Shown here: piece after piece, positions 1-64,000 of the stretch
How positions within the stretch are numbered: position 1 is the stretch's first letter
Layout: every line of letters starts with the position of its first letter
Assembly (NCBI RefSeq): GCF_025685625.1
Contig: NZ_JAGSYI010000004.1
Span: 620,001 to 684,000 of the forward strand
Direction: 5' to 3'
Length of the DNA: 64,000 nucleotides
DNA from: Acidicapsa acidisoli
Lineage (GTDB): Bacteria; Acidobacteriota; Terriglobia; Terriglobales; Acidobacteriaceae
The notes under the pieces: model-generated
Told to the model about the DNA's origin: nothing
What the model saw: the letters and a program-made list of their open reading frames with translations, nothing else
Databases searched by the model: none
Made by a program: the position numbers and the translations under genes

Positions 1-533
1 GGGCCATAACTCACCCGCAGGCTGTGCTCCTCATTACTCGGCTGCAGTTCGAAATACGCCAGGCCGTTATTCAGCACAACCTCCGTGCGCGATCCGGTTC
101 CCTGCTGCTGCAAAACAGTAAATGTCAGCATCGAATTCGGCGACAGGCGCACCAGACTCCCGTCCTCCAACTGAACCTCGGCCCGCCCGTCGTTGCCGGT
201 GTTCACCTCCGCGCCCTCGAAGAGCGGTAGATTGGCGTAAGCCGGATCGGCGATCACCTGTCCATCCTGAATCACCCGCACCTGCCCCTCAACCGTGCTT
301 AACCGCACCGCACGCGAATCGGACCCGGTCTGCGCGACATCCGGAGCATCATCGTCATCGAGTGGCAAAGCAGCAGCAGCCGTAGCCCAGACAGCACACG
401 CGGCGAGCACAAAAATCGCTCCAGCCGCAGGCAGGATTTTCCCGAGTCCCGTCAAAGATGCAACCCAATGCGCCGGCCCGTCGCTCAGCTCTGGTCGAGA
501 ACCCTTGGCAGAGGTATGCGTAAAAGTTTTCAT
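1..533 (-). CDS. FecR-domain secreted/membrane protein (partial, runs off left edge)
   Basis: The minus strand reads open from an ATG at 533 to the window edge, so the C-terminus is missing. The N-terminus is polar, followed by a hydrophobic segment at about residues 29-55 (an Ala-rich signal anchor), then an Asp-rich linker and a region typical of FecR domains: STVEGQVRV, a 'LFEGAEVNTGNDGRAEVQLEDGS' style motif (about residues 105-127), and LVRLSPNS. Such acidobacterial proteins usually have a FecR domain followed by a proline-rich or DUF6600-like tail that cannot be seen here. It lies downstream of the 226-residue secreted protein on the same strand with a gap of about 170 bases. The exact role is unknown; a cell-envelope sensor or structural role is an inference. 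Confidence 0.75.
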   Translation of the reverse strand, partial: MKTFTHTSAKGSRPELSDGPAHWVASLTGLGKILPAAGAIFVLAACAVWATAAAALPLDDDDAPDVAQTGSDSRAVRLSTVEGQVRVIQDGQVIADPAYANLPLFEGAEVNTGNDGRAEVQLEDGSLVRLSPNSMLTFTVLQQQGTGSRTEVVLNNGLAYFELQPSNEEHSLRVSYG

Positions 534-706
534 GGAGAGACTCTCCTTTGTCCCACCCGAACGAGCTTTGCGAACCATGCAGTAAAGACGTTGGCGCACC
601 GCAAACCGGTCGTTCAGTATGTGAGACGAACCCCAACGTTACTTAGACCCGAATCCCAAACGGAAGTCGCAAATACTCAAAAAATACCCGATCCAAGTAA
701 ACTCTG

Positions 707-1387
707 TTAGCGAATTTGCGTCAACAACTGCCGCGCTTTGCGCCGCACCCGATCCATGACCTCTTCATCCGACGCAATTCGGGTCAAAGTCTCGCGGATC
801 GTGCCCACCTCAGCCGCGCTGCCTTCGTGCAGCGCAGTCACAAGGTTGTCAAGCTCCTCGTCCAGTCCCAGGCGGTCATGCTGCAGCAGCTTTTCCATGC
901 GCGCCCCGCTCAGAATCGTGAACTCCACCGCCATCAGCGAATTCCCAAGCTCCTCGATCTGTTTGTCCTTCGAGTAGTTGTATTCACAGGCCCCGCTCCC
1001 TTCCGGACCGGAATAGCTCAGTCGCTTCGTCCCTTGAAAGGCCACCTTCATGTGGCTTTCGCACGGAAAGGCAAACCACCGCCGCGTCCGTGCCGTCGAA
1101 AACACCTGCTCCGTGAAGGCAGGACTTAACTGCACAGGCCGATGCACATCCCCGGCGAGGATCGTCTTAGCCTCCTCCTGCGTCGGTTGCCCACCCTCCG
1201 CATCAAACTGCCCGCTCCCGTCCGGACTCAGTTTGAGCGTCCAGTGCGACGGCACAAGTTGCAGATTCGTAAACTCAATCTGGAAAACAGCGGACTGTTG
1301 AGCACGCAGCGCCGAAGTAAAGAAAGCCGTGCAGGCAATCAACCCCAGCGCCCTCAGCTTCATCCCTCTCAGAGACAACCCGTTCAT
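707..1387 (-). CDS. Secreted protein of unknown function, 226 aa
   Basis: The start chosen is the ATG at 1387, which overlaps the ruvC stop codon as ATGA, giving translational coupling. An ATG at 1363 (MKLRALGLIACTAF) is the alternative. The first 30 residues form a signal peptide ending near ALRAQ. The mature part has a small beta-rich first half and a helical, acidic C-terminus (EELDNLVTALHEGS...VRRKARQLLTQIR) that looks like a helical repeat. There are no catalytic motifs I recognise. Being coupled to ruvC need not mean a role in recombination, because the product is exported. Function unknown. Confidence 0.75.
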   Translation of the reverse strand: MNGLSLRGMKLRALGLIACTAFFTSALRAQQSAVFQIEFTNLQLVPSHWTLKLSPDGSGQFDAEGGQPTQEEAKTILAGDVHRPVQLSPAFTEQVFSTARTRRWFAFPCESHMKVAFQGTKRLSYSGPEGSGACEYNYSKDKQIEELGNSLMAVEFTILSGARMEKLLQHDRLGLDEELDNLVTALHEGSAAEVGTIRETLTRIASDEEVMDRVRRKARQLLTQIR

Positions 1388-1893
1388 CCCCGAGTCTCCT
1401 GCATCGCGAGTGTCTGCGCCGTGTGAATGTGACAAATGGCGATCGCCAGCGCATCCGCCGCGTCGGGCGGCTCGGGCGGCGCATCCAGACCCAGCAGCCG
1501 GGCCACCATGAATTGCACCTGCTCCTTGCCCGCCAGCCCATAGCCCACCACCGAAGACTTGATCTTCAGCGGAGCATACTCAGCCAGCGGCAAACCCATC
1601 TGAGCGATCGTCAGCAGCGCCACCCCCCGCACCTGTCCCAGCTTTAGCGCCGACTTGGCATTCACAGAATAAAAGACCTCTTCCACAGCGACCACGTCAG
1701 GACGCCACTCTTCAAGCACCGTATTGAGCTCGTCAAATACCTGCTTCAGCCGCTGCGGCATCGTCTTCTGTTTCGGCAGGCGAATCCCACCGAACGCCCG
1801 GCAAATCAACCGGGGATTCCGGCTCTCATCGTCCGACTCCACCACCCCGAAACCGGTGATCTCCGTCCCGCAATCGATCCCCATTACCCGCAT
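1384..1893 (-). CDS. ruvC: Crossover junction endodeoxyribonuclease RuvC
   Basis: RuvC resolves Holliday junctions by symmetric nicking together with RuvAB in the cytoplasm. The protein is 169 aa from the ATG at 1893 (MRVMGIDCGTEITGFG), close to the usual 170 or so. The RNase H-like catalytic acidic residues are visible: D7 in GIDCG, E71 in VAVEEVF, and D144/D147 in DAADALAIA. An upstream in-frame extension to 1938 exists, but its 15 residues do not match the family. The usual partners ruvA and ruvB are not in the window. Its 3' end overlaps the next gene by four bases. Confidence 0.95.
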   Translation of the reverse strand: MRVMGIDCGTEITGFGVVESDDESRNPRLICRAFGGIRLPKQKTMPQRLKQVFDELNTVLEEWRPDVVAVEEVFYSVNAKSALKLGQVRGVALLTIAQMGLPLAEYAPLKIKSSVVGYGLAGKEQVQFMVARLLGLDAPPEPPDAADALAIAICHIHTAQTLAMQETRG

Positions 1894-2207
1894 CACCCTG
1901 AGTGTAACCCACCTCCTGCCTCTCCGGTTTCCGCTCACTCACCTGCCCCAATCACGCAATTTCCCCCCCAACAGGCCGTAGCCGTCTGGCGTCTCTAGGC
2001 GATTCCCAAATCCGGCCAGCTTCAGCATCGAAATCTCGAATTAATCCCAGCAGCAACCATCTCCGTGTATGATGGCCATCAAACACCGGCGGAAGCCTCG
2101 TCACCGGCGAGGATGCAGAGGCAGATGTCGGCGATAGGCTCCTAAAACTCAACTATTGCAAACACGTTCTCTCAGGCCACCGGTTTTATCTAGGAAAGCG
2201 GGCCCCA
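1894..2207. other. Intergenic region between ruvC and the radical SAM gene
   Basis: This 314-base divergent gap must hold the promoters of ruvC (minus strand) and of the radical SAM gene (plus strand). It contains several GC-rich inverted stretches around 2085-2140, for example CACCGGCGGAAG and TCACCGGCGAGG. I could not match these to a known riboswitch. No convincing gene is seen; the short open frames are not protein-like. Confidence 0.4.
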
Positions 2208-3818
2208 GTGAACGTCCATCTAGTTAATCCCAGTGACAATTCTTTTGGCACGGGCGTAATTACGCCGAGATGGCTGTTTGTCCTCGCAGCCGCCACCCCA
2301 AAATCCGCAGGCGATCCGATCCTGGTCGACGAATCCCTCGAACCGATCGTTCCCGAAACCATCCAGCCCGGAGATATCGTTGGCATCAGCGTGCACACCG
2401 GCAACGCCCTGCGCGGATACAAAGTCGGCAAAATGGCGAGGGCACGCGGCGCATGGGTCGTCTACGGAGGAATCCACGCCACGCTCTTTCCCGAGGAAGC
2501 CCTCGAAAAAGGCGAAGCCCACGCAATCGTCAAAGGCGACGGCGACATCGCCTGGGGACGCGTAGTAGCAGACTGCCTCGCCGGCAACCCCGCCAGAATT
2601 TACGAAGGCGGCCGCATCGAAGGCAACCAGTTCCTCGCCGCCCGCTGGGACCTGATGCAGCCCGACAAATACATGTGGGCCTCCGTCCAAACCATCCGCG
2701 GATGCCCCAAGCACTGCTCTTTTTGCAGCGTCTGGCGCACCGACGGCCAGCAGCCTCGCCAGCGCCAGTTCGAGAGCGTCATCGACGAAATCGTCAATCT
2801 CCGCCGCCTCGGCTTCCGCTTCATAGCTCTCGCCGACGACAATTTCTATCCAGTCACCCTGACTGACCTGCGCCTCGCCCGCCAGCAGAACAACCTCGCC
2901 AAGCTGGGCGAACTGACCGCGATCCGCGCCGAGCGATTCCAGCTCATGGAAGAGCTCGCCAAACTACCCAAAGACATGGTCTTCTTCACCCAGATCACCA
3001 TGGAAGCCGGCGAAGACGGTGAATACCTCGACGCAATGCGCCGCGCCAACATCAAAGGCGCCCTCGTCGGCGTAGAAGCCGTCACCCCCGAGGGACTCAA
3101 AGCCGTCTTCAAAGACTGGAACTACTCCGGCGAAGCGCTAGCAAAGCAGTTGCAAACCTTCAAGCAGCATGGAGTCCACGTCCTCGGCTCCTTCATCTTC
3201 GGCCTGCCCACAGACAAGCCCGCCACCTTCGACGCAACAGTCCAGATGGCCCTGAAAGCCGGCGTAACCTTCGCCCAGTTCGTCATGATGACCCCGTTTC
3301 CCGGCACCGTCGACTTCGCGCGCTGGGAAAAAGAGCAGGACAAGAACCCCACCATGGTCGGCGACGTGCCCATCACCCGCTACTGGATGATTCCCACCGA
3401 AATCCGCCCCAAAATGTTTACCCCGCACCCCACCATGAGTTCGGACGAAATTCGCGACCGCACCCAGAAGGTCTGGGACCGCTTCTATAACTGGAGCGCC
3501 ATCTGGCAAAGGTCAGCCTGCACGCCAAATCTCCGCTCGCGAATCGCCTTCATCTTCCTCTCCAAGCTCTACCGGCAGATGTACGCCGGCACCGGAATCT
3601 CAACCGACAGCGCCCGCCGCAAAAAATCCAAGAACTGGGCCCGATGGACCGCCCGCCAGTGCAAAAAGCTCTTTCACGCAACCCCCATGCCGGAGCTCAA
3701 GTCTCCGGAATGGACACTCCGGCTTCCGGTCCCGATCAAACAAGTCGCACAAGTCGCATCGCTCGCCGGCAATCTCCAGGAAGCCACAGTGCCATTCGTG
3801 ATCATCCCGGAAAACTGA
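2208..3818 (+). CDS. B12-binding-domain radical SAM protein, 536 aa
   Basis: The start is GTG at 2208 with an AGGAAAG-like Shine-Dalgarno. The N-terminal 130 or so residues resemble a cobalamin-binding Rossmann domain (VNPSDNSFG, then VGISVHTGN and VVYGGIHATLFPEEAL). The canonical DxHxxG motif is not obvious, so B12 may not bind. The radical SAM core follows, with the 4Fe-4S motif CPKHCSFC at C166, C170 and C173. The C-terminus (about residues 400-536) is basic and helical. Related proteins include methylthiotransferases and hopanoid or lipid radical SAM enzymes, but no neighbour points to a pathway. The class call is firm; the substrate is unknown. Confidence 0.85.
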   Translation: MNVHLVNPSDNSFGTGVITPRWLFVLAAATPKSAGDPILVDESLEPIVPETIQPGDIVGISVHTGNALRGYKVGKMARARGAWVVYGGIHATLFPEEALEKGEAHAIVKGDGDIAWGRVVADCLAGNPARIYEGGRIEGNQFLAARWDLMQPDKYMWASVQTIRGCPKHCSFCSVWRTDGQQPRQRQFESVIDEIVNLRRLGFRFIALADDNFYPVTLTDLRLARQQNNLAKLGELTAIRAERFQLMEELAKLPKDMVFFTQITMEAGEDGEYLDAMRRANIKGALVGVEAVTPEGLKAVFKDWNYSGEALAKQLQTFKQHGVHVLGSFIFGLPTDKPATFDATVQMALKAGVTFAQFVMMTPFPGTVDFARWEKEQDKNPTMVGDVPITRYWMIPTEIRPKMFTPHPTMSSDEIRDRTQKVWDRFYNWSAIWQRSACTPNLRSRIAFIFLSKLYRQMYAGTGISTDSARRKKSKNWARWTARQCKKLFHATPMPELKSPEWTLRLPVPIKQVAQVASLAGNLQEATVPFVIIPEN

Positions 3819-3860
3819 GCTTCGCGATCCAGAACGCGATACAGGAACAGCTACCGCCAT

Positions 3861-4817
3861 TCACTTCGAGACGAGCTTCACCCTCGTCTCCGTCGTCGAC
3901 TTCGTTGCCCGGGTCGTTGTGATGACGACCACGCTCGTCAGAACCAGCAGAGTCCCAAGGATCGTGCGCACACCAAGCGCCTCACCGCCCAGAAAATATC
4001 CCACAACCACCGCCACCACTGGATTTACATACGCATAGGTCCCGACCTTCGTCGGCGACTCATGATGAATCAGCCACACGTAGGCGGTGAACCCGATAAT
4101 CGACCCCGCCACAATCAGGTAGAGCAGCGCCATCCACGCGCCCCGCGAGACCGTGGTTAGATCCAGGCCGCGAAACTCACCCCTGACCGCCGCCGCTAGA
4201 GTCAGCAGCACTCCGCCCGCCAGCATCTGCGCCCCCGAACTCATCACCTTGGACTCGGGAAGCGGCAACCTGCGCGTCAGCGCCGACGCGATCGACCAAC
4301 TCATTGCCGCAACAATCAGCGCCACGCTTCCCGCCCTGTCGATCGGCGCGCCACCCAGATTCAGCGAGCGGCTCACCAGCACGGCCACGCCTCCAAGCCC
4401 GATCACAAGCGCCAACGCCAGGCGCGCAGTCAACCTTTGCGTTCGCAGCAAGACAATCTCCGACAACGCCATGAACGCCGGAATCGTCGCCAGCATCACC
4501 GCGGCAATCCCCGATGGCACTCGCTGCTCGGCCCAGAACAACAGCCCGTAATCGAAGACAAAAATCAGCGTAGCCAGGAGCAGCGCCGAAAGCCATTCGC
4601 GCCCCTTCGGAGATCGCTCACCCTTCGCAATCATCCATCCAAAAAGCACAAGCCCAGCCACAGCGAACCGCATCGCCGCGAACAGAAATGGCGGCACCTC
4701 GCGCACGCCAATGCGAATGGCAAGGAACGTAGATCCCCACACAAAATAGATAATCGCGAAGGCCAGCAACGTCTTCCAGGCACTCTTCGGCTCAACCCCG
4801 CGGCGATGATGTTCCAT
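3861..4817 (-). CDS. EamA/DMT-superfamily transporter, 318 aa
   Basis: This is an inner-membrane protein with about ten hydrophobic segments arranged as two EamA repeats (about residues 14-150 and 160-300). Motifs typical of the drug/metabolite transporter superfamily are present: FVWGSTFLAIRIGV at the first helix, VPSGIAAVMLATIPAF in the first half, and PTKVGTYAYVNPVVAV in the second. Members export amino acids or other small metabolites. The substrate cannot be read from sequence. It is monocistronic, convergent with the radical SAM gene and divergent from the Gfo/Idh/MocA gene. Confidence 0.9.
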   Translation of the reverse strand: MEHHRRGVEPKSAWKTLLAFAIIYFVWGSTFLAIRIGVREVPPFLFAAMRFAVAGLVLFGWMIAKGERSPKGREWLSALLLATLIFVFDYGLLFWAEQRVPSGIAAVMLATIPAFMALSEIVLLRTQRLTARLALALVIGLGGVAVLVSRSLNLGGAPIDRAGSVALIVAAMSWSIASALTRRLPLPESKVMSSGAQMLAGGVLLTLAAAVRGEFRGLDLTTVSRGAWMALLYLIVAGSIIGFTAYVWLIHHESPTKVGTYAYVNPVVAVVVGYFLGGEALGVRTILGTLLVLTSVVVITTTRATKSTTETRVKLVSK

Positions 4818-4954
4818 GGCAAATACCTAACAGCAATCTATCAATACTCGACGGCCATTGCTTCCCCGGCGCGGCCAGCAGGGCTTATACTCGGAGCGAA
4901 ATTGAAGACCATCCCCGGGAAACCCCAGAAAATCGATTTATAGGAGTTAGAACC

Positions 4955-6055
4955 ATGCATCTGTCCCGCCGCGAATTCACCAGGCTCAGCGCGCTCGGCC
5001 TTGCCGCCCAACTCGCCCCACAACTGCGAGCTCAATCTTCTGACCGCAAAATCGGCTACGCCATCATCGGCCTCGGCCGCATCGCCGACCACTTCATGCG
5101 CGGTATCCAGGACACCTCCAACTCCAAAGTCGTCGCTCTCGTCTCCGGACACCCCGACAAAGCCGCCCGCATCGCTGCGCAGTACGGAGTCCCCACCTCC
5201 AATATCTATAACTACGAAAATATGGACCGCTTGCGCGACAACCACGAGATCGACGCCGTCTACGTCGCCCTGCCCAACTCCATGCACGCCGAATACACCA
5301 TCCGCTCCGCCAAGGCCGGCAAACATGTCCTCTGCGAAAAGCCCATGTGCGTTAGCGTCCCCGAAGCCCACGCCATGATCGACGCCTGCAAAGCAGCAAA
5401 CGTGAAACTCATGATCGCCTACCGCTGCCACTACGAAACCACCAACCTCGCCGCCGTCAAACTCATCCGCGACGGCGCACTCGGCCAGGTGCAGCAAATT
5501 CAAAGCGCCTTCGGCTTCGACTGCGGCCCCAAGGAATGGCGCCTCCAGAAGCCCCTAGCCGGCGGCGGCCCGCTCATGGATGTAGGCATCTACAGCCTCA
5601 ACGCCACCCGCTACCTCACCGGCGAAGAACCGGCCAGCATCTCCGCCTATACCTACAGCAATCCCAAGGATCCCCGTTTCGCCACAGTGGAAGAAAACAT
5701 CGCCTGGATCACCAAATTCCCTTCCGGGATCACCGCGAGCTGCAACACCACCTATGGCGCACAGATGGAAGGCTACTTCCGTGTCTACGGCTCAAAAGGC
5801 TGGCTCGAAGTAAACCCTGCCTTCGTCTACGACGGCCTCCGCCTCACCGCCGAATACCGCGACGACAACGGCAAATTCATCAAACTCGACCAGCCCAACC
5901 TGGAAAAAGACCCGATCCACTTCACCAAGGAAGCCGATCACTTCTCCAAATGCATCCTCGAGAACAAAACCCCGCAAAGCCCCGGCGAAGAAGGCCTGCG
6001 CGACATGACTTATATCCGCGAAATCTATAAATCCGCCGGAATCATCATGGCCTGA
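4955..6055 (+). CDS. Tat-exported Gfo/Idh/MocA-family oxidoreductase, 366 aa
   Basis: The protein starts with a twin-arginine signal (SRREFTRLSALGLAA, residues 4-18), so it is probably exported folded with its NAD(P) cofactor, as glucose-fructose oxidoreductase is. The Rossmann motif GLGRIA is at 39-44 and the family signature EKP at 128-130. The C-terminal half has the alpha/beta dimer domain with GGGPLMDVGIY. A clear Shine-Dalgarno (AGGAGTT) precedes the ATG. The substrate is likely a sugar or sugar derivative; which one is unknown. A perfect 13-bp hairpin follows the stop codon. Confidence 0.9.
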   Translation: MHLSRREFTRLSALGLAAQLAPQLRAQSSDRKIGYAIIGLGRIADHFMRGIQDTSNSKVVALVSGHPDKAARIAAQYGVPTSNIYNYENMDRLRDNHEIDAVYVALPNSMHAEYTIRSAKAGKHVLCEKPMCVSVPEAHAMIDACKAANVKLMIAYRCHYETTNLAAVKLIRDGALGQVQQIQSAFGFDCGPKEWRLQKPLAGGGPLMDVGIYSLNATRYLTGEEPASISAYTYSNPKDPRFATVEENIAWITKFPSGITASCNTTYGAQMEGYFRVYGSKGWLEVNPAFVYDGLRLTAEYRDDNGKFIKLDQPNLEKDPIHFTKEADHFSKCILENKTPQSPGEEGLRDMTYIREIYKSAGIIMA

Positions 6056-6060
6056 AAAGC

Positions 6061-6095
6061 CATCTGCGGAGGCCGGATACCAGCCTCCGCAGATG
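6061..6095. terminator. Bidirectional terminator-like hairpin
   Basis: A perfect 13-bp stem (CATCTGCGGAGGC and its complement) with a 9-base loop lies between two convergent genes. On the minus strand it is followed by a short T-run (GCTTTTC), on the plus strand by an A-rich stretch. It probably ends transcription from both sides. Confidence 0.75.
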
Positions 6096-6165
6096 AAAGA
6101 ACATTCTGCATAGAACGCATTCAGAGTTTTCCGAGCGAATTTGATCTGAGCCTTGACTGCCTATC

Positions 6166-7956
6166 TCAGAAACTCACCTTCCGCTGTGGATACCACGTAA
6201 GTTGGAACGTAGTATTCGTAACCGTCTGCTTGTTCGTCAGATAAATCGGCGCCAGATAGTTCTCATAAGTGAAGTTACCCTTCACCTCAAGATCATGACC
6301 GATGCGCTTCACTACCTGCGCGCCGTAATCGTCGATCGTCGTTCCACCGGCAATGAAATCCTTCGCCGCTTTCTGGCGTCTCCAGTTGAATTGAATCCAT
6401 TCATTGCCGCTCAAGTGGTAGGTCACCCACGCCTGTCCACCCTTGGCCTCGCGTCCCATCCAGTCGCCAAAAATCTGCCCGGCGTTGGTGTATCCCTGCG
6501 GCTGCTCACCCTCATAGTAAGTGAACTCGCCGCGCACGCTCCTCGATGTGGACTGATCGTCCATCGCCGCTTCCACCCGCAAATCCAGCTTGGGTACCGC
6601 CGGCACATGCGAGAGATACAACCCTGTCCGAAAATCCGCTCGGCGCGGCGCGGAGATCGGATTAACATCGTCATGCGCCTCCGAATCCGTAAAGAACGTC
6701 AACCAGTTGCGCAGATACGGCAGCCGGTAGCTCATATCGAATGCGCCAAACCGCGCACCCGGATCATTCCGCGAAGTCTTCACCGCCGCCGTGACATTCT
6801 GGACGCTGAAGAAGCTCTTCAGGAAGGAATGAATTGTGATCGGCACATGGCCTTCGCCGCCCCAGATAACCGTACGCTCAAACCCAAACTCCAGATCGCG
6901 CGTCGGCTTGAAGCTGATCTTCTCCACATGCACCCACGGATCGTTCCAATCCGTATGACCCTTCAGCGAACCCACCATGAATTCGTAGCGGAATGGTCCG
7001 GTAATGCGCGAAAGCCCCGGAATATGCAGCGGCTCAACGCGGTCGATGCGAAAGGCATAGATATTCTCGGCGTTCGTGGAATAAGCGTATGCTCCGCCCT
7101 GCGCAGGTCCGAACCACGCATCGCTCTTGCCAAAAGAAATCTCGTGTCCCAGCGTATGCGCTGAAAGATAGCCCTCCATCAGCCGCATATTCGTAGCCGA
7201 GGAGATCGGCCCCAGCGGGATAGTAGGCTGCTCCGGATTCGTCGCCACTGGAATATTATCCAGCGCCGAGAGCTGATCGAAGAGTGCCTGCGAATACCCT
7301 GCAGCCGAAGGAGCATATTGAAACTCCCCGCGCGCATACAGCGTGAAAATTCCGGCCGTAGCATAACCGCTCACACCCGAATAGCTGTCGAATCCATTCT
7401 CGACCGGCCGCCCGTAATCGTTCGTAATCGTCTCGCCAATATGGAAACTGTCATGCAGCGGCGTACCGGAGATGCCACGCGCAACTTCATACGCCGACTC
7501 CACAGTCGCTTTCCCGCGATGCTGAAAGCACGGGCCCGACACGTCGCCATTCACCTCATGCATCACAGCGTCATACAGCGAGCGAGCCTCATCGTTCGCA
7601 GCACTATCCGGAGCATCCTCCAGATGCGCAGACGTCTCCTCCAGCATGTGCAGCACGCTGGCACGCGTCCACGGCCGCAGCCCCAGAAACGCCAGGTCCA
7701 CATATCCCAGCGAATACAGCCGCGCGAGCGATGGATAGACCCAGCTATCCATCGGTATATACGGCGAGCCCAGCTCAGCAGTCTGGCAGGGAGCAACAGG
7801 AGCAGCTGGGCTATTGGCATCCACATCTGCGTTCGGCCCTGTTTCGCCAGGGGACTCAGCAAACATCGGCGCAGCACTCAGGGTTAATAACGTGCCCACC
7901 AGCAAAAAAACAATGCGGACGATTGAGGCGCGCGACCGGCTGCCAAGGATACTCAT
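6166..7956 (-). CDS. Capsule assembly Wzi-like outer-membrane protein, 596 aa
   Basis: The N-terminal signal peptide ends near AAPMFAES (about residue 34). A segment matching acidobacterial 'capsule assembly Wzi family' proteins follows: YIPMDSWVYPSLARLYSLGY, then FLGLRPWTRASVL (about residues 67-105). The remainder is rich in alternating aromatic and polar strands and ends in a beta-signal-like QLTWYPQRKVSF, as expected for an outer-membrane barrel. Wzi anchors capsular polysaccharide at the cell surface in E. coli. No other capsule gene is nearby, so the role here could be general exopolysaccharide display. The family call is good, the function inferred. Confidence 0.8.
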   Translation of the reverse strand: MSILGSRSRASIVRIVFLLVGTLLTLSAAPMFAESPGETGPNADVDANSPAAPVAPCQTAELGSPYIPMDSWVYPSLARLYSLGYVDLAFLGLRPWTRASVLHMLEETSAHLEDAPDSAANDEARSLYDAVMHEVNGDVSGPCFQHRGKATVESAYEVARGISGTPLHDSFHIGETITNDYGRPVENGFDSYSGVSGYATAGIFTLYARGEFQYAPSAAGYSQALFDQLSALDNIPVATNPEQPTIPLGPISSATNMRLMEGYLSAHTLGHEISFGKSDAWFGPAQGGAYAYSTNAENIYAFRIDRVEPLHIPGLSRITGPFRYEFMVGSLKGHTDWNDPWVHVEKISFKPTRDLEFGFERTVIWGGEGHVPITIHSFLKSFFSVQNVTAAVKTSRNDPGARFGAFDMSYRLPYLRNWLTFFTDSEAHDDVNPISAPRRADFRTGLYLSHVPAVPKLDLRVEAAMDDQSTSRSVRGEFTYYEGEQPQGYTNAGQIFGDWMGREAKGGQAWVTYHLSGNEWIQFNWRRQKAAKDFIAGGTTIDDYGAQVVKRIGHDLEVKGNFTYENYLAPIYLTNKQTVTNTTFQLTWYPQRKVSF

Positions 7957-8001
7957 ACCCTAACTCTACTGAAGCGCACGGAGCAGGGTCAATGAAACAA
8001 A

Positions 8002-8023
8002 CGCCCTTCCCGAAGGAAGGGCG
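8002..8023 (-). terminator. Rho-independent terminator after the E1 operon
   Basis: Reading the minus strand, a 9-bp stem (CGCCCTTCC and complement) with a 4-base loop is followed by TTTGTTTCATT. It lies 27 bases past the stop codon of the E1 beta gene. Confidence 0.8.
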
Positions 8024-8049
8024 CTCGCTGTTCACAAGTGCTCAATCTC

Positions 8050-9039
8050 TCAGTAATTCAATAACTTCGTAGCCGCATCCACAATCTTGTCCACCGATGG
8101 CAGGTAGAACTTCTCCAGCGGCGCAGAGAACGGGATCGCAGGCACATCCGGCGCCGTCAGCCGCACAATCGGAGCATCCAGGCAATCGAAAGCCTGTTCC
8201 GCTGCAATCGCCGCAATCTCCGCGCCAATACCCAGCGTGCGATGATCCTCATGCACAATCAACATGCGCCCCGTCTTCGCCAGCGACTCCAGAAAAGTAT
8301 CCTTGTCCAGCGGATTCAACACGCGCAGATCGACAACCTCAATCTCCGCACCCGTCTCCGCATGAATCTTCTCCGCCGCCTGCAGTGAAAGTTGCAACGT
8401 CCAACCATACGTCACCAGCGTCAAATCCGTCCCCGGCCTGCGCACCGCGGCCTTGAAGAGGTCCGTGACAAAATCATCGCCATCCGGCAAATCTTCCTTG
8501 ATCGAGCGATAGAGCTTCTTGTGCTCGAAATAAATCACCGGATCATCCTGCCGGATCGCAGCCTTCAACATGCCCTTCGCATCCGCAACCGTACCAGGCG
8601 CGACAACAACCAGGCCAGGCTCATGCGCAAACCAGGTCGTGTTGGTCTGCGAGTGATACAAGCCGCCGCCCACGCCGCCGCCATAGCAAACACGCAGCGT
8701 CAGCGGACACGTCTGCGTGCCACCGGAGCGATAGCGAAGCTTCGCCGCCTGCTGCGTCAGCGCATCCATCGCCGGCGTAATGAAGTCCGAAAACTGAATC
8801 TCCGGCACTGGCCTCAACCCCGCCAAAGCCGCGCCAATTGCGGACGAAACGATGATGCCCTCAGCCAGCGGAGAATCGATCACCCGCTCCGCGCCAAACT
8901 CCTCGTAAAGCCCCTTCGTCGCCTTGAAGACGCCGCCCTCGACGCCCACATCCTCGCCGATAATGAACACGCGCTCATCGCGCCGCATCTCTTCCTGCAG
9001 CGCCTCGGTAATCGCGCTGATGTATGTCACTAATGCCAT
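8050..9039 (-). CDS. pdhB: Pyruvate/2-oxoacid dehydrogenase E1 component, beta subunit
   Basis: At 329 aa this has the usual length of a separate E1 beta chain. Family features run throughout: MALVTYISAITEALQEEMRRDERVFIIGEDVG at the N-terminus (about residues 1-31), ATKGLYEEFG, RVIDSPLAEGIIVSSAIGAALAG, and LVVVAPGTVADAKG. With the alpha subunit it forms the ThDP-dependent tetramer that decarboxylates a 2-oxoacid and acylates the lipoyl group of E2. The alpha gene lies directly upstream on the same strand with a 98-base gap holding repeats. E2 and E3 are not adjacent, so pyruvate versus acetoin or branched-chain oxoacids cannot be decided; pyruvate is the default. Confidence 0.88.
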   Translation of the reverse strand: MALVTYISAITEALQEEMRRDERVFIIGEDVGVEGGVFKATKGLYEEFGAERVIDSPLAEGIIVSSAIGAALAGLRPVPEIQFSDFITPAMDALTQQAAKLRYRSGGTQTCPLTLRVCYGGGVGGGLYHSQTNTTWFAHEPGLVVVAPGTVADAKGMLKAAIRQDDPVIYFEHKKLYRSIKEDLPDGDDFVTDLFKAAVRRPGTDLTLVTYGWTLQLSLQAAEKIHAETGAEIEVVDLRVLNPLDKDTFLESLAKTGRMLIVHEDHRTLGIGAEIAAIAAEQAFDCLDAPIVRLTAPDVPAIPFSAPLEKFYLPSVDKIVDAATKLLNY

Positions 9040-9072
9040 AGCTCTACCAATCCTGACTATCTGCTAAAAGTT

Positions 9073-9130
9073 GTCATCCTGACCGAAGACCTGCTTTTCT
9101 TTCTGTCATTCCCGCAGGGAATCTGCTTTT
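9073..9130. repeat. Two GTCAT...ATCTGCTTTT intergenic repeat units
   Basis: Two tandem units (9073-9098 and 9105-9130) share the pattern GTCATYCY...GA(A/C)...CTGCTTTT with units at 23476-23563 and 25311-25342. They sit in the gap between the alpha and beta E1 genes. They look like a short dispersed, REP-like intergenic element, probably transcribed with the operon. Confidence 0.65.
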
Positions 9131-9137
9131 CGGCGAC

Positions 9138-10217
9138 TTAGTAACTCGGCGAATAACTCTTCGGATTCAACACCCGCTCGCGAATATCAAACGAGAAGAC
9201 ATGATCCAGCGCCTCCACGCCCTCCGGCAGCGCGCTCTGTTCCGCAATCTCAATCGCCGCGTCAAGCTCTTTGTTGAAGCCGTCCACAATCTCCTGCTTC
9301 CACTCCGCCGTAAACAGTCCCTTGCCAGTCAGATACTTCTCCATGTTGGCAATCGGATCCTTCGCCTTCCACCGCTCCACTTCTTCCGGATCGCGATACT
9401 TCGCCGGATCGATCTCCGAGTGCCCATACCAGCGATAGGTCTTGCACTCAATCAGCGTAGGACCCTGCCCGCGCCGCGCCCGCGCAATCGCTTCCTGCGC
9501 CACGCGATACACCGCAACCACATCGTTGCCGTCGACCGTGATCCCAGGGAATCCATACGCCTGCGCCTTCGTGCTGATATCCGGCACCTTCGTCTGGAAC
9601 TGCAAATTCACTGACTCCGCCCACAGATTGTTCTGGCAAACAAAGACGATCGGCAGATCATGCACGCCGGCAAAGTTCAGCGCCTCATGCCAGAAGCCCA
9701 ATGAAGTCGAACCATCGCCCGAATACGCCACAGCGATGTTGTCGTTCTTCTTCATCTTGTTCGCCAGCGCAACGCCCGTCGCAATATTCAACTGCGCGGC
9801 AATCGTCGAAGCAGGCGTAATCACATTCAGCGGAGCATACCCAAAGTGCGCCGGCGACGAACGTCCCTTGTCCGGCGAATTCCCGCGCGCATACAAGTGG
9901 CAGAGCATCTTGTCCAGCGGCGCGCCTTTGATGAATCCCGTAATGAAGTCACGATGCGAAGGCCCGATCGTATCCTCCACACGCAGATCGATCGCCGTAC
10001 CTACCGCGGCCGCTTCCTGACCCACCGCGGCATAGTAGTTGCCGGTGAACTTGCTCTGCTTGAACAGCACACGAGCCCGCTCTTCCAGCGTGCGGCACTT
10101 GAGCATCGTCGCATAGAGCTGGCGCAGCTTTTCATTGCTGATGAGCCCCGTGCTTCCAGAAGCTCCGTTCGCGGATGCAGCCGCCTTTTCAACCGGCTCT
10201 TTCACCTTGGTAGCCAT
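9138..10217 (-). CDS. pdhA: Pyruvate/2-oxoacid dehydrogenase E1 component, alpha subunit
   Basis: The protein is 359 aa with an Ala/Lys-rich N-terminal tail, then the core from about residue 28 (KLRQLYATMLKCRTLEERA). The thiamine diphosphate motif GDGSTSLGFWHEALNFAGV with its distal NN (CQNN) is at about residues 165-195. The phosphorylation-loop region TYRWYGHSEIDPAKYR is typical of E1 alpha. It is the first gene of a two-gene operon with the beta chain. It catalyses the decarboxylation half reaction of a 2-oxoacid dehydrogenase complex in the cytoplasm. Confidence 0.9.
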   Translation of the reverse strand: MATKVKEPVEKAAASANGASGSTGLISNEKLRQLYATMLKCRTLEERARVLFKQSKFTGNYYAAVGQEAAAVGTAIDLRVEDTIGPSHRDFITGFIKGAPLDKMLCHLYARGNSPDKGRSSPAHFGYAPLNVITPASTIAAQLNIATGVALANKMKKNDNIAVAYSGDGSTSLGFWHEALNFAGVHDLPIVFVCQNNLWAESVNLQFQTKVPDISTKAQAYGFPGITVDGNDVVAVYRVAQEAIARARRGQGPTLIECKTYRWYGHSEIDPAKYRDPEEVERWKAKDPIANMEKYLTGKGLFTAEWKQEIVDGFNKELDAAIEIAEQSALPEGVEALDHVFSFDIRERVLNPKSYSPSY

Positions 10218-10752
10218 AATTCCCGTTACCTCTTATCCCTCTGATTGTAGAACCGCCGGAGCCCGGCCCTGTGTGCTTAACAAACCAATGGCACTCAGTC
10301 TTGCCGGTAATGCACAGCCCATTCGAACTCACACAAAAAGCCCAAATCCGCGCAAACTTCCACTCTCAATGTGCACGAACGAGGCCACAACCCGCAACTC
10401 GCATTCTGGTATCAGTTCCGCAGTGCGGTATTTTCACTCGGTCGCTCGCTGGCCGGTTTGGTCGCCTGTCACTTGGTTGATGGATCGCTTGCCCTGACTC
10501 AAAAAAAAAGAAAAATGCATGAAACTTTTTCGAACCCTGTATTTTTCCCTTTCCGGTCCGTCTGCAATGTAATTTTTACTTGAAGGTCCAGCCGGTTTCA
10601 TTTGAATGAACTTACATGGCTACAACAAGTTACAGTTTGGCGCGAAAATTGCCTTATCTTATAGCGAAGTACATATCATCTGGTTGAATCGGTTCCATTC
10701 TTCATCCGCTTAATTCGTCCACACCCGGTCAACCGCAAAGGAGTTTATCAAC
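10218..10752. other. Intergenic region between pdhA and vanZ-like gene
   Basis: This 535-base divergent gap is AT-richer than its surroundings, with an A9 run near 10501, T-rich tracts around 10525-10580, and a run of AT-rich hexamers near 10650-10680. It is a plausible promoter zone for both flanking genes. Open frames here are short and lack protein-like composition; I see no gene. Confidence 0.4.
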
Positions 10753-11325
10753 TTGTCTTCTACTTTCTTCGCACGCTACTCCTATCGGCGCGCTTCTTTC
10801 CGCAGGCCTGCGCTGTTCCGCGCATGGCTACCCGTCTTCTTCTTCGCCTGCATCTTCGCGATCGAATCCACAGCAGCATTCGGCGCGGATCGCACCTCCA
10901 TGCCACTGCACACCGTCTTCCACGGCATCTTCGGTTCAGCCGTCGATGGCGATTGGAGCGACATCCATCACATCATTCGCAAGACCGGCCATTTCACAGG
11001 ATACGGCACGTTCTCTCTGGTCTGTTTCCGCGCATTCTGGCTCACCCTGCGCAACCGGGCCAGCCAGCTTCCAATGCGCATCGGGAGACGTCTCGCATGC
11101 CATGGCCTTGCAATCGCCACAACATTCTGCGCCGCCAGCGCCGACGAACTTCACCAGAGTTTCCTGCCCAACCGCACCGGCGTCTTCTCCGATGTGCTGC
11201 TGGATACAACCGGCGCTCTGCTCATGCAAATCGCGCTCTTCCTGGTCCTCAAAGCAATCACCAACTGGCCAAAGCACCCAGGAACCGCACTGCAACACAG
11301 AAAGAACGCGTCGCTCGCTATTTAG
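10753..11325 (+). CDS. VanZ-family membrane protein, 190 aa
   Basis: The start is TTG at 10753 with a good AAAGGAG Shine-Dalgarno about 10 bases upstream. There are three or four hydrophobic segments (about residues 22-45, 78-100, 115-135 and 155-178). VanZ-family hallmarks are present: RKTGHFTGYGTF (about residues 76-87), ADELHQSFLPNRTG and DVLLDTTGALL. VanZ gives low-level teicoplanin resistance in enterococci, but most homologues have no known role beyond the envelope. Its end overlaps the convergent argJ by four bases. Confidence 0.85.
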   Translation: MSSTFFARYSYRRASFRRPALFRAWLPVFFFACIFAIESTAAFGADRTSMPLHTVFHGIFGSAVDGDWSDIHHIIRKTGHFTGYGTFSLVCFRAFWLTLRNRASQLPMRIGRRLACHGLAIATTFCAASADELHQSFLPNRTGVFSDVLLDTTGALLMQIALFLVLKAITNWPKHPGTALQHRKNASLAI

Positions 11326-12554
11326 GTAGAGTAATCCGCATTGATACGGACATACTCCGCCGTGAGGTCCGTCGTCCAGAAGATGCAACTACCCTCGCCT
11401 TGATGGAGATCTATGCTGATCGAAAACTCAGGCTGCCGCAAATAGGCATGCGCGGCAGCCACATCCATCTCCAGCGCACGCCCGCCATCCCGGCAAATCC
11501 GCAGCTCGCCAAACCAGATATCGATCCGCTCCGGCTCAATCTGCGCGCCTGAATTCCCAATCGCCGCCATCAGCCTTCCCCAATTCGGGTCCGACCCAGC
11601 CCACGCCGTCTTCACCAGCGGAGAATGCGCAATCGCCTTCGCCACCACGACCGCTTCCGCATCCGACGCCGCGCCATTCACCCGCAGCTCCACCACATGC
11701 CGAACACCTTCGCCATCCGCCACAATCTGCTTCGCCAGCGACTTCGCCACTTGCTTGAGTGCCTCTGCAAATGGGGTATATCCCGCGGGTATCTTCACCC
11801 CGCTCGCCCCCGAAGCCAGCAGCAGCACCGTATCGTTCGTCGAAGTGTCCCCATCCACCGAAATCCGGTTGAAGCTCACCTCAACCGCCGCATTGAGCAT
11901 CCCCTGCAACACGGCAGGCTCAACCTCCGCGTCCGTCAGAATATAAACCAACATCGTTGCATGCGGAGCCGCAGGGGCCTGCCCCGGAACCAGACGAGGA
12001 TGGATCATCCCCGAGCCCTTCCCCACAGCCGCGATCCGCACTTCCCTATCGCCGATCTCCAATCGCAGAAAGGCCGTTTTCTCCACCAGGTCCGTCGTCA
12101 AAATCGCCTGTGCCACCTGCTGAAAGTGATCAGACTCAGCGCCCAGTTCAGCCTTCACCACCGGCAGCGCCTTCACCAGCTTCTCCACCGGCAGCGGAAC
12201 CCCGATTACCCCAGTCGACGAAGGAAATACCTCCTCCGGCAGGCAACCAAATTCCATCGCCGCAGCCGAACACGTCGCATAGGCCGCATCCAAACCCGCC
12301 TGCCCAGCCGCACAGTTGGCATTGCCGGCGTTTATCGCAACCACCCGCACCCGGCCTCCTGTAGCCCGCAGATGCTCTTTATCGACGTGTAACGGCGCAG
12401 CCGTTATCCGATTCGCTGTAAACAGCGCCGCCGCGCTCGCAGCCTCATCCGCCACAATCAGCGCAAAATCCGGCCACCCGCTTGGCTTCAGCCCCGCCCG
12501 CGTAGCCGCAAACCGAAACCCCGCAGGAATCAAGAATCCAGAAACATCACTCAT
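11322..12554 (-). CDS. argJ: Bifunctional glutamate N-acetyltransferase / N-acetylglutamate synthase ArgJ
   Basis: ArgJ recycles the acetyl group between N-acetylornithine and glutamate in arginine synthesis. The 410-residue protein has AINAGNANCAAGQAGL near residues 73-88, SSTGVIGVPLP near 112-122, and the self-cleavage region GKGSGMIHP...HATML with the presumed nucleophile T200. In typical ArgJ the GMI motif is followed almost at once by NMATM; here about ten extra residues (RLVPGQAPAA) lie in between. C-terminal GRLMAAIGNSGAQ is standard. argG is in the same window at 26.1 kb but not linked. It is preceded by a hairpin repeat at 12585. Confidence 0.92.
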   Translation of the reverse strand: MSDVSGFLIPAGFRFAATRAGLKPSGWPDFALIVADEAASAAALFTANRITAAPLHVDKEHLRATGGRVRVVAINAGNANCAAGQAGLDAAYATCSAAAMEFGCLPEEVFPSSTGVIGVPLPVEKLVKALPVVKAELGAESDHFQQVAQAILTTDLVEKTAFLRLEIGDREVRIAAVGKGSGMIHPRLVPGQAPAAPHATMLVYILTDAEVEPAVLQGMLNAAVEVSFNRISVDGDTSTNDTVLLLASGASGVKIPAGYTPFAEALKQVAKSLAKQIVADGEGVRHVVELRVNGAASDAEAVVVAKAIAHSPLVKTAWAGSDPNWGRLMAAIGNSGAQIEPERIDIWFGELRICRDGGRALEMDVAAAHAYLRQPEFSISIDLHQGEGSCIFWTTDLTAEYVRINADYST

Positions 12555-12584
12555 CTGTTACATCCTCTGACAATAACTGGGTGC

Positions 12585-12610
12585 CCCATGTCTCGATCCT
12601 GAGACATGGG
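12585..12610. repeat. GGGTGCCCCA-type hairpin repeat, copy 1
   Basis: A perfect 10-bp stem (CCCATGTCTC and its complement) with a 6-base loop, preceded by GGGTGC. A second copy at 23394-23419 has the same loop frame and a compensated change in the stem (T to G on one arm, A to C on the other). It lies between the start codons of two divergent genes, so it is not positioned as a terminator. Confidence 0.75.
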
Positions 12611-12645
12611 ATTCACCTCAACCAGCGTTTACTCTAACAAATGAG

Positions 12646-13488
12646 ATGACCTCCGAACCCGCGCAGCACCCTTTCCTGAAAATGGCCAATGTCAACGTGG
12701 CCCTCGGCGACCGCAACGTCCTCCACGACATCAACCTCACCATCCAGACCGGCGAACACGTCGCCATCCTGGGCGCCAACGGCTGTGGAAAAAGCACCCT
12801 AATCCGCACCATGACCTGCGAACTCTACCCCGCTATCCCAGGGCTCGACCAGCCTCGGCCGGAAGTCAGTCTCTTCGGACACAGCCGCTGGGATCTCACC
12901 GAGCTACGCAAGCACTTCGGAGTCGTCTCCGACTCCCATCCCGGCCTCTACTCCACCTCGCGCGCACCCGACACCGCCGGCAGCTCCACCGGACGCACCA
13001 CCGGTCTCAACGCCGTCATTGCAGGCTTCTTCTCTGCCTCAACCCTCTGGCCCAACCTCATCGTCACCGACGAAATGCGCCAGCGCGCCACCGAAGCCCT
13101 CGAACGCATCCACGCCTCGCATCTCATCAACCATCTAGTCGGAGAAATGTCCGCCGGAGAAAAGCGCCGCATCCTCATCGCCCGCGCCCTGGCCCATCGC
13201 CCGCAACAACTGCTCCTCGACGAGCCCTCCAACGCCCTCGACCTTGCAGCCCAGCGCGACCTCCGCGAAAGCCTGCGCGGCCTCATCGCCGACGGCGTCG
13301 GCCTGATTCTCGTCACCCACCACCTCAACGACATCCCGCCCGAGATCGAGCGCGTCATCCTTATGCAAAAAGGCCGTATCGTCGCTGACGGCCCCAGAGA
13401 GCAGCTATTGACCGCACCCGTCCTGTCAGACCTATTAGGCACAGAAGTAAGAATCGGCGAGCAGGACGGCTGGCTCCATAGCTGGTGA
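12646..13488 (+). CDS. ABC transporter ATP-binding protein, 280 aa
   Basis: A single nucleotide-binding domain with Walker A GANGCGKST at 43-51, a signature GEMSAGEKRR near 166 (a variant of LSGGQ), Walker B LLLDEPSNALD near 188, and the switch His in LVTHHLNDIPPE. Such stand-alone ATPases (ModF/YlmA-like) have no clear permease partner, and none is encoded next to it. The insert at residues 70-110 is longer than usual and Ser/Thr-rich. The substrate is unknown. A hairpin follows the stop codon. Confidence 0.88.
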   Translation: MTSEPAQHPFLKMANVNVALGDRNVLHDINLTIQTGEHVAILGANGCGKSTLIRTMTCELYPAIPGLDQPRPEVSLFGHSRWDLTELRKHFGVVSDSHPGLYSTSRAPDTAGSSTGRTTGLNAVIAGFFSASTLWPNLIVTDEMRQRATEALERIHASHLINHLVGEMSAGEKRRILIARALAHRPQQLLLDEPSNALDLAAQRDLRESLRGLIADGVGLILVTHHLNDIPPEIERVILMQKGRIVADGPREQLLTAPVLSDLLGTEVRIGEQDGWLHSW

Positions 13489-13497
13489 GATCACAGC

Positions 13498-13519
13498 CGG
13501 GCTCGGAAATTCGAGCCCG
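13498..13519. terminator. Terminator-like hairpin between convergent genes
   Basis: An 8-bp stem (CGGGCTCG and CGAGCCCG) with a 6-base loop, placed between the stop codons of the ABC gene (plus) and the GT39-like gene (minus). T-runs are weak on both sides. Confidence 0.6.
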
Positions 13520-13522
13520 CTT

Positions 13523-15106
13523 CTAATACCAATACTTGAACTCCGCCCACTCCGACGCATAACTCTTCCTGCGATGCTTCAGAAGGAAGTAGTGATGGTG
13601 CTCATGATTCATAATCCACGGCGCATCGAACGCTCCTAAATCGATAACTTCCTCGTAACTCTTCAGATAGTCATTCCGGTCATTCCCCAGAGTCAGCATC
13701 GACTCGCCTGAATACCCATGCCAGCCCCAGTAGAAATAATTCTGGTGCCCGCTGATCGCCTCCGGCAGCCCATACTTCGGCCCCAGTACATTCACCGCGC
13801 TCGCCTCACCATAATTCCCGCAGAAGATACCCGTCTTCGCCCGCTCCTCCGGAGACAGCGCGTTATAGCGTGCAACAAACCCCTGAGCCATCTCCTCCCA
13901 ACCAAAGCGATCCGAAAGATACTGCGGCAGCGGACTCGAAAACTTCTCCGTCCGCGTCTTATTCGCCCCAAAGTGCGCAGCCCATCCGCTGTAAGCCTCG
14001 GGCGGCAAAACAGTAAGCCCAATCGGAACCGTAGCCACCACCAGAAAGATAGCCAGCACCGCGGAATATGCGTAAGCAGGCCACCCCCATCGAGTGACCT
14101 GCACAAACCAAACAGCCCCAGCCGCAAACAGCACCGGATAAATCGGCGCAAGATAATAATCCTTGGCGTGCATCGCCATCATCATCGCCAGAAAGACAAG
14201 ATAAGTCACAGCAACAAACCGCCACGCCCTCGCAGTCCGCGCAATGCCCAGCCACACCAGACCGCCAATCCACAGCGGAGCCGAAAAGATCAGCAGCATA
14301 TCGACCTGCTGCTTTAGAAACGCCAGCGGCGGCAGCTTCGTATTCTTATCTGAATGCGCAATATTATTCAGCAGCTCATAAGTCGGCCATCCATGCTGCC
14401 ACTGCCACCAGAAGTTAGGCAGCACCACAAGAAAGATCACCGCGATCCCAGCCGCCACCCATCCCGACCAGAGCAGCCTCCGCTGCGGAGTCGCCAGCAA
14501 CCCCAGCAGCAACGCCACCAGAAAGAAAACCGTCGAATCCTTGTTCTCAATCCCCAGCCCGGCCAGCAATCCAAACATTAGCCACCACCGCGGCGACAGA
14601 CTCCCCTCCGCAATCCGCAGCAGCACCAGCAATGAGCCCATCCAGAAGCAAGGCTCCCACGAATTCATCGAAAGGTAATTATCCGCCACCAGAAAGACCG
14701 GCGCAGCCAGCGCGGCCATCATAGCCAGCACCTGAGCCCGTCGCCGTCTGCCAAGCTGCCACGCCAGCAATCCCGTCAGCCCTACCTTCACCGCTCCAGC
14801 CGCAAAGCTCAACACGCGAATCCCAGTCGGCGTCAGCCCAAAGAGCGTTTCCGAAATCCGCGCCTGCACCGCCACAAGCGGCGGTTGATCTACATATCCC
14901 CAATCCAGATGATGCGCGCAGACCAGAAAATACAGCTCGTCGCGAAAAAATCCGTATCCGAGCCGTGATCCATACAGCGAGCAGACGACATGCAAAGCCA
15001 GCGTAAACACAGCAAAGCCGCCAGCCAGAAACAAGGCAGACCGAAGCGGTCCACGTACGGCAGAGTGAGATATGGATTGCAGAAGAACAGTAGTCACGTG
15101 CACCAA
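13523..15106 (-). CDS. Glycosyltransferase family 39-like membrane protein, 527 aa
   Basis: This is a multi-spanning inner-membrane protein with about ten hydrophobic segments. The first periplasmic loop carries RDELYFL...HLDWGYVDQPPL (about residues 54-77). This matches the acidic motif of ArnT/PMT-type GT-C transferases, which use polyprenyl-phosphate-linked sugars. A second loop (ADNYLSMNSWEP) fits the same fold. The C-terminal soluble part is about 120 residues. It probably glycosylates a lipid or protein in the periplasm; donor and acceptor are unknown. It is monocistronic. Confidence 0.85.
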   Translation of the reverse strand: MVHVTTVLLQSISHSAVRGPLRSALFLAGGFAVFTLALHVVCSLYGSRLGYGFFRDELYFLVCAHHLDWGYVDQPPLVAVQARISETLFGLTPTGIRVLSFAAGAVKVGLTGLLAWQLGRRRRAQVLAMMAALAAPVFLVADNYLSMNSWEPCFWMGSLLVLLRIAEGSLSPRWWLMFGLLAGLGIENKDSTVFFLVALLLGLLATPQRRLLWSGWVAAGIAVIFLVVLPNFWWQWQHGWPTYELLNNIAHSDKNTKLPPLAFLKQQVDMLLIFSAPLWIGGLVWLGIARTARAWRFVAVTYLVFLAMMMAMHAKDYYLAPIYPVLFAAGAVWFVQVTRWGWPAYAYSAVLAIFLVVATVPIGLTVLPPEAYSGWAAHFGANKTRTEKFSSPLPQYLSDRFGWEEMAQGFVARYNALSPEERAKTGIFCGNYGEASAVNVLGPKYGLPEAISGHQNYFYWGWHGYSGESMLTLGNDRNDYLKSYEEVIDLGAFDAPWIMNHEHHHYFLLKHRRKSYASEWAEFKYWY

Positions 15107-15192
15107 CTCCAGCGGCCTTCGGAATTACGGCTCACTACGGAAGTGCTTCTTCCACAGTTCCGCAAAATCGTCCGGTCGGAATCCGACCCAGT

Positions 15193-17127
15193 CTACTGTT
15201 TAAGAACAGTCAATGGAGAAGAATTCGCATATCCTGCATGAAAATGCCCCCAGATAGCCTCCGCCGTCTTGCGCGGCACCACCGCCGCCAGCGAATCCAC
15301 CGTCGCCTCCCGCACCTCGCGCAGGCTCCCAAAGTGCGTCAGCAGCCGCTGTCGCGTTCCCTGCCCCACCCCCGGAATCTCCAGCAGCTCCGAATCCCGG
15401 TCCCGCATCTCGCGCCGCTTGCGGTGATACCCAATCGCAAACCGGTGGCTTTCATCGCGAATCGTCTGCACCAAATGCAGCACCGGCGACCGCCGATCCA
15501 GCACCACCGGCTCATCCTCATTGCCGTACACGTAGATCACTTCCTCGCGCTTGGCAATCGAAGCCAGCGGCTGGCTCGTAAATCCCAACTCCTCCAGCGC
15601 ATCCGCCGCCGAATGAAGTTGCCCCAATCCACCGTCAATCAAGATCAGCGAAGGCATCGTCTGCCCCTCGTCCTTCACCCTCTTATACCGCCGCCCGACA
15701 ATCTCGCGCATCGACGCGAAATCATCCACGCCCGACACCGTCTTCACCTGAAACTTCCGGTAAGCCGACTTCTTCATCGCGCCGTCTTCCCACACCACCA
15801 TCGAAGCCACCGTCTCCGCGCCCTGAATATGCGAGATATCGAAGCATTCAATCCGCTTCGGCAGCTCCGGCAGCATCAGCACATCCGCCAGCGACTCCTG
15901 AATCGCCTTCCGCGAAGGCTCCAGCACGCGGAAGCGCTGCGTGTACGACTGCTTCGCATTCTGTCCCGCCAGGTCAATCAGCGAACGCTTATCGCCCCGC
16001 TGCGGAGCAGCCAGCTCCACCCGATGCCCGCTCCGTTCCGCCAGCAGCGTCGCCAGCGATTCGCGATCCTCAAAATCCACCGGCACCAGAATCGTCCTGG
16101 GAACATACTGCTGATCGATATAAAGCTGCTTCAAAAGCGCCGAGAAGAACTGCCCGGCATCAAAAGCCGGCGCGTCTGGCGCACTCTCATCCTGCGAAGC
16201 CGCCATCATCGCCGCCTCAAGCTCTTCCTCCGTATCGACCTCCGCCACGGGCTCCGTCAAAAACTCCGGCAACTCCTCCCAGAAAAACTCCCGCCGGTCC
16301 ACAATCTTCCCCGAGCGAATATGAAACAGATTCGCCGCAATGCACCCGCCCTCGTAGTGATACCCAAAGACATCCGCATCATCCGATTCCGCCGTTGCAA
16401 TCCTTTGCTTCTCCTCCAACTGATGCACCGTCGAAATCAGATCCCGGTATCGCGCCGCCAGCTCAAACTGTTCCGCCTCAGCGGCCTCAGCCATCCGCCC
16501 ATGCAGCGACCGCTCCAGCTCCGCATGTTTGCCCTCCAAAAAGAGCTGAGCATCCTTCACCGCGCCCGCATACATCTCCGGCGTGGTCAGCTCCTTGACG
16601 CAAGGCCCCAGGCAGCGGTGAATGTAGTACTGCAAACAAGCCCGCGGATGATATCGCGAAAGATCCACCTTGCAGCTCGGAATCAAAAAGCTGCGATGGA
16701 TAAGCTCCGCCACCCGGTACGCCAGATTCCCCGGAAAATACGGCCCATAATACGCCGAACCATCCTTGCGCAGCCGCCGCGTCACAAAAACCTTGGGAAA
16801 CCGGTCCCCCAGCGTCAGCTTCACATACGGATACGTCTTGTCATCTCGCAGCAAAATGTTGAACCGCGGCTTCCGCTGCTTGATCAGGTTATTCTCAAGC
16901 GCCAGCGCCTCCATCTCGTTCGCCACGAGAATGTAGTCCAGATCGACCGCCTCGCGCATCAGCGTCCCGGTCTTGGCGTTGGCCTGGCTCGCCGCCAGCA
17001 GGTAGCTCCGCACCCGCGAACGGAGGTTACGCGCCTTGCCCACATAGATCACCTGGCCCTCGGCGTTCTTGTACAGATACACCCCGGGCTGCGTAGGCAA
17101 AGTCCGAATTTTTTCGTAGAAGTCCAT
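15193..17127 (-). CDS. uvrC: Excinuclease ABC subunit C
   Basis: UvrC makes the dual incision in nucleotide excision repair. From the ATG at 17127 (MDFYEKIRTLPTQPGVYLYK, 644 aa) it shows the GIY-YIG domain (QPGVYLYKN...IYVGKARNLRSRV), a Cys-containing stretch (LIPSCKVDLSRYHPRACLQYYIHRCLGPC), a UvrB-interacting region (AEAEQFELAARYRDLI), the RNase H-like C-terminal nuclease (IECFDISHIQGAETVASMVV and ILIDGGLGQL), and a terminal HhH (LLEIPGVGQGTRQRLLTHFGS). A GTG at 17187 would add 20 residues that do not belong to the family. Confidence 0.95.
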   Translation of the reverse strand: MDFYEKIRTLPTQPGVYLYKNAEGQVIYVGKARNLRSRVRSYLLAASQANAKTGTLMREAVDLDYILVANEMEALALENNLIKQRKPRFNILLRDDKTYPYVKLTLGDRFPKVFVTRRLRKDGSAYYGPYFPGNLAYRVAELIHRSFLIPSCKVDLSRYHPRACLQYYIHRCLGPCVKELTTPEMYAGAVKDAQLFLEGKHAELERSLHGRMAEAAEAEQFELAARYRDLISTVHQLEEKQRIATAESDDADVFGYHYEGGCIAANLFHIRSGKIVDRREFFWEELPEFLTEPVAEVDTEEELEAAMMAASQDESAPDAPAFDAGQFFSALLKQLYIDQQYVPRTILVPVDFEDRESLATLLAERSGHRVELAAPQRGDKRSLIDLAGQNAKQSYTQRFRVLEPSRKAIQESLADVLMLPELPKRIECFDISHIQGAETVASMVVWEDGAMKKSAYRKFQVKTVSGVDDFASMREIVGRRYKRVKDEGQTMPSLILIDGGLGQLHSAADALEELGFTSQPLASIAKREEVIYVYGNEDEPVVLDRRSPVLHLVQTIRDESHRFAIGYHRKRREMRDRDSELLEIPGVGQGTRQRLLTHFGSLREVREATVDSLAAVVPRKTAEAIWGHFHAGYANSSPLTVLKQ

Positions 17128-17245
17128 GGAGAAGAGGGTCGTCGCCGAGGTCCGTGACTGGATAGCCCCGACTTCTAGTGTAGCCACTCACAGGCCGCCA
17201 ATGCCCCGCTTCTCGCTCAAGGTCGTTCGATTGTCCGAGGCCGTC

Positions 17246-18184
17246 CTATGGCTCAAGTGTCACATCTGCGGCTACCGTCGCGGTAAGCGCCATACCCGGC
17301 TTGATCACAGCTTCCGGCTCCCACTTGTCCGCTCCCTCCATGGTTTCGCCCCCGCGCAGGAGAATTGACTTTCCGTGCGCGCTGAGCGAGCGGACCTCGA
17401 AAGTGAGAATGCCCGGCGTATAGTACTCGACCGACGGCGAAGCGACCGTCAAGACAGCATCGACTGGAGTCCCTTTGGGAACGACGACCGAATCGCCCAC
17501 TTTCACATCCTGATCCAGCACCAGGGGGATTCTGTCTCCCGTTTTAGCGGCATCTGAGCTGGTCTTGGCAACAGTCACCAATTGCAGCGTATTTCCGGCT
17601 CTAAGCTTTCCATCGGTAATCAAAGGTGGCTGCTCAATGGGAGTTGTCCAACGACTACCTATAATGTAATATGCCTGGCTGACCTCGCTGCGCTCGGAGT
17701 TAGGTCCAACCCCGATCGCTTGGAGATGGGTGGTTGCATTGATCCGGATTGGTCCTTTGTAGAGCACCGAAGCGGTAGTTGGTGTCCAGCCGTCGGTCGA
17801 GTAATAGACAGTGGAAAAGTTGTCAGTCGTTCGCCACTTGATCCGCACCCTCGTCCCGGAATCAACTTGACCGGACTTTACGGAAAAGGCTGGCTGGCCC
17901 ATCCTCAGAAATTGCGCAGAAGCCTTGGTCGGCGCATTTAGAAACTTCCTCGGCAATTGCGAAGCGGACTGCTGCGCCGCGAGCATCTGTTGTTGTTGCG
18001 CCATCTCTGACTGTTGCTGCTGCATAACTTGCATGCTCTGTAGCCCCGAATTCAGCATGTCCTGTTGCATCTGTTGCGCGGCCTGAAGCTGACCGGCTTG
18101 TTGCATCGCAATAGTCCCTGGATCCTGACCGAAGGCACAAGCACTGGTAATAACCAGAAAAAGAGGAGCAACTCTCATCATCAT
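17246..18184 (-). CDS. Secreted protein with Gln-rich helix, chitobiase-like domain and VirB10/TrbI-like tail, 312 aa
   Basis: A signal peptide (about residues 1-19) is followed by a Gln/Met-rich helical stretch (about residues 25-75). Residues 110-170 resemble the chitobiase C-terminal fold (TVYYSTDGWTPTTASVLYKG then HLQAIGVGPNSERS). The C-terminal 110 residues carry the pattern GDRIPLVLDQDVKVGDSVVV-PKGTPVDAVLT, found in VirB10/TrbI-like beta domains. It shares that last feature with the protein at 20725-21621. Periplasmic location is likely; function unknown. Confidence 0.75.
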   Translation of the reverse strand: MMMRVAPLFLVITSACAFGQDPGTIAMQQAGQLQAAQQMQQDMLNSGLQSMQVMQQQQSEMAQQQQMLAAQQSASQLPRKFLNAPTKASAQFLRMGQPAFSVKSGQVDSGTRVRIKWRTTDNFSTVYYSTDGWTPTTASVLYKGPIRINATTHLQAIGVGPNSERSEVSQAYYIIGSRWTTPIEQPPLITDGKLRAGNTLQLVTVAKTSSDAAKTGDRIPLVLDQDVKVGDSVVVPKGTPVDAVLTVASPSVEYYTPGILTFEVRSLSAHGKSILLRGGETMEGADKWEPEAVIKPGMALTATVAADVTLEP

Positions 18185-18511
18185 TCCCCCGAATGTCGAC
18201 TGAGAAAAACTATCCTCTCAGACGCGAAAATTATTGAATTAGTTTCCGGTTCCACATACCAGCATCTTCCGTCTCATGAATTCTTTGACACCGTTTCTCG
18301 CCTCTTTGATCGATCTTCTTAGACAGCTCAACAGCCCTCAGACGCCTGATTCTCGTCCGGTAATCAATCCGACAGCTAACTTGCCGTTTCATTGCCAAAA
18401 GACATTCAATGCACAGTGATTTGCAACCTCAATCGCCGCAGACTGCATTGACTGACGACACTGCGCTCCGCCGTGAGTCGCGATCAGTCAATCTTCGCGA
18501 ACAGGCGTGTG
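18185..18511. other. Intergenic region upstream of the MmcQ/YjbR-like gene
   Basis: I find no supported gene. An in-frame GTG extension of the downstream gene reaches 18473. Promoters for the divergent flanking genes must lie here. Confidence 0.35.
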
Positions 18512-18898
18512 ATGGCTTCGCAATCAACAATTCAGGATCGGATGGTAAAGCTGACCGAGATCTGCCTCGCCCTCCCCGGCACAACCCGCGAAGACAAACC
18601 TAGCCGCTCCACCTTCCTCGTCGCGAAAAAGATCTTCGCCTACTTCTTAAACGAACACGACCCCGCCAGACCAGGTGAAGCCCCAATTGTCAGCGTCTGC
18701 TGCAAGCCCCTCGTAGGCGACAACGCACGGCTAGCCGAAACCAGTCCCCGCAACTTCTACCTCCCGCGCTACATCGGCGCCAGAGGCTGGGTCGGCTACC
18801 GGCTCGATCTCCCCAACGTCGACTGGAGCGAAGTGAAAGACCTCGTCCGCACCAGCTACACGCAAACCGCCCCGGCAAAATTGCTTAAGCTGCTGTAA
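18512..18898 (+). CDS. MmcQ/YjbR-family protein, 128 aa
   Basis: The family pattern is visible: LPGTTREDKPSRSTFLVAKKIFAYF, VSVCCKPLVGDNARL, FYLPRYIGARGWVGYRLD, and a final NVDWSEVKDLVRTSY. These small proteins (DUF419) have a CyaY-like fold with possible DNA-binding properties; no biochemical role is settled. The start is uncertain among GTG 18473, ATG 18512 and ATG 18542. 18512 is preferred because it gives the usual family length. Confidence 0.8.
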   Translation: MASQSTIQDRMVKLTEICLALPGTTREDKPSRSTFLVAKKIFAYFLNEHDPARPGEAPIVSVCCKPLVGDNARLAETSPRNFYLPRYIGARGWVGYRLDLPNVDWSEVKDLVRTSYTQTAPAKLLKLL

Positions 18899-19160
18899 GC
18901 GCGGCAGCTCAGCTTGATCGCAATATCGAACTTCGCAGCCGCACCCATGCACCCTGCCACGTAACCATTACCTAAACCATGTAAAAATTACACACAAATC
19001 GCCAGCCAGCTCCGCATAGCCAACCCCATAACCGCCATAGATTCAGCCAGATGCCGGAGCAGGCAACTTTGGCCGCAGAAGTGCCATCAATAACGGTGAA
19101 AGCAATGCATGAGCACTGCCGGATACCCGCGTAGAGCCCTTTAACCGAAAGGATTTCCCC

Positions 19161-19898
19161 ATGATGCAACGAATTGATGCTTTGAAGATCGCCGTGTTGG
19201 CCACCGCGATTGCAACTCTCTCAGGCTGCGCTACCAAGAATTACGTCCGCAATCAGACCGCGCCCATCATCGACCATACCAATGAACTGAGCGACAAAAC
19301 CGCCGCCAACAATCGCGCCATCCATGATACCGACGAGCGCGCTCAGGCCGGCATCACCAAAGCGCAGGGCGCTGCCGACTCCGCCACGCAAAACGCACAG
19401 GGTGCCCAAAAGGCTGCCGGAGACGCACAAAACGCCGCCAATGACGCCGTTCACCGCGCCGACTCGCTCGCCTCTGTCGTCGCAGGCCTCGACAACTATC
19501 AGGCCATCGGCAACGTCTCCGTCACCTTCGGCTTCGACAAGTCTAAGCTGACCGACGACGACAAGGCCCAACTCGACACCTTCGCCGCTACTCTTGCCAA
19601 CGCCAAGAGCTACATTGTTGAAGTCACCGGCGGCACCGACTCCACCGGCGACGCGGATTACAACTACGCGTTGAGCCAGCGCCGCGCCGACGCCGTTGTC
19701 CAGTATCTGGCCTCGAAGTATGCCATCCCGGCTCACCGCTTCTATCTGATCGGCATCGGCAAGGATAAGGAAGTCGCCGACAACAAGACCCGCGAAGGCC
19801 GCGCCAAGAATCGCCGCGTCGACATCCGTCTGCTCTCCAACCAGGGAGCACCCTCTACAGCAAACGCAGCCACACCCGCCACAGGTGGCGGTCTATAA
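19161..19898 (+). CDS. OmpA-family lipoprotein with coiled-coil linker, 245 aa
   Basis: A lipobox TLSGC places the lipidated Cys at residue 23. Residues 30-110 are Ala/Asn/Gln-rich helical repeats resembling Lpp-type coiled coils. The C-terminal OmpA domain (about residues 118-228) has VTFGFDKSKLTDDDKAQLD, then the peptidoglycan-binding stretch YNYALSQRRADAVVQYL and the closing AKNRRVDIRLL. It probably ties the outer membrane to peptidoglycan, like Pal. An AAAGGA Shine-Dalgarno precedes a double ATG. Confidence 0.88.
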   Translation: MMQRIDALKIAVLATAIATLSGCATKNYVRNQTAPIIDHTNELSDKTAANNRAIHDTDERAQAGITKAQGAADSATQNAQGAQKAAGDAQNAANDAVHRADSLASVVAGLDNYQAIGNVSVTFGFDKSKLTDDDKAQLDTFAATLANAKSYIVEVTGGTDSTGDADYNYALSQRRADAVVQYLASKYAIPAHRFYLIGIGKDKEVADNKTREGRAKNRRVDIRLLSNQGAPSTANAATPATGGGL

Positions 19899-20010
19899 AC
19901 GAATCACCCCTAAACGCAACAATTGCTGCATCTCGACGAGCAGGCCGGCAGGAGAACCGGTCTGCTCAATTTCTTTTGGGGCATGGCCGAGTCGCCTGCA
20001 GAAGCAAACT

Positions 20011-20631
20011 CTAGCCCTGACTCTGCCCCTTCACATGCTCCACGCGAACGTCCGTAGCTGTAAACAATGCAAAAAAGGGCGCGCCCGCCGCCGAAGCCTC
20101 AACCGTCGGTCGTCCATTCGCCTCCTGCCGCTCCACCAGGCACACTACCGCTGCAATCACCATCCCGGCATCCCGCGCCGCCTGAATCGCGTTGATCGTG
20201 GAGGCGCCCGTAGTGCAGACATCGTCCACAATCACTACACGAGCACCCTCCCGGCAAAATCCCTCAATCCGCCGCCCGGTCCCATGCGCTTTTTCCGCCT
20301 TGCGCACCAGAAATCCATGCAGCAGCGGAGAACCCGGCTTCTCAATCGCCCGCCACGCGCTCGCTGTCGCCACATTGCAGACAATCGGGTCCGCGCCCAT
20401 CGTCAGCCCGCCCACAGCCTCCGCCTCAATTCCTTTTTCTGCCAGCAGTTCCAGCACAGCATGCCCGGTCAGCCGCCCGCCCTCGGCATGGAGCGTTGTC
20501 GTGCGACAGTCAATGTAGTAATCGCTCGTTCCGCCTGAGGAGAGCGTAAATTGTCCCAGCCGAAAGCTGATCCGCGCCAGCAGCGAAAGCAATTGCTGCC
20601 GGTAAGAAAGAGAAGTCGTAAAAGTACCCAT
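20011..20631 (-). CDS. pyrE: Orotate phosphoribosyltransferase
   Basis: PyrE converts orotate and PRPP to OMP in pyrimidine synthesis. The 206-residue protein begins MGTFTTSLS at 20631; an upstream in-frame start at 20676 adds 15 unlike residues. The substrate-binding stretch TLSSGGTSDYYIDCR is near residues 29-43, and the PRPP motif VVIVDDVCTTGAST near 131-144. It is monocistronic and lies just past a strong terminator of the upstream gene, so it needs its own promoter in 20632-20681. Confidence 0.92.
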   Translation of the reverse strand: MGTFTTSLSYRQQLLSLLARISFRLGQFTLSSGGTSDYYIDCRTTTLHAEGGRLTGHAVLELLAEKGIEAEAVGGLTMGADPIVCNVATASAWRAIEKPGSPLLHGFLVRKAEKAHGTGRRIEGFCREGARVVIVDDVCTTGASTINAIQAARDAGMVIAAVVCLVERQEANGRPTVEASAAGAPFFALFTATDVRVEHVKGQSQG

Positions 20632-20681
20632 CGCTCCCAAGTCTAACAAGCGCCCGCAGGCGTCTCGTGCAAACACAAAAA

Positions 20682-20707
20682 GGCCGGCGGGAAACCATCC
20701 GCCGGCC
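20682..20707 (-). terminator. Rho-independent terminator
   Basis: On the minus strand, a perfect 9-bp GC stem (GGCCGGCGG and complement) with an 8-base loop is followed by TTTTTGTGTTT. It directly follows the gene at 20725-21621 and insulates it from pyrE. Confidence 0.85.
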
Positions 20708-20724
20708 CGAGTTTCACCCTCAAT

Positions 20725-21621
20725 TTATTGGTTTGTGGCAGGCATAAGATTCATCGGCTCAGTCAAAGTAAACAGCAGAACCGCGCCCGGCTCCAGCCTC
20801 GCCTGCGGATGGTCCACCATCAGGTGGGTCGTCACCACCCCAGCGCCAATCAGGCTGCCCGTAAGCGCGCCCACCGGACCGCCTAGCACAGCGCCCGTTA
20901 CAGCGCCTGCGCCAACCACTGAGCCATACTCGATCCCGTCTTTCTTCGCCCTCGATCCAGGATTGATCGTTCCCTCCGATCCAACCCGCGCCTTCGATCC
21001 AGGAGCGCCCGTTGTCTCGGCATGAAGCTGGAACCGCGATCCATCCGGCAGAATCACAGCTTCGGGCCTAAGCCGGAAGCTCCCATGGCCGCCAAAATGT
21101 CCGCTCGTCACCGCGCTCACCCGGCCCTCGATCCCCGATCCCGCCGGAATCAGCACCTTGCCATCCTGCAGCACATCCGAAGCCACCTGCCCGTGAAACG
21201 GCTCGCCCTTCTCGGTCTCCGTCGACGAAATCCCCTCTGTCAGCCGCACCCGGATCGTCACACCCGACAGCAACTCGCCCGGCCGCGCCCGGAGAGGATG
21301 CACAATATCTCCATCCGGATCAGACACTTCCGGCCGCGTCACCAAGGCCTGCTGGCCCGCATCAGGCGCGACATAGCTGGAATCCGGCCCCGGAGAACTC
21401 GGCTGCACTGGCTGCGAATCAGGCTGCGCCACCACTCCGGCCTGCGGCTTGGCAATCAGCGGCGCTGGCGGAACCTCCTGCGAAGCCACAATCGGATCAT
21501 TCGGCGGCTGTGAAACCCCTTGGTAAGCGCTCGACTGGCCGGTCTGTTGCGCTATCGCCGCGCTCGCGACACTCAAAGCCGCGGAAGCCATCATCAAAGC
21601 TGCAAAATTTTGCCGACGCAT
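20725..21621 (-). CDS. Secreted protein with VirB10/TrbI-like domain and glycine zipper, 298 aa
   Basis: The ATG at 21621 is preceded by GGAGGATT, a strong Shine-Dalgarno, so the longer frame to 21678 is rejected. A signal peptide ends near AAIAQQ. A Pro/Gln-rich linker (residues 25-110) follows. The conserved block then reads GVTIRVRLTEGISSTET, VLIPAGSGIEGRVS, and a Gly-rich zipper (VVGAGAVTGAVLGGPVGALTG, about residues 240-260). It resembles periplasmic VirB10/TrbI C-terminal domains but lacks their membrane anchor and neighbours, so it is not evidence of a secretion system. Function unknown. Confidence 0.75.
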   Translation of the reverse strand: MRRQNFAALMMASAALSVASAAIAQQTGQSSAYQGVSQPPNDPIVASQEVPPAPLIAKPQAGVVAQPDSQPVQPSSPGPDSSYVAPDAGQQALVTRPEVSDPDGDIVHPLRARPGELLSGVTIRVRLTEGISSTETEKGEPFHGQVASDVLQDGKVLIPAGSGIEGRVSAVTSGHFGGHGSFRLRPEAVILPDGSRFQLHAETTGAPGSKARVGSEGTINPGSRAKKDGIEYGSVVGAGAVTGAVLGGPVGALTGSLIGAGVVTTHLMVDHPQARLEPGAVLLFTLTEPMNLMPATNQ

Positions 21622-23369
<1,748 letters not shown>

Positions 23370-23393
23370 CTTTGAGACGAAGAATGCGGGTGC

Positions 23394-23442
23394 CCCAGGT
23401 CTCGATTCTGAGACCTGGGTTCCTCGAACCCACAAATGTGGG
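23394..23442. repeat. GGGTGCCCCA-type hairpin repeat, copy 2, plus adjoining small hairpin
   Basis: A perfect 10-bp stem (CCCAGGTCTC and complement), 6-base loop, preceded by GGGTGC. It differs from the copy at 12585 by a compensated pair in the stem. Nine bases on is a second hairpin (CCCACA/TGTGGG). It lies about 25 bases after the eno stop codon and could act in termination or mRNA 3' end stability. Confidence 0.7.
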
Positions 23443-23475
23443 GTAACAGAATCCTTCGACCTCAACCAAGGAATT

Positions 23476-23563
23476 GTCATCCGGAGCGCAGCGAAGGATC
23501 TGCTTCTGCCTTTGCAGTTGACTTTGCTTTTCTATCTGTCATTCCCGAAGGGAATCTGCTTTT
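23476..23563. repeat. Two GTCAT...GGATCTGC/GAATCTGC intergenic repeat units
   Basis: Units at 23476-23505 (GTCATCCGGAGCGCAGCGAAG... form) and 23538-23563 (GTCATTCCCGAAGGGAATCTG form) repeat the elements seen at 9073-9130 and 25311-25342. They occupy the eno-gpmI gap. Confidence 0.65.
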
Positions 23564-23669
23564 CCCATATGCCATCAACCACGCATCCTATCGGACTCCG
23601 CCGATCCGCTAACTCGCCAAAGCGCAAAGCGCGCTAACTTGCTAACTTGCCGCCTTCAAAGGAACTGCC

Positions 23670-25283
23670 GTGTCCACTTACAAGCACCCGCTAGTCCTCA
23701 CCATCCTAGACGGATGGGGTTACAGCCCAAAGACCGAAGCCAACGCCATCGCCCTGGCCCGCAAACCCACCTACGACAAGCTCCTCGCGGAATACCCCAA
23801 CACCCTCATCCGCGCAGCCGAGCACTTCGTCGGCCTCCCCGACGGCCAGATGGGCAACAGCGAAGTAGGCCACCTGAACCTCGGCGCCGGGCGCATCGTG
23901 CAAATGGACATCACCCGCATCGACGGGATGATCGCAAACGACGAATTCACCAACTTTCCGGCCATTGCGAAAGCCATGCACCGCGCCCGCGAAAACGACC
24001 GCGCCCTGCACCTCATCGGTCTGCTCTCAGACGGCGGCGTCCACGCCCACCAGGAGCATCTCTACGCCCTCCTGCGCGCCGCCAAGGCCCACGGCGTCAC
24101 CCGCGTCTTCGTCCATGCCTTCCTCGACGGCCGCGACACCCTGCCCACCAGCGGCGCAGGCTACATCGAAAAGCTCCTACATAAGATGGCGGAATACGGC
24201 ATCGGCAAACTCGCCAGCGTAAGCGGCCGCTACTACGCCATGGACCGGGACCGCAAGTGGGACCGAGAGCGCAAAGCCTTCAGCGCCATGTGCCTCGGCA
24301 AAGCCGAAGGTGGAGCCACCACCGACGCCGTCGCCCTCATCAGAGACCGTTACAACAACGGCATCACCGACGAGTTCACCATCCCCTTCGTTGTAACTGA
24401 CGCCGCAGGCAAACCCAACGGCCTCATCCGCGACGAAGACGTCGTGATCAATTTCAACTACCGCGCCGACCGCGCCCGCCAGATCACCCGCGTCCTCACT
24501 CGCGAAAGCGGCCTCAACCAGGCCGGCGGCCGCAATCTCGACGCCTGGGAATCCCTCGACGAAACCATCCCCCGCAGCGAGATTCCAAAGAAGCTCTACT
24601 ACCTCTGCATGACCCAGTACGACAAGAATTTTTCCTTGCCCATGGTCATCCTCCCACAGTCGATGGATAACATCCTCGCCAACATCCTCGGCGCAGCCCA
24701 GTTACGCAACCTGCGCGTAGCCGAGACGGAGAAGTACGCCCACGTAACTTACTTCTTCAACGGCGGCGTAGAAACCCCATTCCCCGGCGAAGATAGAACA
24801 CTCATCCAGTCCAAGAAAGTAGCAACTTACGATCTCGCCCCTGAAATGTCTGCCGAAGGCATTGGCGACACCATCGTCAGTGCCATCCACGACACAGCCT
24901 TCGACCTGATCATCGCCAACTTCGCCAACGCCGACATGGTAGGCCACAGCGGCCAATTGGAACCGACCATCAAAGCCGTAGAATACGTAGACGCCCAATT
25001 AGCCCGCATCTACAAAGCCCTGCGCGAAAAAGGTGGAAGCTGGCTGATCACCGCCGACCACGGCAACGCCGAACAGATGATCGACCCCGCCACCGGCGGC
25101 CCACACACCGCCCACACCACCAACCCTGTCCCGTTAATCTACGTAGGCGAAGAAGCCAACAAATACACCCTCCGCCCAGACGGCAGCCTGCGCGACATCA
25201 GCCCAACACTGATCAACCTCCTAAACCTGCACCTGCCCAAAGAAATGACCGGCCACGACCTCCGCATCCCAATTACCAAGTAA
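23670..25283 (+). CDS. gpmI: 2,3-bisphosphoglycerate-independent phosphoglycerate mutase
   Basis: GpmI interconverts 3- and 2-phosphoglycerate with two Mn ions. The start is GTG at 23670 with an AAAGGA Shine-Dalgarno. At 537 aa it is slightly longer than the usual 510 or so. Alkaline-phosphatase-fold metal ligands are visible: D14 in LTILDGWG, and the phosphoserine S64 in [12 protein letters not shown]. Further on are [35 protein letters not shown] and [11 protein letters not shown]. It pairs with eno upstream in lower glycolysis. A GTCAT-type repeat follows the stop. Confidence 0.95.
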
Positions 25284-25310
25284 CGCTCTTGTCATTCAGT
25301 TAAAAGATTT

Positions 25311-25342
25311 GTCACCCGGAGCGCAGCGAAGGATCTGCTTTT
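25311..25342. repeat. GTCAC...GGATCTGCTTTT intergenic repeat unit
   Basis: This single unit is nearly identical over 25 bases to the unit at 23476-23505 (CCGGAGCGCAGCGAAGGATC shared). It begins 28 bases after the gpmI stop codon. Confidence 0.65.
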
Positions 25343-25368
25343 CGTCTTCCTACATGTAACTGCAGTCT

Positions 25369-25410
25369 GGGTGCCTCATCCCTGACGCGCACTCTGCGGC
25401 AAGGGTGGGA
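25369..25410. repeat. GGGTGCCTCA-type imperfect hairpin repeat, copy 3
   Basis: It starts GGGTGCCTCATCCCTGACGC and ends GCGGCAAGGGTGGG, forming an imperfect stem around CACTCT. The shared GGGTGCC(C/T)CA leader links it to the hairpins at 12585 and 23394, though its stem sequence is different. Confidence 0.5.
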
Positions 25411-26080
25411 TAGAGCAGATGCCATTCATCAAGCTATCCGACCCACCTCAGCGTGCCCCATAATTCCACCCATGGAAAGAAAGCCCGCGCCAAAACCGTC
25501 AAATTCCAAGCCACAACCAACCGGCAGACGGCGGGAGAACCTACGTTCTATTCCCCCACAACACCCAGCAGGAGTTCGCAACCAAGGCAAAGTCCCATCA
25601 AAGCGATCATCGCCGACGTCCCCTGCACTGGCTCCCTCATCCGACTACTTGACGCCAGTCTTTCTCAAATCAATCGCCCCGCTGGACCCCGTCGTTGTCC
25701 TTCCGAAGCTAAGTCAAATTGACTTGCGATTGCAACAAAATCTTTGGGACGGCGGATTCACGCCTGCCGTCTCCCGAGACCGCATCGCCTCATCGTTACC
25801 ACCTGCAGCAACACTGGGCAGATACCACGATGTGCAAGATTATCAGAACAAGGTAGGGTCGAATGGAAAGATGCTCGACTGGATGCACACTGCGCTTACC
25901 TCGGATTCGGTCCGCCACGAGAAGTCTGCATTCTGATTGGGAACATGTATGGCATCTTCAGGCGTATCATCTGGCGTGTAATATTTTAGTTTTGTTGAAT
26001 TCAGCCCTGCTCAGAAAATCCTCGACCGGACGCCAAATAGAATGGTTGAGAATCCTTCAGCGCGTCGGCTGAATCTTTGA

Positions 26081-27433
<1,353 letters not shown>

Positions 27434-27488
27434 GCCACCTCTCTTTTTGCTGCAGGCCGCGTGTCGGCTTGCCAACTCAAGTAGCGCG

Positions 27489-27555
27489 TGATAATGAACG
27501 TTATCATGCCTTATGGGTAAGGCGTCACCTACTCGATCCTTGTGGCGTCTTACCC
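27489..27555. repeat. Pair of hairpins between argG and the Lrp-type gene
   Basis: A 6-bp stem (TGATAA/TTATCA, 27489-27506) is followed by a 14-bp stem with two wobble pairs (27515-27528 with 27542-27555). They sit between convergent genes and may serve as terminators, though no long T-run follows. Confidence 0.5.
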
Positions 27556-27636
27556 GGTCCCTGCCCGCTCGTCCTTGCGCGCCGGAATTTGGAATTTAGA
27601 CTTACAAAGCTCGTGCCCGCACTGCTGACGCAACTT

Positions 27637-28137
27637 TCAAAGATACTTTGCGAAGCTTTCGATATGGCGTGCACCATACTCCCTGCGTTCTACGGGCGAT
27701 GACAAGATTGTCGAGGTGGAAGTTGCTCCCAGTGCGGAGAGCCGGTCAATCAATACTTCCAAGTGACGGATTGACACAACGTGCGCTTCAAACACAAAGG
27801 ATTCCGATCCGGTGATGCGATGGCACCGGCTGATCTCGACAAGTTCCTGAATTGCCGTCACTGTGCGACGGATCTGCAGATCGCCACCGGGAATTGTGAG
27901 CCGCATCCAGATGTGAATCGGCACACCCAACGTCGCCAGGTTCAACGAAGCATGGTAGCCGGTGATCACCCCCGCATCCTCCAGGCGATGCACTCGTTCC
28001 GCCACCGCCGGCGTGGATAATCCAACCTTTCTGCCCAATTCGGCAAACGAAAGACGAGCGTTATTTTGCAGACATTCAATGAGCTTCCATGCAATAGCAT
28101 CCAGCTCAACTCGATTAGGAACGATCTTGTGGGTCAT
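27637..28137 (-). CDS. Lrp/AsnC-family transcriptional regulator, 166 aa
   Basis: The N-terminal winged helix-turn-helix is clear (LDAIAWKLIECLQNNARLSF, then AELGRKVGLSTPAVAERVHRLEDAGVI), followed by a RAM ligand-binding domain (about residues 75-160). The ATG at 28137 has AAGG ten bases upstream and is preferred over the GTG at 28146. It is transcribed away from the hpd cluster, sharing a promoter region with it. Lrp-type regulators commonly sense amino acids, so control of the Phe/Tyr catabolic genes by an aromatic amino acid is a reasonable inference, not shown here. Confidence 0.88.
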   Translation of the reverse strand: MTHKIVPNRVELDAIAWKLIECLQNNARLSFAELGRKVGLSTPAVAERVHRLEDAGVITGYHASLNLATLGVPIHIWMRLTIPGGDLQIRRTVTAIQELVEISRCHRITGSESFVFEAHVVSIRHLEVLIDRLSALGATSTSTILSSPVERREYGARHIESFAKYL

Positions 28138-28146
28138 ATTGAACAC

Positions 28147-28156
28147 GCCTTAAGGC
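28147..28156. promoter_or_regulatory. Palindrome GCCTTAAGGC overlapping the regulator's ribosome-binding site
   Basis: A perfect 10-bp palindrome lies directly before the Lrp-type gene start, in the 170-base divergent region shared with hpd. A half-site-like TGCCTAAT is at 28169-28176. It could be an operator for autoregulation and control of hpd; inference only. Confidence 0.35.
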
Positions 28157-28308
28157 AATTGATCCATTATGCCTAATATTCTTAACCTCGAGTGAATTTT
28201 TTCTTACCGATCGCCATTCCCAGCTTCATCGCACAAGCCTATTCTTTTGTCTAGCCGTGAGTGCTTAGTTTCATCGGTTTTCCAGTGCTCATGGCGAAGG
28301 AGGTTCCA

Positions 28309-29469
28309 ATGAACGCGAGCTTACGTTCCATCTCATCTGCAACCGCTGCGAATGCCGTACTGGAATCTCCTGCCTCCGGACCGGATTTCCTTCCATTGCG
28401 GGGGACGGACCATGTCGAATTCTACGTGGGCAATGCCCGCCAGGCAGCGCATTTCTACCGCAGTGCGTTTGGCATGTCCCTGGTCGCGTATGCCGGACCG
28501 GAGACCGGGCAGCGCGATCGCGCCTCCTATGTTGTTCAACAGGGCAAGATTCGTTTTGTGCTGACCACACCTTTGAAGAGCAGCGGGCCTATTGCGGAAC
28601 ACATCCAGCGGCATGGCGATGGAGTGCGCGTCATCGCGCTCTTAGTCGACGATGCATCGCGCGCCTGGCGCGAAACAACAAGTCGCGGAGCGACCAGCTT
28701 TGCCGAACCCCATGTCATTTCCGACGAACACGGGCGCGTTGTGCTATCCAGTATTTGCACGTATGGGGACACGATTCATACTTTTGTCGAGCGCGACGAC
28801 TACCAAGGCACATTCCTTCCCAGATATCGCGCGATCGAAGGCGATCCACTTGCGCACTCGACCGGTCTGCTCCACATCGATCACATGGTGGGCAACGTCG
28901 GTTGGCATGAAATGGACACGTGGGTCGATTTCTACTCGCGTGTGATGGGATTCCGTCTCTACCAGCACTTTGACGACGAAGACATCTCCACGGAGTATTC
29001 ATCGCTCATGTCAAAGGTGATGGCCAATGGCAACGGCTACGTAAAATTCCCCATCAATGAGCCTGCGGAAGGGAAACGCAAATCGCAAATCGAAGAGTAT
29101 CTCGATTTCTACGCAGGGCCTGGAGTCCAACATATCGCATTAGCGACAGGCGACATCCTGCATACGGTGAAGAGTCTGCACGCGCAAGGGATCGACTTCC
29201 TCCATGTCCCTCACACGTATTACAGCGAATTGCAGGGGCGTGTTGGCGTTATTGATGAGCCAATCGCCGAGTTAGAGGAACTCGGTATTCTCGTCGATCG
29301 AGACCACGAAGGTTACATGCTTCAGATCTTCACGCGACCTGTCGAGGATCGACCAACACTTTTTTTCGAAATCATCCAGCGCAAAGGAAGCCGCAGCTTT
29401 GGCAAAGGTAATTTCAAAGCACTATTTGAAGCCATCGAACGCGAGCAGCAGGAGCGCGGCAACCTTTAA
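28309..29469 (+). CDS. hpd: 4-hydroxyphenylpyruvate dioxygenase
   Basis: HPPD turns 4-hydroxyphenylpyruvate into homogentisate, the second step of tyrosine degradation. The ATG at 28309 follows a strong GGAGG and gives 386 aa; the frame is open upstream to 28261 without support. Two vicinal-oxygen-chelate domains are present. The iron ligands are H192 (HIDHMVGNV), H275 (GPGVQHIALAT) and E354 (LFFEIIQRKG). It is the first gene of the hpd-phhA-hmgA-unknown-fahA cluster. Confidence 0.95.
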   Translation: MNASLRSISSATAANAVLESPASGPDFLPLRGTDHVEFYVGNARQAAHFYRSAFGMSLVAYAGPETGQRDRASYVVQQGKIRFVLTTPLKSSGPIAEHIQRHGDGVRVIALLVDDASRAWRETTSRGATSFAEPHVISDEHGRVVLSSICTYGDTIHTFVERDDYQGTFLPRYRAIEGDPLAHSTGLLHIDHMVGNVGWHEMDTWVDFYSRVMGFRLYQHFDDEDISTEYSSLMSKVMANGNGYVKFPINEPAEGKRKSQIEEYLDFYAGPGVQHIALATGDILHTVKSLHAQGIDFLHVPHTYYSELQGRVGVIDEPIAELEELGILVDRDHEGYMLQIFTRPVEDRPTLFFEIIQRKGSRSFGKGNFKALFEAIEREQQERGNL

Positions 29470-29485
29470 TTCAGGGAGATCAATC

Positions 29486-30238
29486 GTGTATTCTGCAACG
29501 CTATCGACCGCGGCGCCATTCATTATCCAGCAGGATTACCCGGCTTACACCGATGAGCAGCACAGCGTGTGGGCTGAGCTTGTGGGCCGCAGGTTGCCTG
29601 AATTGGAGAAGCATGCGGCCAGTGAGTATCTTGAGGGATATGAGGTCATCGGCCTGCAACGAGATCGCCTGCCCAATCTGACATCGATCAGCGCGCGCCT
29701 CGCTCCAAGAACGGGCTGGACATCCACGCCCGTCAGCGGGTTCCTGCCAGCACCCGCTTTTTTCGAGATGCTTGCTTCGCGCCTTTTCCCGACTACAACC
29801 TGGTTGCGCAAAAGGGACGCTCTCGACTACACACCGGAGCCCGACATCTTTCACGATGTTTTCGGCCATGTGCCGATGCATGCGCACCCGGTGTTTGCCG
29901 ATTTTCTTGCGCACTACGGCCGGGTTTGCGCACACGTCGAGAGCGCTGATGTTCTCGAGAAACTTGGCCGCCTGTTTTGGTACACGGTCGAATTCGGGTT
30001 GATTCGCGAACGCGGCGAAATCAAGGTCTATGGAAGCGGCCTCATCAGTTCGCATGGGGAATGCCGCAATGTAACGGAAGGTCATTGTGCAGTTCATGAT
30101 TTCTCATTGCGTGAAGTCCTCGACACTCCGGTAAAGGTGGATGAGTTGCACAAGTTGCTGTTTGCTGTGAGTAGTTTCGACCAGATCTACGAAGCAATGC
30201 GCGAAGCCGAACGACTCGCTCTAGATGGAGAGTTATGA
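29486..30238 (+). CDS. phhA: Phenylalanine 4-monooxygenase
   Basis: PhhA hydroxylates phenylalanine to tyrosine using tetrahydropterin and non-haem iron. The GTG at 29486 (with GGGAGA upstream) gives 250 aa, typical of bacterial PhhA. The ATG 87 bases earlier lies inside hpd and is rejected. The iron-binding HDVFGH motif supplies H123 and H128, and E169 lies in [20 protein letters not shown] is also typical. The gene follows hpd by 16 bases and overlaps hmgA by four. No pterin carbinolamine dehydratase is linked. Confidence 0.93.
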
Positions 30239-31599
30239 AGACGGAATCCATTTCAGTCGATGTTCAATATCAATCGGGTTTTGGAAACGAATTCGCGACT
30301 GAGGCTGTTCCCGGAGCGCTACCGGTTGGCCAAAATGCGCCTCAACAGCACCCGCTTGGTTTGTACACTGAGCAGTTCAGTGGCACACCGTTTACTTCGC
30401 CACGCGCTACTAATCGCCGCACTTGGACCTATCGCATCCGTCCATCCGTTACACACCGCCCTTACGAAGAGATTGATTCACGGTTGATTCGGAGTGGTCC
30501 GTTTACGGAGGTTCCAACGACACCGAATCAACTTCGCTGGGACCCGCTGCCTATACCCAAAGAAAAGACGGACTTTGTCGATGGAATCGTCACGCTGGGC
30601 GGAAATGGCGATCCTGCAATGCAAGTGGGTGTAGCGATCCATCTCTACGCGTTCAATACATCCATGAAGGATCGGTTTTTTTACAGCGCGGATGGAGAGC
30701 TGCTGATCGTACCTCAGTTGGGGAGACTGCGTTTTCATACGGAACTGGGAATTCTGGATGTCGCGCCAGGCGAGATTTGCGTTATCCCGCGCGGTGTGTT
30801 GTTTCGCGTAGAGCAACACGACGACGAGTCTTCGCGCGGTTATATTTGCGAAAATTATGGATTGTCGTTTCGGCTTCCCGAACTAGGCGCGATCGGCGCC
30901 AACGGATTGGCCAATGCACGTGACTTCGAGATTCCGGTCGCAGCCTTCGAAGACCGCGAAGGCGAGTTTCGTATCACAGCAAAATTCATGGGAAGGCTGT
31001 GGTCTGCAAGCATCGATCATTCCCCGCTGAATGTTGTCGCGTGGCACGGAAACTATGCGCCTTACAAATATGACCTTGCCCGCTTCAACTGCATCAACAC
31101 AGTCTCCTTCGATCATCCCGACCCCTCGATCTATACCGTTTTGAGCGCTCCATCGGCCATCCCAGGCACGGCCAACTGCGATTTCGCGATATTTCCCCCG
31201 CGCTGGATGGTTGCTGAGCACACCTTCAGGCCGCCGTGGTTCCATCGCAATCTGATGAATGAATTCATGGGACTGGTATTCGGTGCGTATGACGGAAAGG
31301 CAGAAGGCTTTGTGGCCGGCGGCGCAAGTCTACACAATTGCATGGCGGGGCATGGTCCTGACGCGGAGACATATGCACGCGCCAGCAACGCGGAACTGAA
31401 GCCACAATACCTGGAGAATACGCTGGCCTTCATGTTTGAGACTCAGCTTGTGGTGCGGCCCACCGAGTTTGCCATGAAGACAAAGATTCTGCAGCACGAA
31501 TACTTTGAATGCTGGCAGGGGCTGAAAAAGTATTTTGCGGCAAGCAATGGCGTAAACCCACCCGCGAACCGGAAACCAGCGCACTCAACTCCAAAATGA
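30235..31599 (+). CDS. hmgA: Homogentisate 1,2-dioxygenase
   Basis: HmgA opens the homogentisate ring to maleylacetoacetate. The 454-residue protein begins with the family block [19 protein letters not shown], and keeps the cupin iron region near [19 protein letters not shown] and [12 protein letters not shown], plus [17 protein letters not shown]. Its ATG overlaps the phhA stop as ATGA, and its own stop overlaps the next ATG the same way, so the proteins are probably translationally coupled. The last 20 or so residues are poorly conserved. Confidence 0.95.
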
Positions 31600-32450
31600 G
31601 TGTCATCGCCAAATTGCTGGATGGCTTAATCGACTACGCTGGTCTTTATCCTCCAGCCAGCCTCGATTTGCCCGCGGTGGTGCGCAACTATCTTTACTAT
31701 CGACAAGGAAAAGACGCGGCTGTTCTTGGAAGACTGGTTATTGATTTGAGCCGGATGGAAGAACTGCGAAGCTTCGCGCGCGATTCGCTGCAGGAACTTC
31801 TTCTGAGTATTACTGCTTCGGCAAGCCTCGATGTAGATAGCTTGAATCGCTTAATGGATGCCGGACTGCCAATTGAAGCGATTGAGATAAAAGCCAACGC
31901 GCCCTCTGTGATTCAGTGCATTGCCGCGCAATTGCCTGTTGAAGTGGTGACCTACTTCGAGGTGCCGGTTGAAGGTACAGATGCCGGGGTACTCGATGCT
32001 ATTTGCGCGGCCAGTGCGAGGGTTAAACTACGCTTGGGTGGATTGGCAGCGGAGACGTTCCCATCATCGCTAGCAGTTGCACGTATGTTGCAGGCCATTG
32101 CAGAGCGCCATCTTCTTTTTAAAGCTACGGCTGGACTGCATCATCCACTGCCTGGACGCTATCCCTTCACAGATGCACCGGACAGTGCAGCAGGAACGAT
32201 GCACGGCTTTGTGAATCTTAACTGCGCCGCAGCTTTGCTTTATCTCGGCGGTGATGTAGCTGATGCAGTACTGATCCTCGATGAGATGGAGCGAGACGCA
32301 TGGCAGGTATCAACAGAGACCATCGCGTGGCATGACCTTCGCTGGAACTCCTTGCAAATGGAAGAGGTCCGGCAAGCTTTCTTCTGCGGCATTGGTTCGT
32401 GCTCATTCACACAGCCATTAGCGGAGATGGAGGCGTTGGGATGGAGGTGA
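31596..32450 (+). CDS. Conserved protein of unknown function in the tyrosine catabolic operon, 284 aa
   Basis: The start is the ATG at 31596, overlapping the hmgA stop (ATGA); the longer frame from 31509 lies inside hmgA. The protein looks soluble and alpha/beta, with alternating strands and helices as in a TIM barrel. Striking blocks are [11 protein letters not shown] (residues 13-23), [16 protein letters not shown] (142-157; K144, R146, GG 148-149), [10 protein letters not shown] (175-184; K176, H182, H183) and MHGFVNLN (202-209). I recall similar blocks in uncharacterised bacterial proteins but no assigned activity. It overlaps fahA by 10 bases. Placed between hmgA and fahA, it occupies the slot where maleylacetoacetate isomerase would be expected; this role is a hypothesis only. 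Confidence 0.8.
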
Positions 32451-33730
32451 GCCGAGAAAGCCGGATCGAATGCTGGATCAAATCTGCCAACGAGACTGGA
32501 TGCGATTTCCCGATCGAGAACCTGCCCTATGGAACGGTTCGCCATCGCGAACGGACATTTCTTGCGATAGCGATTGGTGACCGAATCTTGAATTTGCAAG
32601 CCTGCGCTTGCGACGGGCTATTCTCTTCGCTTTCTGAGCCAATTTTGAGGGCATGTGGCGCGGAATTACTCAATCCTCTCATGTCCCTCGGAAGAGAATC
32701 ATGGTCTGCGCTTCGGAGCCGCGTAACGGAGCTTCTGGATGCAAATCGTTCAGACGAGGAGATGCGAGACCGTGTGGCCCGGTGCCTTATCCCTATGCAG
32801 GATGCGGAGATGATACTGCCTGCACAAATAGGAGACTATACCGACTTCTACGCATCGATCCATCACGCAACGCGCGTAGGCAAGTTATTCCGTCCGGACA
32901 ATCCGCTATTGCCAAACTATAAGTACGTTCCGATCGGATATCATGGTCGCGCTTCGTCAATTGTAACGAGTGGAACGGAGATTCAGAGGCCTTCCGGTCA
33001 AATCAAAAATGCGGACGCGGAGCCGCTCTATGCTGCATCGCAAGCACTTGATTACGAACTGGAGATCGGAGCATTTATCGGGGTGGGAAATCGGCTGGGG
33101 CAACCAATTGCGATCGCCCAGGCTGAAGAACACGTCTTCGGCTTATGCCTGGTGAATGACTGGTCTGCGCGCGATTTGCAATCGTGGGAGTATCAACCGT
33201 TGGGGCCGTTTCTGGCGAAGAGCTTTGCGACGACGATCTCACCCTGGATCGTACCGATGGAGGCGCTGGCGCCGTATCGGGTACCGGCGGTCACCCGTGC
33301 ATCCAGCGATCCGACGCCCCTTCCCTATCTTTCTTCCTCGATTGCTGAAAAGGATGGTATCGAACTCACGCTCGAGGTTCTTCTTCAATCGCGAAGGATG
33401 CGTGAGGCGAAGCTGGCGCCTGCCCTTGTCAGCCAAGGCAATCTACGCGACCTGTATTGGACGATTCGACAATTGGTAACCCATCATGCGAGCAACGGGT
33501 GCAACCTGCGTCCAGGCGATCTGCTTGCGACTGGCACGGTTTCGGGATTGCACGAAGGGTCGGAGGGTTGTCTTTTAGAGATGAAGCACCGATCGGAGCC
33601 GCTCCATTTACCGAATGGAGAAAAACGCAGGTTCCTCGAAGATGGAGATCGAGTTATCTTGCGCGCATACGCGTCGAAAAATGGCTTGCCTAAAATCGGA
33701 TTTGGTGACTGCATGGGAACGATTGTGTGA
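32441..33730 (+). CDS. fahA: Fumarylacetoacetase
   Basis: FahA splits fumarylacetoacetate into fumarate and acetoacetate, the last step of tyrosine degradation. The ATG at 32441 (with GGAGGC upstream) gives 429 aa, close to the family norm of about 420. It shows the N-terminal SH3-like region (NLPYGTVRH), catalytic and metal-binding blocks DYTDFYASIHHATRVGKLFRP (about residues 115-135), GYHGRASSIV, ALDYELEIGAFIG, and LVNDWSARDLQSWEYQPLGPF. It closes the operon; no clear terminator hairpin follows. Confidence 0.95.
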   Translation: MEVSRESRIECWIKSANETGCDFPIENLPYGTVRHRERTFLAIAIGDRILNLQACACDGLFSSLSEPILRACGAELLNPLMSLGRESWSALRSRVTELLDANRSDEEMRDRVARCLIPMQDAEMILPAQIGDYTDFYASIHHATRVGKLFRPDNPLLPNYKYVPIGYHGRASSIVTSGTEIQRPSGQIKNADAEPLYAASQALDYELEIGAFIGVGNRLGQPIAIAQAEEHVFGLCLVNDWSARDLQSWEYQPLGPFLAKSFATTISPWIVPMEALAPYRVPAVTRASSDPTPLPYLSSSIAEKDGIELTLEVLLQSRRMREAKLAPALVSQGNLRDLYWTIRQLVTHHASNGCNLRPGDLLATGTVSGLHEGSEGCLLEMKHRSEPLHLPNGEKRRFLEDGDRVILRAYASKNGLPKIGFGDCMGTIV

Positions 33731-33939
33731 CCAATCGCCCTGCATGCAAGCCAGGAGCTCGAATGAAACTGTAACTCTTGGTTGGCTTGTCTGACCCGCT
33801 ACTTGTAGCTGAAGGCTGCCGATTAGCAGGAGGTGGGCGCCAACGTGGAAAAGTTCTCATTCAGGTGTATTTCGTAAACGTATTCAACGACATCCGTTTG
33901 AAAACCTCCGACACTGTCACCGCTGCACATCCGCCTCAG
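33731..33939. other. Non-coding stretch after fahA
   Basis: No gene is recognised in these 209 bases. From 33940 the minus strand carries the end of a decayed TPR gene (see the pseudogene entry). Confidence 0.35.
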
Positions 33940-34048
33940 TCAGTTGGCCAAGATTCGCTTCAGAGACAGGGCACTCCAGATTTGAGCGTACATGCGCGCC
34001 ATCTTCGCTGAAGCAATCCAAAGATGCTCAGGACGGCACTTTTCAAAT
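33940..34048 (-). pseudogene. 3' fragment of a decayed TPR protein gene, separated from its 5' part by the insertion element
   Basis: Reading the minus strand, an open frame ending with a TGA at 33940-33942 codes for a TPR-like tail (about EHLWIASAKMARMYAQ then SLKRILAN). It joins, through the 8-bp target site, to the TPR-like frame at 36648-36845. The frames do not match directly, so the gene was probably already decaying before or after the insertion. Confidence 0.45.
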
Positions 34049-34071
34049 GGGAACTATATACCTGAGTCCAC
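34049..34071 (+). repeat. Left terminal inverted repeat of the IS1595-family element
   Basis: These 23 bases are the exact reverse complement of 36617-36639. The preceding 8 bases TTTCAAAT are the target-site duplication. Confidence 0.95.
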
Positions 34072-34198
34072 TTCTTTTATGATTTAAGCCACGTCAATCC
34101 TTGCACGAATGAGCAGGCCTTCGGAATTATGCTTGGACTCGTTGGGTTTGTTGTGGGGCTTTGGCCTATTTCGCTAAACAACCGAAAGGCGTCAAGAA

Positions 34199-34489
34199 AT
34201 GAATGAAGCTGAGATCACAAAGGAAATTCGTGACATCAAGGATCGCCTCAAGAGGCTAGAACAGCCTCACGTTTCTCTGAGTGAAGAAGAGGCGGAGTAT
34301 TTTGCTCCAGAAGTTCTGCAAAGCGAAATCGTAACGAAAGTGGAAGCCTTATTGGAGACGCTGCGACGGATTCTTCCAGAGTTTTCCCGGACCTACGAGC
34401 AAGTCCATACCAAAATGCAAAACGACAAGCTACCCGATGCCAGCGTTCGCGCTCTCGCTGATCGCCTTGCCGAATCAGATCAAATCTGA
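34199..34489 (+). CDS. Cargo protein of unknown function, 96 aa, coiled coil
   Basis: A small acidic protein whose first 25 residues (EITKEIRDIKDRLKRLEQP) and middle (EALLETLRRILPEFSRTYEQV) look like amphipathic coiled-coil helices. There is no signal peptide and no family I recognise. It lies inside the insertion element, 127 bases from the left end, on the strand opposite to the transposase. The composition is protein-like, and the opposing minus-strand frame is rejected as its shadow. Only a weak Shine-Dalgarno (AAAGG, 13 bases upstream) is visible. Confidence 0.6.
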   Translation: MNEAEITKEIRDIKDRLKRLEQPHVSLSEEEAEYFAPEVLQSEIVTKVEALLETLRRILPEFSRTYEQVHTKMQNDKLPDASVRALADRLAESDQI

Positions 34490-34564
34490 TGGGGCGTGGG
34501 TAGCTAGTGGCTTTATAAATCTCCATGTAAACCTCTCTTTCACTATAGTGACGCCGTAGTCGGC

Positions 34565-34636
34565 TCACGCCATTTCGGTGAGCTCCTTGTACGTGATCCG
34601 CGCTCCCGCCGACTTAGCGAACAGGGATAGAGGATG
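34565..34636 (-). pseudogene. Transposase C-terminal remnant (IS1595 family)
   Basis: The minus strand encodes about 23 residues ending AGARITYKELTEMA, matching the C-terminus of the intact transposase (VGARITYKELTASA). The DNA downstream to about 34540 also resembles the sequence after the intact gene. Immediately upstream it is fused to a second copy of the start of the secreted cargo protein (ATG at 34653, reading MKLFLAI). This shows a deletion or recombination between two related elements. Confidence 0.75.
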
Positions 34637-34665
34637 GCAAGAAAGAGCTTCATGGGTCCCCTGGA

Positions 34666-35169
34666 TTAGTACGGTGGAAGTTTGGCAAGCATGGCAGCCA
34701 AACCGCTGATGTTAGTTGTACGAATTTTTGTATCTTCGGCAGAGCAGCCGCCCTCGATTTGCAGTGTGCGGTGGGTGAGAAGTTGCCGATAGAACTCAGT
34801 TGCTTTCTTGCCTCTAAGTTCCATCTGTGCGTATGCGGGAAAGTAAAGGAAACTGCCGGTTTGGGTGGGGCCTGCGTCGAATTGATACCGGAAGTCGCGG
34901 GGCACTCCCTAGTCCCACTGTTCCTCGGATGGCGTCTGGCAGGAGCGCTCCATGAGTATCGAGACGGCGACGACGATGCTGTTAATTCCCTTCGTTGGCG
35001 TCTCAAGCGCGACTGAGACTACCGGGTTCCCCTCGGATAGGAGGAAAGTCGGTTCCCGTTTACCGTCCAACCGAATCCCGCCGCCGTGCGCGTCCCATTG
35101 CGCCTGTGCGATGGTTGGCAGGGCTGCGTACGTGAGAAATAGGGCGGTGAGGGCAAGAAATAGCTTCAT
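34666..35169 (-). pseudogene. Secreted cargo protein gene with an in-frame TAG stop
   Basis: From an ATG at 35169 the frame encodes a signal peptide (MKLFLALTALFLTYAALP, cleaved near AQA) and a mature part. A TAG at 34909-34911 interrupts it after 86 codons. The same frame then continues for about 80 protein-like codons (PRDFRYQFDAGPTQTGSFLY ... AAMLAKLPPY) to a TAA. The second half shows clear coding character, so either the stop is a recent nonsense mutation or it is read through. No family is recognised. The start lies just inside a copy of the element's terminal sequence (35172-35184). Confidence 0.6.
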
Positions 35170-35171
35170 AA

Positions 35172-35184
35172 GGGAACTATATAC
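35172..35184 (+). repeat. Internal copy of the outer 13 bases of the element's terminal repeat
   Basis: GGGAACTATATAC matches the first 13 bases of the left terminal repeat in the same orientation. It sits between the divergent SinR-like and secreted cargo genes. It may mark the end of a smaller nested element (35172-36639, 1468 bp), or be reused as a promoter. Confidence 0.65.
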
Positions 35185-35209
35185 ATTCCATCGCTGTACA
35201 ATGCCAATC

Positions 35210-35452
35210 ATGGCTAATTACCTGATTGCGTACGATTTAACTGCCCCAGATTCCGACTACAGCGCTCTCATTGAAGCTTTGAGGGATAGAGGCGCTCATC
35301 ACCCACAAGAGTCAGTGTGGATTCTGAGAACGGGTGACACCCTGCCGGATGTAACTCAATACGTCTGTCTCTATGTCGATTGTGATCGGGACCGCCTACT
35401 TATCTACCCGATTACTGAAGATGATAAAGAGTACAACAGCCTGAATACCTAG
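35210..35452 (+). CDS. SinR-family / Cas2-fold-like small protein, 80 aa (cargo)
   Basis: The protein begins MANYLIAYDLTAPDSDYSAL; an ATG nine bases upstream is also possible. It continues with an IEALRDRGAHHPQESVWILRT-like stretch (residues 21-41) and ends with a charged strand (DRDRLLIYPITEDDKEY). This layout, a first strand YLIAYDL, a helix, then SVWIL, matches the small SinR-like proteins, whose ferredoxin-like fold resembles Cas2 and VapD. Those relatives are toxin- or nuclease-like or of unknown role. No cas genes or CRISPR are nearby. It is convergent with the transposase and lies inside the mobile element. Fold assignment is moderate; activity is not known. Confidence 0.65.
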   Translation: MANYLIAYDLTAPDSDYSALIEALRDRGAHHPQESVWILRTGDTLPDVTQYVCLYVDCDRDRLLIYPITEDDKEYNSLNT

Positions 35453-35662
35453 ACAGGCTGTTGTACTTCCGCTTCGCTCCTCACCAACTTGTCAGGAAGC
35501 CTCCCTGCCGGAGCGGTTGCCGTACTGTCTCCATTAAGTCCGTGGAAGAGGACTTTCAACGCATTCTCCTCTTCAACACTTTCGGGGATGAACCGAAAAC
35601 ATCCGTTCAACCAGCCAACTTTCATGTGGAACCTCGCTTTCACAATAGGTTCCGTAGTCCGC

Positions 35663-36583
35663 TTACGCCGAAGCGGTGAGTTCCTTGTAGGTGATCCTCG
35701 CGCCCACCGCCCGTCCGAGCAGGGAGTCGATCCGATCCATCGTATGATTCTTCACGTTTCCCTCGTTCAGCCGGAACGTGAACTCATCCACATACCGCTG
35801 TAGGTGTTTCGTGCTGAACGAGTGGTAGACGCCGTAGAAGCCCCGCTTGAGGACGGCCCAAACGCTTTCGATGCTGTTGGTATGCGCCATGCCGTTCACG
35901 AACTCCTTGGCGCTATGGTTCACAACTGCGTGGGTAAGCCGTCCAATTCCGCGATAGGCGGCGTGCTGATCCGTGCATAGCAAGGAGCCGTCCGCGACAG
36001 CAGCGTGGACCAGCCCCTGAATCTCCACCGCTCCGGTAGACTTGAGGACTTTACCCACAACACGACCGCCGCGTTCCCGAAGTCCGAGTACAGCCACTTT
36101 GCCTATCGCTCCCCGTCCCATCTTCAGTTTCTTCGATTCATGCTTGTTGGCTTCCTTACCGCCGATGTAGGTTTCGTCGGCTTCAACGATGCCGGACAGG
36201 AAATGGCTACCGTTTCCACAAGCATGACGAACCCTCTGGAGAAGGAACCAAGCAGATTTTTGCGTGATGCCGATCTCTTTCGCCAACTGAAGTGATGAAA
36301 CGCCTTTGCGGGCTGTCATTACGAGATAGAAGGCGTACAACCACTTGTCGAGGGAGATGTGAGACCGCTCCATGATCGTCCCGGTACGAACAGTGAAGTC
36401 GAATTTGCAACCGGGGCAGCGATAGAAGCCAACCGCCTTTAGCCTGTAGATCGGCTCAAAGGTTCCACAGGACGGGCAGGTTGGGGTGTTCCCCCAACGC
36501 TTTGCTTCCATGTACTTGCGGGCGGACCCCGCATCGGGAAAGCGGCGGTGAAGTTCGTAGGCGCTGATGGTTGAGCGGCTCAT
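35663..36583 (-). CDS. IS1595-family transposase, 306 aa
   Basis: An N-terminal zinc ribbon (CPSCGTFEPIY ... FYRCPGCKFDF, with C36/C39 and a second CxxC) is followed by the helix-turn-helix-like LAKEIGITQKSAWFLLQRVRHAC. The catalytic core shows first Asp in VEADETYIGGKE, second Asp in CTDQHAAYRG, and the NSIESVWAVLKRGFYGVYHSFS block ending HLQRYVDEFTFRLNEGN, as in ISXO2-like transposases. The gene is intact, with GAAGGTAG upstream of the ATG at 36583. The start lies 34 bases inside the right terminal repeat. Confidence 0.94.
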   Translation of the reverse strand: MSRSTISAYELHRRFPDAGSARKYMEAKRWGNTPTCPSCGTFEPIYRLKAVGFYRCPGCKFDFTVRTGTIMERSHISLDKWLYAFYLVMTARKGVSSLQLAKEIGITQKSAWFLLQRVRHACGNGSHFLSGIVEADETYIGGKEANKHESKKLKMGRGAIGKVAVLGLRERGGRVVGKVLKSTGAVEIQGLVHAAVADGSLLCTDQHAAYRGIGRLTHAVVNHSAKEFVNGMAHTNSIESVWAVLKRGFYGVYHSFSTKHLQRYVDEFTFRLNEGNVKNHTMDRIDSLLGRAVGARITYKELTASA

Positions 36584-36616
36584 CTACCTTCAACCTACGA
36601 ACCTCATTTAGATTTT

Positions 36617-36639
36617 GTGGACTCAGGTATATAGTTCCC
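36617..36639 (-). repeat. Right terminal inverted repeat of the IS1595-family element
   Basis: A perfect 23-base inverted copy of 34049-34071, followed by the target duplication TTTCAAAT at 36640-36647. Confidence 0.95.
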
Positions 36640-37317
36640 TTTCAAATGGTGTAGGCCGTTCTGCCCAGAAGATCGAGCGTCAATGCATGCCGATATTCCG
36701 ATTCGGCTGCAGCGTAATTTTTGTCAGCCTCATTCAGCCAACCTTGTGTAGAGGAGAGTCCAGCGAAGAAATCTTCGGTGAGGCCGCTCGCAACCTTCGA
36801 TGCCTCAGTCGCGCACCTCAGATACTCCCGTGCCTTTACTCGTATGCTTTTGAGTTATGGCAAGCTCTGCGAGGCTCGTGCATGCGTCAGCTACGCCAGC
36901 TTGATCATTGGTCCCCTCATACATGCGCAGTGCCTTCATTCGCATTTTCCATGCAGCGTCCATATCCCCCTTATCGCGATAGAGAGTTGCGTATGCGCTT
37001 AAGGCCGCCGCGTATTGCTCATAGAATTCCGGATTATTTCTCAGCAAGTTCAGAGACCGCTCGAAAGCGTTCTCAGCTTCCTGATATCTTCCCTCCTGGT
37101 GGTAAGCGATCGCGAGCAGTAACCAGGTTTGGCCGAGCTCCGGCGTAGTCATCGAGGCGGTCGCAGTTAGAGGCTTGAGATCTTCTATGACCTGGGCAAA
37201 CTGGCCTTGCTGATTGAGCTGGAATGCATGTTGAAGCTCCCGGAGCGTGTCTTCTTGTCCCCAGAGGGGCGCGGAAATGATAGCGATCGACAACAGATAT
37301 ATGCTTATTCGCCTCAT
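36640..37317 (-). pseudogene. TPR-repeat secreted protein gene, frameshifted and cut by the insertion element
   Basis: From the ATG at 37317 the frame gives a signal peptide (MRRISIYLLSIAIISAPLWGQ) and TPR units (LLLAIAYHQEGRYQEAENAFERS, YAAALSAYATLYRDKGDMD). It ends at a stop at 36805. In another frame the minus strand continues with TPR-like sequence (KAREYLRCATEASKVASGLT, then GWLNEADKNYAAAESEYRHAL) up to the insertion site. This implies a frameshift near 36845. The fragment at 33940-34048 is the likely remainder. The intact version would be a periplasmic TPR protein; no partner is evident. Confidence 0.65.
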
Positions 37318-37365
37318 AGCGTGATCCCTTCTCCTGAGTCGGATGTGCTATACCAACGAGCCTTG

Positions 37366-37710
37366 CTAGAGCGTCTTCATATAGCCGATCAAATCGTCTA
37401 TCTGTGCCTCGCTGAGACTGCTGAAGCCTGGCATTGTGTTTTTGCCCTCTGAAATGATCGTGCGTACCGCGGAGTCCGATGGCCGCGGCCGATGTGTCGT
37501 GTAGTAGCCCTTCATACCGGGACCGACGAGAACTTTTGAGCTGTGGGCGCTGTGGCAGGAGGCGCAGGATTGGGAGAAGAGCCGTTCTCCATTCGTGGAT
37601 ACCGGACTCACAGCACCCGCCAGGCTCTGTGATTTTGCCCACATCGCGACCACGCCCAACAAGGCGATCATCGCGAACGGCGTTGACTTTCTGCGAGAAT
37701 TACCCTTCAT
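37366..37710 (-). CDS. Mono-haem c-type cytochrome, 114 aa
   Basis: The ATG at 37710 starts a signal peptide (KSTPFAMIALLGVVAMWAKS). The haem site CASCH follows near residue 48 (LFSQSCASCHSAHSS). The distal Met is probably in GKNTMPGFSSLSEAQIDDLIGYMKTL, the classic class I cytochrome c ending. It is periplasmic. It may be the electron acceptor of the neighbouring isoquinoline-oxidoreductase-like pair, as such enzymes often have cytochrome c partners, but it is on the opposite strand. It also lies 48 bases upstream of the TPR pseudogene on the same strand. Confidence 0.88.
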   Translation of the reverse strand: MKGNSRRKSTPFAMIALLGVVAMWAKSQSLAGAVSPVSTNGERLFSQSCASCHSAHSSKVLVGPGMKGYYTTHRPRPSDSAVRTIISEGKNTMPGFSSLSEAQIDDLIGYMKTL

Positions 37711-37971
37711 GAAGGAAAGGTAGCGGCTGCACACAGCGAAGCGCGAGGGGTCTGTCGCTGGGCGCTCGAAATGCGGCGCGAAGTGAGGCAACAAGGACTG
37801 GGATGGATGGCAAAGGCCGCCAGTGGCAAGAACGCGCGCGAATTTGTCAAGAGGGCCCCTGTCAGAACTTTGCCCCGAGCCGTCCGCTTCGCGCCGCAGA
37901 ACTCTAGCTTTGCGACAATCGCATCACTCTCTCAACTCATTGCCGTTATCGTGATCTGTTGAAGGTGAACC

Positions 37972-38433
37972 GTGCCAGTCTCTTTCGTGTTGAACCATCG
38001 CAAGGTATCGCTCAACGTCGCTCCAGGTGATCCACTGCTCTGGGCGATCCGCGAGGCTGCTGGGTTAACCGGCACAAAATACGGCTGTGGTGCAGCACTT
38101 TGTGGGGCTTGCACGGTGCACCTTGACGGAAAGCCGATTCGCTCGTGCGTTACACCAGTTCATTCAGTTGCGGGAAAGTCGGTCACCACGATCGAAGGAG
38201 TTTCCGGCCCGACAGCACTTGCGGTCGAAAGCGCGTGGGAGCGCCTCAATGTCGTTCAATGCGGATATTGCCAGTCGGGCCAGATTATGTCCGCCATTGC
38301 GCTCCTTGAACGAAAGCCGTCCCCTGCTGACGATGACATCGACACCGCAATGAACGGCAACATCTGCCGCTGCGCCACGTATATGCGCATCCGCGCCGCC
38401 ATTCACGAAGCCGCGCGAATTCGGAAAGGATGA
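37972..38433 (+). CDS. 2Fe-2S subunit of a molybdenum hydroxylase (isoquinoline 1-oxidoreductase alpha-like)
   Basis: The start is GTG at 37972 with GAAGGTGA upstream. The 153-residue protein carries both clusters of the xanthine-oxidase family small subunit: the plant-ferredoxin type ([16 protein letters not shown] ... SC, about residues 39-62) and the second ([11 protein letters not shown] ... [10 protein letters not shown], about 98-145). It would pass electrons from the molybdenum subunit. That partner, encoded directly downstream, is broken in this genome copy, so this protein is probably orphaned. Confidence 0.9.
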
Positions 38434-38436
38434 GCG

Positions 38437-40670
38437 ATGCCGATTGACAGCGAAGCCATCGCTCCTAGCAGACACCAGCTTCTCAAGGCGAGCTCTATAG
38501 TTGTTACGGGTCTCGTACTGGGATTCTACTTGCCGGATCGTAACCGCCTTCTTGCGCAAGCACCGGCGGGATCAGGGCAAGATGGATTCGCCCCAACGCC
38601 TTTCTTCGGATTGCTCCCGACAATACCGTAGTGATCGTCTCCAAGCATGTGGAAGGAGGGCAGGGCATCCACACCGGGCTGGCAACGATTCTTGCGGAGG
38701 AACTCGATGCGGACTGGTCTCAAGTCCGCGTTGTGCCTGCTCGGGCGGATCGGGACCTTTATAAGAATCTGCAATTCGGTTCCCAGACTACTGGGGGGGG
38801 GAGCAACTCCATTCCCAACTCTTATGAACAATATCGTCGGGCAGGCGCCACTACCCGTGCGATGCTTGTAACCGCCGCGGTAGGCAAATGGGGAGTTCCC
38901 AGCAGTGAAATCAAAGTAAGTGAGGGAGTAGTAAAGCATCCGCCATCCGGGCGAAAGGCACCTTTCGGTGAACTTGCCATCGCTGCCGCAAGCCTGCCAG
39001 TGCCTCCGTTGGTCGTCCTCAAAGACCCCAAAGACTTCAAACTGATCGGAGCTCAGCATCTCGGTCGCGTCGACAGTAAATCCAAGTCGAACGGAACGGC
39101 AGTTTTTGCCATTGACTTCTCACTTCCGGAAATGGTGACTGCCTTGGTCGCACGACCACCACTTTTTGGAGCAACCGTGAAGAGCTTCGACGCAACTGCT
39201 GCAAGAGCAGTTCCGGGCATGGTCGACGTTGTGCAGATTTCGACCGGAGTAGCAGTAGTCGCAAAATCTTTTCCGGCGGCACTGCGCGGACGCAACGCTC
39301 TGCATGTCAAGTGGGATGAGTCAAAGGCCGAGAAGCGCGGAACGCCGGAATTCCTTAACGAATACCGAGCTCTTCTGGAACATCCTGGCGCTATCGCACG
39401 ACGGGACGGTGATTGCGCGGCGGCCCTTGCCGGTGCGGCTCGAACACTGACCGCTACATTCGAATTTCCCTATCTGGCTCACGCGCCCATGGAACCCCTC
39501 AGTGGAGTCGTTCGACTTTCCGCGGAGCAGTGCGATATCTGGACGGGCGATTGGGATGTCTCCGGAGTGCAGGACGATGCGGCCCGGATTACGGGCCTGA
39601 AACAGGACCAGATCGTTATCCACTCTTTGTTTGGAGGCGGAAGCTTCGGGCGGAGAGGGAGCGGAGCGTCGGAGATTGTCGAGGTTGCGAAGACAATCGG
39701 CAACCACGCACCGGTAAAGCTATTCTGGACCCGCGAAGAGGACATGCGTGGTGATTCGTACCGGCCCATGTATCTTCACTAACTGACTGCCGGGCTGGAC
39801 GAACAAGGAGACTTAATCGCCTGGCAGCATCGGATCGTTAGCCAATCCGTGCTTGGCAATGATCCTCATTGGATCGTCAACGGGGTTGATATCACCTCCG
39901 TTGCGGGTGCGAGCAATATTCCCTACGACATACCAAATATTCTCGTAGACCTTCATACTCCGGTACACGGCGTGCCAGTGGATAAATGGCGCTCCGTCGG
40001 AGACAGCCACACGGCCTTTGCTGTGGAGATTTTCCTTGACGACATTGCTCATGCAGCGGGCCGAGATCCTTACCAACTTCGGCTTGCGTTGCTTGCAAAA
40101 GACCCGCGAGAGAAGAATATCCTTGAGTTGACTGCTCCAGCTCCGATGCGCCCTGGACTTTTCGCCAAGTTCCCGCGCGATCGGCAGGTTCTTCAACTTG
40201 CCGCGGAGAAAGCAGGTTGGGGAACGCCACTGCAGCCGGGCAAAGGGCGTGGCATTGCAGTTCATTATTCGTTTCATAGTTCCTTGGCGTATGTGGCAGA
40301 AGTAATTGTAGACTCGGATGGCGATGTGAAGGTGGATCGCGTAGTGTGCGCGGTAGATTGCGGTATGCCCATCAACCCCGACGTGATCCGGGCACAGGTG
40401 GAGGGTGGTGTAGGCTTTGGCCTGGGCGCAATTCTCTATGGCGCTATCGCCTTGAAGAACGGTCACGTCGAGCAATCAAATTTCAACGACTATCGCGTGC
40501 TGCGCATGAATGAAATGCCGAAAGTCGAAGTGTATATCGTCGATTCGGCGGAGCCACCGTCAGGCATTGGTGAACCCGTTGTGCCACCTATTGGTCCTGC
40601 AGTGTCCAACGCGATCTTTGCCGCTACAGGAAAACGCGTGCGCACATTGCCGATGAGCTCTGCGACTTAG
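38437..40670 (+). pseudogene. Molybdopterin-binding large subunit (isoquinoline 1-oxidoreductase beta-like), disrupted
   Basis: The whole length of an IorB-type subunit (about 744 codons) can be followed across three open pieces. Piece one (38437-38631) is a signal-like N-terminus (LLKASSIVVTGLVLGFYLPD). A one-base loss near 38593 shifts the frame; the shifted frame reads APNAFLRIAPDN and continues into VVIVSKHVEGGQGIHTGLAT. A TAA at 39780-39782, one base from CAA, then stops it. The same frame resumes as LTAGLDEQGDLIAWQHRIVS and runs to 40670. A G9 run at 38793-38801 adds a possible slippage site. The rest is well preserved, so inactivation looks recent, or one lesion could be a sequencing error. 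Confidence 0.82.
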
Positions 40671-40737
40671 GTTTGGAGGCAATTGTGGCCAGGAGCAGGT
40701 TGTCAGTATTAATCTTCACTCAGGACGCGGTCTGACT

Positions 40738-41901
40738 ATGCGATATCCCGTTCGAATTCGATTTGCGCTGGCAGGATGGGCGCTCACATCCCTTTTCTTC
40801 ACAGCGGTTCTGCTGGTAGGGGATTTGGACCGGCATAAGCCTCCCATATTTGCCCTCTATGCGAACGCCGTGCATTTTGCATTGTGGACGCTCTTGTTAC
40901 CTTTGCTGGCTCGATGCACACGCAGATTTCCGCTGGACGGACCACGCAGGATCCGAAACGTTGCGGCACTCTTGCTGATTGTCGCTGCCCTCGCTGTGCC
41001 GGTGATGATCACTCAATGGGCTATCCTGTTCTTCACATATTTTCCCTATCACTCAGCAACGTTTCCTTCGTTCCTTCAATCAGAATCGAACAGATTCCTC
41101 CCTGTAGACGTCCTGATCGGAATCGTGCTCGTGCTCGCCCTTGAGGGTTGGCGAGTTTGGCTGGATTTTCAGGCCGAGCGCACACGCGCTTCAGAGCTCG
41201 AGCGGCAACTTGCAGTCGCACGCCTTGACGCGCTTCGCATGCAACTGCATCCGCACTTTTTGTTCAATAGTCTGCACACCGTCGCCGGCCTCATCGTCGA
41301 GCAGCCCCCGACAGCCCGTCGTATGGTGATTGCGCTCGGGGATCTTCTCCGGCTCACTTTGCGGGATACCGGCGATTCTGTCCGCAGCTTGGCCGAGGAG
41401 TTGGAATTCGCGGATTTATATCTCGGAATCGAAAAACTTCGGCTGGGAGAACGGCTGGTTCTCGATTACGATATCGAACCGGAAGCGACTACTGCTGAAG
41501 TGCCCCAGTTGCTTTTGCAGCCTCTCTTTGAGAACGCTATTCGACACGGTGCAGCCCGCACGCTGCACTCGTGCGAGATTCGCTTCCGCGCATGCCGTGA
41601 GGGCGGCAAGCTTCACATTTTGCTTCGCAATGATGGTCCTGTACGCTCCCCATCCTTGGGCACGCCGCCCTTCGGCGTGGGTCTTCAAAACACATTGGAT
41701 CGCCTCCAATTGCACTACAACAATCAATACACCCTTCAGTACATCGACTGGCCCGAGGGTGGGGTGGAGATTGACCTCTTGATTCCATATAAGAAGGCCT
41801 GTAATGAGAAACAAGAGTGCATCACGCCGCTTCCGCACCTGGCTCACGTCAGCGCGCAAAGAGTCAGCGCGGCAGATCATCCAACGATCGGTTGCGCATA
41901 A
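40738..41901 (+). CDS. LytS/YehU-type sensor histidine kinase, 387 aa
   Basis: Four hydrophobic segments occupy about residues 8-145 (VLLVGDLDRHKPPIFALYAN lies between the first two). A linker coiled coil (AERTRASELERQLAVARLDAL) leads to the His_kinase block LHPHFLFNSLHTVAGLI with H173. The ATPase domain has the N-box LLLQPLFENAIRHG and a G-box GVGLQNTLDRLQLHY. The residues after LLIPYKK are unusual and may be a read-on into the next gene's leader. It forms a pair with the LytTR regulator 25 bases downstream. No autolysis or target genes are seen next to it. Confidence 0.9.
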   Translation: MRYPVRIRFALAGWALTSLFFTAVLLVGDLDRHKPPIFALYANAVHFALWTLLLPLLARCTRRFPLDGPRRIRNVAALLLIVAALAVPVMITQWAILFFTYFPYHSATFPSFLQSESNRFLPVDVLIGIVLVLALEGWRVWLDFQAERTRASELERQLAVARLDALRMQLHPHFLFNSLHTVAGLIVEQPPTARRMVIALGDLLRLTLRDTGDSVRSLAEELEFADLYLGIEKLRLGERLVLDYDIEPEATTAEVPQLLLQPLFENAIRHGAARTLHSCEIRFRACREGGKLHILLRNDGPVRSPSLGTPPFGVGLQNTLDRLQLHYNNQYTLQYIDWPEGGVEIDLLIPYKKACNEKQECITPLPHLAHVSAQRVSAADHPTIGCA

Positions 41902-41926
41902 GCTTCATCCAGAGGGCATAGCAATT

Positions 41927-42694
41927 GTGGAGAACGGGTTAAAGAACAACATATTGGCGCCGCAACCGCCAATGCGCGCGCTAATCGTCGATGACGAGCT
42001 GCATGCGCGCCGTTATCTCTGCGAGTTGCTTGACGGTGAGAGTGAGATCGTTGTTGTTGGAGAGGGATCGAGTGGCGCTGAGGGCATCGAGCGAATCCGG
42101 GAACTCTCGCCGGAGATCGTTTTTCTGGACATTCAGATGCCGGACCTCGATGGATTTGGGATGGTTGAGCGGCTTGAATCGTCACCTATTCCGCTCTTCA
42201 TCTTTGTAACCGGATATAGCGAATACGCCGTAAAGGCATTCGAGATTGAGGCAGTCGATTATCTCTGCAAGCCTTTCGACAAAGAACGGCTATTGATCTC
42301 ATTGGAACGGGCGATCCGGCGTATAGGCACACGGGAAGCTGTTCCGGGAAAAGAGGCGGAGCGCTGGCTTACCCGGCTGTCGATCAAAGACGAGAATGGC
42401 ATCGTATTCGTGCCAGTCGAGCACGTCCTCTGGATCGAGGCGGCGAACAAATACGTGGTCATTCATACCGCCGTCGGCTCGCATATTGCAAGGCAGACCA
42501 TTCAAAGTCTCGAAGACAGCCTCGATCCGAGGCAGTTCGTCCGGATTCATCGATCTATATTGGTTCAGAAGGCAGCGGTTCGCGGGCTGCATCCGTTGTT
42601 TCATGGAGACTATCTTGTCAAGCTGGTCAATGGCGCCGAACTCACATTGAGCCGTAGCTTCCGGGGCTCGTTCTTTCATCAGATGAGCCGCTGA
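41927..42694 (+). CDS. LytTR-family response regulator, 255 aa
   Basis: The receiver domain starts at MRALIVDDELHARRYL with the phosphorylated Asp in PEIVFLDIQMPDLDG and the Lys in DYLCKPFDKERL. The LytTR DNA-binding domain ends the protein (VLWIEAANKYVVIHT, then RQFVRIHRSILVQKAAVRG). The GTG at 41927 has AGAGGG ten bases upstream and does not overlap the kinase. The ATG at 41804 would overlap it by 98 bases, and the ATG at 41972 lacks a ribosome-binding site. It is the partner of the upstream kinase. Confidence 0.88.
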   Translation: MENGLKNNILAPQPPMRALIVDDELHARRYLCELLDGESEIVVVGEGSSGAEGIERIRELSPEIVFLDIQMPDLDGFGMVERLESSPIPLFIFVTGYSEYAVKAFEIEAVDYLCKPFDKERLLISLERAIRRIGTREAVPGKEAERWLTRLSIKDENGIVFVPVEHVLWIEAANKYVVIHTAVGSHIARQTIQSLEDSLDPRQFVRIHRSILVQKAAVRGLHPLFHGDYLVKLVNGAELTLSRSFRGSFFHQMSR

Positions 42695-42710
42695 ACTGAA
42701 TACGCAGTAG

Positions 42711-42973
42711 GCATTCAGTTCAAACGGCGATGGCACGTTGTCAATCGTTCACGAAGACTCGCCGGAGAAATATACATTGTGACCAACATCTAGACTCAGC
42801 GCGGAGCGCGGACGATGGAGTTGGACCTCAAGACCCATCGCATCTACTTAGTGACGGCGGAACTCGGCCCGCAGCCCCAGTCCCAGTCCACCGCCGACGA
42901 TCCCCATCCCCTTCCGCCCATGACGCTGGGGACATTCATATTATTGGCGTATGGTCGCGAAACGCCCAAATAG
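42711..42973 (+). pseudogene. C-terminal fragment of a YncE-type beta-propeller protein
   Basis: Directly after the response regulator, one frame reads AFSSNGDGTLSIVHEDSPEKYT. After a frameshift near 42778 and a TAG at 42791-42793, another reads TQRGARTMELDLKTHRIYL, VTAELGPQPQ and finally GTFILLAYGRE before its stop. Both are the characteristic last blade and tail of acidobacterial YncE-like proteins, of which two intact members are present at 58.8 and 60.6 kb. The 5' part of the gene is missing, so a deletion brought this remnant next to the two-component genes. Confidence 0.75.
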
Positions 42974-43355
42974 GCGAGAGGCTTATATATGCTTCCGGAG
43001 ACGCGATTTACGGGAGCTAATGAACAGGCAAACCTACCAATGTTACTGCCGTAAACACCAACCTCTCCTCCGGAGAGATTGGGCAGCCTGTAACAGCCGA
43101 CACCGCTCGCCGTATTGAGTTGGGGATACGAATCACCTTCTGATCGGGACTGGCGGTACTATTCGAGTGTTCTCTTGCCGTGTTAGTGTGTGCGAATGGA
43201 AATTGGTCTTCCGTCACAAGCTTCTCGAGTGACGCCGAATCTCCTGGGCTGAAATTGAGAGTTGGGGAGGCAAATTCTGGGGTTTCGAGCGGTTGACCGT
43301 CAAAGATCCAGATGGATCGAGCGCTTTCTGGGAGTCCTACCAAGCTTGACGGAAC
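42974..43355. other. Intergenic region between the YncE fragment and kynU
   Basis: No gene is recognised. A 108-codon minus-strand frame (43017-43343) begins 12 bases past the kynU stop with a TTG and has no known relatives or ribosome-binding site; it is not called. Confidence 0.4.
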
Positions 43356-44567
43356 TCAGGAATGCAGTTGCTCCAGAGCACTTTGCAAGGCCGAAGCCGC
43401 AGTTCGCAGCTCAACGTCTTGTGTGAGGCAATCGGGGCAAAGACGCAGCCATTCACCGCGAGCGTCAGCGATCACATTACCCTCTGCAATTTTTCGTGCA
43501 AGATTGCTGGCATTCGAATGGCGAACAGAGAGAAATGCGCCGTGGTCGGCATCGCCTCCAATTGCATCGATTCCGGCCTCAGCAAGATAAAGCTTCAATT
43601 TGCCAAGCTGTCTTTGTCCATACCCACGTAAACGCTCCACAGTCATGGCCAGCGTAAATTGCTGCCCACTGCGCGCTTGATAGTAAGTAAGAACCGGAGG
43701 CGTCGATTCGAGAAAGGCATCGCCACCTGCACGCAAGCGTGGCGGATCGCGGCGCTCATAATCAAACGTGTTTTCACGCGCGAACCAACCTGTATCGAGT
43801 GGGCGCAGTCCGCTGGCGAGAATTTCAGGCGACAGGTAGAGAAAACATGCACCGGGACCACCGCGAAGATATTTATAACTGCCGCCAATAGCGAAATCAG
43901 TCCGCATGGCAGCGACATCAATGGGAAAGACGCCGAGAGCATGATAGCAATCGACCAACAGTCTTGCCCCAACGCTGTGGCACGCGTCGGCGAGCTGTTC
44001 CAGACGATGTACGGTTTGTCCATTCATGAACATAACCTGAGAAATTACGACCAAATCGATCTCCCGTCCCAGATGCCGCATGATCCCCGGTACAGTGAAT
44101 AGACCCTCTGCATCGGCTTCAACCCACCGCATTTCGATGCGCCCAAGCGAGGCATACTGTTTCAACAGCAGGTCTATGGAATCGAATTCTCCAAGCGTGC
44201 TCAAGACCCGCGGGGTTCCGGGCAGCGCATTCAAAACAGCACGCAGACCCTGCCCGGCAGAGGTCTTTGGCACAATGCAATCAGCACGCGGAACATGGAT
44301 GAGTTTTGCAATGCGGGCGCGAAAGGCTTCCTGTTCCATCAGCCAGGCATCCCATGCATCTCCAAGTTTTGTTTCCCATAACGAAGTTGCTTCGCGGACA
44401 TCCTCTGCCATCGCGTCGAGCGGGCGTCCTAAAGAGTGGTTGGCAAGGTAGATCCGATCGCTGGCCAACACACGGGAAAACAACGGTGCAATGTGCCGCT
44501 GTACAGATTCTTCCGTAAGCGGACCGGGGCCGAGTTGTGCAACGGCTTCGTCCACCCTACGGCTCAT
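43356..44567 (-). CDS. kynU: Kynureninase
   Basis: KynU hydrolyses kynurenine to anthranilate and alanine with PLP. The 403-residue protein shows the fold-type I aminotransferase features: D206 in [10 protein letters not shown], the Schiff-base lysine K232 in [12 protein letters not shown], and a C-terminal small domain. Substrate-side residues around [11 protein letters not shown] at 43-53 also fit. Its ATG overlaps the kynA stop as ATGA, so it is coupled to tryptophan dioxygenase. Formylkynurenine hydrolase (kynB) is not present in the window; another hydrolase must do that step. Confidence 0.92.
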
Positions 44568-45424
44568 CGTTGTCTCAGACCTGTACGAACAGCAAATAGT
44601 TCGGGAAAGAAAGTTAATTCCAGTGCCTGGCGTAGAAAACCAACGCCGGATGAGCCTCCTGTGCCAGGCCGGAAGCCAATGATGCGCTCGACCGTCTTCA
44701 TATGGCGAAAGCGCCAGAGCTGGAAATACTCTTCCACATCAACCAGCTTTTCGCACATCTCATATGCGTCCCAGAGCTTGCGTGGATGTTCGTAGATCTG
44801 CCGAAAGACATCTGTCAGTTCATCGTTTCTCTGATATGGCTCGGACCAATTGCGCTCGACGCATGATTGAGGAACTGCAAGGCCGCGCCGTTTAAGATGC
44901 CGTAGAAATTCGTCATACAAACTGGGGGATTCAAGCGTCTTATGCAAATCCTGATGGATCTCCGGTGCATTGGCAAAGACTTTGAGCGCATCCCGATTTT
45001 TGTTTCCTAACAGAAACTCAAGCTTGCGGTACTGATAGGACTGAAATCCAGAGGCGTGGCCGAGAACGCCGCGAAATTCCATGTATTCAGATGGAGTGAG
45101 CGTTTCTAATACCGCCCACATATCAAAGAGCTGCATCTGGATGAGCTTGGCACGCGACAGAATCTTGAAGCAGGGATCTAGCTGGTCCCGCTGCACATGA
45201 CGGATCGCTGCCTCCAACTCGTGAAGCAGTTGCTTGATCCAGAGTTCCGAGACTTGATGCTGTATGATAAACAGCATTTCATCGTGGTGAGGCGGTTGGG
45301 AGAGCGGCTGTTGTTGCGAAAGCAAACCATCGAGGCAGAGGTAGCCTGAATAGTTCATCCGATCGCTGAAATCGGTAACAATACCGGCTTCCAGAGGTCG
45401 CTGATTCTTTTCTGAGGAAGACAT
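44564..45424 (-). CDS. kynA: Tryptophan 2,3-dioxygenase
   Basis: This haem enzyme opens the indole ring of tryptophan to N-formylkynurenine. The protein shows the family blocks [79 protein letters not shown], and the haem-ligand region [20 protein letters not shown] with GGSSG. The start at 45424 (286 aa) is preferred, since the upstream ATG at 45433 overlaps a TATAAT box. The likely transcript start is at or near the second ATG, a leaderless mRNA. It is the first gene of the kynA-kynU operon. Confidence 0.93.
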
Positions 45425-45431
45425 CTCTCGC

Positions 45432-45437
45432 ATTATA
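45432..45437 (-). promoter_or_regulatory. -10 promoter box TATAAT before kynA
   Basis: A perfect TATAAT on the minus strand ends seven bases before the ATG at 45424. No good -35 box is seen at the usual spacing (TTACTT at 17 bases). The spacing implies transcription starting at or beside the start codon. Confidence 0.5.
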
Positions 45438-45787
45438 GAAGCCCGAGTCGCACAAAGTAATGTTAACCAACAGCGCTTTGAACGGGTTCGCCTGATGATA
45501 GGCGCAGTCTTGCAGCGGTCGGCGGCGCTGTCAGCCTGAATCGCGAGGATGACTGTGGATGATGATGAATTCGGACAAAGTCCTGCGATTTAAACATACC
45601 GGGTTGTCGAGATCGAGGTATTGCACAGGTTCTAGAACCTTCTCATGCAATCATCGCTCGGCCTGTCCGATATCGAACAGACTGAATCACAATTGGTCAT
45701 CCCGAGCGATTCGTCAGGTAAAACAAGAGTCTCATTACAAGATATTTTTATCTTTTCTTTTGGTACGGTAAATGCTCGGGTCTAAGG
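45438..45787. other. Divergent intergenic region between kynA and the hydrolase gene
   Basis: The region carries the palindrome at 45627-45640 and, near 45692, a partial GTCATCCCGAGCG reminiscent of the repeat units elsewhere. It has an AT-rich segment at 45735-45770. No gene is seen. Confidence 0.4.
45627..45640. promoter_or_regulatory. 14-bp perfect palindrome AGGTTCTAGAACCT
   Basis: The palindrome is flanked by TTGCA on the left and TGCAA on the right at unequal distances. It lies 150-190 bases from the starts of both kynA and the dienelactone-hydrolase-like gene. It could be an operator; the binding protein is unknown. Confidence 0.4.
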
Positions 45788-46630
45788 ATGGATATTGCAC
45801 GCCCCCAAATTACGCAAAAGAGAAAGCGTCGGAGAATCGTTTTGGCTGGCGCGGCGGTGATAATCGCCGTTGCCGGATTCTTCTTGTGGCGGCTCGAATT
45901 GCGGCACCATCGTACTTACGTCACTCTCACGCACAACGGCCGCATGATCGACACACTCGTCGACGTTCCTACTAAAGCTCAAAGCAAGGCATCTGTTGTG
46001 GTTCTAGTCCACGAAGTCTACGGTCTCAGCGACTGGGCCGGGGAAATGGCAGATGATCTCGCCGATAAAGGCTTCATCGTTGTCGCGCCCGACTTTCTCA
46101 GTGGTTACGGACCTAACGGCGGCGGCTTCAGCGACTTCCCCAGTGAGGGCGATCGAGTGAGCGCCGTCCAGAACCTCAATGACGAGGGTGTGATGGCGGA
46201 TTTGGATGCCGCGATTGATTACGGAAAGAAGCTGCCCGGTGCCAATGGTAAGGTTACTGTCGTCGGGTTTTCATGGGGCGGATGGAAATCCTTCGCGTTC
46301 GCCACGCGCCGCAAAGACCTAAGCGCAGTGTTCGTGTTCTATGGCACCGGCCCAACGGACGTTACGACCATCACCGCGCCCGTATTCGGGTTTTACGGCG
46401 GGAAGGATCCGGGAGTGAGCGGCACCGTTCCTGCGACAGCCGACGCAATGAAAGCGGCCGGAAAATCCTATGAATCCGTGACGTACGAGGGTGCGGATCA
46501 CGGATTCATGCGTCTCGCCGGAGAATTCGCCAATACCAACTCTGATAACAGGACCGCCCGCGATCAAGCATTCGCCCGTCTTGTCATGCTGCTTAGCGAA
46601 ATGGGGCCCAGGACAGGTCCGCCTCAGTGA
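45788..46630 (+). CDS. Dienelactone-hydrolase-family alpha/beta hydrolase, membrane-anchored, 280 aa
   Basis: A basic N-terminus and one hydrophobic segment (about residues 17-34) indicate an anchor or signal. The fold follows the DLH family: oxyanion region VVLVHEVYGLSDW (E76), then VAPDFLSGYGP. The nucleophile elbow GFSWGG carries S162 where true dienelactone hydrolases have Cys. D207 (GGKDPG) and H238 (GADHGFMR) complete the triad. A Ser nucleophile points to a general esterase. Its position beside kynA invites the idea of formylkynurenine hydrolysis, but its periplasmic or anchored location argues against it. Confidence 0.85.
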   Translation: MDIARPQITQKRKRRRIVLAGAAVIIAVAGFFLWRLELRHHRTYVTLTHNGRMIDTLVDVPTKAQSKASVVVLVHEVYGLSDWAGEMADDLADKGFIVVAPDFLSGYGPNGGGFSDFPSEGDRVSAVQNLNDEGVMADLDAAIDYGKKLPGANGKVTVVGFSWGGWKSFAFATRRKDLSAVFVFYGTGPTDVTTITAPVFGFYGGKDPGVSGTVPATADAMKAAGKSYESVTYEGADHGFMRLAGEFANTNSDNRTARDQAFARLVMLLSEMGPRTGPPQ

Positions 46631-47263
46631 CGTAGCTCTGCGAATGAGCGATTCTCAACAACTATAATCAGCGGTCCGGGGTGGATGACCGGCGACCCGG
46701 AAACTACTACTTGATCGACAGCCGAACAGGGGATAACAAGATTATTATCGGGAAGTCGGCTCAACGGAACCGATCGGCGTAGCCGGCCCTAAAGTTGTGC
46801 GATTGCGGTCGAAACGCAGGCCAGTCGAATGTCATGCGAGTACATTCCCTCTCTTTGGGGTGGACCGATTCGACGAACCTGAATGAAGTGAGTCATGTCG
46901 GTTAGTACCGATGGCCGAAAGCGTCGTTAATGGAGCCATTTGAAGCCTCGCGGAACGAGGTCACGGAAGCTCAGTAATTGAAAATACGGTAAGCACTAAG
47001 AAATTCAGTTCCCTGACATCTACCGTGTTTACAAAAAACAAAACATGATATTTCCCGACATCTCGTATAGGCAATGAAAATTACGGAAAAATCGCGATCC
47101 GAATCTTCCGCAGTACAGATGGACCACAAGCTACCTGATGCACGGGTGTCAGCGCAATCGCTGTTCCTGGTGATAGAGCGTGGCCAGTTTCATCGCCTTA
47201 ATAGTTGACGGTGGAACGCAGGGTACCTGAAGCGATCCGCCCACCGATCCCTCAGGAGGATTT
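46631..47263. other. Intergenic region upstream of the metallophosphoesterase
   Basis: No intact gene is found in this 633-base gap. A short open stretch at 46681-46782 (reading DDRRPGNYYLIDSRTGDNKI) resembles a piece of the beta-propeller of S9 prolyl-oligopeptidase-type peptidases and could be a remnant. The last 150 bases must hold the promoter of the next gene. Confidence 0.4.
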
Positions 47264-49684
47264 ATGACCCGCACAGCGCAAACATCCGGCTCGAAAACAC
47301 AGACTCATTCTATTTTCCCCACGCGCCTTCACTCAGTCCCCGGCGCACGAACCCGTTGCAGTCTATACGCATCCATCACCGCAATGCTCTTCCTCTTCAC
47401 CATCGCAGGCAACGCCCACGCACAGGAGACCTCTCCGGCCAATGCAACCTCCACCGACGCCACATTTACCTTTACCGCCGACGTCCATGTCTCCTTCGAT
47501 GGCTACGACGATCACCAGGGTATCTTGGACGATGTCCAGAATCAGCACGGCAATCCGCTCGATATTTTCCTGATCGGAAACGAAACGATGAAGTCCTCGG
47601 GTTCTCCCGCATCGCATCAGGATGCTTGCGTCGGTAGTGGTTTCAGTATGGAAAAAGATCTGTGCAATCAAATTCAACTGGTCCGCAAGCTAAATCGCCT
47701 TCCCACCAACGAGTGGAGCGCCGCCTCTTTCCAGCAAAACAATCACACGACCTATCTGAGCAGCGCCGGCAAGACCATTGGCACTCCGCTCGGTCTCATC
47801 ATCGCCGGCGACCTCACCGACTGCGGAGGAGGCTCGGACAATGTCATAGTCCACGACGGGACATGGCATAGCGAGAACTGCGACATCGACTACACGAACG
47901 GCATTCCCGGCAAAGAATTGGAAATCTTCCAGCAGTTGTTCGATAGAGACATCATCAAGAAGTACAATCCACTCGCACTCTACCCGGTGATCCAAGGCCT
48001 CGAGAATCCGGACGAAGATGCGCCGCTCAAGTATTGGATCTATCCCGGCCTCGGCAATCACGACCTCGGTTACGATAAGTCCGGCGATATGATGAACTAT
48101 GTGCGTCAGTGGAACAGCGGCCAGCCCACTTCCGACTGGCATCATGTTCTGAACAGCGATCCAATCAGCGGTTCGTATTCGTGGGATTGGGGAAGACTGC
48201 ACGTCGTCAATGTTGGAGTCTTTGCGGGATCTTCCAACACCAGCAAGGCCACCGATGCCAACTACGCCTATGACCAGGGCGCAATGGACTGGCTAAGCAA
48301 GGATCTCGCCACGTATGCGAGCGATGGCCGCCCAGTAATTCTGGCGCAGCATTTCGGATTCGACCCGTATTCCTGGTCGAGCAGTTGGTATCTTGACAGC
48401 GCCGCCCTCCAGGGCGCGCAAAACATCTGGGCGGTGCTGGCGAACTACAACGTAATCGGCATCTTCCACGGCCATCATCACGAGCAACAGTTCTACACCT
48501 TTGCCCCAGGTCAAGACTACGTCAATGGCAACCTGACTCCCGCCATCCGCCTGCCGTATGACATCTTTGAACCGGGCCCCGGCTTCGGCCAGGACTTCGC
48601 AGCTATTCATGTCACGGACAAGTTCATGGATGTACAAGCAACCAAGTGGAATGACGATTTCGATAACACCCAGTCCACTGTCAACTTCGGGCTCTTCTTC
48701 AACAAGCGCCTCGTTCAGGCCCCCACAGGCGGCCTTCCACAGGCGATCGAGAAGGGCGATGCCATCGCCGCCTCGGTTGCATCCGGACCGACGACCTTCC
48801 TTATCGGCGCAGGCAACATCACCGGGAACTATACTGTTCGCGCCGTATCGGGCAACGGACCGACATCCGTGGCATCCACCGGCAGCTTCTTTCCCGTGAT
48901 TCCAACCTTCCTCGTCCCCTACTCCTTCGAGGGACAAAGCTTTGTGCTGGTTTCGAATGGCAATGAAATTGTCGACTATCTGGTTACCAACACGGGTGCG
49001 CTCACGAAGCTATGGCAGGACGCACTTGATCTTCATGGGATGGCCGTCGTATACGGCGAGAACAAAGAGCCACATCTCGTAGCCGATGAGGCCGCCGCTG
49101 TGCCCGGTAACGCCCGCTTCCACTTCTTCGCGCTCTCGCCCAGCAAGATGTCCGATGAGGGATCGATCCTGATCAGCGTTCCGTCCTTCTCATTCACTCA
49201 AATGGTTACGTTCCCAACCTCGTCCGGCAGCTTTGACCTGATCCGGTATGCAGCTACTGGCGAGGCGGAAATTCTCACCGGCTCGGTCAGTTCCGATGGC
49301 ACACCTACCCTCTGGTTTGGAAGCGTCGAGCATTGGGTGGCGGACTCCCAACATCAGAGCCCTCTGTTGTCTCATCCCGGCGTATTGATTCAGCCCGTAG
49401 TCCTGCCCGACCAGACAACAGCGATCCTCGTCAAGTCACCCTACTGCCTGAACTTCGACGTAAGCGGGGCGTGTGATTCCGTCAACACCTTTGACAGCCC
49501 GTTCACCGTCCGCACCCTCACAAAGGACGGAACTGGAACAGAAATCTCCTGGCGCGGCGCGCTGTTTCCCCCAACCATGACCGCCAACGCAGTCTCCTTT
49601 GTTCCGGTTGCTGCCGACGGCGCTAACACAGTCGGTATCTACACCTCCGACGGACTGCTCCTGAAGCTAGACATGCGCGACTAA
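47264..49684 (+). CDS. Secreted calcineurin-like metallophosphoesterase with large C-terminal region, 806 aa
   Basis: A long N-terminus leads to a hydrophobic signal (ITAMLFLFTIAGNAHAQ, residues 38-54). The dinuclear metal site is complete: D73 and H75 in TADVH, AGDLTD near residue 184, GLGNHD near 263, HFG near 363, and GHHHE near 405. Residues 30-480 form the phosphoesterase. The remaining 320 residues are beta-rich with Gly/Ser loops, resembling propeller or sandwich repeats. The substrate is unknown; it could be a phosphodi- or monoester released outside the cell. A strong AGGAGGA Shine-Dalgarno precedes the ATG, and a perfect terminator follows. Confidence 0.88.
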   Translation: MTRTAQTSGSKTQTHSIFPTRLHSVPGARTRCSLYASITAMLFLFTIAGNAHAQETSPANATSTDATFTFTADVHVSFDGYDDHQGILDDVQNQHGNPLDIFLIGNETMKSSGSPASHQDACVGSGFSMEKDLCNQIQLVRKLNRLPTNEWSAASFQQNNHTTYLSSAGKTIGTPLGLIIAGDLTDCGGGSDNVIVHDGTWHSENCDIDYTNGIPGKELEIFQQLFDRDIIKKYNPLALYPVIQGLENPDEDAPLKYWIYPGLGNHDLGYDKSGDMMNYVRQWNSGQPTSDWHHVLNSDPISGSYSWDWGRLHVVNVGVFAGSSNTSKATDANYAYDQGAMDWLSKDLATYASDGRPVILAQHFGFDPYSWSSSWYLDSAALQGAQNIWAVLANYNVIGIFHGHHHEQQFYTFAPGQDYVNGNLTPAIRLPYDIFEPGPGFGQDFAAIHVTDKFMDVQATKWNDDFDNTQSTVNFGLFFNKRLVQAPTGGLPQAIEKGDAIAASVASGPTTFLIGAGNITGNYTVRAVSGNGPTSVASTGSFFPVIPTFLVPYSFEGQSFVLVSNGNEIVDYLVTNTGALTKLWQDALDLHGMAVVYGENKEPHLVADEAAAVPGNARFHFFALSPSKMSDEGSILISVPSFSFTQMVTFPTSSGSFDLIRYAATGEAEILTGSVSSDGTPTLWFGSVEHWVADSQHQSPLLSHPGVLIQPVVLPDQTTAILVKSPYCLNFDVSGACDSVNTFDSPFTVRTLTKDGTGTEISWRGALFPPTMTANAVSFVPVAADGANTVGIYTSDGLLLKLDMRD

Positions 49685-49710
49685 AGACTCTTTCCCGCAA
49701 CTCTTGCATG

Positions 49711-49740
49711 CCGAGGCGGACCCAAATGGGTCCGCCTCGG
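49711..49740 (+). terminator. Rho-independent terminator
   Basis: A perfect 13-bp stem (CCGAGGCGGACCC and complement) with loop AAAT, 27 bases after the metallophosphoesterase stop, followed by CCTTTCT. The T-run is short but the stem is very stable. Confidence 0.8.
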
Positions 49741-49936
49741 CCTTTCTGCGTCCGGCAATCGCATGAATCCCGTTGCCGCCGCCTCGCAACTGCTCTATTA
49801 TGGCCTCAATCTCATTCGGGCGCTCTCTACATGGGTATAACTTGATTATCTCTGTTTCCCCCACTTCAGATAACTCACCTCGATTGATTCGGCGAGCTAC
49901 CCACAATAGGTTGTTACCCGGAAGGCCGAGAGACTC

Positions 49937-52630
49937 ATGCCGACCCTTCTAACCGCTCAAGACTGGTTGCGTTTGCAGGAAATCTTCGACCGCGCTGTCG
50001 ACCTGCCCGCGGACTCCCGCGGCCTGTATCTCGACGAAGTCTGCGCCGATGCTCCCGATCTGCGCCTGCGCGTGGTTTCGCTGCTTTCCTCCTTTGATGG
50101 CGACACCCAGGTCGGAGAACTCATCGGTTCAGCGGCTTCGGCGACCCTGCACTCCTCGCTACCGGCAATCGGCGGACGCCTGGGTCCCTACAAAATAACC
50201 GGCGTCCTTGGCCAGGGTGGCATGGGTGTTGTCTACCGCGCCGTTCGTGACGACGATGAATACCAGAAAGAAGTCGCAATCAAGGTAGCCGCCGTAGGCG
50301 TTTTCACCGGCGACCTGCACCAGCGATTTCTGCACGAACGGCAGATACTCGCCAATCTCGACCATCCCAGCATCGCGCGCCTTCTCGATGGCGGCACGAC
50401 GCCGGAAGGCATGCCGTTCGTCGTCATGGAGTTCGTCGAAGGGAAGCCCATCGACGAGTACTGCTCCGTGGCAAAGCTCGACCGGCGTGCCAGAATCGAA
50501 CTGATCATCCAGGTCGCCCGCGCCGTCGATTATGCTCATCGGCACCTGGTAGTCCATCGCGATCTAAAACCCGATAATATTCACGTCACCCAAGGCGGCG
50601 AACCCAAACTGCTCGACTTCGGCATTGCCAAGGCACTCGATCCCGAGACCTCAGGCCTGTACGGAGTCAAGACTGTCGACGCCATGCGTCTGATGACGCC
50701 TGATTACGCCAGCCCCGAACAGGTACGTGGTGAGGCCATCACAACCGCTACCGATGTCTACCAGCTCGGCGTTCTGCTCTACCTTCTGTTGACCGGAAAG
50801 CGTCCCTTTGAAGCCGCCATCTGCAACATGGGGGAGCTCGAACGAGCCATCTGCGAAACCCTGCCCGCCAAACCAAACCTCGACGCCGACCTTGATCGAG
50901 TCCTATTGCAGGCTCTGGAAAAGGAGCCCTCCAGACGCTACTCATCGGCAGAATCGCTCGCCGAAGACCTGGAGCGATACCTGGGTGGCTTCCCCGTCCG
51001 CGCCCGCGCCGGTACCTTTGCCTATCGCAGCCGAAAATTCGTCGGCCGCCACAAGATTGCTGTCGCAGCAGCCAGCGTTGTCCTCCTTCTCATATTGGGA
51101 TTCAGCGTCGGCATCGCCCTACTCGCCCAGCGCCTCGACCGGGAACGCATGCAGATGGAAACCCAACTCCATCGCTCCGAACGAGTCTCGCAATTGCTTG
51201 AGGACGTCTTTGGCGGAGCCGACCCCAACACGGCTCAAGGGCGGAACCCAACTGCGCGCGAACTTCTCGATCACGGCACCGAGGAAGTCGGCAAGACTCT
51301 CGACTCAGAGCCTGAGGTGCAAGCCAGCCTCTACTCCACCCTCGGCCATATCTACGACAATCTCGGTGTCATCGACCGCGCCCTCGATCTCATGCAGCGC
51401 TCGCTCGCGCTTCGAAGGAAGCAGTACGGGGAAAATTCCCTGGAAACCGCCAAGGGGCTCAATGACGTAGCCGATCTGCTCAACGATAAGGGAGAGTTCA
51501 AGCAAGCAGAGACGATGGCCCGGGAAGCTTTGATCATTCGCGAATCTCTCCTCGGCAAATCCAGCATCGAGGTAGCCGAGACGATGAACTATCTCGGTAT
51601 AGCCGTCACCGGTCAAGGAAAAAATGCGGAGGCCGAGGAGTTGTACCGAGAGGCGGCTGCAATTGCGGAGCCGTTAGTCGATCAGCACAACGCGGAGTTG
51701 GAGACCATGCCGCTTCACAACCTCAGCATCATGCTCATGGAGCGAGGCGACTACCCAGCCGCCGAAGCCTCAGCCCGGCATTTGGTCGCCCTTGCCCGTA
51801 AAAACATGGGTGAAATCTCTCCAGACACCGCCATGTACCTGAGCGTGCTCGGGACGATCCTTCAGTCTTCGGGGCATTACGAGGAAGCCCGAAAACTCTT
51901 CAGTGAAGCGCTCGACGTAGAACACAGGACGCTCGATCCCAGGAATATGACCATCGGGAATACAGAAATAGAGCTCGGCAATGAGTTGCGCGACGAGGGG
52001 CACTTCAGCGATGCGGAGCACCTTTATCTCGACGCCGTACAAATCGAGAGCGTCGCACTTGGCCCGCAAAGCCCCCCAGTCGCCCACGCCAAATATGAAT
52101 TGGCCCGCCTCTACCAGATGCAAGGCGACCTGACCAAGGCAGAGCCTCTCCTGCGCGACTCCCTGGCCATCGATCTTCTTCGTGGCGGCCTCAATACCCC
52201 AGGAGCCATCAGCACTGAATGCGCCATCGTGGAGGTTTTGGTCAGGCGCGGCAAACTGACGGACTCTCGGGCAGTCCTCAACTCCGCACAGCAAGCGGCG
52301 GCGAAAACTGACGACGGAAAGGGCTTGGACACTGTCCGAGTCGACCAGGCGGCGAGCCAGTGGTTCGTAGCGCACAAAGAGTTCACGGAAGCCGAAGCTC
52401 GCTTGCGCCAGGCATTAGCGATCCAGCAGGCCAGGCTTCCCGCTGGCCATCCACAGCTCGCAAAAACCCTCGACCTGCTCGGTGAAGTCTTGCTTCTGGA
52501 AAACCATCGTAGTGATGCCGCAATCTTCCTGCAGAAATCCGTTGCGATTCGCATCCAGACATCGCCTCGCGACTCACCCAGCCTGCGTAACTCCGAGGAG
52601 TTGCTTGCGCGAGCCACTCACACTTCCTGA
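49937..52630 (+). CDS. Membrane serine/threonine protein kinase with C-terminal TPRs, 897 aa
   Basis: A kinase domain of the bacterial PknB type spans about residues 83-350: Gly loop GVLGQGGMGVVYRA, catalytic K116 (VAIKV), HRDLKPDN with D209, and DFG at 227-229. A single membrane helix (about 372-393) is followed by some 500 residues of kinesin-light-chain-like TPRs (for example AEELYREAAAIAEPL, EEARKLFSEALDVEHRTLDP). The first 70 residues form the helical leader common in acidobacterial kinases. The TPR part would lie outside the cytoplasm and may sense protein partners. It ends 8 bases before an ECF sigma gene, so the two are surely co-transcribed. Confidence 0.93.
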   Translation: MPTLLTAQDWLRLQEIFDRAVDLPADSRGLYLDEVCADAPDLRLRVVSLLSSFDGDTQVGELIGSAASATLHSSLPAIGGRLGPYKITGVLGQGGMGVVYRAVRDDDEYQKEVAIKVAAVGVFTGDLHQRFLHERQILANLDHPSIARLLDGGTTPEGMPFVVMEFVEGKPIDEYCSVAKLDRRARIELIIQVARAVDYAHRHLVVHRDLKPDNIHVTQGGEPKLLDFGIAKALDPETSGLYGVKTVDAMRLMTPDYASPEQVRGEAITTATDVYQLGVLLYLLLTGKRPFEAAICNMGELERAICETLPAKPNLDADLDRVLLQALEKEPSRRYSSAESLAEDLERYLGGFPVRARAGTFAYRSRKFVGRHKIAVAAASVVLLLILGFSVGIALLAQRLDRERMQMETQLHRSERVSQLLEDVFGGADPNTAQGRNPTARELLDHGTEEVGKTLDSEPEVQASLYSTLGHIYDNLGVIDRALDLMQRSLALRRKQYGENSLETAKGLNDVADLLNDKGEFKQAETMAREALIIRESLLGKSSIEVAETMNYLGIAVTGQGKNAEAEELYREAAAIAEPLVDQHNAELETMPLHNLSIMLMERGDYPAAEASARHLVALARKNMGEISPDTAMYLSVLGTILQSSGHYEEARKLFSEALDVEHRTLDPRNMTIGNTEIELGNELRDEGHFSDAEHLYLDAVQIESVALGPQSPPVAHAKYELARLYQMQGDLTKAEPLLRDSLAIDLLRGGLNTPGAISTECAIVEVLVRRGKLTDSRAVLNSAQQAAAKTDDGKGLDTVRVDQAASQWFVAHKEFTEAEARLRQALAIQQARLPAGHPQLAKTLDLLGEVLLLENHRSDAAIFLQKSVAIRIQTSPRDSPSLRNSEELLARATHTS

Positions 52631-52638
52631 AGGATCAT

Positions 52639-53211
52639 ATGGCAGAACCGACTGCACACGTAACTCGTCTTCTCCACGCCTTGCGCTCCGGTGACTCCCA
52701 CGCGATGGACGAACTGATGCCTCTCGTTTACGATCAGCTCCATTCCCTCGCATCGCGTTACATGCGCCAGGAAAACGCCGGGCACACGCTCAGTTCTACC
52801 GCACTCGTGCACGAAGCCTACCTCAAGCTGCTCTCGTCCGAGGTCTCATGGCAGGATCGCATCCACTTCATGGCTATCGCCGCCATGACCATGCGCCGCA
52901 TTCTCGTCGATCATGCCCGCACCAGCCGCAGAGTCAAACGAGGCAGCGGCGCAGAACGTGTGGCCCTTGAGGATGTGGCGCTTTTCGAAGAACCGATGAG
53001 CCTGGACATCCTCGCCCTAGACGATGCGCTCGTCCGGCTGACGCAACAGGACGCCCGCAAAGGAAAGCTCATTGAGTTGACCTACTTCGGCGGCTTGAAC
53101 TGCGAGGAAGCGGCAGCCGCGCTCGAAGTATCAACAGCAACCATCAATCGCGATCTCAAACTCGCCAAGGCATGGCTTCGTCACGCGTTGAACAACGTTG
53201 CATTTAGTTGA
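52639..53211 (+). CDS. ECF-type RNA polymerase sigma factor (TIGR02999-like), 190 aa
   Basis: Region 2 reads MDELMPLVYDQLHSLASRYM, with the TLSSTALVHEAYLKLL block typical of the acidobacterial/planctomycete ECF group. Region 4 holds the helix-turn-helix EAAAALEVSTATINRDLKLAKAWLRHAL. There is no anti-sigma gene. Genes of this group are typically linked to a serine/threonine kinase, here the TPR kinase encoded just upstream. Control by phosphorylation is known for related ECF-kinase pairs and is an inference here. An AAGGATC Shine-Dalgarno overlaps the end of the kinase gene. Confidence 0.93.
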   Translation: MAEPTAHVTRLLHALRSGDSHAMDELMPLVYDQLHSLASRYMRQENAGHTLSSTALVHEAYLKLLSSEVSWQDRIHFMAIAAMTMRRILVDHARTSRRVKRGSGAERVALEDVALFEEPMSLDILALDDALVRLTQQDARKGKLIELTYFGGLNCEEAAAALEVSTATINRDLKLAKAWLRHALNNVAFS

Positions 53212-53397
53212 GACAAATCGTCCAGACGATCGCTCCTTCTCTCCAGAAATCGGTCTGCATCGATGGTCCCTCACGCTTCACACGGCGTATCAGACATTTG
53301 CGCATCTGAAAGGGCACGATTTGTACCCGAGAACGAAACGCTCGTGAGGCGAACGATTTTCTGCCGCCCTGCCAGGTAAAGTGATGGGCCCTTCAGA

Positions 53398-54831
53398 TCA
53401 ACGCTGCGCTACACTAGCAATCTCATTGGTGCAAGGCATCGGGCATGCCATGAGCGAAAAGAAAAAGCGGCTTCCGCGACCAGGCTCGGTCTCTACATTC
53501 AATTGCGTTCCGTGACGTTCGGCAATCCATTTGCCTAATGCCAAACCTAACCCAGAGCCACGCGAGCCGAAATTACCTGCTTCGGTTCCGCGATAAAAGC
53601 GATCGAATATCTTCGGTAGATCGCTGCAAGAGATGCCAATACCGGTGTCACGGACGGAGAGTGTAATCGCGTTCGCCTTGGATGTCGCGCTCAATGTGAC
53701 GGACCCACCGGGAGCCGTGTATTTGCTGGCATTTTCCAGCAGGATGGACAAGAGCCTTGAAACTCCGGACGGATCCCCTAAGACGGCCAGTTCGCTGCCC
53801 TCGATCTCAATACGAAAATCGATCATTCCGAACTGCATGATTGTCCTCCACGTCTCCTCGATCCTCATAAAAAGAGCATCTACCGAGATGGGTACCATGA
53901 CTACAGTCTCAGCTCCGCCATCGGCGCGAGCCAGAGCCAACAGGTTTTCGACCAGGTGAGTCATTCGAATCGTCTCTTCGAGCAGACGCAATAGCGTTGC
54001 GTGATATTCTTGCTCGCCCCTTGGCCGCAGCAGCGCAACTTCGATCTCTGCGCGCAACAGGCTGATAGGCGTGCGCAACTCGTGGGAAGCATTACCGGTA
54101 AATGCGCGCACGCTGGCGAAGGCCGTATCGATGCGTTCAAGCATCTGGTTAAGCGTCCGAGATAGGTCCGAAATCTCGTCGTTTGCGCTCGGCACAGGCA
54201 GGCGCGTATAGAGATTGCGATCATTTATGCGGCGAGCCTCTGCTGCCAGCAAAGCCACCGGCTGTAACGCCTTTCTGCTCATCCAGTGGCCTCCAACAGC
54301 AGCCAGAATAATCATCGCTGGCGTCAATAGAAATAAGTCCGTGCCGAATTTCGTCAACAAGACGATGGACCTGTTAAGAGCAAGACCCGTCTGCACAGAG
54401 TATTTTCTTCCGCGAATCTCGATGGGATAGCTAAGCACCCGTACAAGATGAGAGCCCTGATGGAACTCCTCAATTAGTCCTCGGCCGGGGAGGCGATCAG
54501 GGAGTGGCAGCCCCGGATTCTGGGCAAGCATGCGCTTTGAGCGAAAGATCCAGTTGCCATCCTGATCCATCACCTGCAGCCATTTGCCGTCGTCTTTGAT
54601 CGAGTAAATGGCTGCAAATTCCTGCCGCAGTTCGTCCATGCCGCGAGTCGGATCTTCGTGCGCAAGAAGCAGTTGCACATCCTCCACTCGCTCCTTCAAC
54701 TCATGGTATTCCGTAGCGTCAACGGTGCTTCGTAACATCCACCAGCTAGCGATACTTAACAAGCACGCAGCAGTCGCAAACATCGCAAAATACCATAGCG
54801 AAAGCTTCAGCCGTATCGGGAGAGGCTTCAT
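53398..54831 (-). CDS. Two-component sensor histidine kinase, 477 aa
   Basis: The ATG at 54831 overlaps the regulator stop (ATGA), so the longer frame is rejected. Two membrane helices (about residues 10-31 and 158-180) flank a periplasmic sensor domain. The HAMP domain (RKALQPVALLAAEARRIN) is followed by HisKA with the phospho-accepting His in GNASHELRTPISLLRAEIE. The HATPase has N-box LLENASKYT, DTGIGI, and GSGLGLALGKWIAERHG. The architecture matches CusS-type heavy-metal sensors and QseC relatives. It is paired with the OmpR regulator upstream and divergent from a TonB-dependent receptor. Confidence 0.93.
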   Translation of the reverse strand: MKPLPIRLKLSLWYFAMFATAACLLSIASWWMLRSTVDATEYHELKERVEDVQLLLAHEDPTRGMDELRQEFAAIYSIKDDGKWLQVMDQDGNWIFRSKRMLAQNPGLPLPDRLPGRGLIEEFHQGSHLVRVLSYPIEIRGRKYSVQTGLALNRSIVLLTKFGTDLFLLTPAMIILAAVGGHWMSRKALQPVALLAAEARRINDRNLYTRLPVPSANDEISDLSRTLNQMLERIDTAFASVRAFTGNASHELRTPISLLRAEIEVALLRPRGEQEYHATLLRLLEETIRMTHLVENLLALARADGGAETVVMVPISVDALFMRIEETWRTIMQFGMIDFRIEIEGSELAVLGDPSGVSRLLSILLENASKYTAPGGSVTLSATSKANAITLSVRDTGIGISCSDLPKIFDRFYRGTEAGNFGSRGSGLGLALGKWIAERHGTQLNVETEPGRGSRFFFSLMACPMPCTNEIASVAQR

Positions 54832-55526
54832 GACTGGGCACCCTCCATGCCTCGCGACTGGCAATTAAGAAGGTAGCCCGCACCGCGCACGGTTCGGATC
54901 AGCTTGCGCTTGTAGGGAGCATCGATTTTGCCGCGGAGCGCATTCACGAGCACATCCAAAGCGCCGGTCCCGACCTCAGCATCGGAGCCCCACACGCTTT
55001 CCATCAGGCTCTTGCGGGGAACACATATTCCCGCAAACCTGGCCAGCGATATCAACAGGCTGAACTCGGATCGCGAAAGATCTATACAGTCGTTGTCGCG
55101 CGCCACGGTCCGTCGCAGAGGATCGATTATTAAACCGCCGACTTCAATTCGGCCATTGCGATCATCTCGGTGAGGCCTTGTAATCGATTGAAGCCGCGCC
55201 ACCAACTCTGCGAAGGAAAACGGTTTGGTTAAGTAATCGTCAGCGCCAAGATTCAAGCCGCGAATGATATCGTCTTCGGCATCGCGAGCAGTAAGCATCA
55301 AAACACGGGTCCCGCAGGCGCGTTCCCGCAGCACTCGCACAACCTCAAAGCCGTCGCGCTTCGGCAGGCCGACGTCCAGCAAAATTGCGTCGAACTCACA
55401 AGCCGAAGCGATCTCCAGGCCAGTCTCGCCGTCCATCGCCGTCATTACAGTGCAATCGTGCTCCTGGAGGCCCCGGCGCAACAACTCCAGCATGCGTGGC
55501 TCATCTTCCATAACGAGTATCCGCAT
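54828..55526 (-). CDS. OmpR-family response regulator, 232 aa
   Basis: The receiver domain has D51 as phosphoacceptor (ILLDVGLPKRDG) with the acidic pair near residues 7-9 and Lys in DDYLTKPFSF. The winged-helix output domain ends KLIRTVRGAGYLLNC. It is the first gene of the operon with the histidine kinase. The CusR/QseB-like subgroup is likely from overall layout. Its promoter region is shared with the TonB-dependent receptor gene on the other strand, a natural candidate for its regulon. Confidence 0.94.
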   Translation of the reverse strand: MRILVMEDEPRMLELLRRGLQEHDCTVMTAMDGETGLEIASACEFDAILLDVGLPKRDGFEVVRVLRERACGTRVLMLTARDAEDDIIRGLNLGADDYLTKPFSFAELVARLQSITRPHRDDRNGRIEVGGLIIDPLRRTVARDNDCIDLSRSEFSLLISLARFAGICVPRKSLMESVWGSDAEVGTGALDVLVNALRGKIDAPYKRKLIRTVRGAGYLLNCQSRGMEGAQS

Positions 55527-55652
55527 ACGAATTTCTCCTATCTAGCAGGAAAAAGTGAGGGATTCTGCGAATGCAAGTCCGTGAGTTCCATGACAACACA
55601 CTTTTGTGACCTTGAGTACAGTCGCCCCCAACCTTAGGACTTTTTCACCGAA

Positions 55653-55673
55653 TTGTTAACCGGCCTTTAACAA
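55653..55673. promoter_or_regulatory. Inverted repeat TTGTTAA-N7-TTAACAA in the divergent promoter region
   Basis: Two perfect 7-base arms with a 7-base spacer lie about 80 bases before the TonB-dependent receptor and 127 before the response regulator. It is a plausible operator. The binding factor is not known; OmpR-type regulators usually prefer direct repeats, so a LacI- or GntR-like factor is also possible. Confidence 0.4.
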
Positions 55674-55754
55674 CGCGGCATAGAGTCGAGCACGCAGCCA
55701 TCCGATGATGTTGATTCGAGTACGGCGAATGTTCGTAATTTACAAGGAGGAACA

Positions 55755-58655
55755 ATGCCGCGTATTTCTCTCATAAGCTCTCTAATTGCGATAGTCATGG
55801 CAAGCATCTGTTACGGCCAAACCGGTAAGGGCGTCATTACCGGTCATGTCCAGGACAGTCAGGCAGCGGCTCTGCCCGGCGCCAAGATAGAATTTGTGCC
55901 TCAGGTTCGCCCCATCGTCTCAGATCCACAAGGCGATTTCACCCTGACCGATGTAGCTCCTGGCACTTATAGTTTCACGATTTCCTATATTGGTTTTACC
56001 GGGTACTCCGGCAGCGTGACGATTGCCGCAGGCCAGACTGCGCATGCCGATGCAACACTCAAGGTGGCATCTCGCAGCGATGAGGTGATCGTCACAGACG
56101 AGCGCCCCTTCGGCGAAGCTGAGGCCATTAACGAGACACGCGCGGCAGAAAATATCCTCCAGGTGCTCCCGGCTGAAGTGATTACTTCCCTGCCCAACGC
56201 CAATATTGCGGATGCGCTGGCCCGGATGCCCTCCGTCACTATCGAACGCGACGAAGGCGAGGGTAAATACGTGCAGATTCGCGGCACAGAACCTCGTTTG
56301 AGCAACACGATGGTCGATGGAGTCACAATCCCCTCGCCAGAAACCGGCGTCCGCCAGATCAAGCTCGACACAATCGCCTCCGACCTGGTTGAATCCGTCG
56401 AAATCAACAAGACTCTCCAGGCCAATATCGACGCGGATGGCATCGGCGGTTCGGTTAATCTGGTCACCAAGACTGCCAGCGACTCTCCAACGCTGATTTT
56501 GTATGGATTGGCGGGACACACACCCATCATCGGCGGACGCACTGTCGAACAGGCTGGAGGCACGATGGGACGTCGCTTTCTTGCAGACAAGAAACTAGGC
56601 GTCCTCGTGGGCGGCACGTATGACTACAACGGCCGCGGCATCAATGACATCGAGCCGGTGCCAACCTCCAGCAGCCTGACGCCCCATTACGACAGCGTGG
56701 ACTTCCGCGACTACATCTATAACCGCACCCGCTGGGGAGCAACCGGAAGCGCCGACTACAAATTTCATGAAGGTTCCAACATCTCTGCCCGCTTCCTCTT
56801 TTCCACCTTCCGCAACTGGGGCAACAAATGGGTCTTTACGCTGACCGATGCGAGCAAATTCGATCCCACCAATCCTCAAGGTAGTTCCGATCCCGTCTAC
56901 AGCCAGGATTGGCGGCGCCCCAATATGGCCATTGGCAGCCTGTCCCTGCAAGGAAACCAAATTTTTAACGCAAACACGATCCATTGGAATGCCTCAGTTT
57001 CCCGCTCTCGCTCTCTGAGTGGCAGCGGCGGCGCAAACTACGTCTGGTTGGGTGCCAACAACGACGGCACTGCCTACAACTGCGCCAACGATGAATCTGC
57101 CGCCAAGAGCGTGTACCGGCCCGGATGGAGCGCCAGTTGCTTCGGCGCCGGTACCGCAAACGCCTTCGACAAGAACAACTACGGACTGGTCGAGTATGAT
57201 CCACCGACATTTGGCCAGAGCGTGCAGTTGAATCTGCAGGCTTCGGGCTCTTATTCGCGCCTCTACCACGTTGGTCATCACTTCGGCACCTTCGAATTCG
57301 GAGCCAAAGTCCGCAACGGTCACAAATTCGATGACACGTACAACGAGGCCTACCTTGCTCCTGACTCTACCGGCTTTTCCACTCCCGTCTCGGCACATCC
57401 GGAGTGGAACAGCGATTTTAATGATCCCGATTACTACAGCGGCACTTACGGCAAGTATCCCGCCGTCACTGACTACGCCAAGATCAAGGTCTTCGCGCTA
57501 ACGACGGGGGGCTTTATCCTCAATGGCGGCCCTGGCGTCAACAGCAATAACTACGACCTAGTGGAGCGTGTGACAGCCGGCTACTTAATGAACACCTTCG
57601 AGCTTGCCAGCCGTTTCCGGCTTGTGGCCGGTCTTCGCTTTGAAGCCACGCATCTCAACACCCTGAGCTTTGACAACACAACCGGCGCATTAACCTTCAA
57701 GGCAGGTGGAGACTATCTGAATGCGTTGCCAAGCGCGTCGCTTCGATTTGCCATCGACAAGGACTCTGATCTTCGGCTCGTCTACGGCAGGGGCCTCGCG
57801 CGTCCCGACCCTCAGGACGTAACCGCGGCCATAGGCCAGATCGTGAAATCGCAGACTCCGGAGAGCGTTAGCGTAGGAAACCCGAATTTGAAGGCCGAAT
57901 TCGCCAATAACTACGATGTTCTCTATGAGCGCTTTCTCAGTCCCCTAGGCCTCATCCAGGCCGGATACTTCTACAAGGACCTTTCCAATCCCATCGTAAC
58001 GCAGCAGACGCTGACCAGTTCCTCTGTCTATAACCCGGGCATCCTGACCTTGGTGGATCAGCCTCTCAACGCCGGCAGTGCACACGTACAGGGCGTCGAG
58101 TTTGGATTTCAGCAGCGGCTTTCCTACTTCCCGGGACTTCTGGGCGGGGCTGGCATCTCCGCAAACTACAGCTACACCAATTCCAAGGCCATGCACGTCG
58201 ACCCGCTTCGGACCGACAGCCCAGCCTTGCTCCGCCAAGCGCCCAACAGTTGGAGCATCAGCCCAACCTATGACACCCGCAAGTTCTCAATGCGTGTCGG
58301 CATGACCTACCAGGACAAAATGATCTATGCATATCAGTACGAAAACCTGTCCTATGCAACCGACGCAAATGGAAATCCGATCATCGTAAACGGCGTGCAG
58401 CAGACCGTTCCCAATCCGCAGGTGGGCAACACAGCCGGCCCTGCTGGCGACAACTATCTTTACGCCCACTTCCAGTTCGACACCCAGGCAAGTTACAGCC
58501 TTCCCCTCGGATTTCAGGTCTACGCTTACGGCCTCAACCTGAATAATGAGGTCTTCGGCTTCTACAACGGAAGCCCTCAATATGTCGTGCAGCGCGAGTA
58601 TTACCACCCCACGTATGCGGGCGGCATCCGCTGGACACTTCCTCACGAGAGATAA
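55755..58655 (+). CDS. TonB-dependent receptor with N-terminal carboxypeptidase-regulatory-like domain, 966 aa
   Basis: A signal peptide (residues 1-21) is followed by a CarboxypepD_reg-like domain (GVITGHVQDSQAAALPGAKI ... YIGFTGYSG, about 24-95). The plug domain contains IADALARMPSVTIERDEGEG and YVQIRGTEPRLSNTMVDGV (about 150-195). The beta-barrel fills the rest and ends in an aromatic strand (YAGGIRWTLPHE). This is the layout of TonB-dependent receptors that import sugars or other large nutrients (IPR010104-type, as in Caulobacter). An AAGGAGGA Shine-Dalgarno precedes the ATG. It is convergent with a YncE-like gene and shares a promoter region with the OmpR/kinase pair. Confidence 0.92.
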   Translation: MPRISLISSLIAIVMASICYGQTGKGVITGHVQDSQAAALPGAKIEFVPQVRPIVSDPQGDFTLTDVAPGTYSFTISYIGFTGYSGSVTIAAGQTAHADATLKVASRSDEVIVTDERPFGEAEAINETRAAENILQVLPAEVITSLPNANIADALARMPSVTIERDEGEGKYVQIRGTEPRLSNTMVDGVTIPSPETGVRQIKLDTIASDLVESVEINKTLQANIDADGIGGSVNLVTKTASDSPTLILYGLAGHTPIIGGRTVEQAGGTMGRRFLADKKLGVLVGGTYDYNGRGINDIEPVPTSSSLTPHYDSVDFRDYIYNRTRWGATGSADYKFHEGSNISARFLFSTFRNWGNKWVFTLTDASKFDPTNPQGSSDPVYSQDWRRPNMAIGSLSLQGNQIFNANTIHWNASVSRSRSLSGSGGANYVWLGANNDGTAYNCANDESAAKSVYRPGWSASCFGAGTANAFDKNNYGLVEYDPPTFGQSVQLNLQASGSYSRLYHVGHHFGTFEFGAKVRNGHKFDDTYNEAYLAPDSTGFSTPVSAHPEWNSDFNDPDYYSGTYGKYPAVTDYAKIKVFALTTGGFILNGGPGVNSNNYDLVERVTAGYLMNTFELASRFRLVAGLRFEATHLNTLSFDNTTGALTFKAGGDYLNALPSASLRFAIDKDSDLRLVYGRGLARPDPQDVTAAIGQIVKSQTPESVSVGNPNLKAEFANNYDVLYERFLSPLGLIQAGYFYKDLSNPIVTQQTLTSSSVYNPGILTLVDQPLNAGSAHVQGVEFGFQQRLSYFPGLLGGAGISANYSYTNSKAMHVDPLRTDSPALLRQAPNSWSISPTYDTRKFSMRVGMTYQDKMIYAYQYENLSYATDANGNPIIVNGVQQTVPNPQVGNTAGPAGDNYLYAHFQFDTQASYSLPLGFQVYAYGLNLNNEVFGFYNGSPQYVVQREYYHPTYAGGIRWTLPHER

Positions 58656-58753
58656 CGCGCAGCAATCTGCTGCATCGTGGCCGAAGCAACGAAACAGCAA
58701 TGACTCTCAATAAGTGACTTTCGATGATGCTGCTCTTCCCGCTGGCAAACGAA

Positions 58754-58784
58754 GTGATGGGCGCCTGAACTGGCCGCCCATCAC
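58754..58784. terminator. Terminator-like hairpin between convergent genes
   Basis: A perfect 10-bp stem (GTGATGGGCG and complement) with an 11-base loop lies just past the YncE-like gene's stop (minus strand) and about 100 bases past the receptor gene. There is no long T-run. Confidence 0.6.
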
Positions 58785-58790
58785 CTCGCT

Positions 58791-59828
58791 TCAATTGCTC
58801 TTTTGAATCGCAAAAACAGCAATGGCGCCCGGCTTTGAATTAGCAGGCGGCAATATCACGAAATAGCGCCCGAGTTGCTTCGCAAGCAGACTGTTCTTGC
58901 CTCCCGGTCCGGATGCAACCTGTCCCAGCAGACTGTAGTGATCGGCATCCTGCTCCTCGTACACCCAGGTCGCGCCATCAGTCCCGCATGGGGCATAAAG
59001 CCGTCTGCTCTCGGAATCAAAAATCAAGTCATCCACACCTTTGCCAATGGCAAGCCTCTGCAGCTCTTTCCCCGTTTGCGTATCGAGCACCACAATCTCT
59101 CCGCTTCGGCAGGCAACGAACAGCCGATGATGCGCTTCGTCCAAAGCCATCGCCACGTTTCGCTTGCCCATCGTAACTGGCCAGCTTGCGGCCACGCTAC
59201 GATTCCTCCGATCGATGACCGTGACCTGGTTCTTTGCCGCGTTGTTCACGTACATACGGTCAGTTCCCTTTTCCATTGCCGTGGCTTCCAGCGTGTCGCC
59301 ATCGATTTTGATGTCTGCAACCTTGGTGCTGCTTGTCGTATCAACAACACTCAACATCGAGAAGGTCTCGTGTGCATCGCCTCCGCCGTTGTCGATATAG
59401 AGGAGATGCGTTGCCGGATCGTATCCAATCGAGTCCGCATCCACTTTTAGCGGAATGCTCTTGAGCAATTCGTAGGTCCTGCCGTCATAGACCTTCAACG
59501 CTCCCGATCCGCCATCAGTAACGTAGATACGACTCAGATCGGCTCTGACGAAAATCGCGTGGGGAATCTCTATGTTATTGATGGAACGGAGGAACTTGCC
59601 GGTGCGCAAATCGAAGATCAAAACCTGGTGCGCTGTCTCAGCGGCAGCGAAAAGACGGTTTCCAGCCATGTCGATCGCAAGATGATCAAACTTACCCTGA
59701 ACGGAAGCGGGCATTTCATACTTTGTAATCGGCGCGAGCGGACCGGTTGGAGAAGCTGGGCTTTCGCACATTGCAGCGCAAGCCGTAAGCAGACAAGTTG
59801 CTGCAAGGATCGACGATAGCTTTAACAC
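58791..59828 (-). CDS. YncE-type beta-propeller lipoprotein, 345 aa
   Basis: The signal peptide ends in a lipobox LLTAC with C17 as a probable lipidated residue. The mature protein is a seven-bladed propeller with YVTN-like repeats: HLAIDMAGNRLFAAAETAHQ, IYVTDGGSGALKVYD, RMYVNNAAKNQVTVIDR, RLFVACRSGEIVVLD. It is a paralogue of the protein at 60576-61637. Such proteins are periplasmic or surface-bound; binding partners are unknown. It lies downstream of the small protein at 60039 in the same orientation, with a 210-base gap. Confidence 0.85.
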   Translation of the reverse strand: MLKLSSILAATCLLTACAAMCESPASPTGPLAPITKYEMPASVQGKFDHLAIDMAGNRLFAAAETAHQVLIFDLRTGKFLRSINNIEIPHAIFVRADLSRIYVTDGGSGALKVYDGRTYELLKSIPLKVDADSIGYDPATHLLYIDNGGGDAHETFSMLSVVDTTSSTKVADIKIDGDTLEATAMEKGTDRMYVNNAAKNQVTVIDRRNRSVAASWPVTMGKRNVAMALDEAHHRLFVACRSGEIVVLDTQTGKELQRLAIGKGVDDLIFDSESRRLYAPCGTDGATWVYEEQDADHYSLLGQVASGPGGKNSLLAKQLGRYFVILPPANSKPGAIAVFAIQKSN

Positions 59829-60038
59829 TTGTATTCTCCTGATTTATTTCGGATGATTCCGGAGCAGCAGACGAAACAATCTGGTGTTTCCGGTCTACCT
59901 ATCGTAAAGACTGTCTCGATAAAATGCGAGGCCTGCTTCACGCCCAGCAGTGACTCCAACACTTACGGCTCTATAAGAAATGGGGCAATAGCCGGCAGCC
60001 TCCCGATGTTGCGAAGGAGGCTGCGCTGCAGGATGGTG

Positions 60039-60557
60039 TTAGTTACTTGTCTCGGGTCCAAATAGGGTTTCAAGAGTTGGCACTCGCCGTTGTACTTCAT
60101 CGCGAATGACGCCCCCCGTCTGGATAGCCCCATCTTCAGTGGTCGCCGTCGTAAACGGTACCTCCATGATCAGGAAACCGATGATGCGTCCAGTTTGATC
60201 GTGCAAGGGCATGAAAGTGTCAAAGAAGCGGCCGCTTTCAATACGAACCGCCACGGGATTTCCCGAGGACACGAGTTTGAGGTCGTTGGGCGATGAAAGC
60301 TTCCCGATCTTTTCGGGCAGGTTGTTTGCCACAATAGCGCTTTGAGTCTGACCGGGAGGCACGGCATGCAGGCCCAGCTTTTGGATCTCTGGATGCATCG
60401 CCTTCTCTTTCACAATCAACTGCTTTGCGAAGGGCGCATCAATATGAATCTTCGCCGGAGTTGTCGCAGCCGCCGACGGATCAGTCTGCGCGGCAGACGC
60501 TGAGATGGCGCCTGCTGCAAACAAACTTGCGAGAATCATTGGTACAGCCTGCTTCAT
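60039..60557 (-). CDS. Small periplasmic protein of unknown function, 172 aa
   Basis: The ATG at 60557 has AAAGGAAAA upstream and starts a signal peptide (MKQAVPMILASLFAAGAISA). The mature part holds a helix (AKQLIVKEKAMHPEIQKLGL) and a sensor-like segment (NPVAVRIESGRFFDTFMPLHDQTGRIIGFLIMEVPF, about residues 105-140) reminiscent of single-cache or PAS-like ligand domains. It begins 18 bases after the YncE-like gene upstream, so the two form an operon. Function unknown; a periplasmic ligand-binding role is an inference. Confidence 0.7.
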   Translation of the reverse strand: MKQAVPMILASLFAAGAISASAAQTDPSAAATTPAKIHIDAPFAKQLIVKEKAMHPEIQKLGLHAVPPGQTQSAIVANNLPEKIGKLSSPNDLKLVSSGNPVAVRIESGRFFDTFMPLHDQTGRIIGFLIMEVPFTTATTEDGAIQTGGVIRDEVQRRVPTLETLFGPETSN

Positions 60558-60575
60558 AGTATTTTCCTTTCGCAA

Positions 60576-61637
60576 TTACCGGTTGACACGGTATACGAGC
60601 AAGCCCGCGATGTCGATATCGGTCTTCGGATGGATCACATAGAGCTGATTTACCGAAGGAACGTAAGTGGAGGTCTTGCCGCCGTTCGTAGGCATGTTCA
60701 GAAGCTCGGTGTACTTGTCCGGAGAATCCTGGCGGAAGATGCTCAAACCCTGCGAACCCGAGACGTACAGCCGCTTCATCGCCGGATCCCAGGTCATATC
60801 GTCGTTCACGTTGACACAGGACATCTGGCTGACAACCTTGCCAGTCCGAACATCGAAGACATACAGAATCCCCGGATTACGCCCTGCGACAAATAAACGC
60901 CCCGTGATCGGATCCATGGTGAGCGCCGTGTTTCTGCTCATGTCCGGCGTCGTCCATGTATCGATAACCTGCTTCGTCTTGAGATCGACGACTCCGATCT
61001 CCTTCTTGTCGCGAATGTTCACGTACAGGCGATTTTGAACATCATCGACGACCATGCTCTCGACGTTGTTGCCGGGGATCGAGATCTCGCCGATGATCTT
61101 GCCTTCCTGCAGCGAGAAGATAGAGATCGTTGAGTTGTCGAGTTTGGCTGAAATGCCGCCGTTTCCGATGTAGTACAGACGAGTCTTCTCATCGTAATAG
61201 GCCGCGTCCGGCGAATCGCCCTTACCTGTCGCCGATCCATCAATCAACTGAACGCGGTCAATGCGATGGAAGTCCGTCGGATCCAGAATAATCAACGCCG
61301 AATCTCCGCCGTCCGCGACAAGCAACTCGTCCTTGGCAGCGTCAAAAGCGAGAGAATGAGGAGTCTTCAGGCCGCCGATGCTTTGCAGATGCTCGCCGGT
61401 CTTCAGATCAAACATTTCAACCGAGTGATGCACCTCGGCGGAGACAAAAAGATGATTGCGCTTCATGTCGACTGCAAAATGATCGAAGTCGCCCACGATG
61501 TCAGGTAGATATGTCGTCTTGATGAGCGTTACCGGAGGAAGCTTCTCCGCAGTCGATGCAGCCGTTGCTCCAATGGGAGCGAGCGCGATCACGCCCGCCG
61601 CGAAAAGTGTGACAGTGTACAGGAGTTTCCGTTTCAT
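60576..61637 (-). CDS. YncE-type beta-propeller protein, 353 aa
   Basis: The ATG at 61637 has AAGGA upstream and starts a clear signal peptide (MKRKLLYTVTLFAAGVIALA); the frame open back to 61856 overlaps the neighbouring gene and is rejected. The propeller blades read HFAVDMKRNHLFVSAEVHHS, LLVADGGDSALIILD, RLYVNIRDKKEIGVVD and RLFVAGRNPGILYVFD. It is upstream of the small periplasmic protein and downstream of the Oar-like receptor gene, on the same strand. It is clearly paralogous to 58791-59828. Confidence 0.87.
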   Translation of the reverse strand: MKRKLLYTVTLFAAGVIALAPIGATAASTAEKLPPVTLIKTTYLPDIVGDFDHFAVDMKRNHLFVSAEVHHSVEMFDLKTGEHLQSIGGLKTPHSLAFDAAKDELLVADGGDSALIILDPTDFHRIDRVQLIDGSATGKGDSPDAAYYDEKTRLYYIGNGGISAKLDNSTISIFSLQEGKIIGEISIPGNNVESMVVDDVQNRLYVNIRDKKEIGVVDLKTKQVIDTWTTPDMSRNTALTMDPITGRLFVAGRNPGILYVFDVRTGKVVSQMSCVNVNDDMTWDPAMKRLYVSGSQGLSIFRQDSPDKYTELLNMPTNGGKTSTYVPSVNQLYVIHPKTDIDIAGLLVYRVNR

Positions 61638-61803
61638 TCGATTAGTCCTTTGTCGGGGAGTTGTCGATCTGTGTGTGGTTCCGTTGCGTCCATTCAGGAA
61701 GATGTGAGCCATTGGACGGTTTGCGCATGGCCTGTCGCCATTGAAACCTACAGCAACAGGCACGTTTGCAGGGTACGGTTGAGCAACGGGTTTTTCTCTT
61801 AGC

Positions 61804-64000
61804 CTAGTAAGTGAGCCGAAGCGAAAATTCAAACTCTCGCGGAGTTCCTGTGCCAACTAGTCCAGATGGGTTCACGGTTGCGGTAATCACGCCAAAGCTG
61901 CTCGTCGGTACGATCTGCCCCGCAGACCCAACGTTGAGACTGCTGCCAGGCTGTCCATATTGCGCGCGATTGAATACATTGAATGCCTCAGCGCGGAAGA
62001 TCATACTGTTACGTTCCGTCATGCGAAAGGTCTTCTCTATGGTTGAGTCGTCTTGCCAGAGCGGCGGACCGGTTGCAATGTTCTTCGCAGCATTTCCCCA
62101 GGTTCCGTTCGCCGGCACTGAAAAGGCGGCCGGATTCAGCCACCTGTCAATGCCACGCCCCGGCAGGTAAATCGGAACTCCGGGAACGCGGCTTGGACGC
62201 TCGTTGACATTGTTGCCATCGGACAACGCGCTGGCACTGCGGCTGAGCGTCACGTTGATGGGGAGTCCGGCCCGCGCTGCAAGCAGCGTATTGACAGACC
62301 ATCCGCCAGCCAGAAGATCGGCAGTGCGCCCTGTTGAAAAATACCGCCGACCGTGCCCAAAGGGAAGATCGTAAACGGCGCTCACATTCCCGGTGTTGCG
62401 CACGTCGTCATCGCTGCTTCCCCATTCGCAGCTGAAGCAGTTCACATTCTGCGCGGAATCACCCTCACCGGCCCCCACGGAACCGTCGTCGATCGCATGG
62501 GAAAGCATGTAGTTGCCAGCAAAGAACAATCCGTTGTGGAAGCGGCGATTTACATTGACCTGCACTGCGTGAAAGATGGACTTCCCTTCGTTGTACTTCG
62601 TATCGATTTCGCTGGGATACTGCGGCAACGGCCGCAGTCCAGTCGCTGGATCGATCAGGTTTGTATACGAACGGCGAAATAAATGCGTGCCCTTCACACC
62701 GAGGTAAGTCACGGTCAGAACTGTGTTGCCAGGCAGCGCCTGCTGAACCGAACCGGTCCACTCCTCCGTATACGAGTCCGGATGGTTGCGAGCCATCGAA
62801 CGAGGCGTCAACGCCAAGCCGGTCGATGGTGTCAGTGCTGGCGGTACGGGATAAGAGTATTGAACCGTCGTCCCATTCGACTGCTTACCGCTTGTCAGCG
62901 TCACGGATGGTTCGGTGTTCACAACAGGGCTGTCTTCGTCGCCGAGCTGGTCCTCCCCGTGGAATTCGCCGAAGCCGGCGCGAAAAACGGTCTTGCCGTT
63001 AAGCGCCCGGGGGGAATAGGCGATTCCAACCCGCGGGTCGAATCCGAGATAGTTATTGAAGTAGAATTCCGTTCCGATGCCGCAATAACCACCGCAGCTG
63101 GCAATATCAAAAGGATCTTCGTTGTTATGCTGTTCGTGGAACGGCGAGAAGTAGTTATATCGCATGCCGTAATTGACTGTGAGATCAGGCGTGGCTTTCC
63201 ACTCGTCCTGTATGTAGCCGGCAACCTGCTCTTTGCGCAGGCCCTTGTCGGGAAGCGCGGCGGTTGTCTGAAACGTATTCAGCTGGTTTGCGAGGAACGC
63301 CGCTTCACTCAGAAAGCTCGCGGTGCCGTCGATCGAGTTGGCCTCGTTGTACTGTGGTAAACGGATGTCGGCGCCGGCTTTGACGGTATGCTTTCCGATG
63401 GTCCAGGTGACTGTGTCGTTGACGGAGAAGCTCTCCGCAATTTGTGCCTTGTTATAGTTCTCCAGGACCTCGGTAAATCCACTGATGGCAAAGTTGAATG
63501 GCTCGCCAGTCACCTGCGACTGCAGATATGTGTTGCGATTGAAGCCGAATTCGGCCTCGTTCAACAGATGCGGATTAAAGATGTGGGACTCTTCGAGAAC
63601 AAAATTCTGCACCCTTGAGCCGATCGTGCTTGGCTGCCCAAGAGCGTTCAGAGCGCTAGTGGAGGTTCCGTCGTCGATGTTGTACCGGGCGAAGCTGGTG
63701 TCCTTTTCCGTGAGCTGGTGATCGATACGAACGATGCCCGAGTTTTCATTGTCCGGGCTTGGCACCAGGCCCGTGAACGTATACGCGTTTGGGTCCGTCG
63801 CGGATGGCGCCTGGCCTTGCGGGAATGCATTCACGATTGGCGCCAGTGCCGGCTGCGCTGCAATAACCTCCGCGCGAAATGCCGGGCTGGGAACGAAGCC
63901 GATCTGCGGAACTCCGCCCAGCTGCTGGCGGAAACCCTCGTAGTTCACAAAGAAAAAGGTGCGATCACGGCGGATCGGACCGCCCAGGTTTGCGCCGAAC
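61804..64000 (-). CDS. Oar-like TonB-dependent receptor (partial, runs off right edge)
   Basis: The minus strand is open from the edge to the stop at 61804. The visible part starts FGANLGGPIRRDRTFFFVNYE, the block that follows the plug in acidobacterial Oar-like receptors. It continues as a large barrel (SFSVNDTVTWTIGKHTVKAG, GYIQDEWKATPDLTVNYGMRYN, TVLTVTYLGVKGTHLFRR, AGNYMLSHAIDDGS). It ends in an aromatic strand (REFEFSLRLTY), as outer-membrane barrels do. The N-terminal carboxypeptidase-like and plug domains lie outside the window. The family is abundant in this phylum and its cargo is mostly unknown. It may head an operon with the YncE-like gene 166 bases downstream. Confidence 0.9.
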   Translation of the reverse strand, partial: FGANLGGPIRRDRTFFFVNYEGFRQQLGGVPQIGFVPSPAFRAEVIAAQPALAPIVNAFPQGQAPSATDPNAYTFTGLVPSPDNENSGIVRIDHQLTEKDTSFARYNIDDGTSTSALNALGQPSTIGSRVQNFVLEESHIFNPHLLNEAEFGFNRNTYLQSQVTGEPFNFAISGFTEVLENYNKAQIAESFSVNDTVTWTIGKHTVKAGADIRLPQYNEANSIDGTASFLSEAAFLANQLNTFQTTAALPDKGLRKEQVAGYIQDEWKATPDLTVNYGMRYNYFSPFHEQHNNEDPFDIASCGGYCGIGTEFYFNNYLGFDPRVGIAYSPRALNGKTVFRAGFGEFHGEDQLGDEDSPVVNTEPSVTLTSGKQSNGTTVQYSYPVPPALTPSTGLALTPRSMARNHPDSYTEEWTGSVQQALPGNTVLTVTYLGVKGTHLFRRSYTNLIDPATGLRPLPQYPSEIDTKYNEGKSIFHAVQVNVNRRFHNGLFFAGNYMLSHAIDDGSVGAGEGDSAQNVNCFSCEWGSSDDDVRNTGNVSAVYDLPFGHGRRYFSTGRTADLLAGGWSVNTLLAARAGLPINVTLSRSASALSDGNNVNERPSRVPGVPIYLPGRGIDRWLNPAAFSVPANGTWGNAAKNIATGPPLWQDDSTIEKTFRMTERNSMIFRAEAFNVFNRAQYGQPGSSLNVGSAGQIVPTSSFGVITATVNPSGLVGTGTPREFEFSLRLTY

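What the first reader, a model, noticed from the sequence alone, without database searches (positions are those of the whole stretch)
31596..32450. Uncharacterised protein translationally coupled between hmgA and fahA, in the slot of a missing maleylacetoacetate isomerase
Seen: the 284-codon gene overlaps hmgA (ATGA) and fahA (10 bases), so it is made with the homogentisate pathway enzymes. Known: between HmgA and FahA the pathway needs maleylacetoacetate isomerase, usually glutathione-dependent MaiA; none is encoded in the cluster. The protein has strongly motif-like blocks (K144/R146/GG, K176, H182-H183, H203) that could form an active site in a TIM-barrel-like fold. Inference: it could be a non-GST isomerase, or another dedicated function such as a regulator of flux.
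Basis: partly seen in the sequence, partly recalled or inferred. Interest (0 to 1): 0.78.

Follow-up and report, generated by a model that had tools for sequence, protein, structure and literature searches.

The report
Likely new glutathione-free maleylacetoacetate isomerase family
A widespread bacterial protein with no named family sits exactly where the missing enzyme of tyrosine breakdown should be, almost never occurs without the next enzyme of that pathway, and is probably a new, unrelated kind of that enzyme that does not need glutathione.

Summary
The gene at 31596-32450 (284 aa, here X) is real and overlaps hmgA by 4 bases and fahA by 10. X matches no Pfam or NCBIfam family and no solved-structure sequence. 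It belongs to a large unnamed family found, by record names, in nine phyla. In 107 distinct loci FahA lies directly downstream in 88 (median gap 45 nt). In the window's phylum 55 of 56 X-bearing genomes have fahA, against 13 of 241 without X; in a second phylum 36 of 36 against 54 of 211. On plasmids X stands between hmgA and fahA, the slot that maiA fills on a Yoonia plasmid, and it is part of tyrosine operons of Priestia. AlphaFold2 gives a confident barrel (pLDDT 96.6); fold matches are weak (DERA, triose-phosphate isomerase). E97, E122, K144, R146, K176, H182 and C269 are invariant in all 133 aligned rows. Best explanation: a glutathione-independent maleylacetoacetate isomerase with a fold new for this reaction. 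The main caution is that many fahA genomes have neither X nor MaiA, so the missing maiA alone proves nothing. The activity is untested.

The parts
31596..32450 (+). gene X: 284-aa predicted beta/alpha-barrel protein, candidate glutathione-independent maleylacetoacetate isomerase
30235..31599 (+). hmgA, homogentisate 1,2-dioxygenase, stop overlaps X start by 4 bases
   Evidence: PF20510/PF04209, TIGR01015 689.8 bits
32441..33730 (+). fahA, fumarylacetoacetase, start overlaps X stop by 10 bases
   Evidence: TIGR01266 507.4 bits
29399..30238 (+). phhA, phenylalanine 4-monooxygenase; true start probably downstream of the TTG at 29399
   Evidence: NF008877 303.1 bits, match starts at residue 33
28261..29469 (+). 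hppD, 4-hydroxyphenylpyruvate dioxygenase; true start probably downstream of the GTG at 28261
   Evidence: TIGR01263 443.7 bits, match starts at residue 48
27637..28146 (-). Lrp/AsnC-type regulator, divergent from the operon
   Evidence: PF13404, PF01037; an AsnC-type gene also lies upstream of two Priestia plasmid operons and directly before the Nostoc X
31884..31886 (+). codon of invariant Glu97 (predicted strand 93-99)
   Evidence: 133 of 133 rows; strand
31959..31961 (+). codon of invariant Glu122 (predicted strand 118-123)
   Evidence: 133 of 133 rows; strand
32025..32033 (+). codons of Lys144 to Arg146; Lys144 and Arg146 invariant (predicted strand 142-146)
   Evidence: 133 of 133 rows each; strand
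32121..32144 (+). K176-H183 block KATAGLHH (predicted strand 175-178 and following loop)
   Evidence: K176, T178, G180, L181, H182 133 of 133; A179 132; H183 131
32400..32402 (+). codon of invariant Cys269 (just after predicted strand 263-268, GSCS)
   Evidence: 133 of 133 rows

Best explanation
X is a maleylacetoacetate (MAA) cis-trans isomerase, unrelated to the glutathione-dependent zeta-class GST MaiA. It converts 4-maleylacetoacetate, made by HmgA, to 4-fumarylacetoacetate, the substrate of FahA. Shown here: gene position, near-obligate co-occurrence with fahA in two phyla, no MaiA over the cut-off in any X genome tested, a predicted barrel fold, and an invariant set of residues, several of them charged or Cys at barrel strands. 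Inferred: the reaction itself, and how it is done. The most likely mechanism is that the enzyme supplies its own nucleophile in place of glutathione. Either Cys269 (beta8) adds reversibly to C2 of the maleyl double bond, or a lysine (K144 on beta6 or K176 on beta7) makes a Schiff base with the C4 keto group. Either would break the double-bond character so that the C2-C3 bond can rotate. Arg146 and His182 would hold the carboxylates and Glu97/Glu122 would move protons.
For: Position: X overlaps hmgA and fahA. FahA is directly downstream on the same strand in 88 of 107 distinct loci; of the other 19, 7 hold under 1 kb downstream and 12 are true exceptions. HmgA or the short HmgA lies directly upstream in 30 of 107, 28 of these with FahA downstream. 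On plasmids FahA is directly downstream in 9 of the 9 regions opened of 23 records: hmgA-X-fahA in one of two Streptomyces opened, Pseudonocardia, Nonomuraea and two Rhodococcus; hppD-X-fahA-aminotransferase-hmgA in two Priestia. A Yoonia plasmid has hmgA-maiA-fahA, with maiA in that slot. Co-occurrence: 55 of 56 X genomes have fahA against 13 of 241 others (Fisher p 4e-46; by genus 39 of 40 against 4 of 127); second phylum 36 of 36 against 54 of 211 (p 7e-19). It holds where X is not near fahA: 8 of 56 (4 of these on another contig) and 8 of 36 (5 on another contig). MaiA over the cut-off: 0 of 56, 0 of 46 and 0 of 36 X genomes (three genomes are in both of the last two sets). Structure: pLDDT 96.6, pTM 0.93; the three Foldseek matches at E<=0.001 are DERA, a triose-phosphate isomerase variant and pyruvate carboxylase. 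Conservation: 133 of 133 rows for E97, E122, K144, R146, K176, H182, C269.
Against: No activity data. 13 fahA genomes of the phylum and 54 of 90 fahA genomes of the second phylum lack X. None of those 13 has even a weak MaiA match, and 0 of 39 tested of the 54 has one. So a genome can run FahA without X or MaiA, by a third enzyme or without one, and the missing maiA is not by itself evidence for X. Six of 56 and three of 46 X genomes have GST genes that match MaiA weakly, below the cut-off, so another GST cannot be excluded there. One Streptomyces plasmid with X-fahA also holds an MDMPI_N protein about 4 kb away. Fold similarity to known enzymes is weak (TM about 0.4-0.56), and profile comparison with DERA finds nothing. 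One X genome (G193) has no fahA match, and Planctomycetota loci L105, L129, L130 have X among unrelated genes; their genomes were not searched for fahA.
Confidence: 0.8

Rival explanations
1. X is another enzyme dedicated to the same branch but not the isomerase, for example one that repairs or disposes of a side product of maleyl- or fumarylacetoacetate (hydrate, succinyl derivative, lactone), while isomerisation is done by a third unknown enzyme or by cellular thiols.
For: Many fahA genomes have neither X nor MaiA, so something else must cope there. [quoted passage not shown]
Against: X takes the slot that maiA takes on the Yoonia plasmid between hmgA and fahA and is part of operons in which no isomerase is annotated. 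No X genome tested has MaiA over the cut-off.
Confidence: 0.13
2. X is a non-catalytic partner of FahA or HmgA (assembly, metabolon or flux regulator).
For: Tight coupling to fahA.
Against: Invariant K, R, E and C residues lie within or just after barrel strands, towards the face where barrel enzymes usually have their active site. Co-occurrence holds when X is not near fahA. fahA occurs without X in many genomes.
Confidence: 0.04
3. X is a class I aldolase or lyase (DERA-like) acting on a related keto acid rather than an isomerase.
For: Lysines on beta6 (K144, KxRxGG) and beta7 (K176, KATAGL) recall the KTSTG and KASGG lysine blocks of DERA, which sit on the same strands as I recall; the best Foldseek hit is DERA 6d33; DERA sequences read.
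Against: Profile-profile comparison with 13 DERA proteins gives probability 0.2 percent; no Pfam hit; the carbon-carbon cleavage that the branch needs is already done by FahA.
Confidence: 0.03

Closest known systems
MaiA / zeta-class glutathione transferase (TIGR01262), EC 5.2.1.2
   Same: Slot between hmgA and fahA (Yoonia plasmid); presumed reaction
   Different: GST fold and glutathione dependence; X has no GST match and a predicted barrel
Mycothiol- or DinB-type maleylpyruvate isomerase (MDMPI_N, PF11716; function recalled)
   Same: Glutathione-independent isomerisation of a related maleyl keto acid
   Different: Helical-bundle metalloprotein that uses a small thiol (recalled); X is a predicted barrel with its own invariant Cys and no MDMPI or DinB Pfam match
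2-deoxyribose-5-phosphate aldolase (DERA, TIGR00126) and other class I aldolases
   Same: Barrel, lysines on beta6 and beta7 (Foldseek E 4.4e-4, TM 0.44/0.56)
   Different: No detectable sequence relationship (hhalign 0.2 percent); X has invariant E, R, H and Cys; different gene context
Maleate isomerase (Asp/Glu racemase superfamily; recalled)
   Same: Cis-trans isomerisation with cysteine as nucleophile (recalled)
   Different: Different fold (recalled) and no Pfam match to X

Membership tests
MaiA / zeta GST (TIGR01262) | match over the curated cut-off (171 bits) | tested here: not met
   NCBIfam lists no family for X at E<=1
MaiA / zeta GST (TIGR01262) | GST fold (thioredoxin-like N domain, helical C domain) | tested here: not met
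   predicted alternating beta/alpha fold; top Foldseek hits are barrel proteins
MaiA / zeta GST (TIGR01262) | maleylacetoacetate isomerase activity | not testable with these tools
   inferred from context only
DERA / class I aldolase | beta/alpha barrel | tested here: met
   predicted model only
DERA / class I aldolase | catalytic lysines on beta6 and beta7 (recalled) | tested here: inconclusive
   K144 and K176 lie on strands 142-146 and 175-178 and are invariant; no superposition with DERA was available
DERA / class I aldolase | sequence profile similarity | tested here: not met
   hhalign probability 0.2 percent, E 0.37; no Pfam family
DinB / MDMPI maleylpyruvate isomerase | Pfam match and helical bundle | tested here: not met
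Homogentisate pathway gene | linkage to hmgA/fahA across distant bacteria | tested here: met
   88 of 107 distinct loci, 28 of 36 within about 3 kb in the second phylum, 9 of 9 plasmid regions opened of 23 records
Homogentisate pathway gene | occurs almost only in genomes with fahA | tested here: met
   55 of 56 and 36 of 36 genomes; genomes of Planctomycetota and other phyla not tested for fahA

The most novel reading that the evidence does not exclude
X is a cofactor-free maleylacetoacetate isomerase built on a barrel. It uses an enzyme-borne nucleophile (Cys269, or a Lys144/Lys176 Schiff base) where the characterised counterparts that I know of use a small thiol. It would be the gene behind the glutathione-independent isomerase activity reported in the 1970s-80s in Gram-positive bacteria such as Bacillus megaterium (recalled, not read here), and it is spread over bacteria of nine phyla (by record names) and their plasmids.
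Probability: 0.5. Interest if true: 0.82.

Novelty: new variant of a known kind. Interest (0 to 1): 0.76.

Why it matters
It would fill a pathway hole in phenylalanine/tyrosine breakdown for many soil, freshwater and Gram-positive bacteria, in which this protein is called hypothetical (plasmid records). It would also give a new fold and mechanism for a textbook cis-trans isomerisation and make the old question of the glutathione-independent isomerase testable with one purified protein. The same survey shows that a further group of fahA genomes has neither enzyme, so another solution may remain to be found.

Tried and rejected
PDB sequence searches gave no relative (best E 0.13 and 0.24). Homology to DERA was tested by profile comparison and not supported. 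Simple complementarity of X and MaiA was tested and not found: no tested genome has both X and MaiA over the cut-off, but genomes with neither are common; the one genome of 297 with MaiA over the cut-off (G198) has no X and no TIGR01266 match at E<=1e-60. A look for a shared neighbour of fahA in 20 of the 54 X-negative fahA loci of the second phylum gave serine hydroxymethyltransferase (7 of 20), MiaE (4 of 20) and a flavin-reductase-like gene (4 of 20), none a clear isomerase. Ten proteins encoded beside or near hmgA/fahA in X-negative Acidobacteriota were two AraC-type regulators, an alpha/beta hydrolase, an aldehyde dehydrogenase, two DDAH-like proteins, a GST (beside hmgA) and three without a family; no shared candidate. 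The phylum draw around a record labelled Deltaproteobacteria turned out to be the window's phylum again, so it is no independent test. Phage records hold no match. Ten paper searches for a glutathione-independent, barrel-type, missing or non-orthologous MAA isomerase showed no paper on this family in the rows listed (one search listed 20 of 51, one search listed 40 of 223 from 2015 on). I saw listings and abstract starts, and passages of PMC3572157, PMC10950700 and PMC11457941; subscription papers are mostly not held.

Full report
Observation. The ORF 31596-32450 (+) is intact, with 284 codons. Its ATG overlaps the hmgA stop (ATGA) and its end overlaps the fahA ATG at 32441 by 10 bases. The operon reads hppD-phhA-hmgA-X-fahA with a divergent AsnC-type regulator. 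No MaiA profile match at E<=0.001 exists in the held 7.1-Mb genome. The window lies in the family of Edaphobacter (Acidobacteriaceae): same-family genome G233 has a contig whose length and X position equal those of the named Edaphobacter lichenicola record.

Family. X has no Pfam or NCBIfam match at E<=1. In 80 family members no Pfam family is matched by more than one member at E<=0.1, and neither the protein nor the profile finds a solved relative (best E 0.13 and 0.24). P0001 finds matches in 56 of 297 genomes of the phylum, the window's own included. Plasmid records add Priestia (Bacillota) and Streptomyces, Pseudonocardia, Nonomuraea, Rhodococcus (Actinomycetota): 23 records, with hypothetical protein as the annotation of X wherever one is given. 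Phage records have no match.

Context. Of 110 loci 3 were duplicates. In the other 107 FahA is directly downstream on the same strand within 1.5 kb in 88, median gap 45 nt; 7 of the other 19 hold under 1 kb downstream; 12 are true exceptions, of which 4 have HmgA or FahA elsewhere in the locus. HmgA or a short divergent HmgA is directly upstream in 30 loci, 28 of these with FahA downstream. In the second phylum 23 of 36 X genes lie directly before fahA, 5 about 3 kb away and 8 not near (5 on another contig); one of the 8 (G688) lies beside HppD and the short HmgA. Of 23 plasmid records I opened 9 X regions, and FahA is directly downstream in all 9. Two Priestia plasmids carry AsnC-hppD-X-fahA-aminotransferase-hmgA-permease, with a DUF1450 gene between the first two; a Streptomyces plasmid hmgA-X-fahA-CoA transferase A/B; a Pseudonocardia plasmid hmgA-X-fahA next to a transposase gene; Nonomuraea and two Rhodococcus plasmids the same order with the short HmgA. 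A second Streptomyces plasmid has X-fahA without hmgA in view and an MDMPI_N (mycothiol maleylpyruvate isomerase domain) protein about 4 kb upstream. By contrast a Yoonia plasmid has hmgA-maiA-fahA. Plasmids hold FahA in 119 records at E<=1e-60 and MaiA-like matches in 229 at E<=1e-20; the ten commonest genera named there are Pseudomonadota, as I recall. I did not test record by record whether any plasmid holds both X and MaiA.

Co-occurrence. Among the 297 genomes fahA (E<=1e-60; 67 of 68 over the cut-off) is in 55 of 56 X genomes and in 13 of 241 others; by genus 39 of 40 against 4 of 127. The exception, G193, has X near the start of a contig in a 490-contig assembly. hmgA over the cut-off is in 32 of 56, and 54 of 56 if divergent matches count. 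In the phylum drawn around an Ignavibacteria genome (Bacteroidota in GTDB, as I recall) fahA is in 90 of 247 and X in 36 of 247, all 36 within the 90. MaiA over the cut-off is in 0 of 56 X genomes (6 have weak GST matches), in 0 of 46 genomes of the 80 loci, chosen because their titles do not name Acidobacteria or its classes (3 with weak GST matches; L096 among them proved to be of the window's phylum, and L126 was left out), and in 0 of 36 (three of them also among the 46). Against a simple reading: the 13 fahA genomes without X have no MaiA match either; the profile finds no X in the 11 of these 13 that were among the 26 genomes (the same profile rings in 23 of 149 and 36 of 247 genomes); and 0 of 39 tested of the 54 X-negative fahA genomes of the second phylum have MaiA. 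So absence of MaiA is not evidence by itself; the evidence is position and the near-obligate tie to fahA.

Structure and residues. AlphaFold2 from 80 sequences: mean pLDDT 96.6, pTM 0.93, with strands among others at 12-14, 44-50, 70-74, 93-99, 118-123, 142-146, 175-178, 263-268, which I read as the eight strands of a barrel. Foldseek similarity is weak: three matches at E<=0.001, DERA 6d33 (E 4.4e-4, TM 0.44/0.56), a triose-phosphate isomerase variant and pyruvate carboxylase; a designed protein, ADH synthase and FabK are among those that follow. In 133 aligned rows (80 of A2, 29 more from the phylum, 24 from later loci; 130 distinct, a few genes fetched twice) D13, A15, P19, P20, E97, E122, K144, R146, G148, G149, P156, K176, T178, G180, L181, H182, G204, N207, G267, C269, S270, P274 never vary; H183 is Arg in the two Rhodococcus proteins. 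E97, E122, K144, R146, K176 and C269 fall within or just after the strands that I number beta4 to beta8. Lysines on beta6 and beta7 recall class I aldolases such as DERA (sequences read), but profiles do not align, so this is an analogy, not membership. Model coordinates were not at hand, so distances between these residues were not measured.

Mechanism. MaiA adds glutathione to the double bond, lets it rotate and eliminates it (recalled; a review passage says that zeta-class GSTs isomerise MAA in the presence of glutathione, PMC10950700, passages). X has an invariant cysteine and two invariant lysines in a predicted barrel, so an enzyme-borne nucleophile is the simplest replacement. Which of the two chemistries, or a metal route through E97/E122/H182, is open.

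Literature. Ten searches of an open-access library showed no paper on this family in the rows listed (the lists were cut). From memory, glutathione-independent isomerases of maleylacetoacetate and maleylpyruvate were reported in Bacillus and other Gram-positives in the 1970s-80s; I did not read these papers here. The presence of X in tyrosine operons of Priestia (formerly Bacillus) megaterium fits.

Verdict. It is a new, unrelated protein family for a known reaction, pending assay.

Noticed in passing
L016:332-1492; L219:10531-11676; L220:5802-6977: A short divergent homogentisate dioxygenase (about 385-400 aa, far below the TIGR01015 cut-off; PF20510-positive in L016; annotated as homogentisate 1,2-dioxygenase in Priestia, Pseudonocardia and Streptomyces) replaces the standard HmgA near X or HppD in many loci.
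   Followed up: partly
L199:6722-7540, L209:9351-10271, L213:8918-9775, L214:7223-8119: A flavin-reductase-like protein (PF01613) lies next to or near fahA in 4 of 20 X-negative Bacteroidota loci; possible part of another solution.
   Followed up: partly
G036, G040, G094, G103, G139, G147, G155, G163, G195, G237, G268, G273, G289: Thirteen fahA genomes of the window's phylum have neither X nor any MaiA match; how they isomerise maleylacetoacetate is unknown.
   Followed up: partly
L148:5721-6410; L147 beside hmgA: In a genus with hmgA but without X or TIGR01266 FahA, a GST gene lies beside hmgA; the range tried in L147 held a stop, not examined further.
   Followed up: partly
L223:2277-2933: An MDMPI_N protein lies about 4 kb from X-fahA on a Streptomyces plasmid; it may or may not bear on the same step.
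   Followed up: partly
window:35663-36583 (-): IS1595-type transposase about 2 kb downstream of fahA.
   Followed up: no
L137:8895-9803, L143:8196-9068: A DDAH-like protein (PF19420) follows hppD in two X-negative Acidobacteriaceae fahA-hppD loci.
   Followed up: no
L096: A record titled Deltaproteobacteria bacterium (P_S1_bin.14) draws the window's own phylum in the genome collection, so its title disagrees with the genome taxonomy.
   Followed up: yes
L220: hmgA-X-fahA on a Pseudonocardia plasmid (source Apterostigma) has IS5- and IS1380-family transposase genes on either side, suggesting a mobile homogentisate cassette.
   Followed up: no
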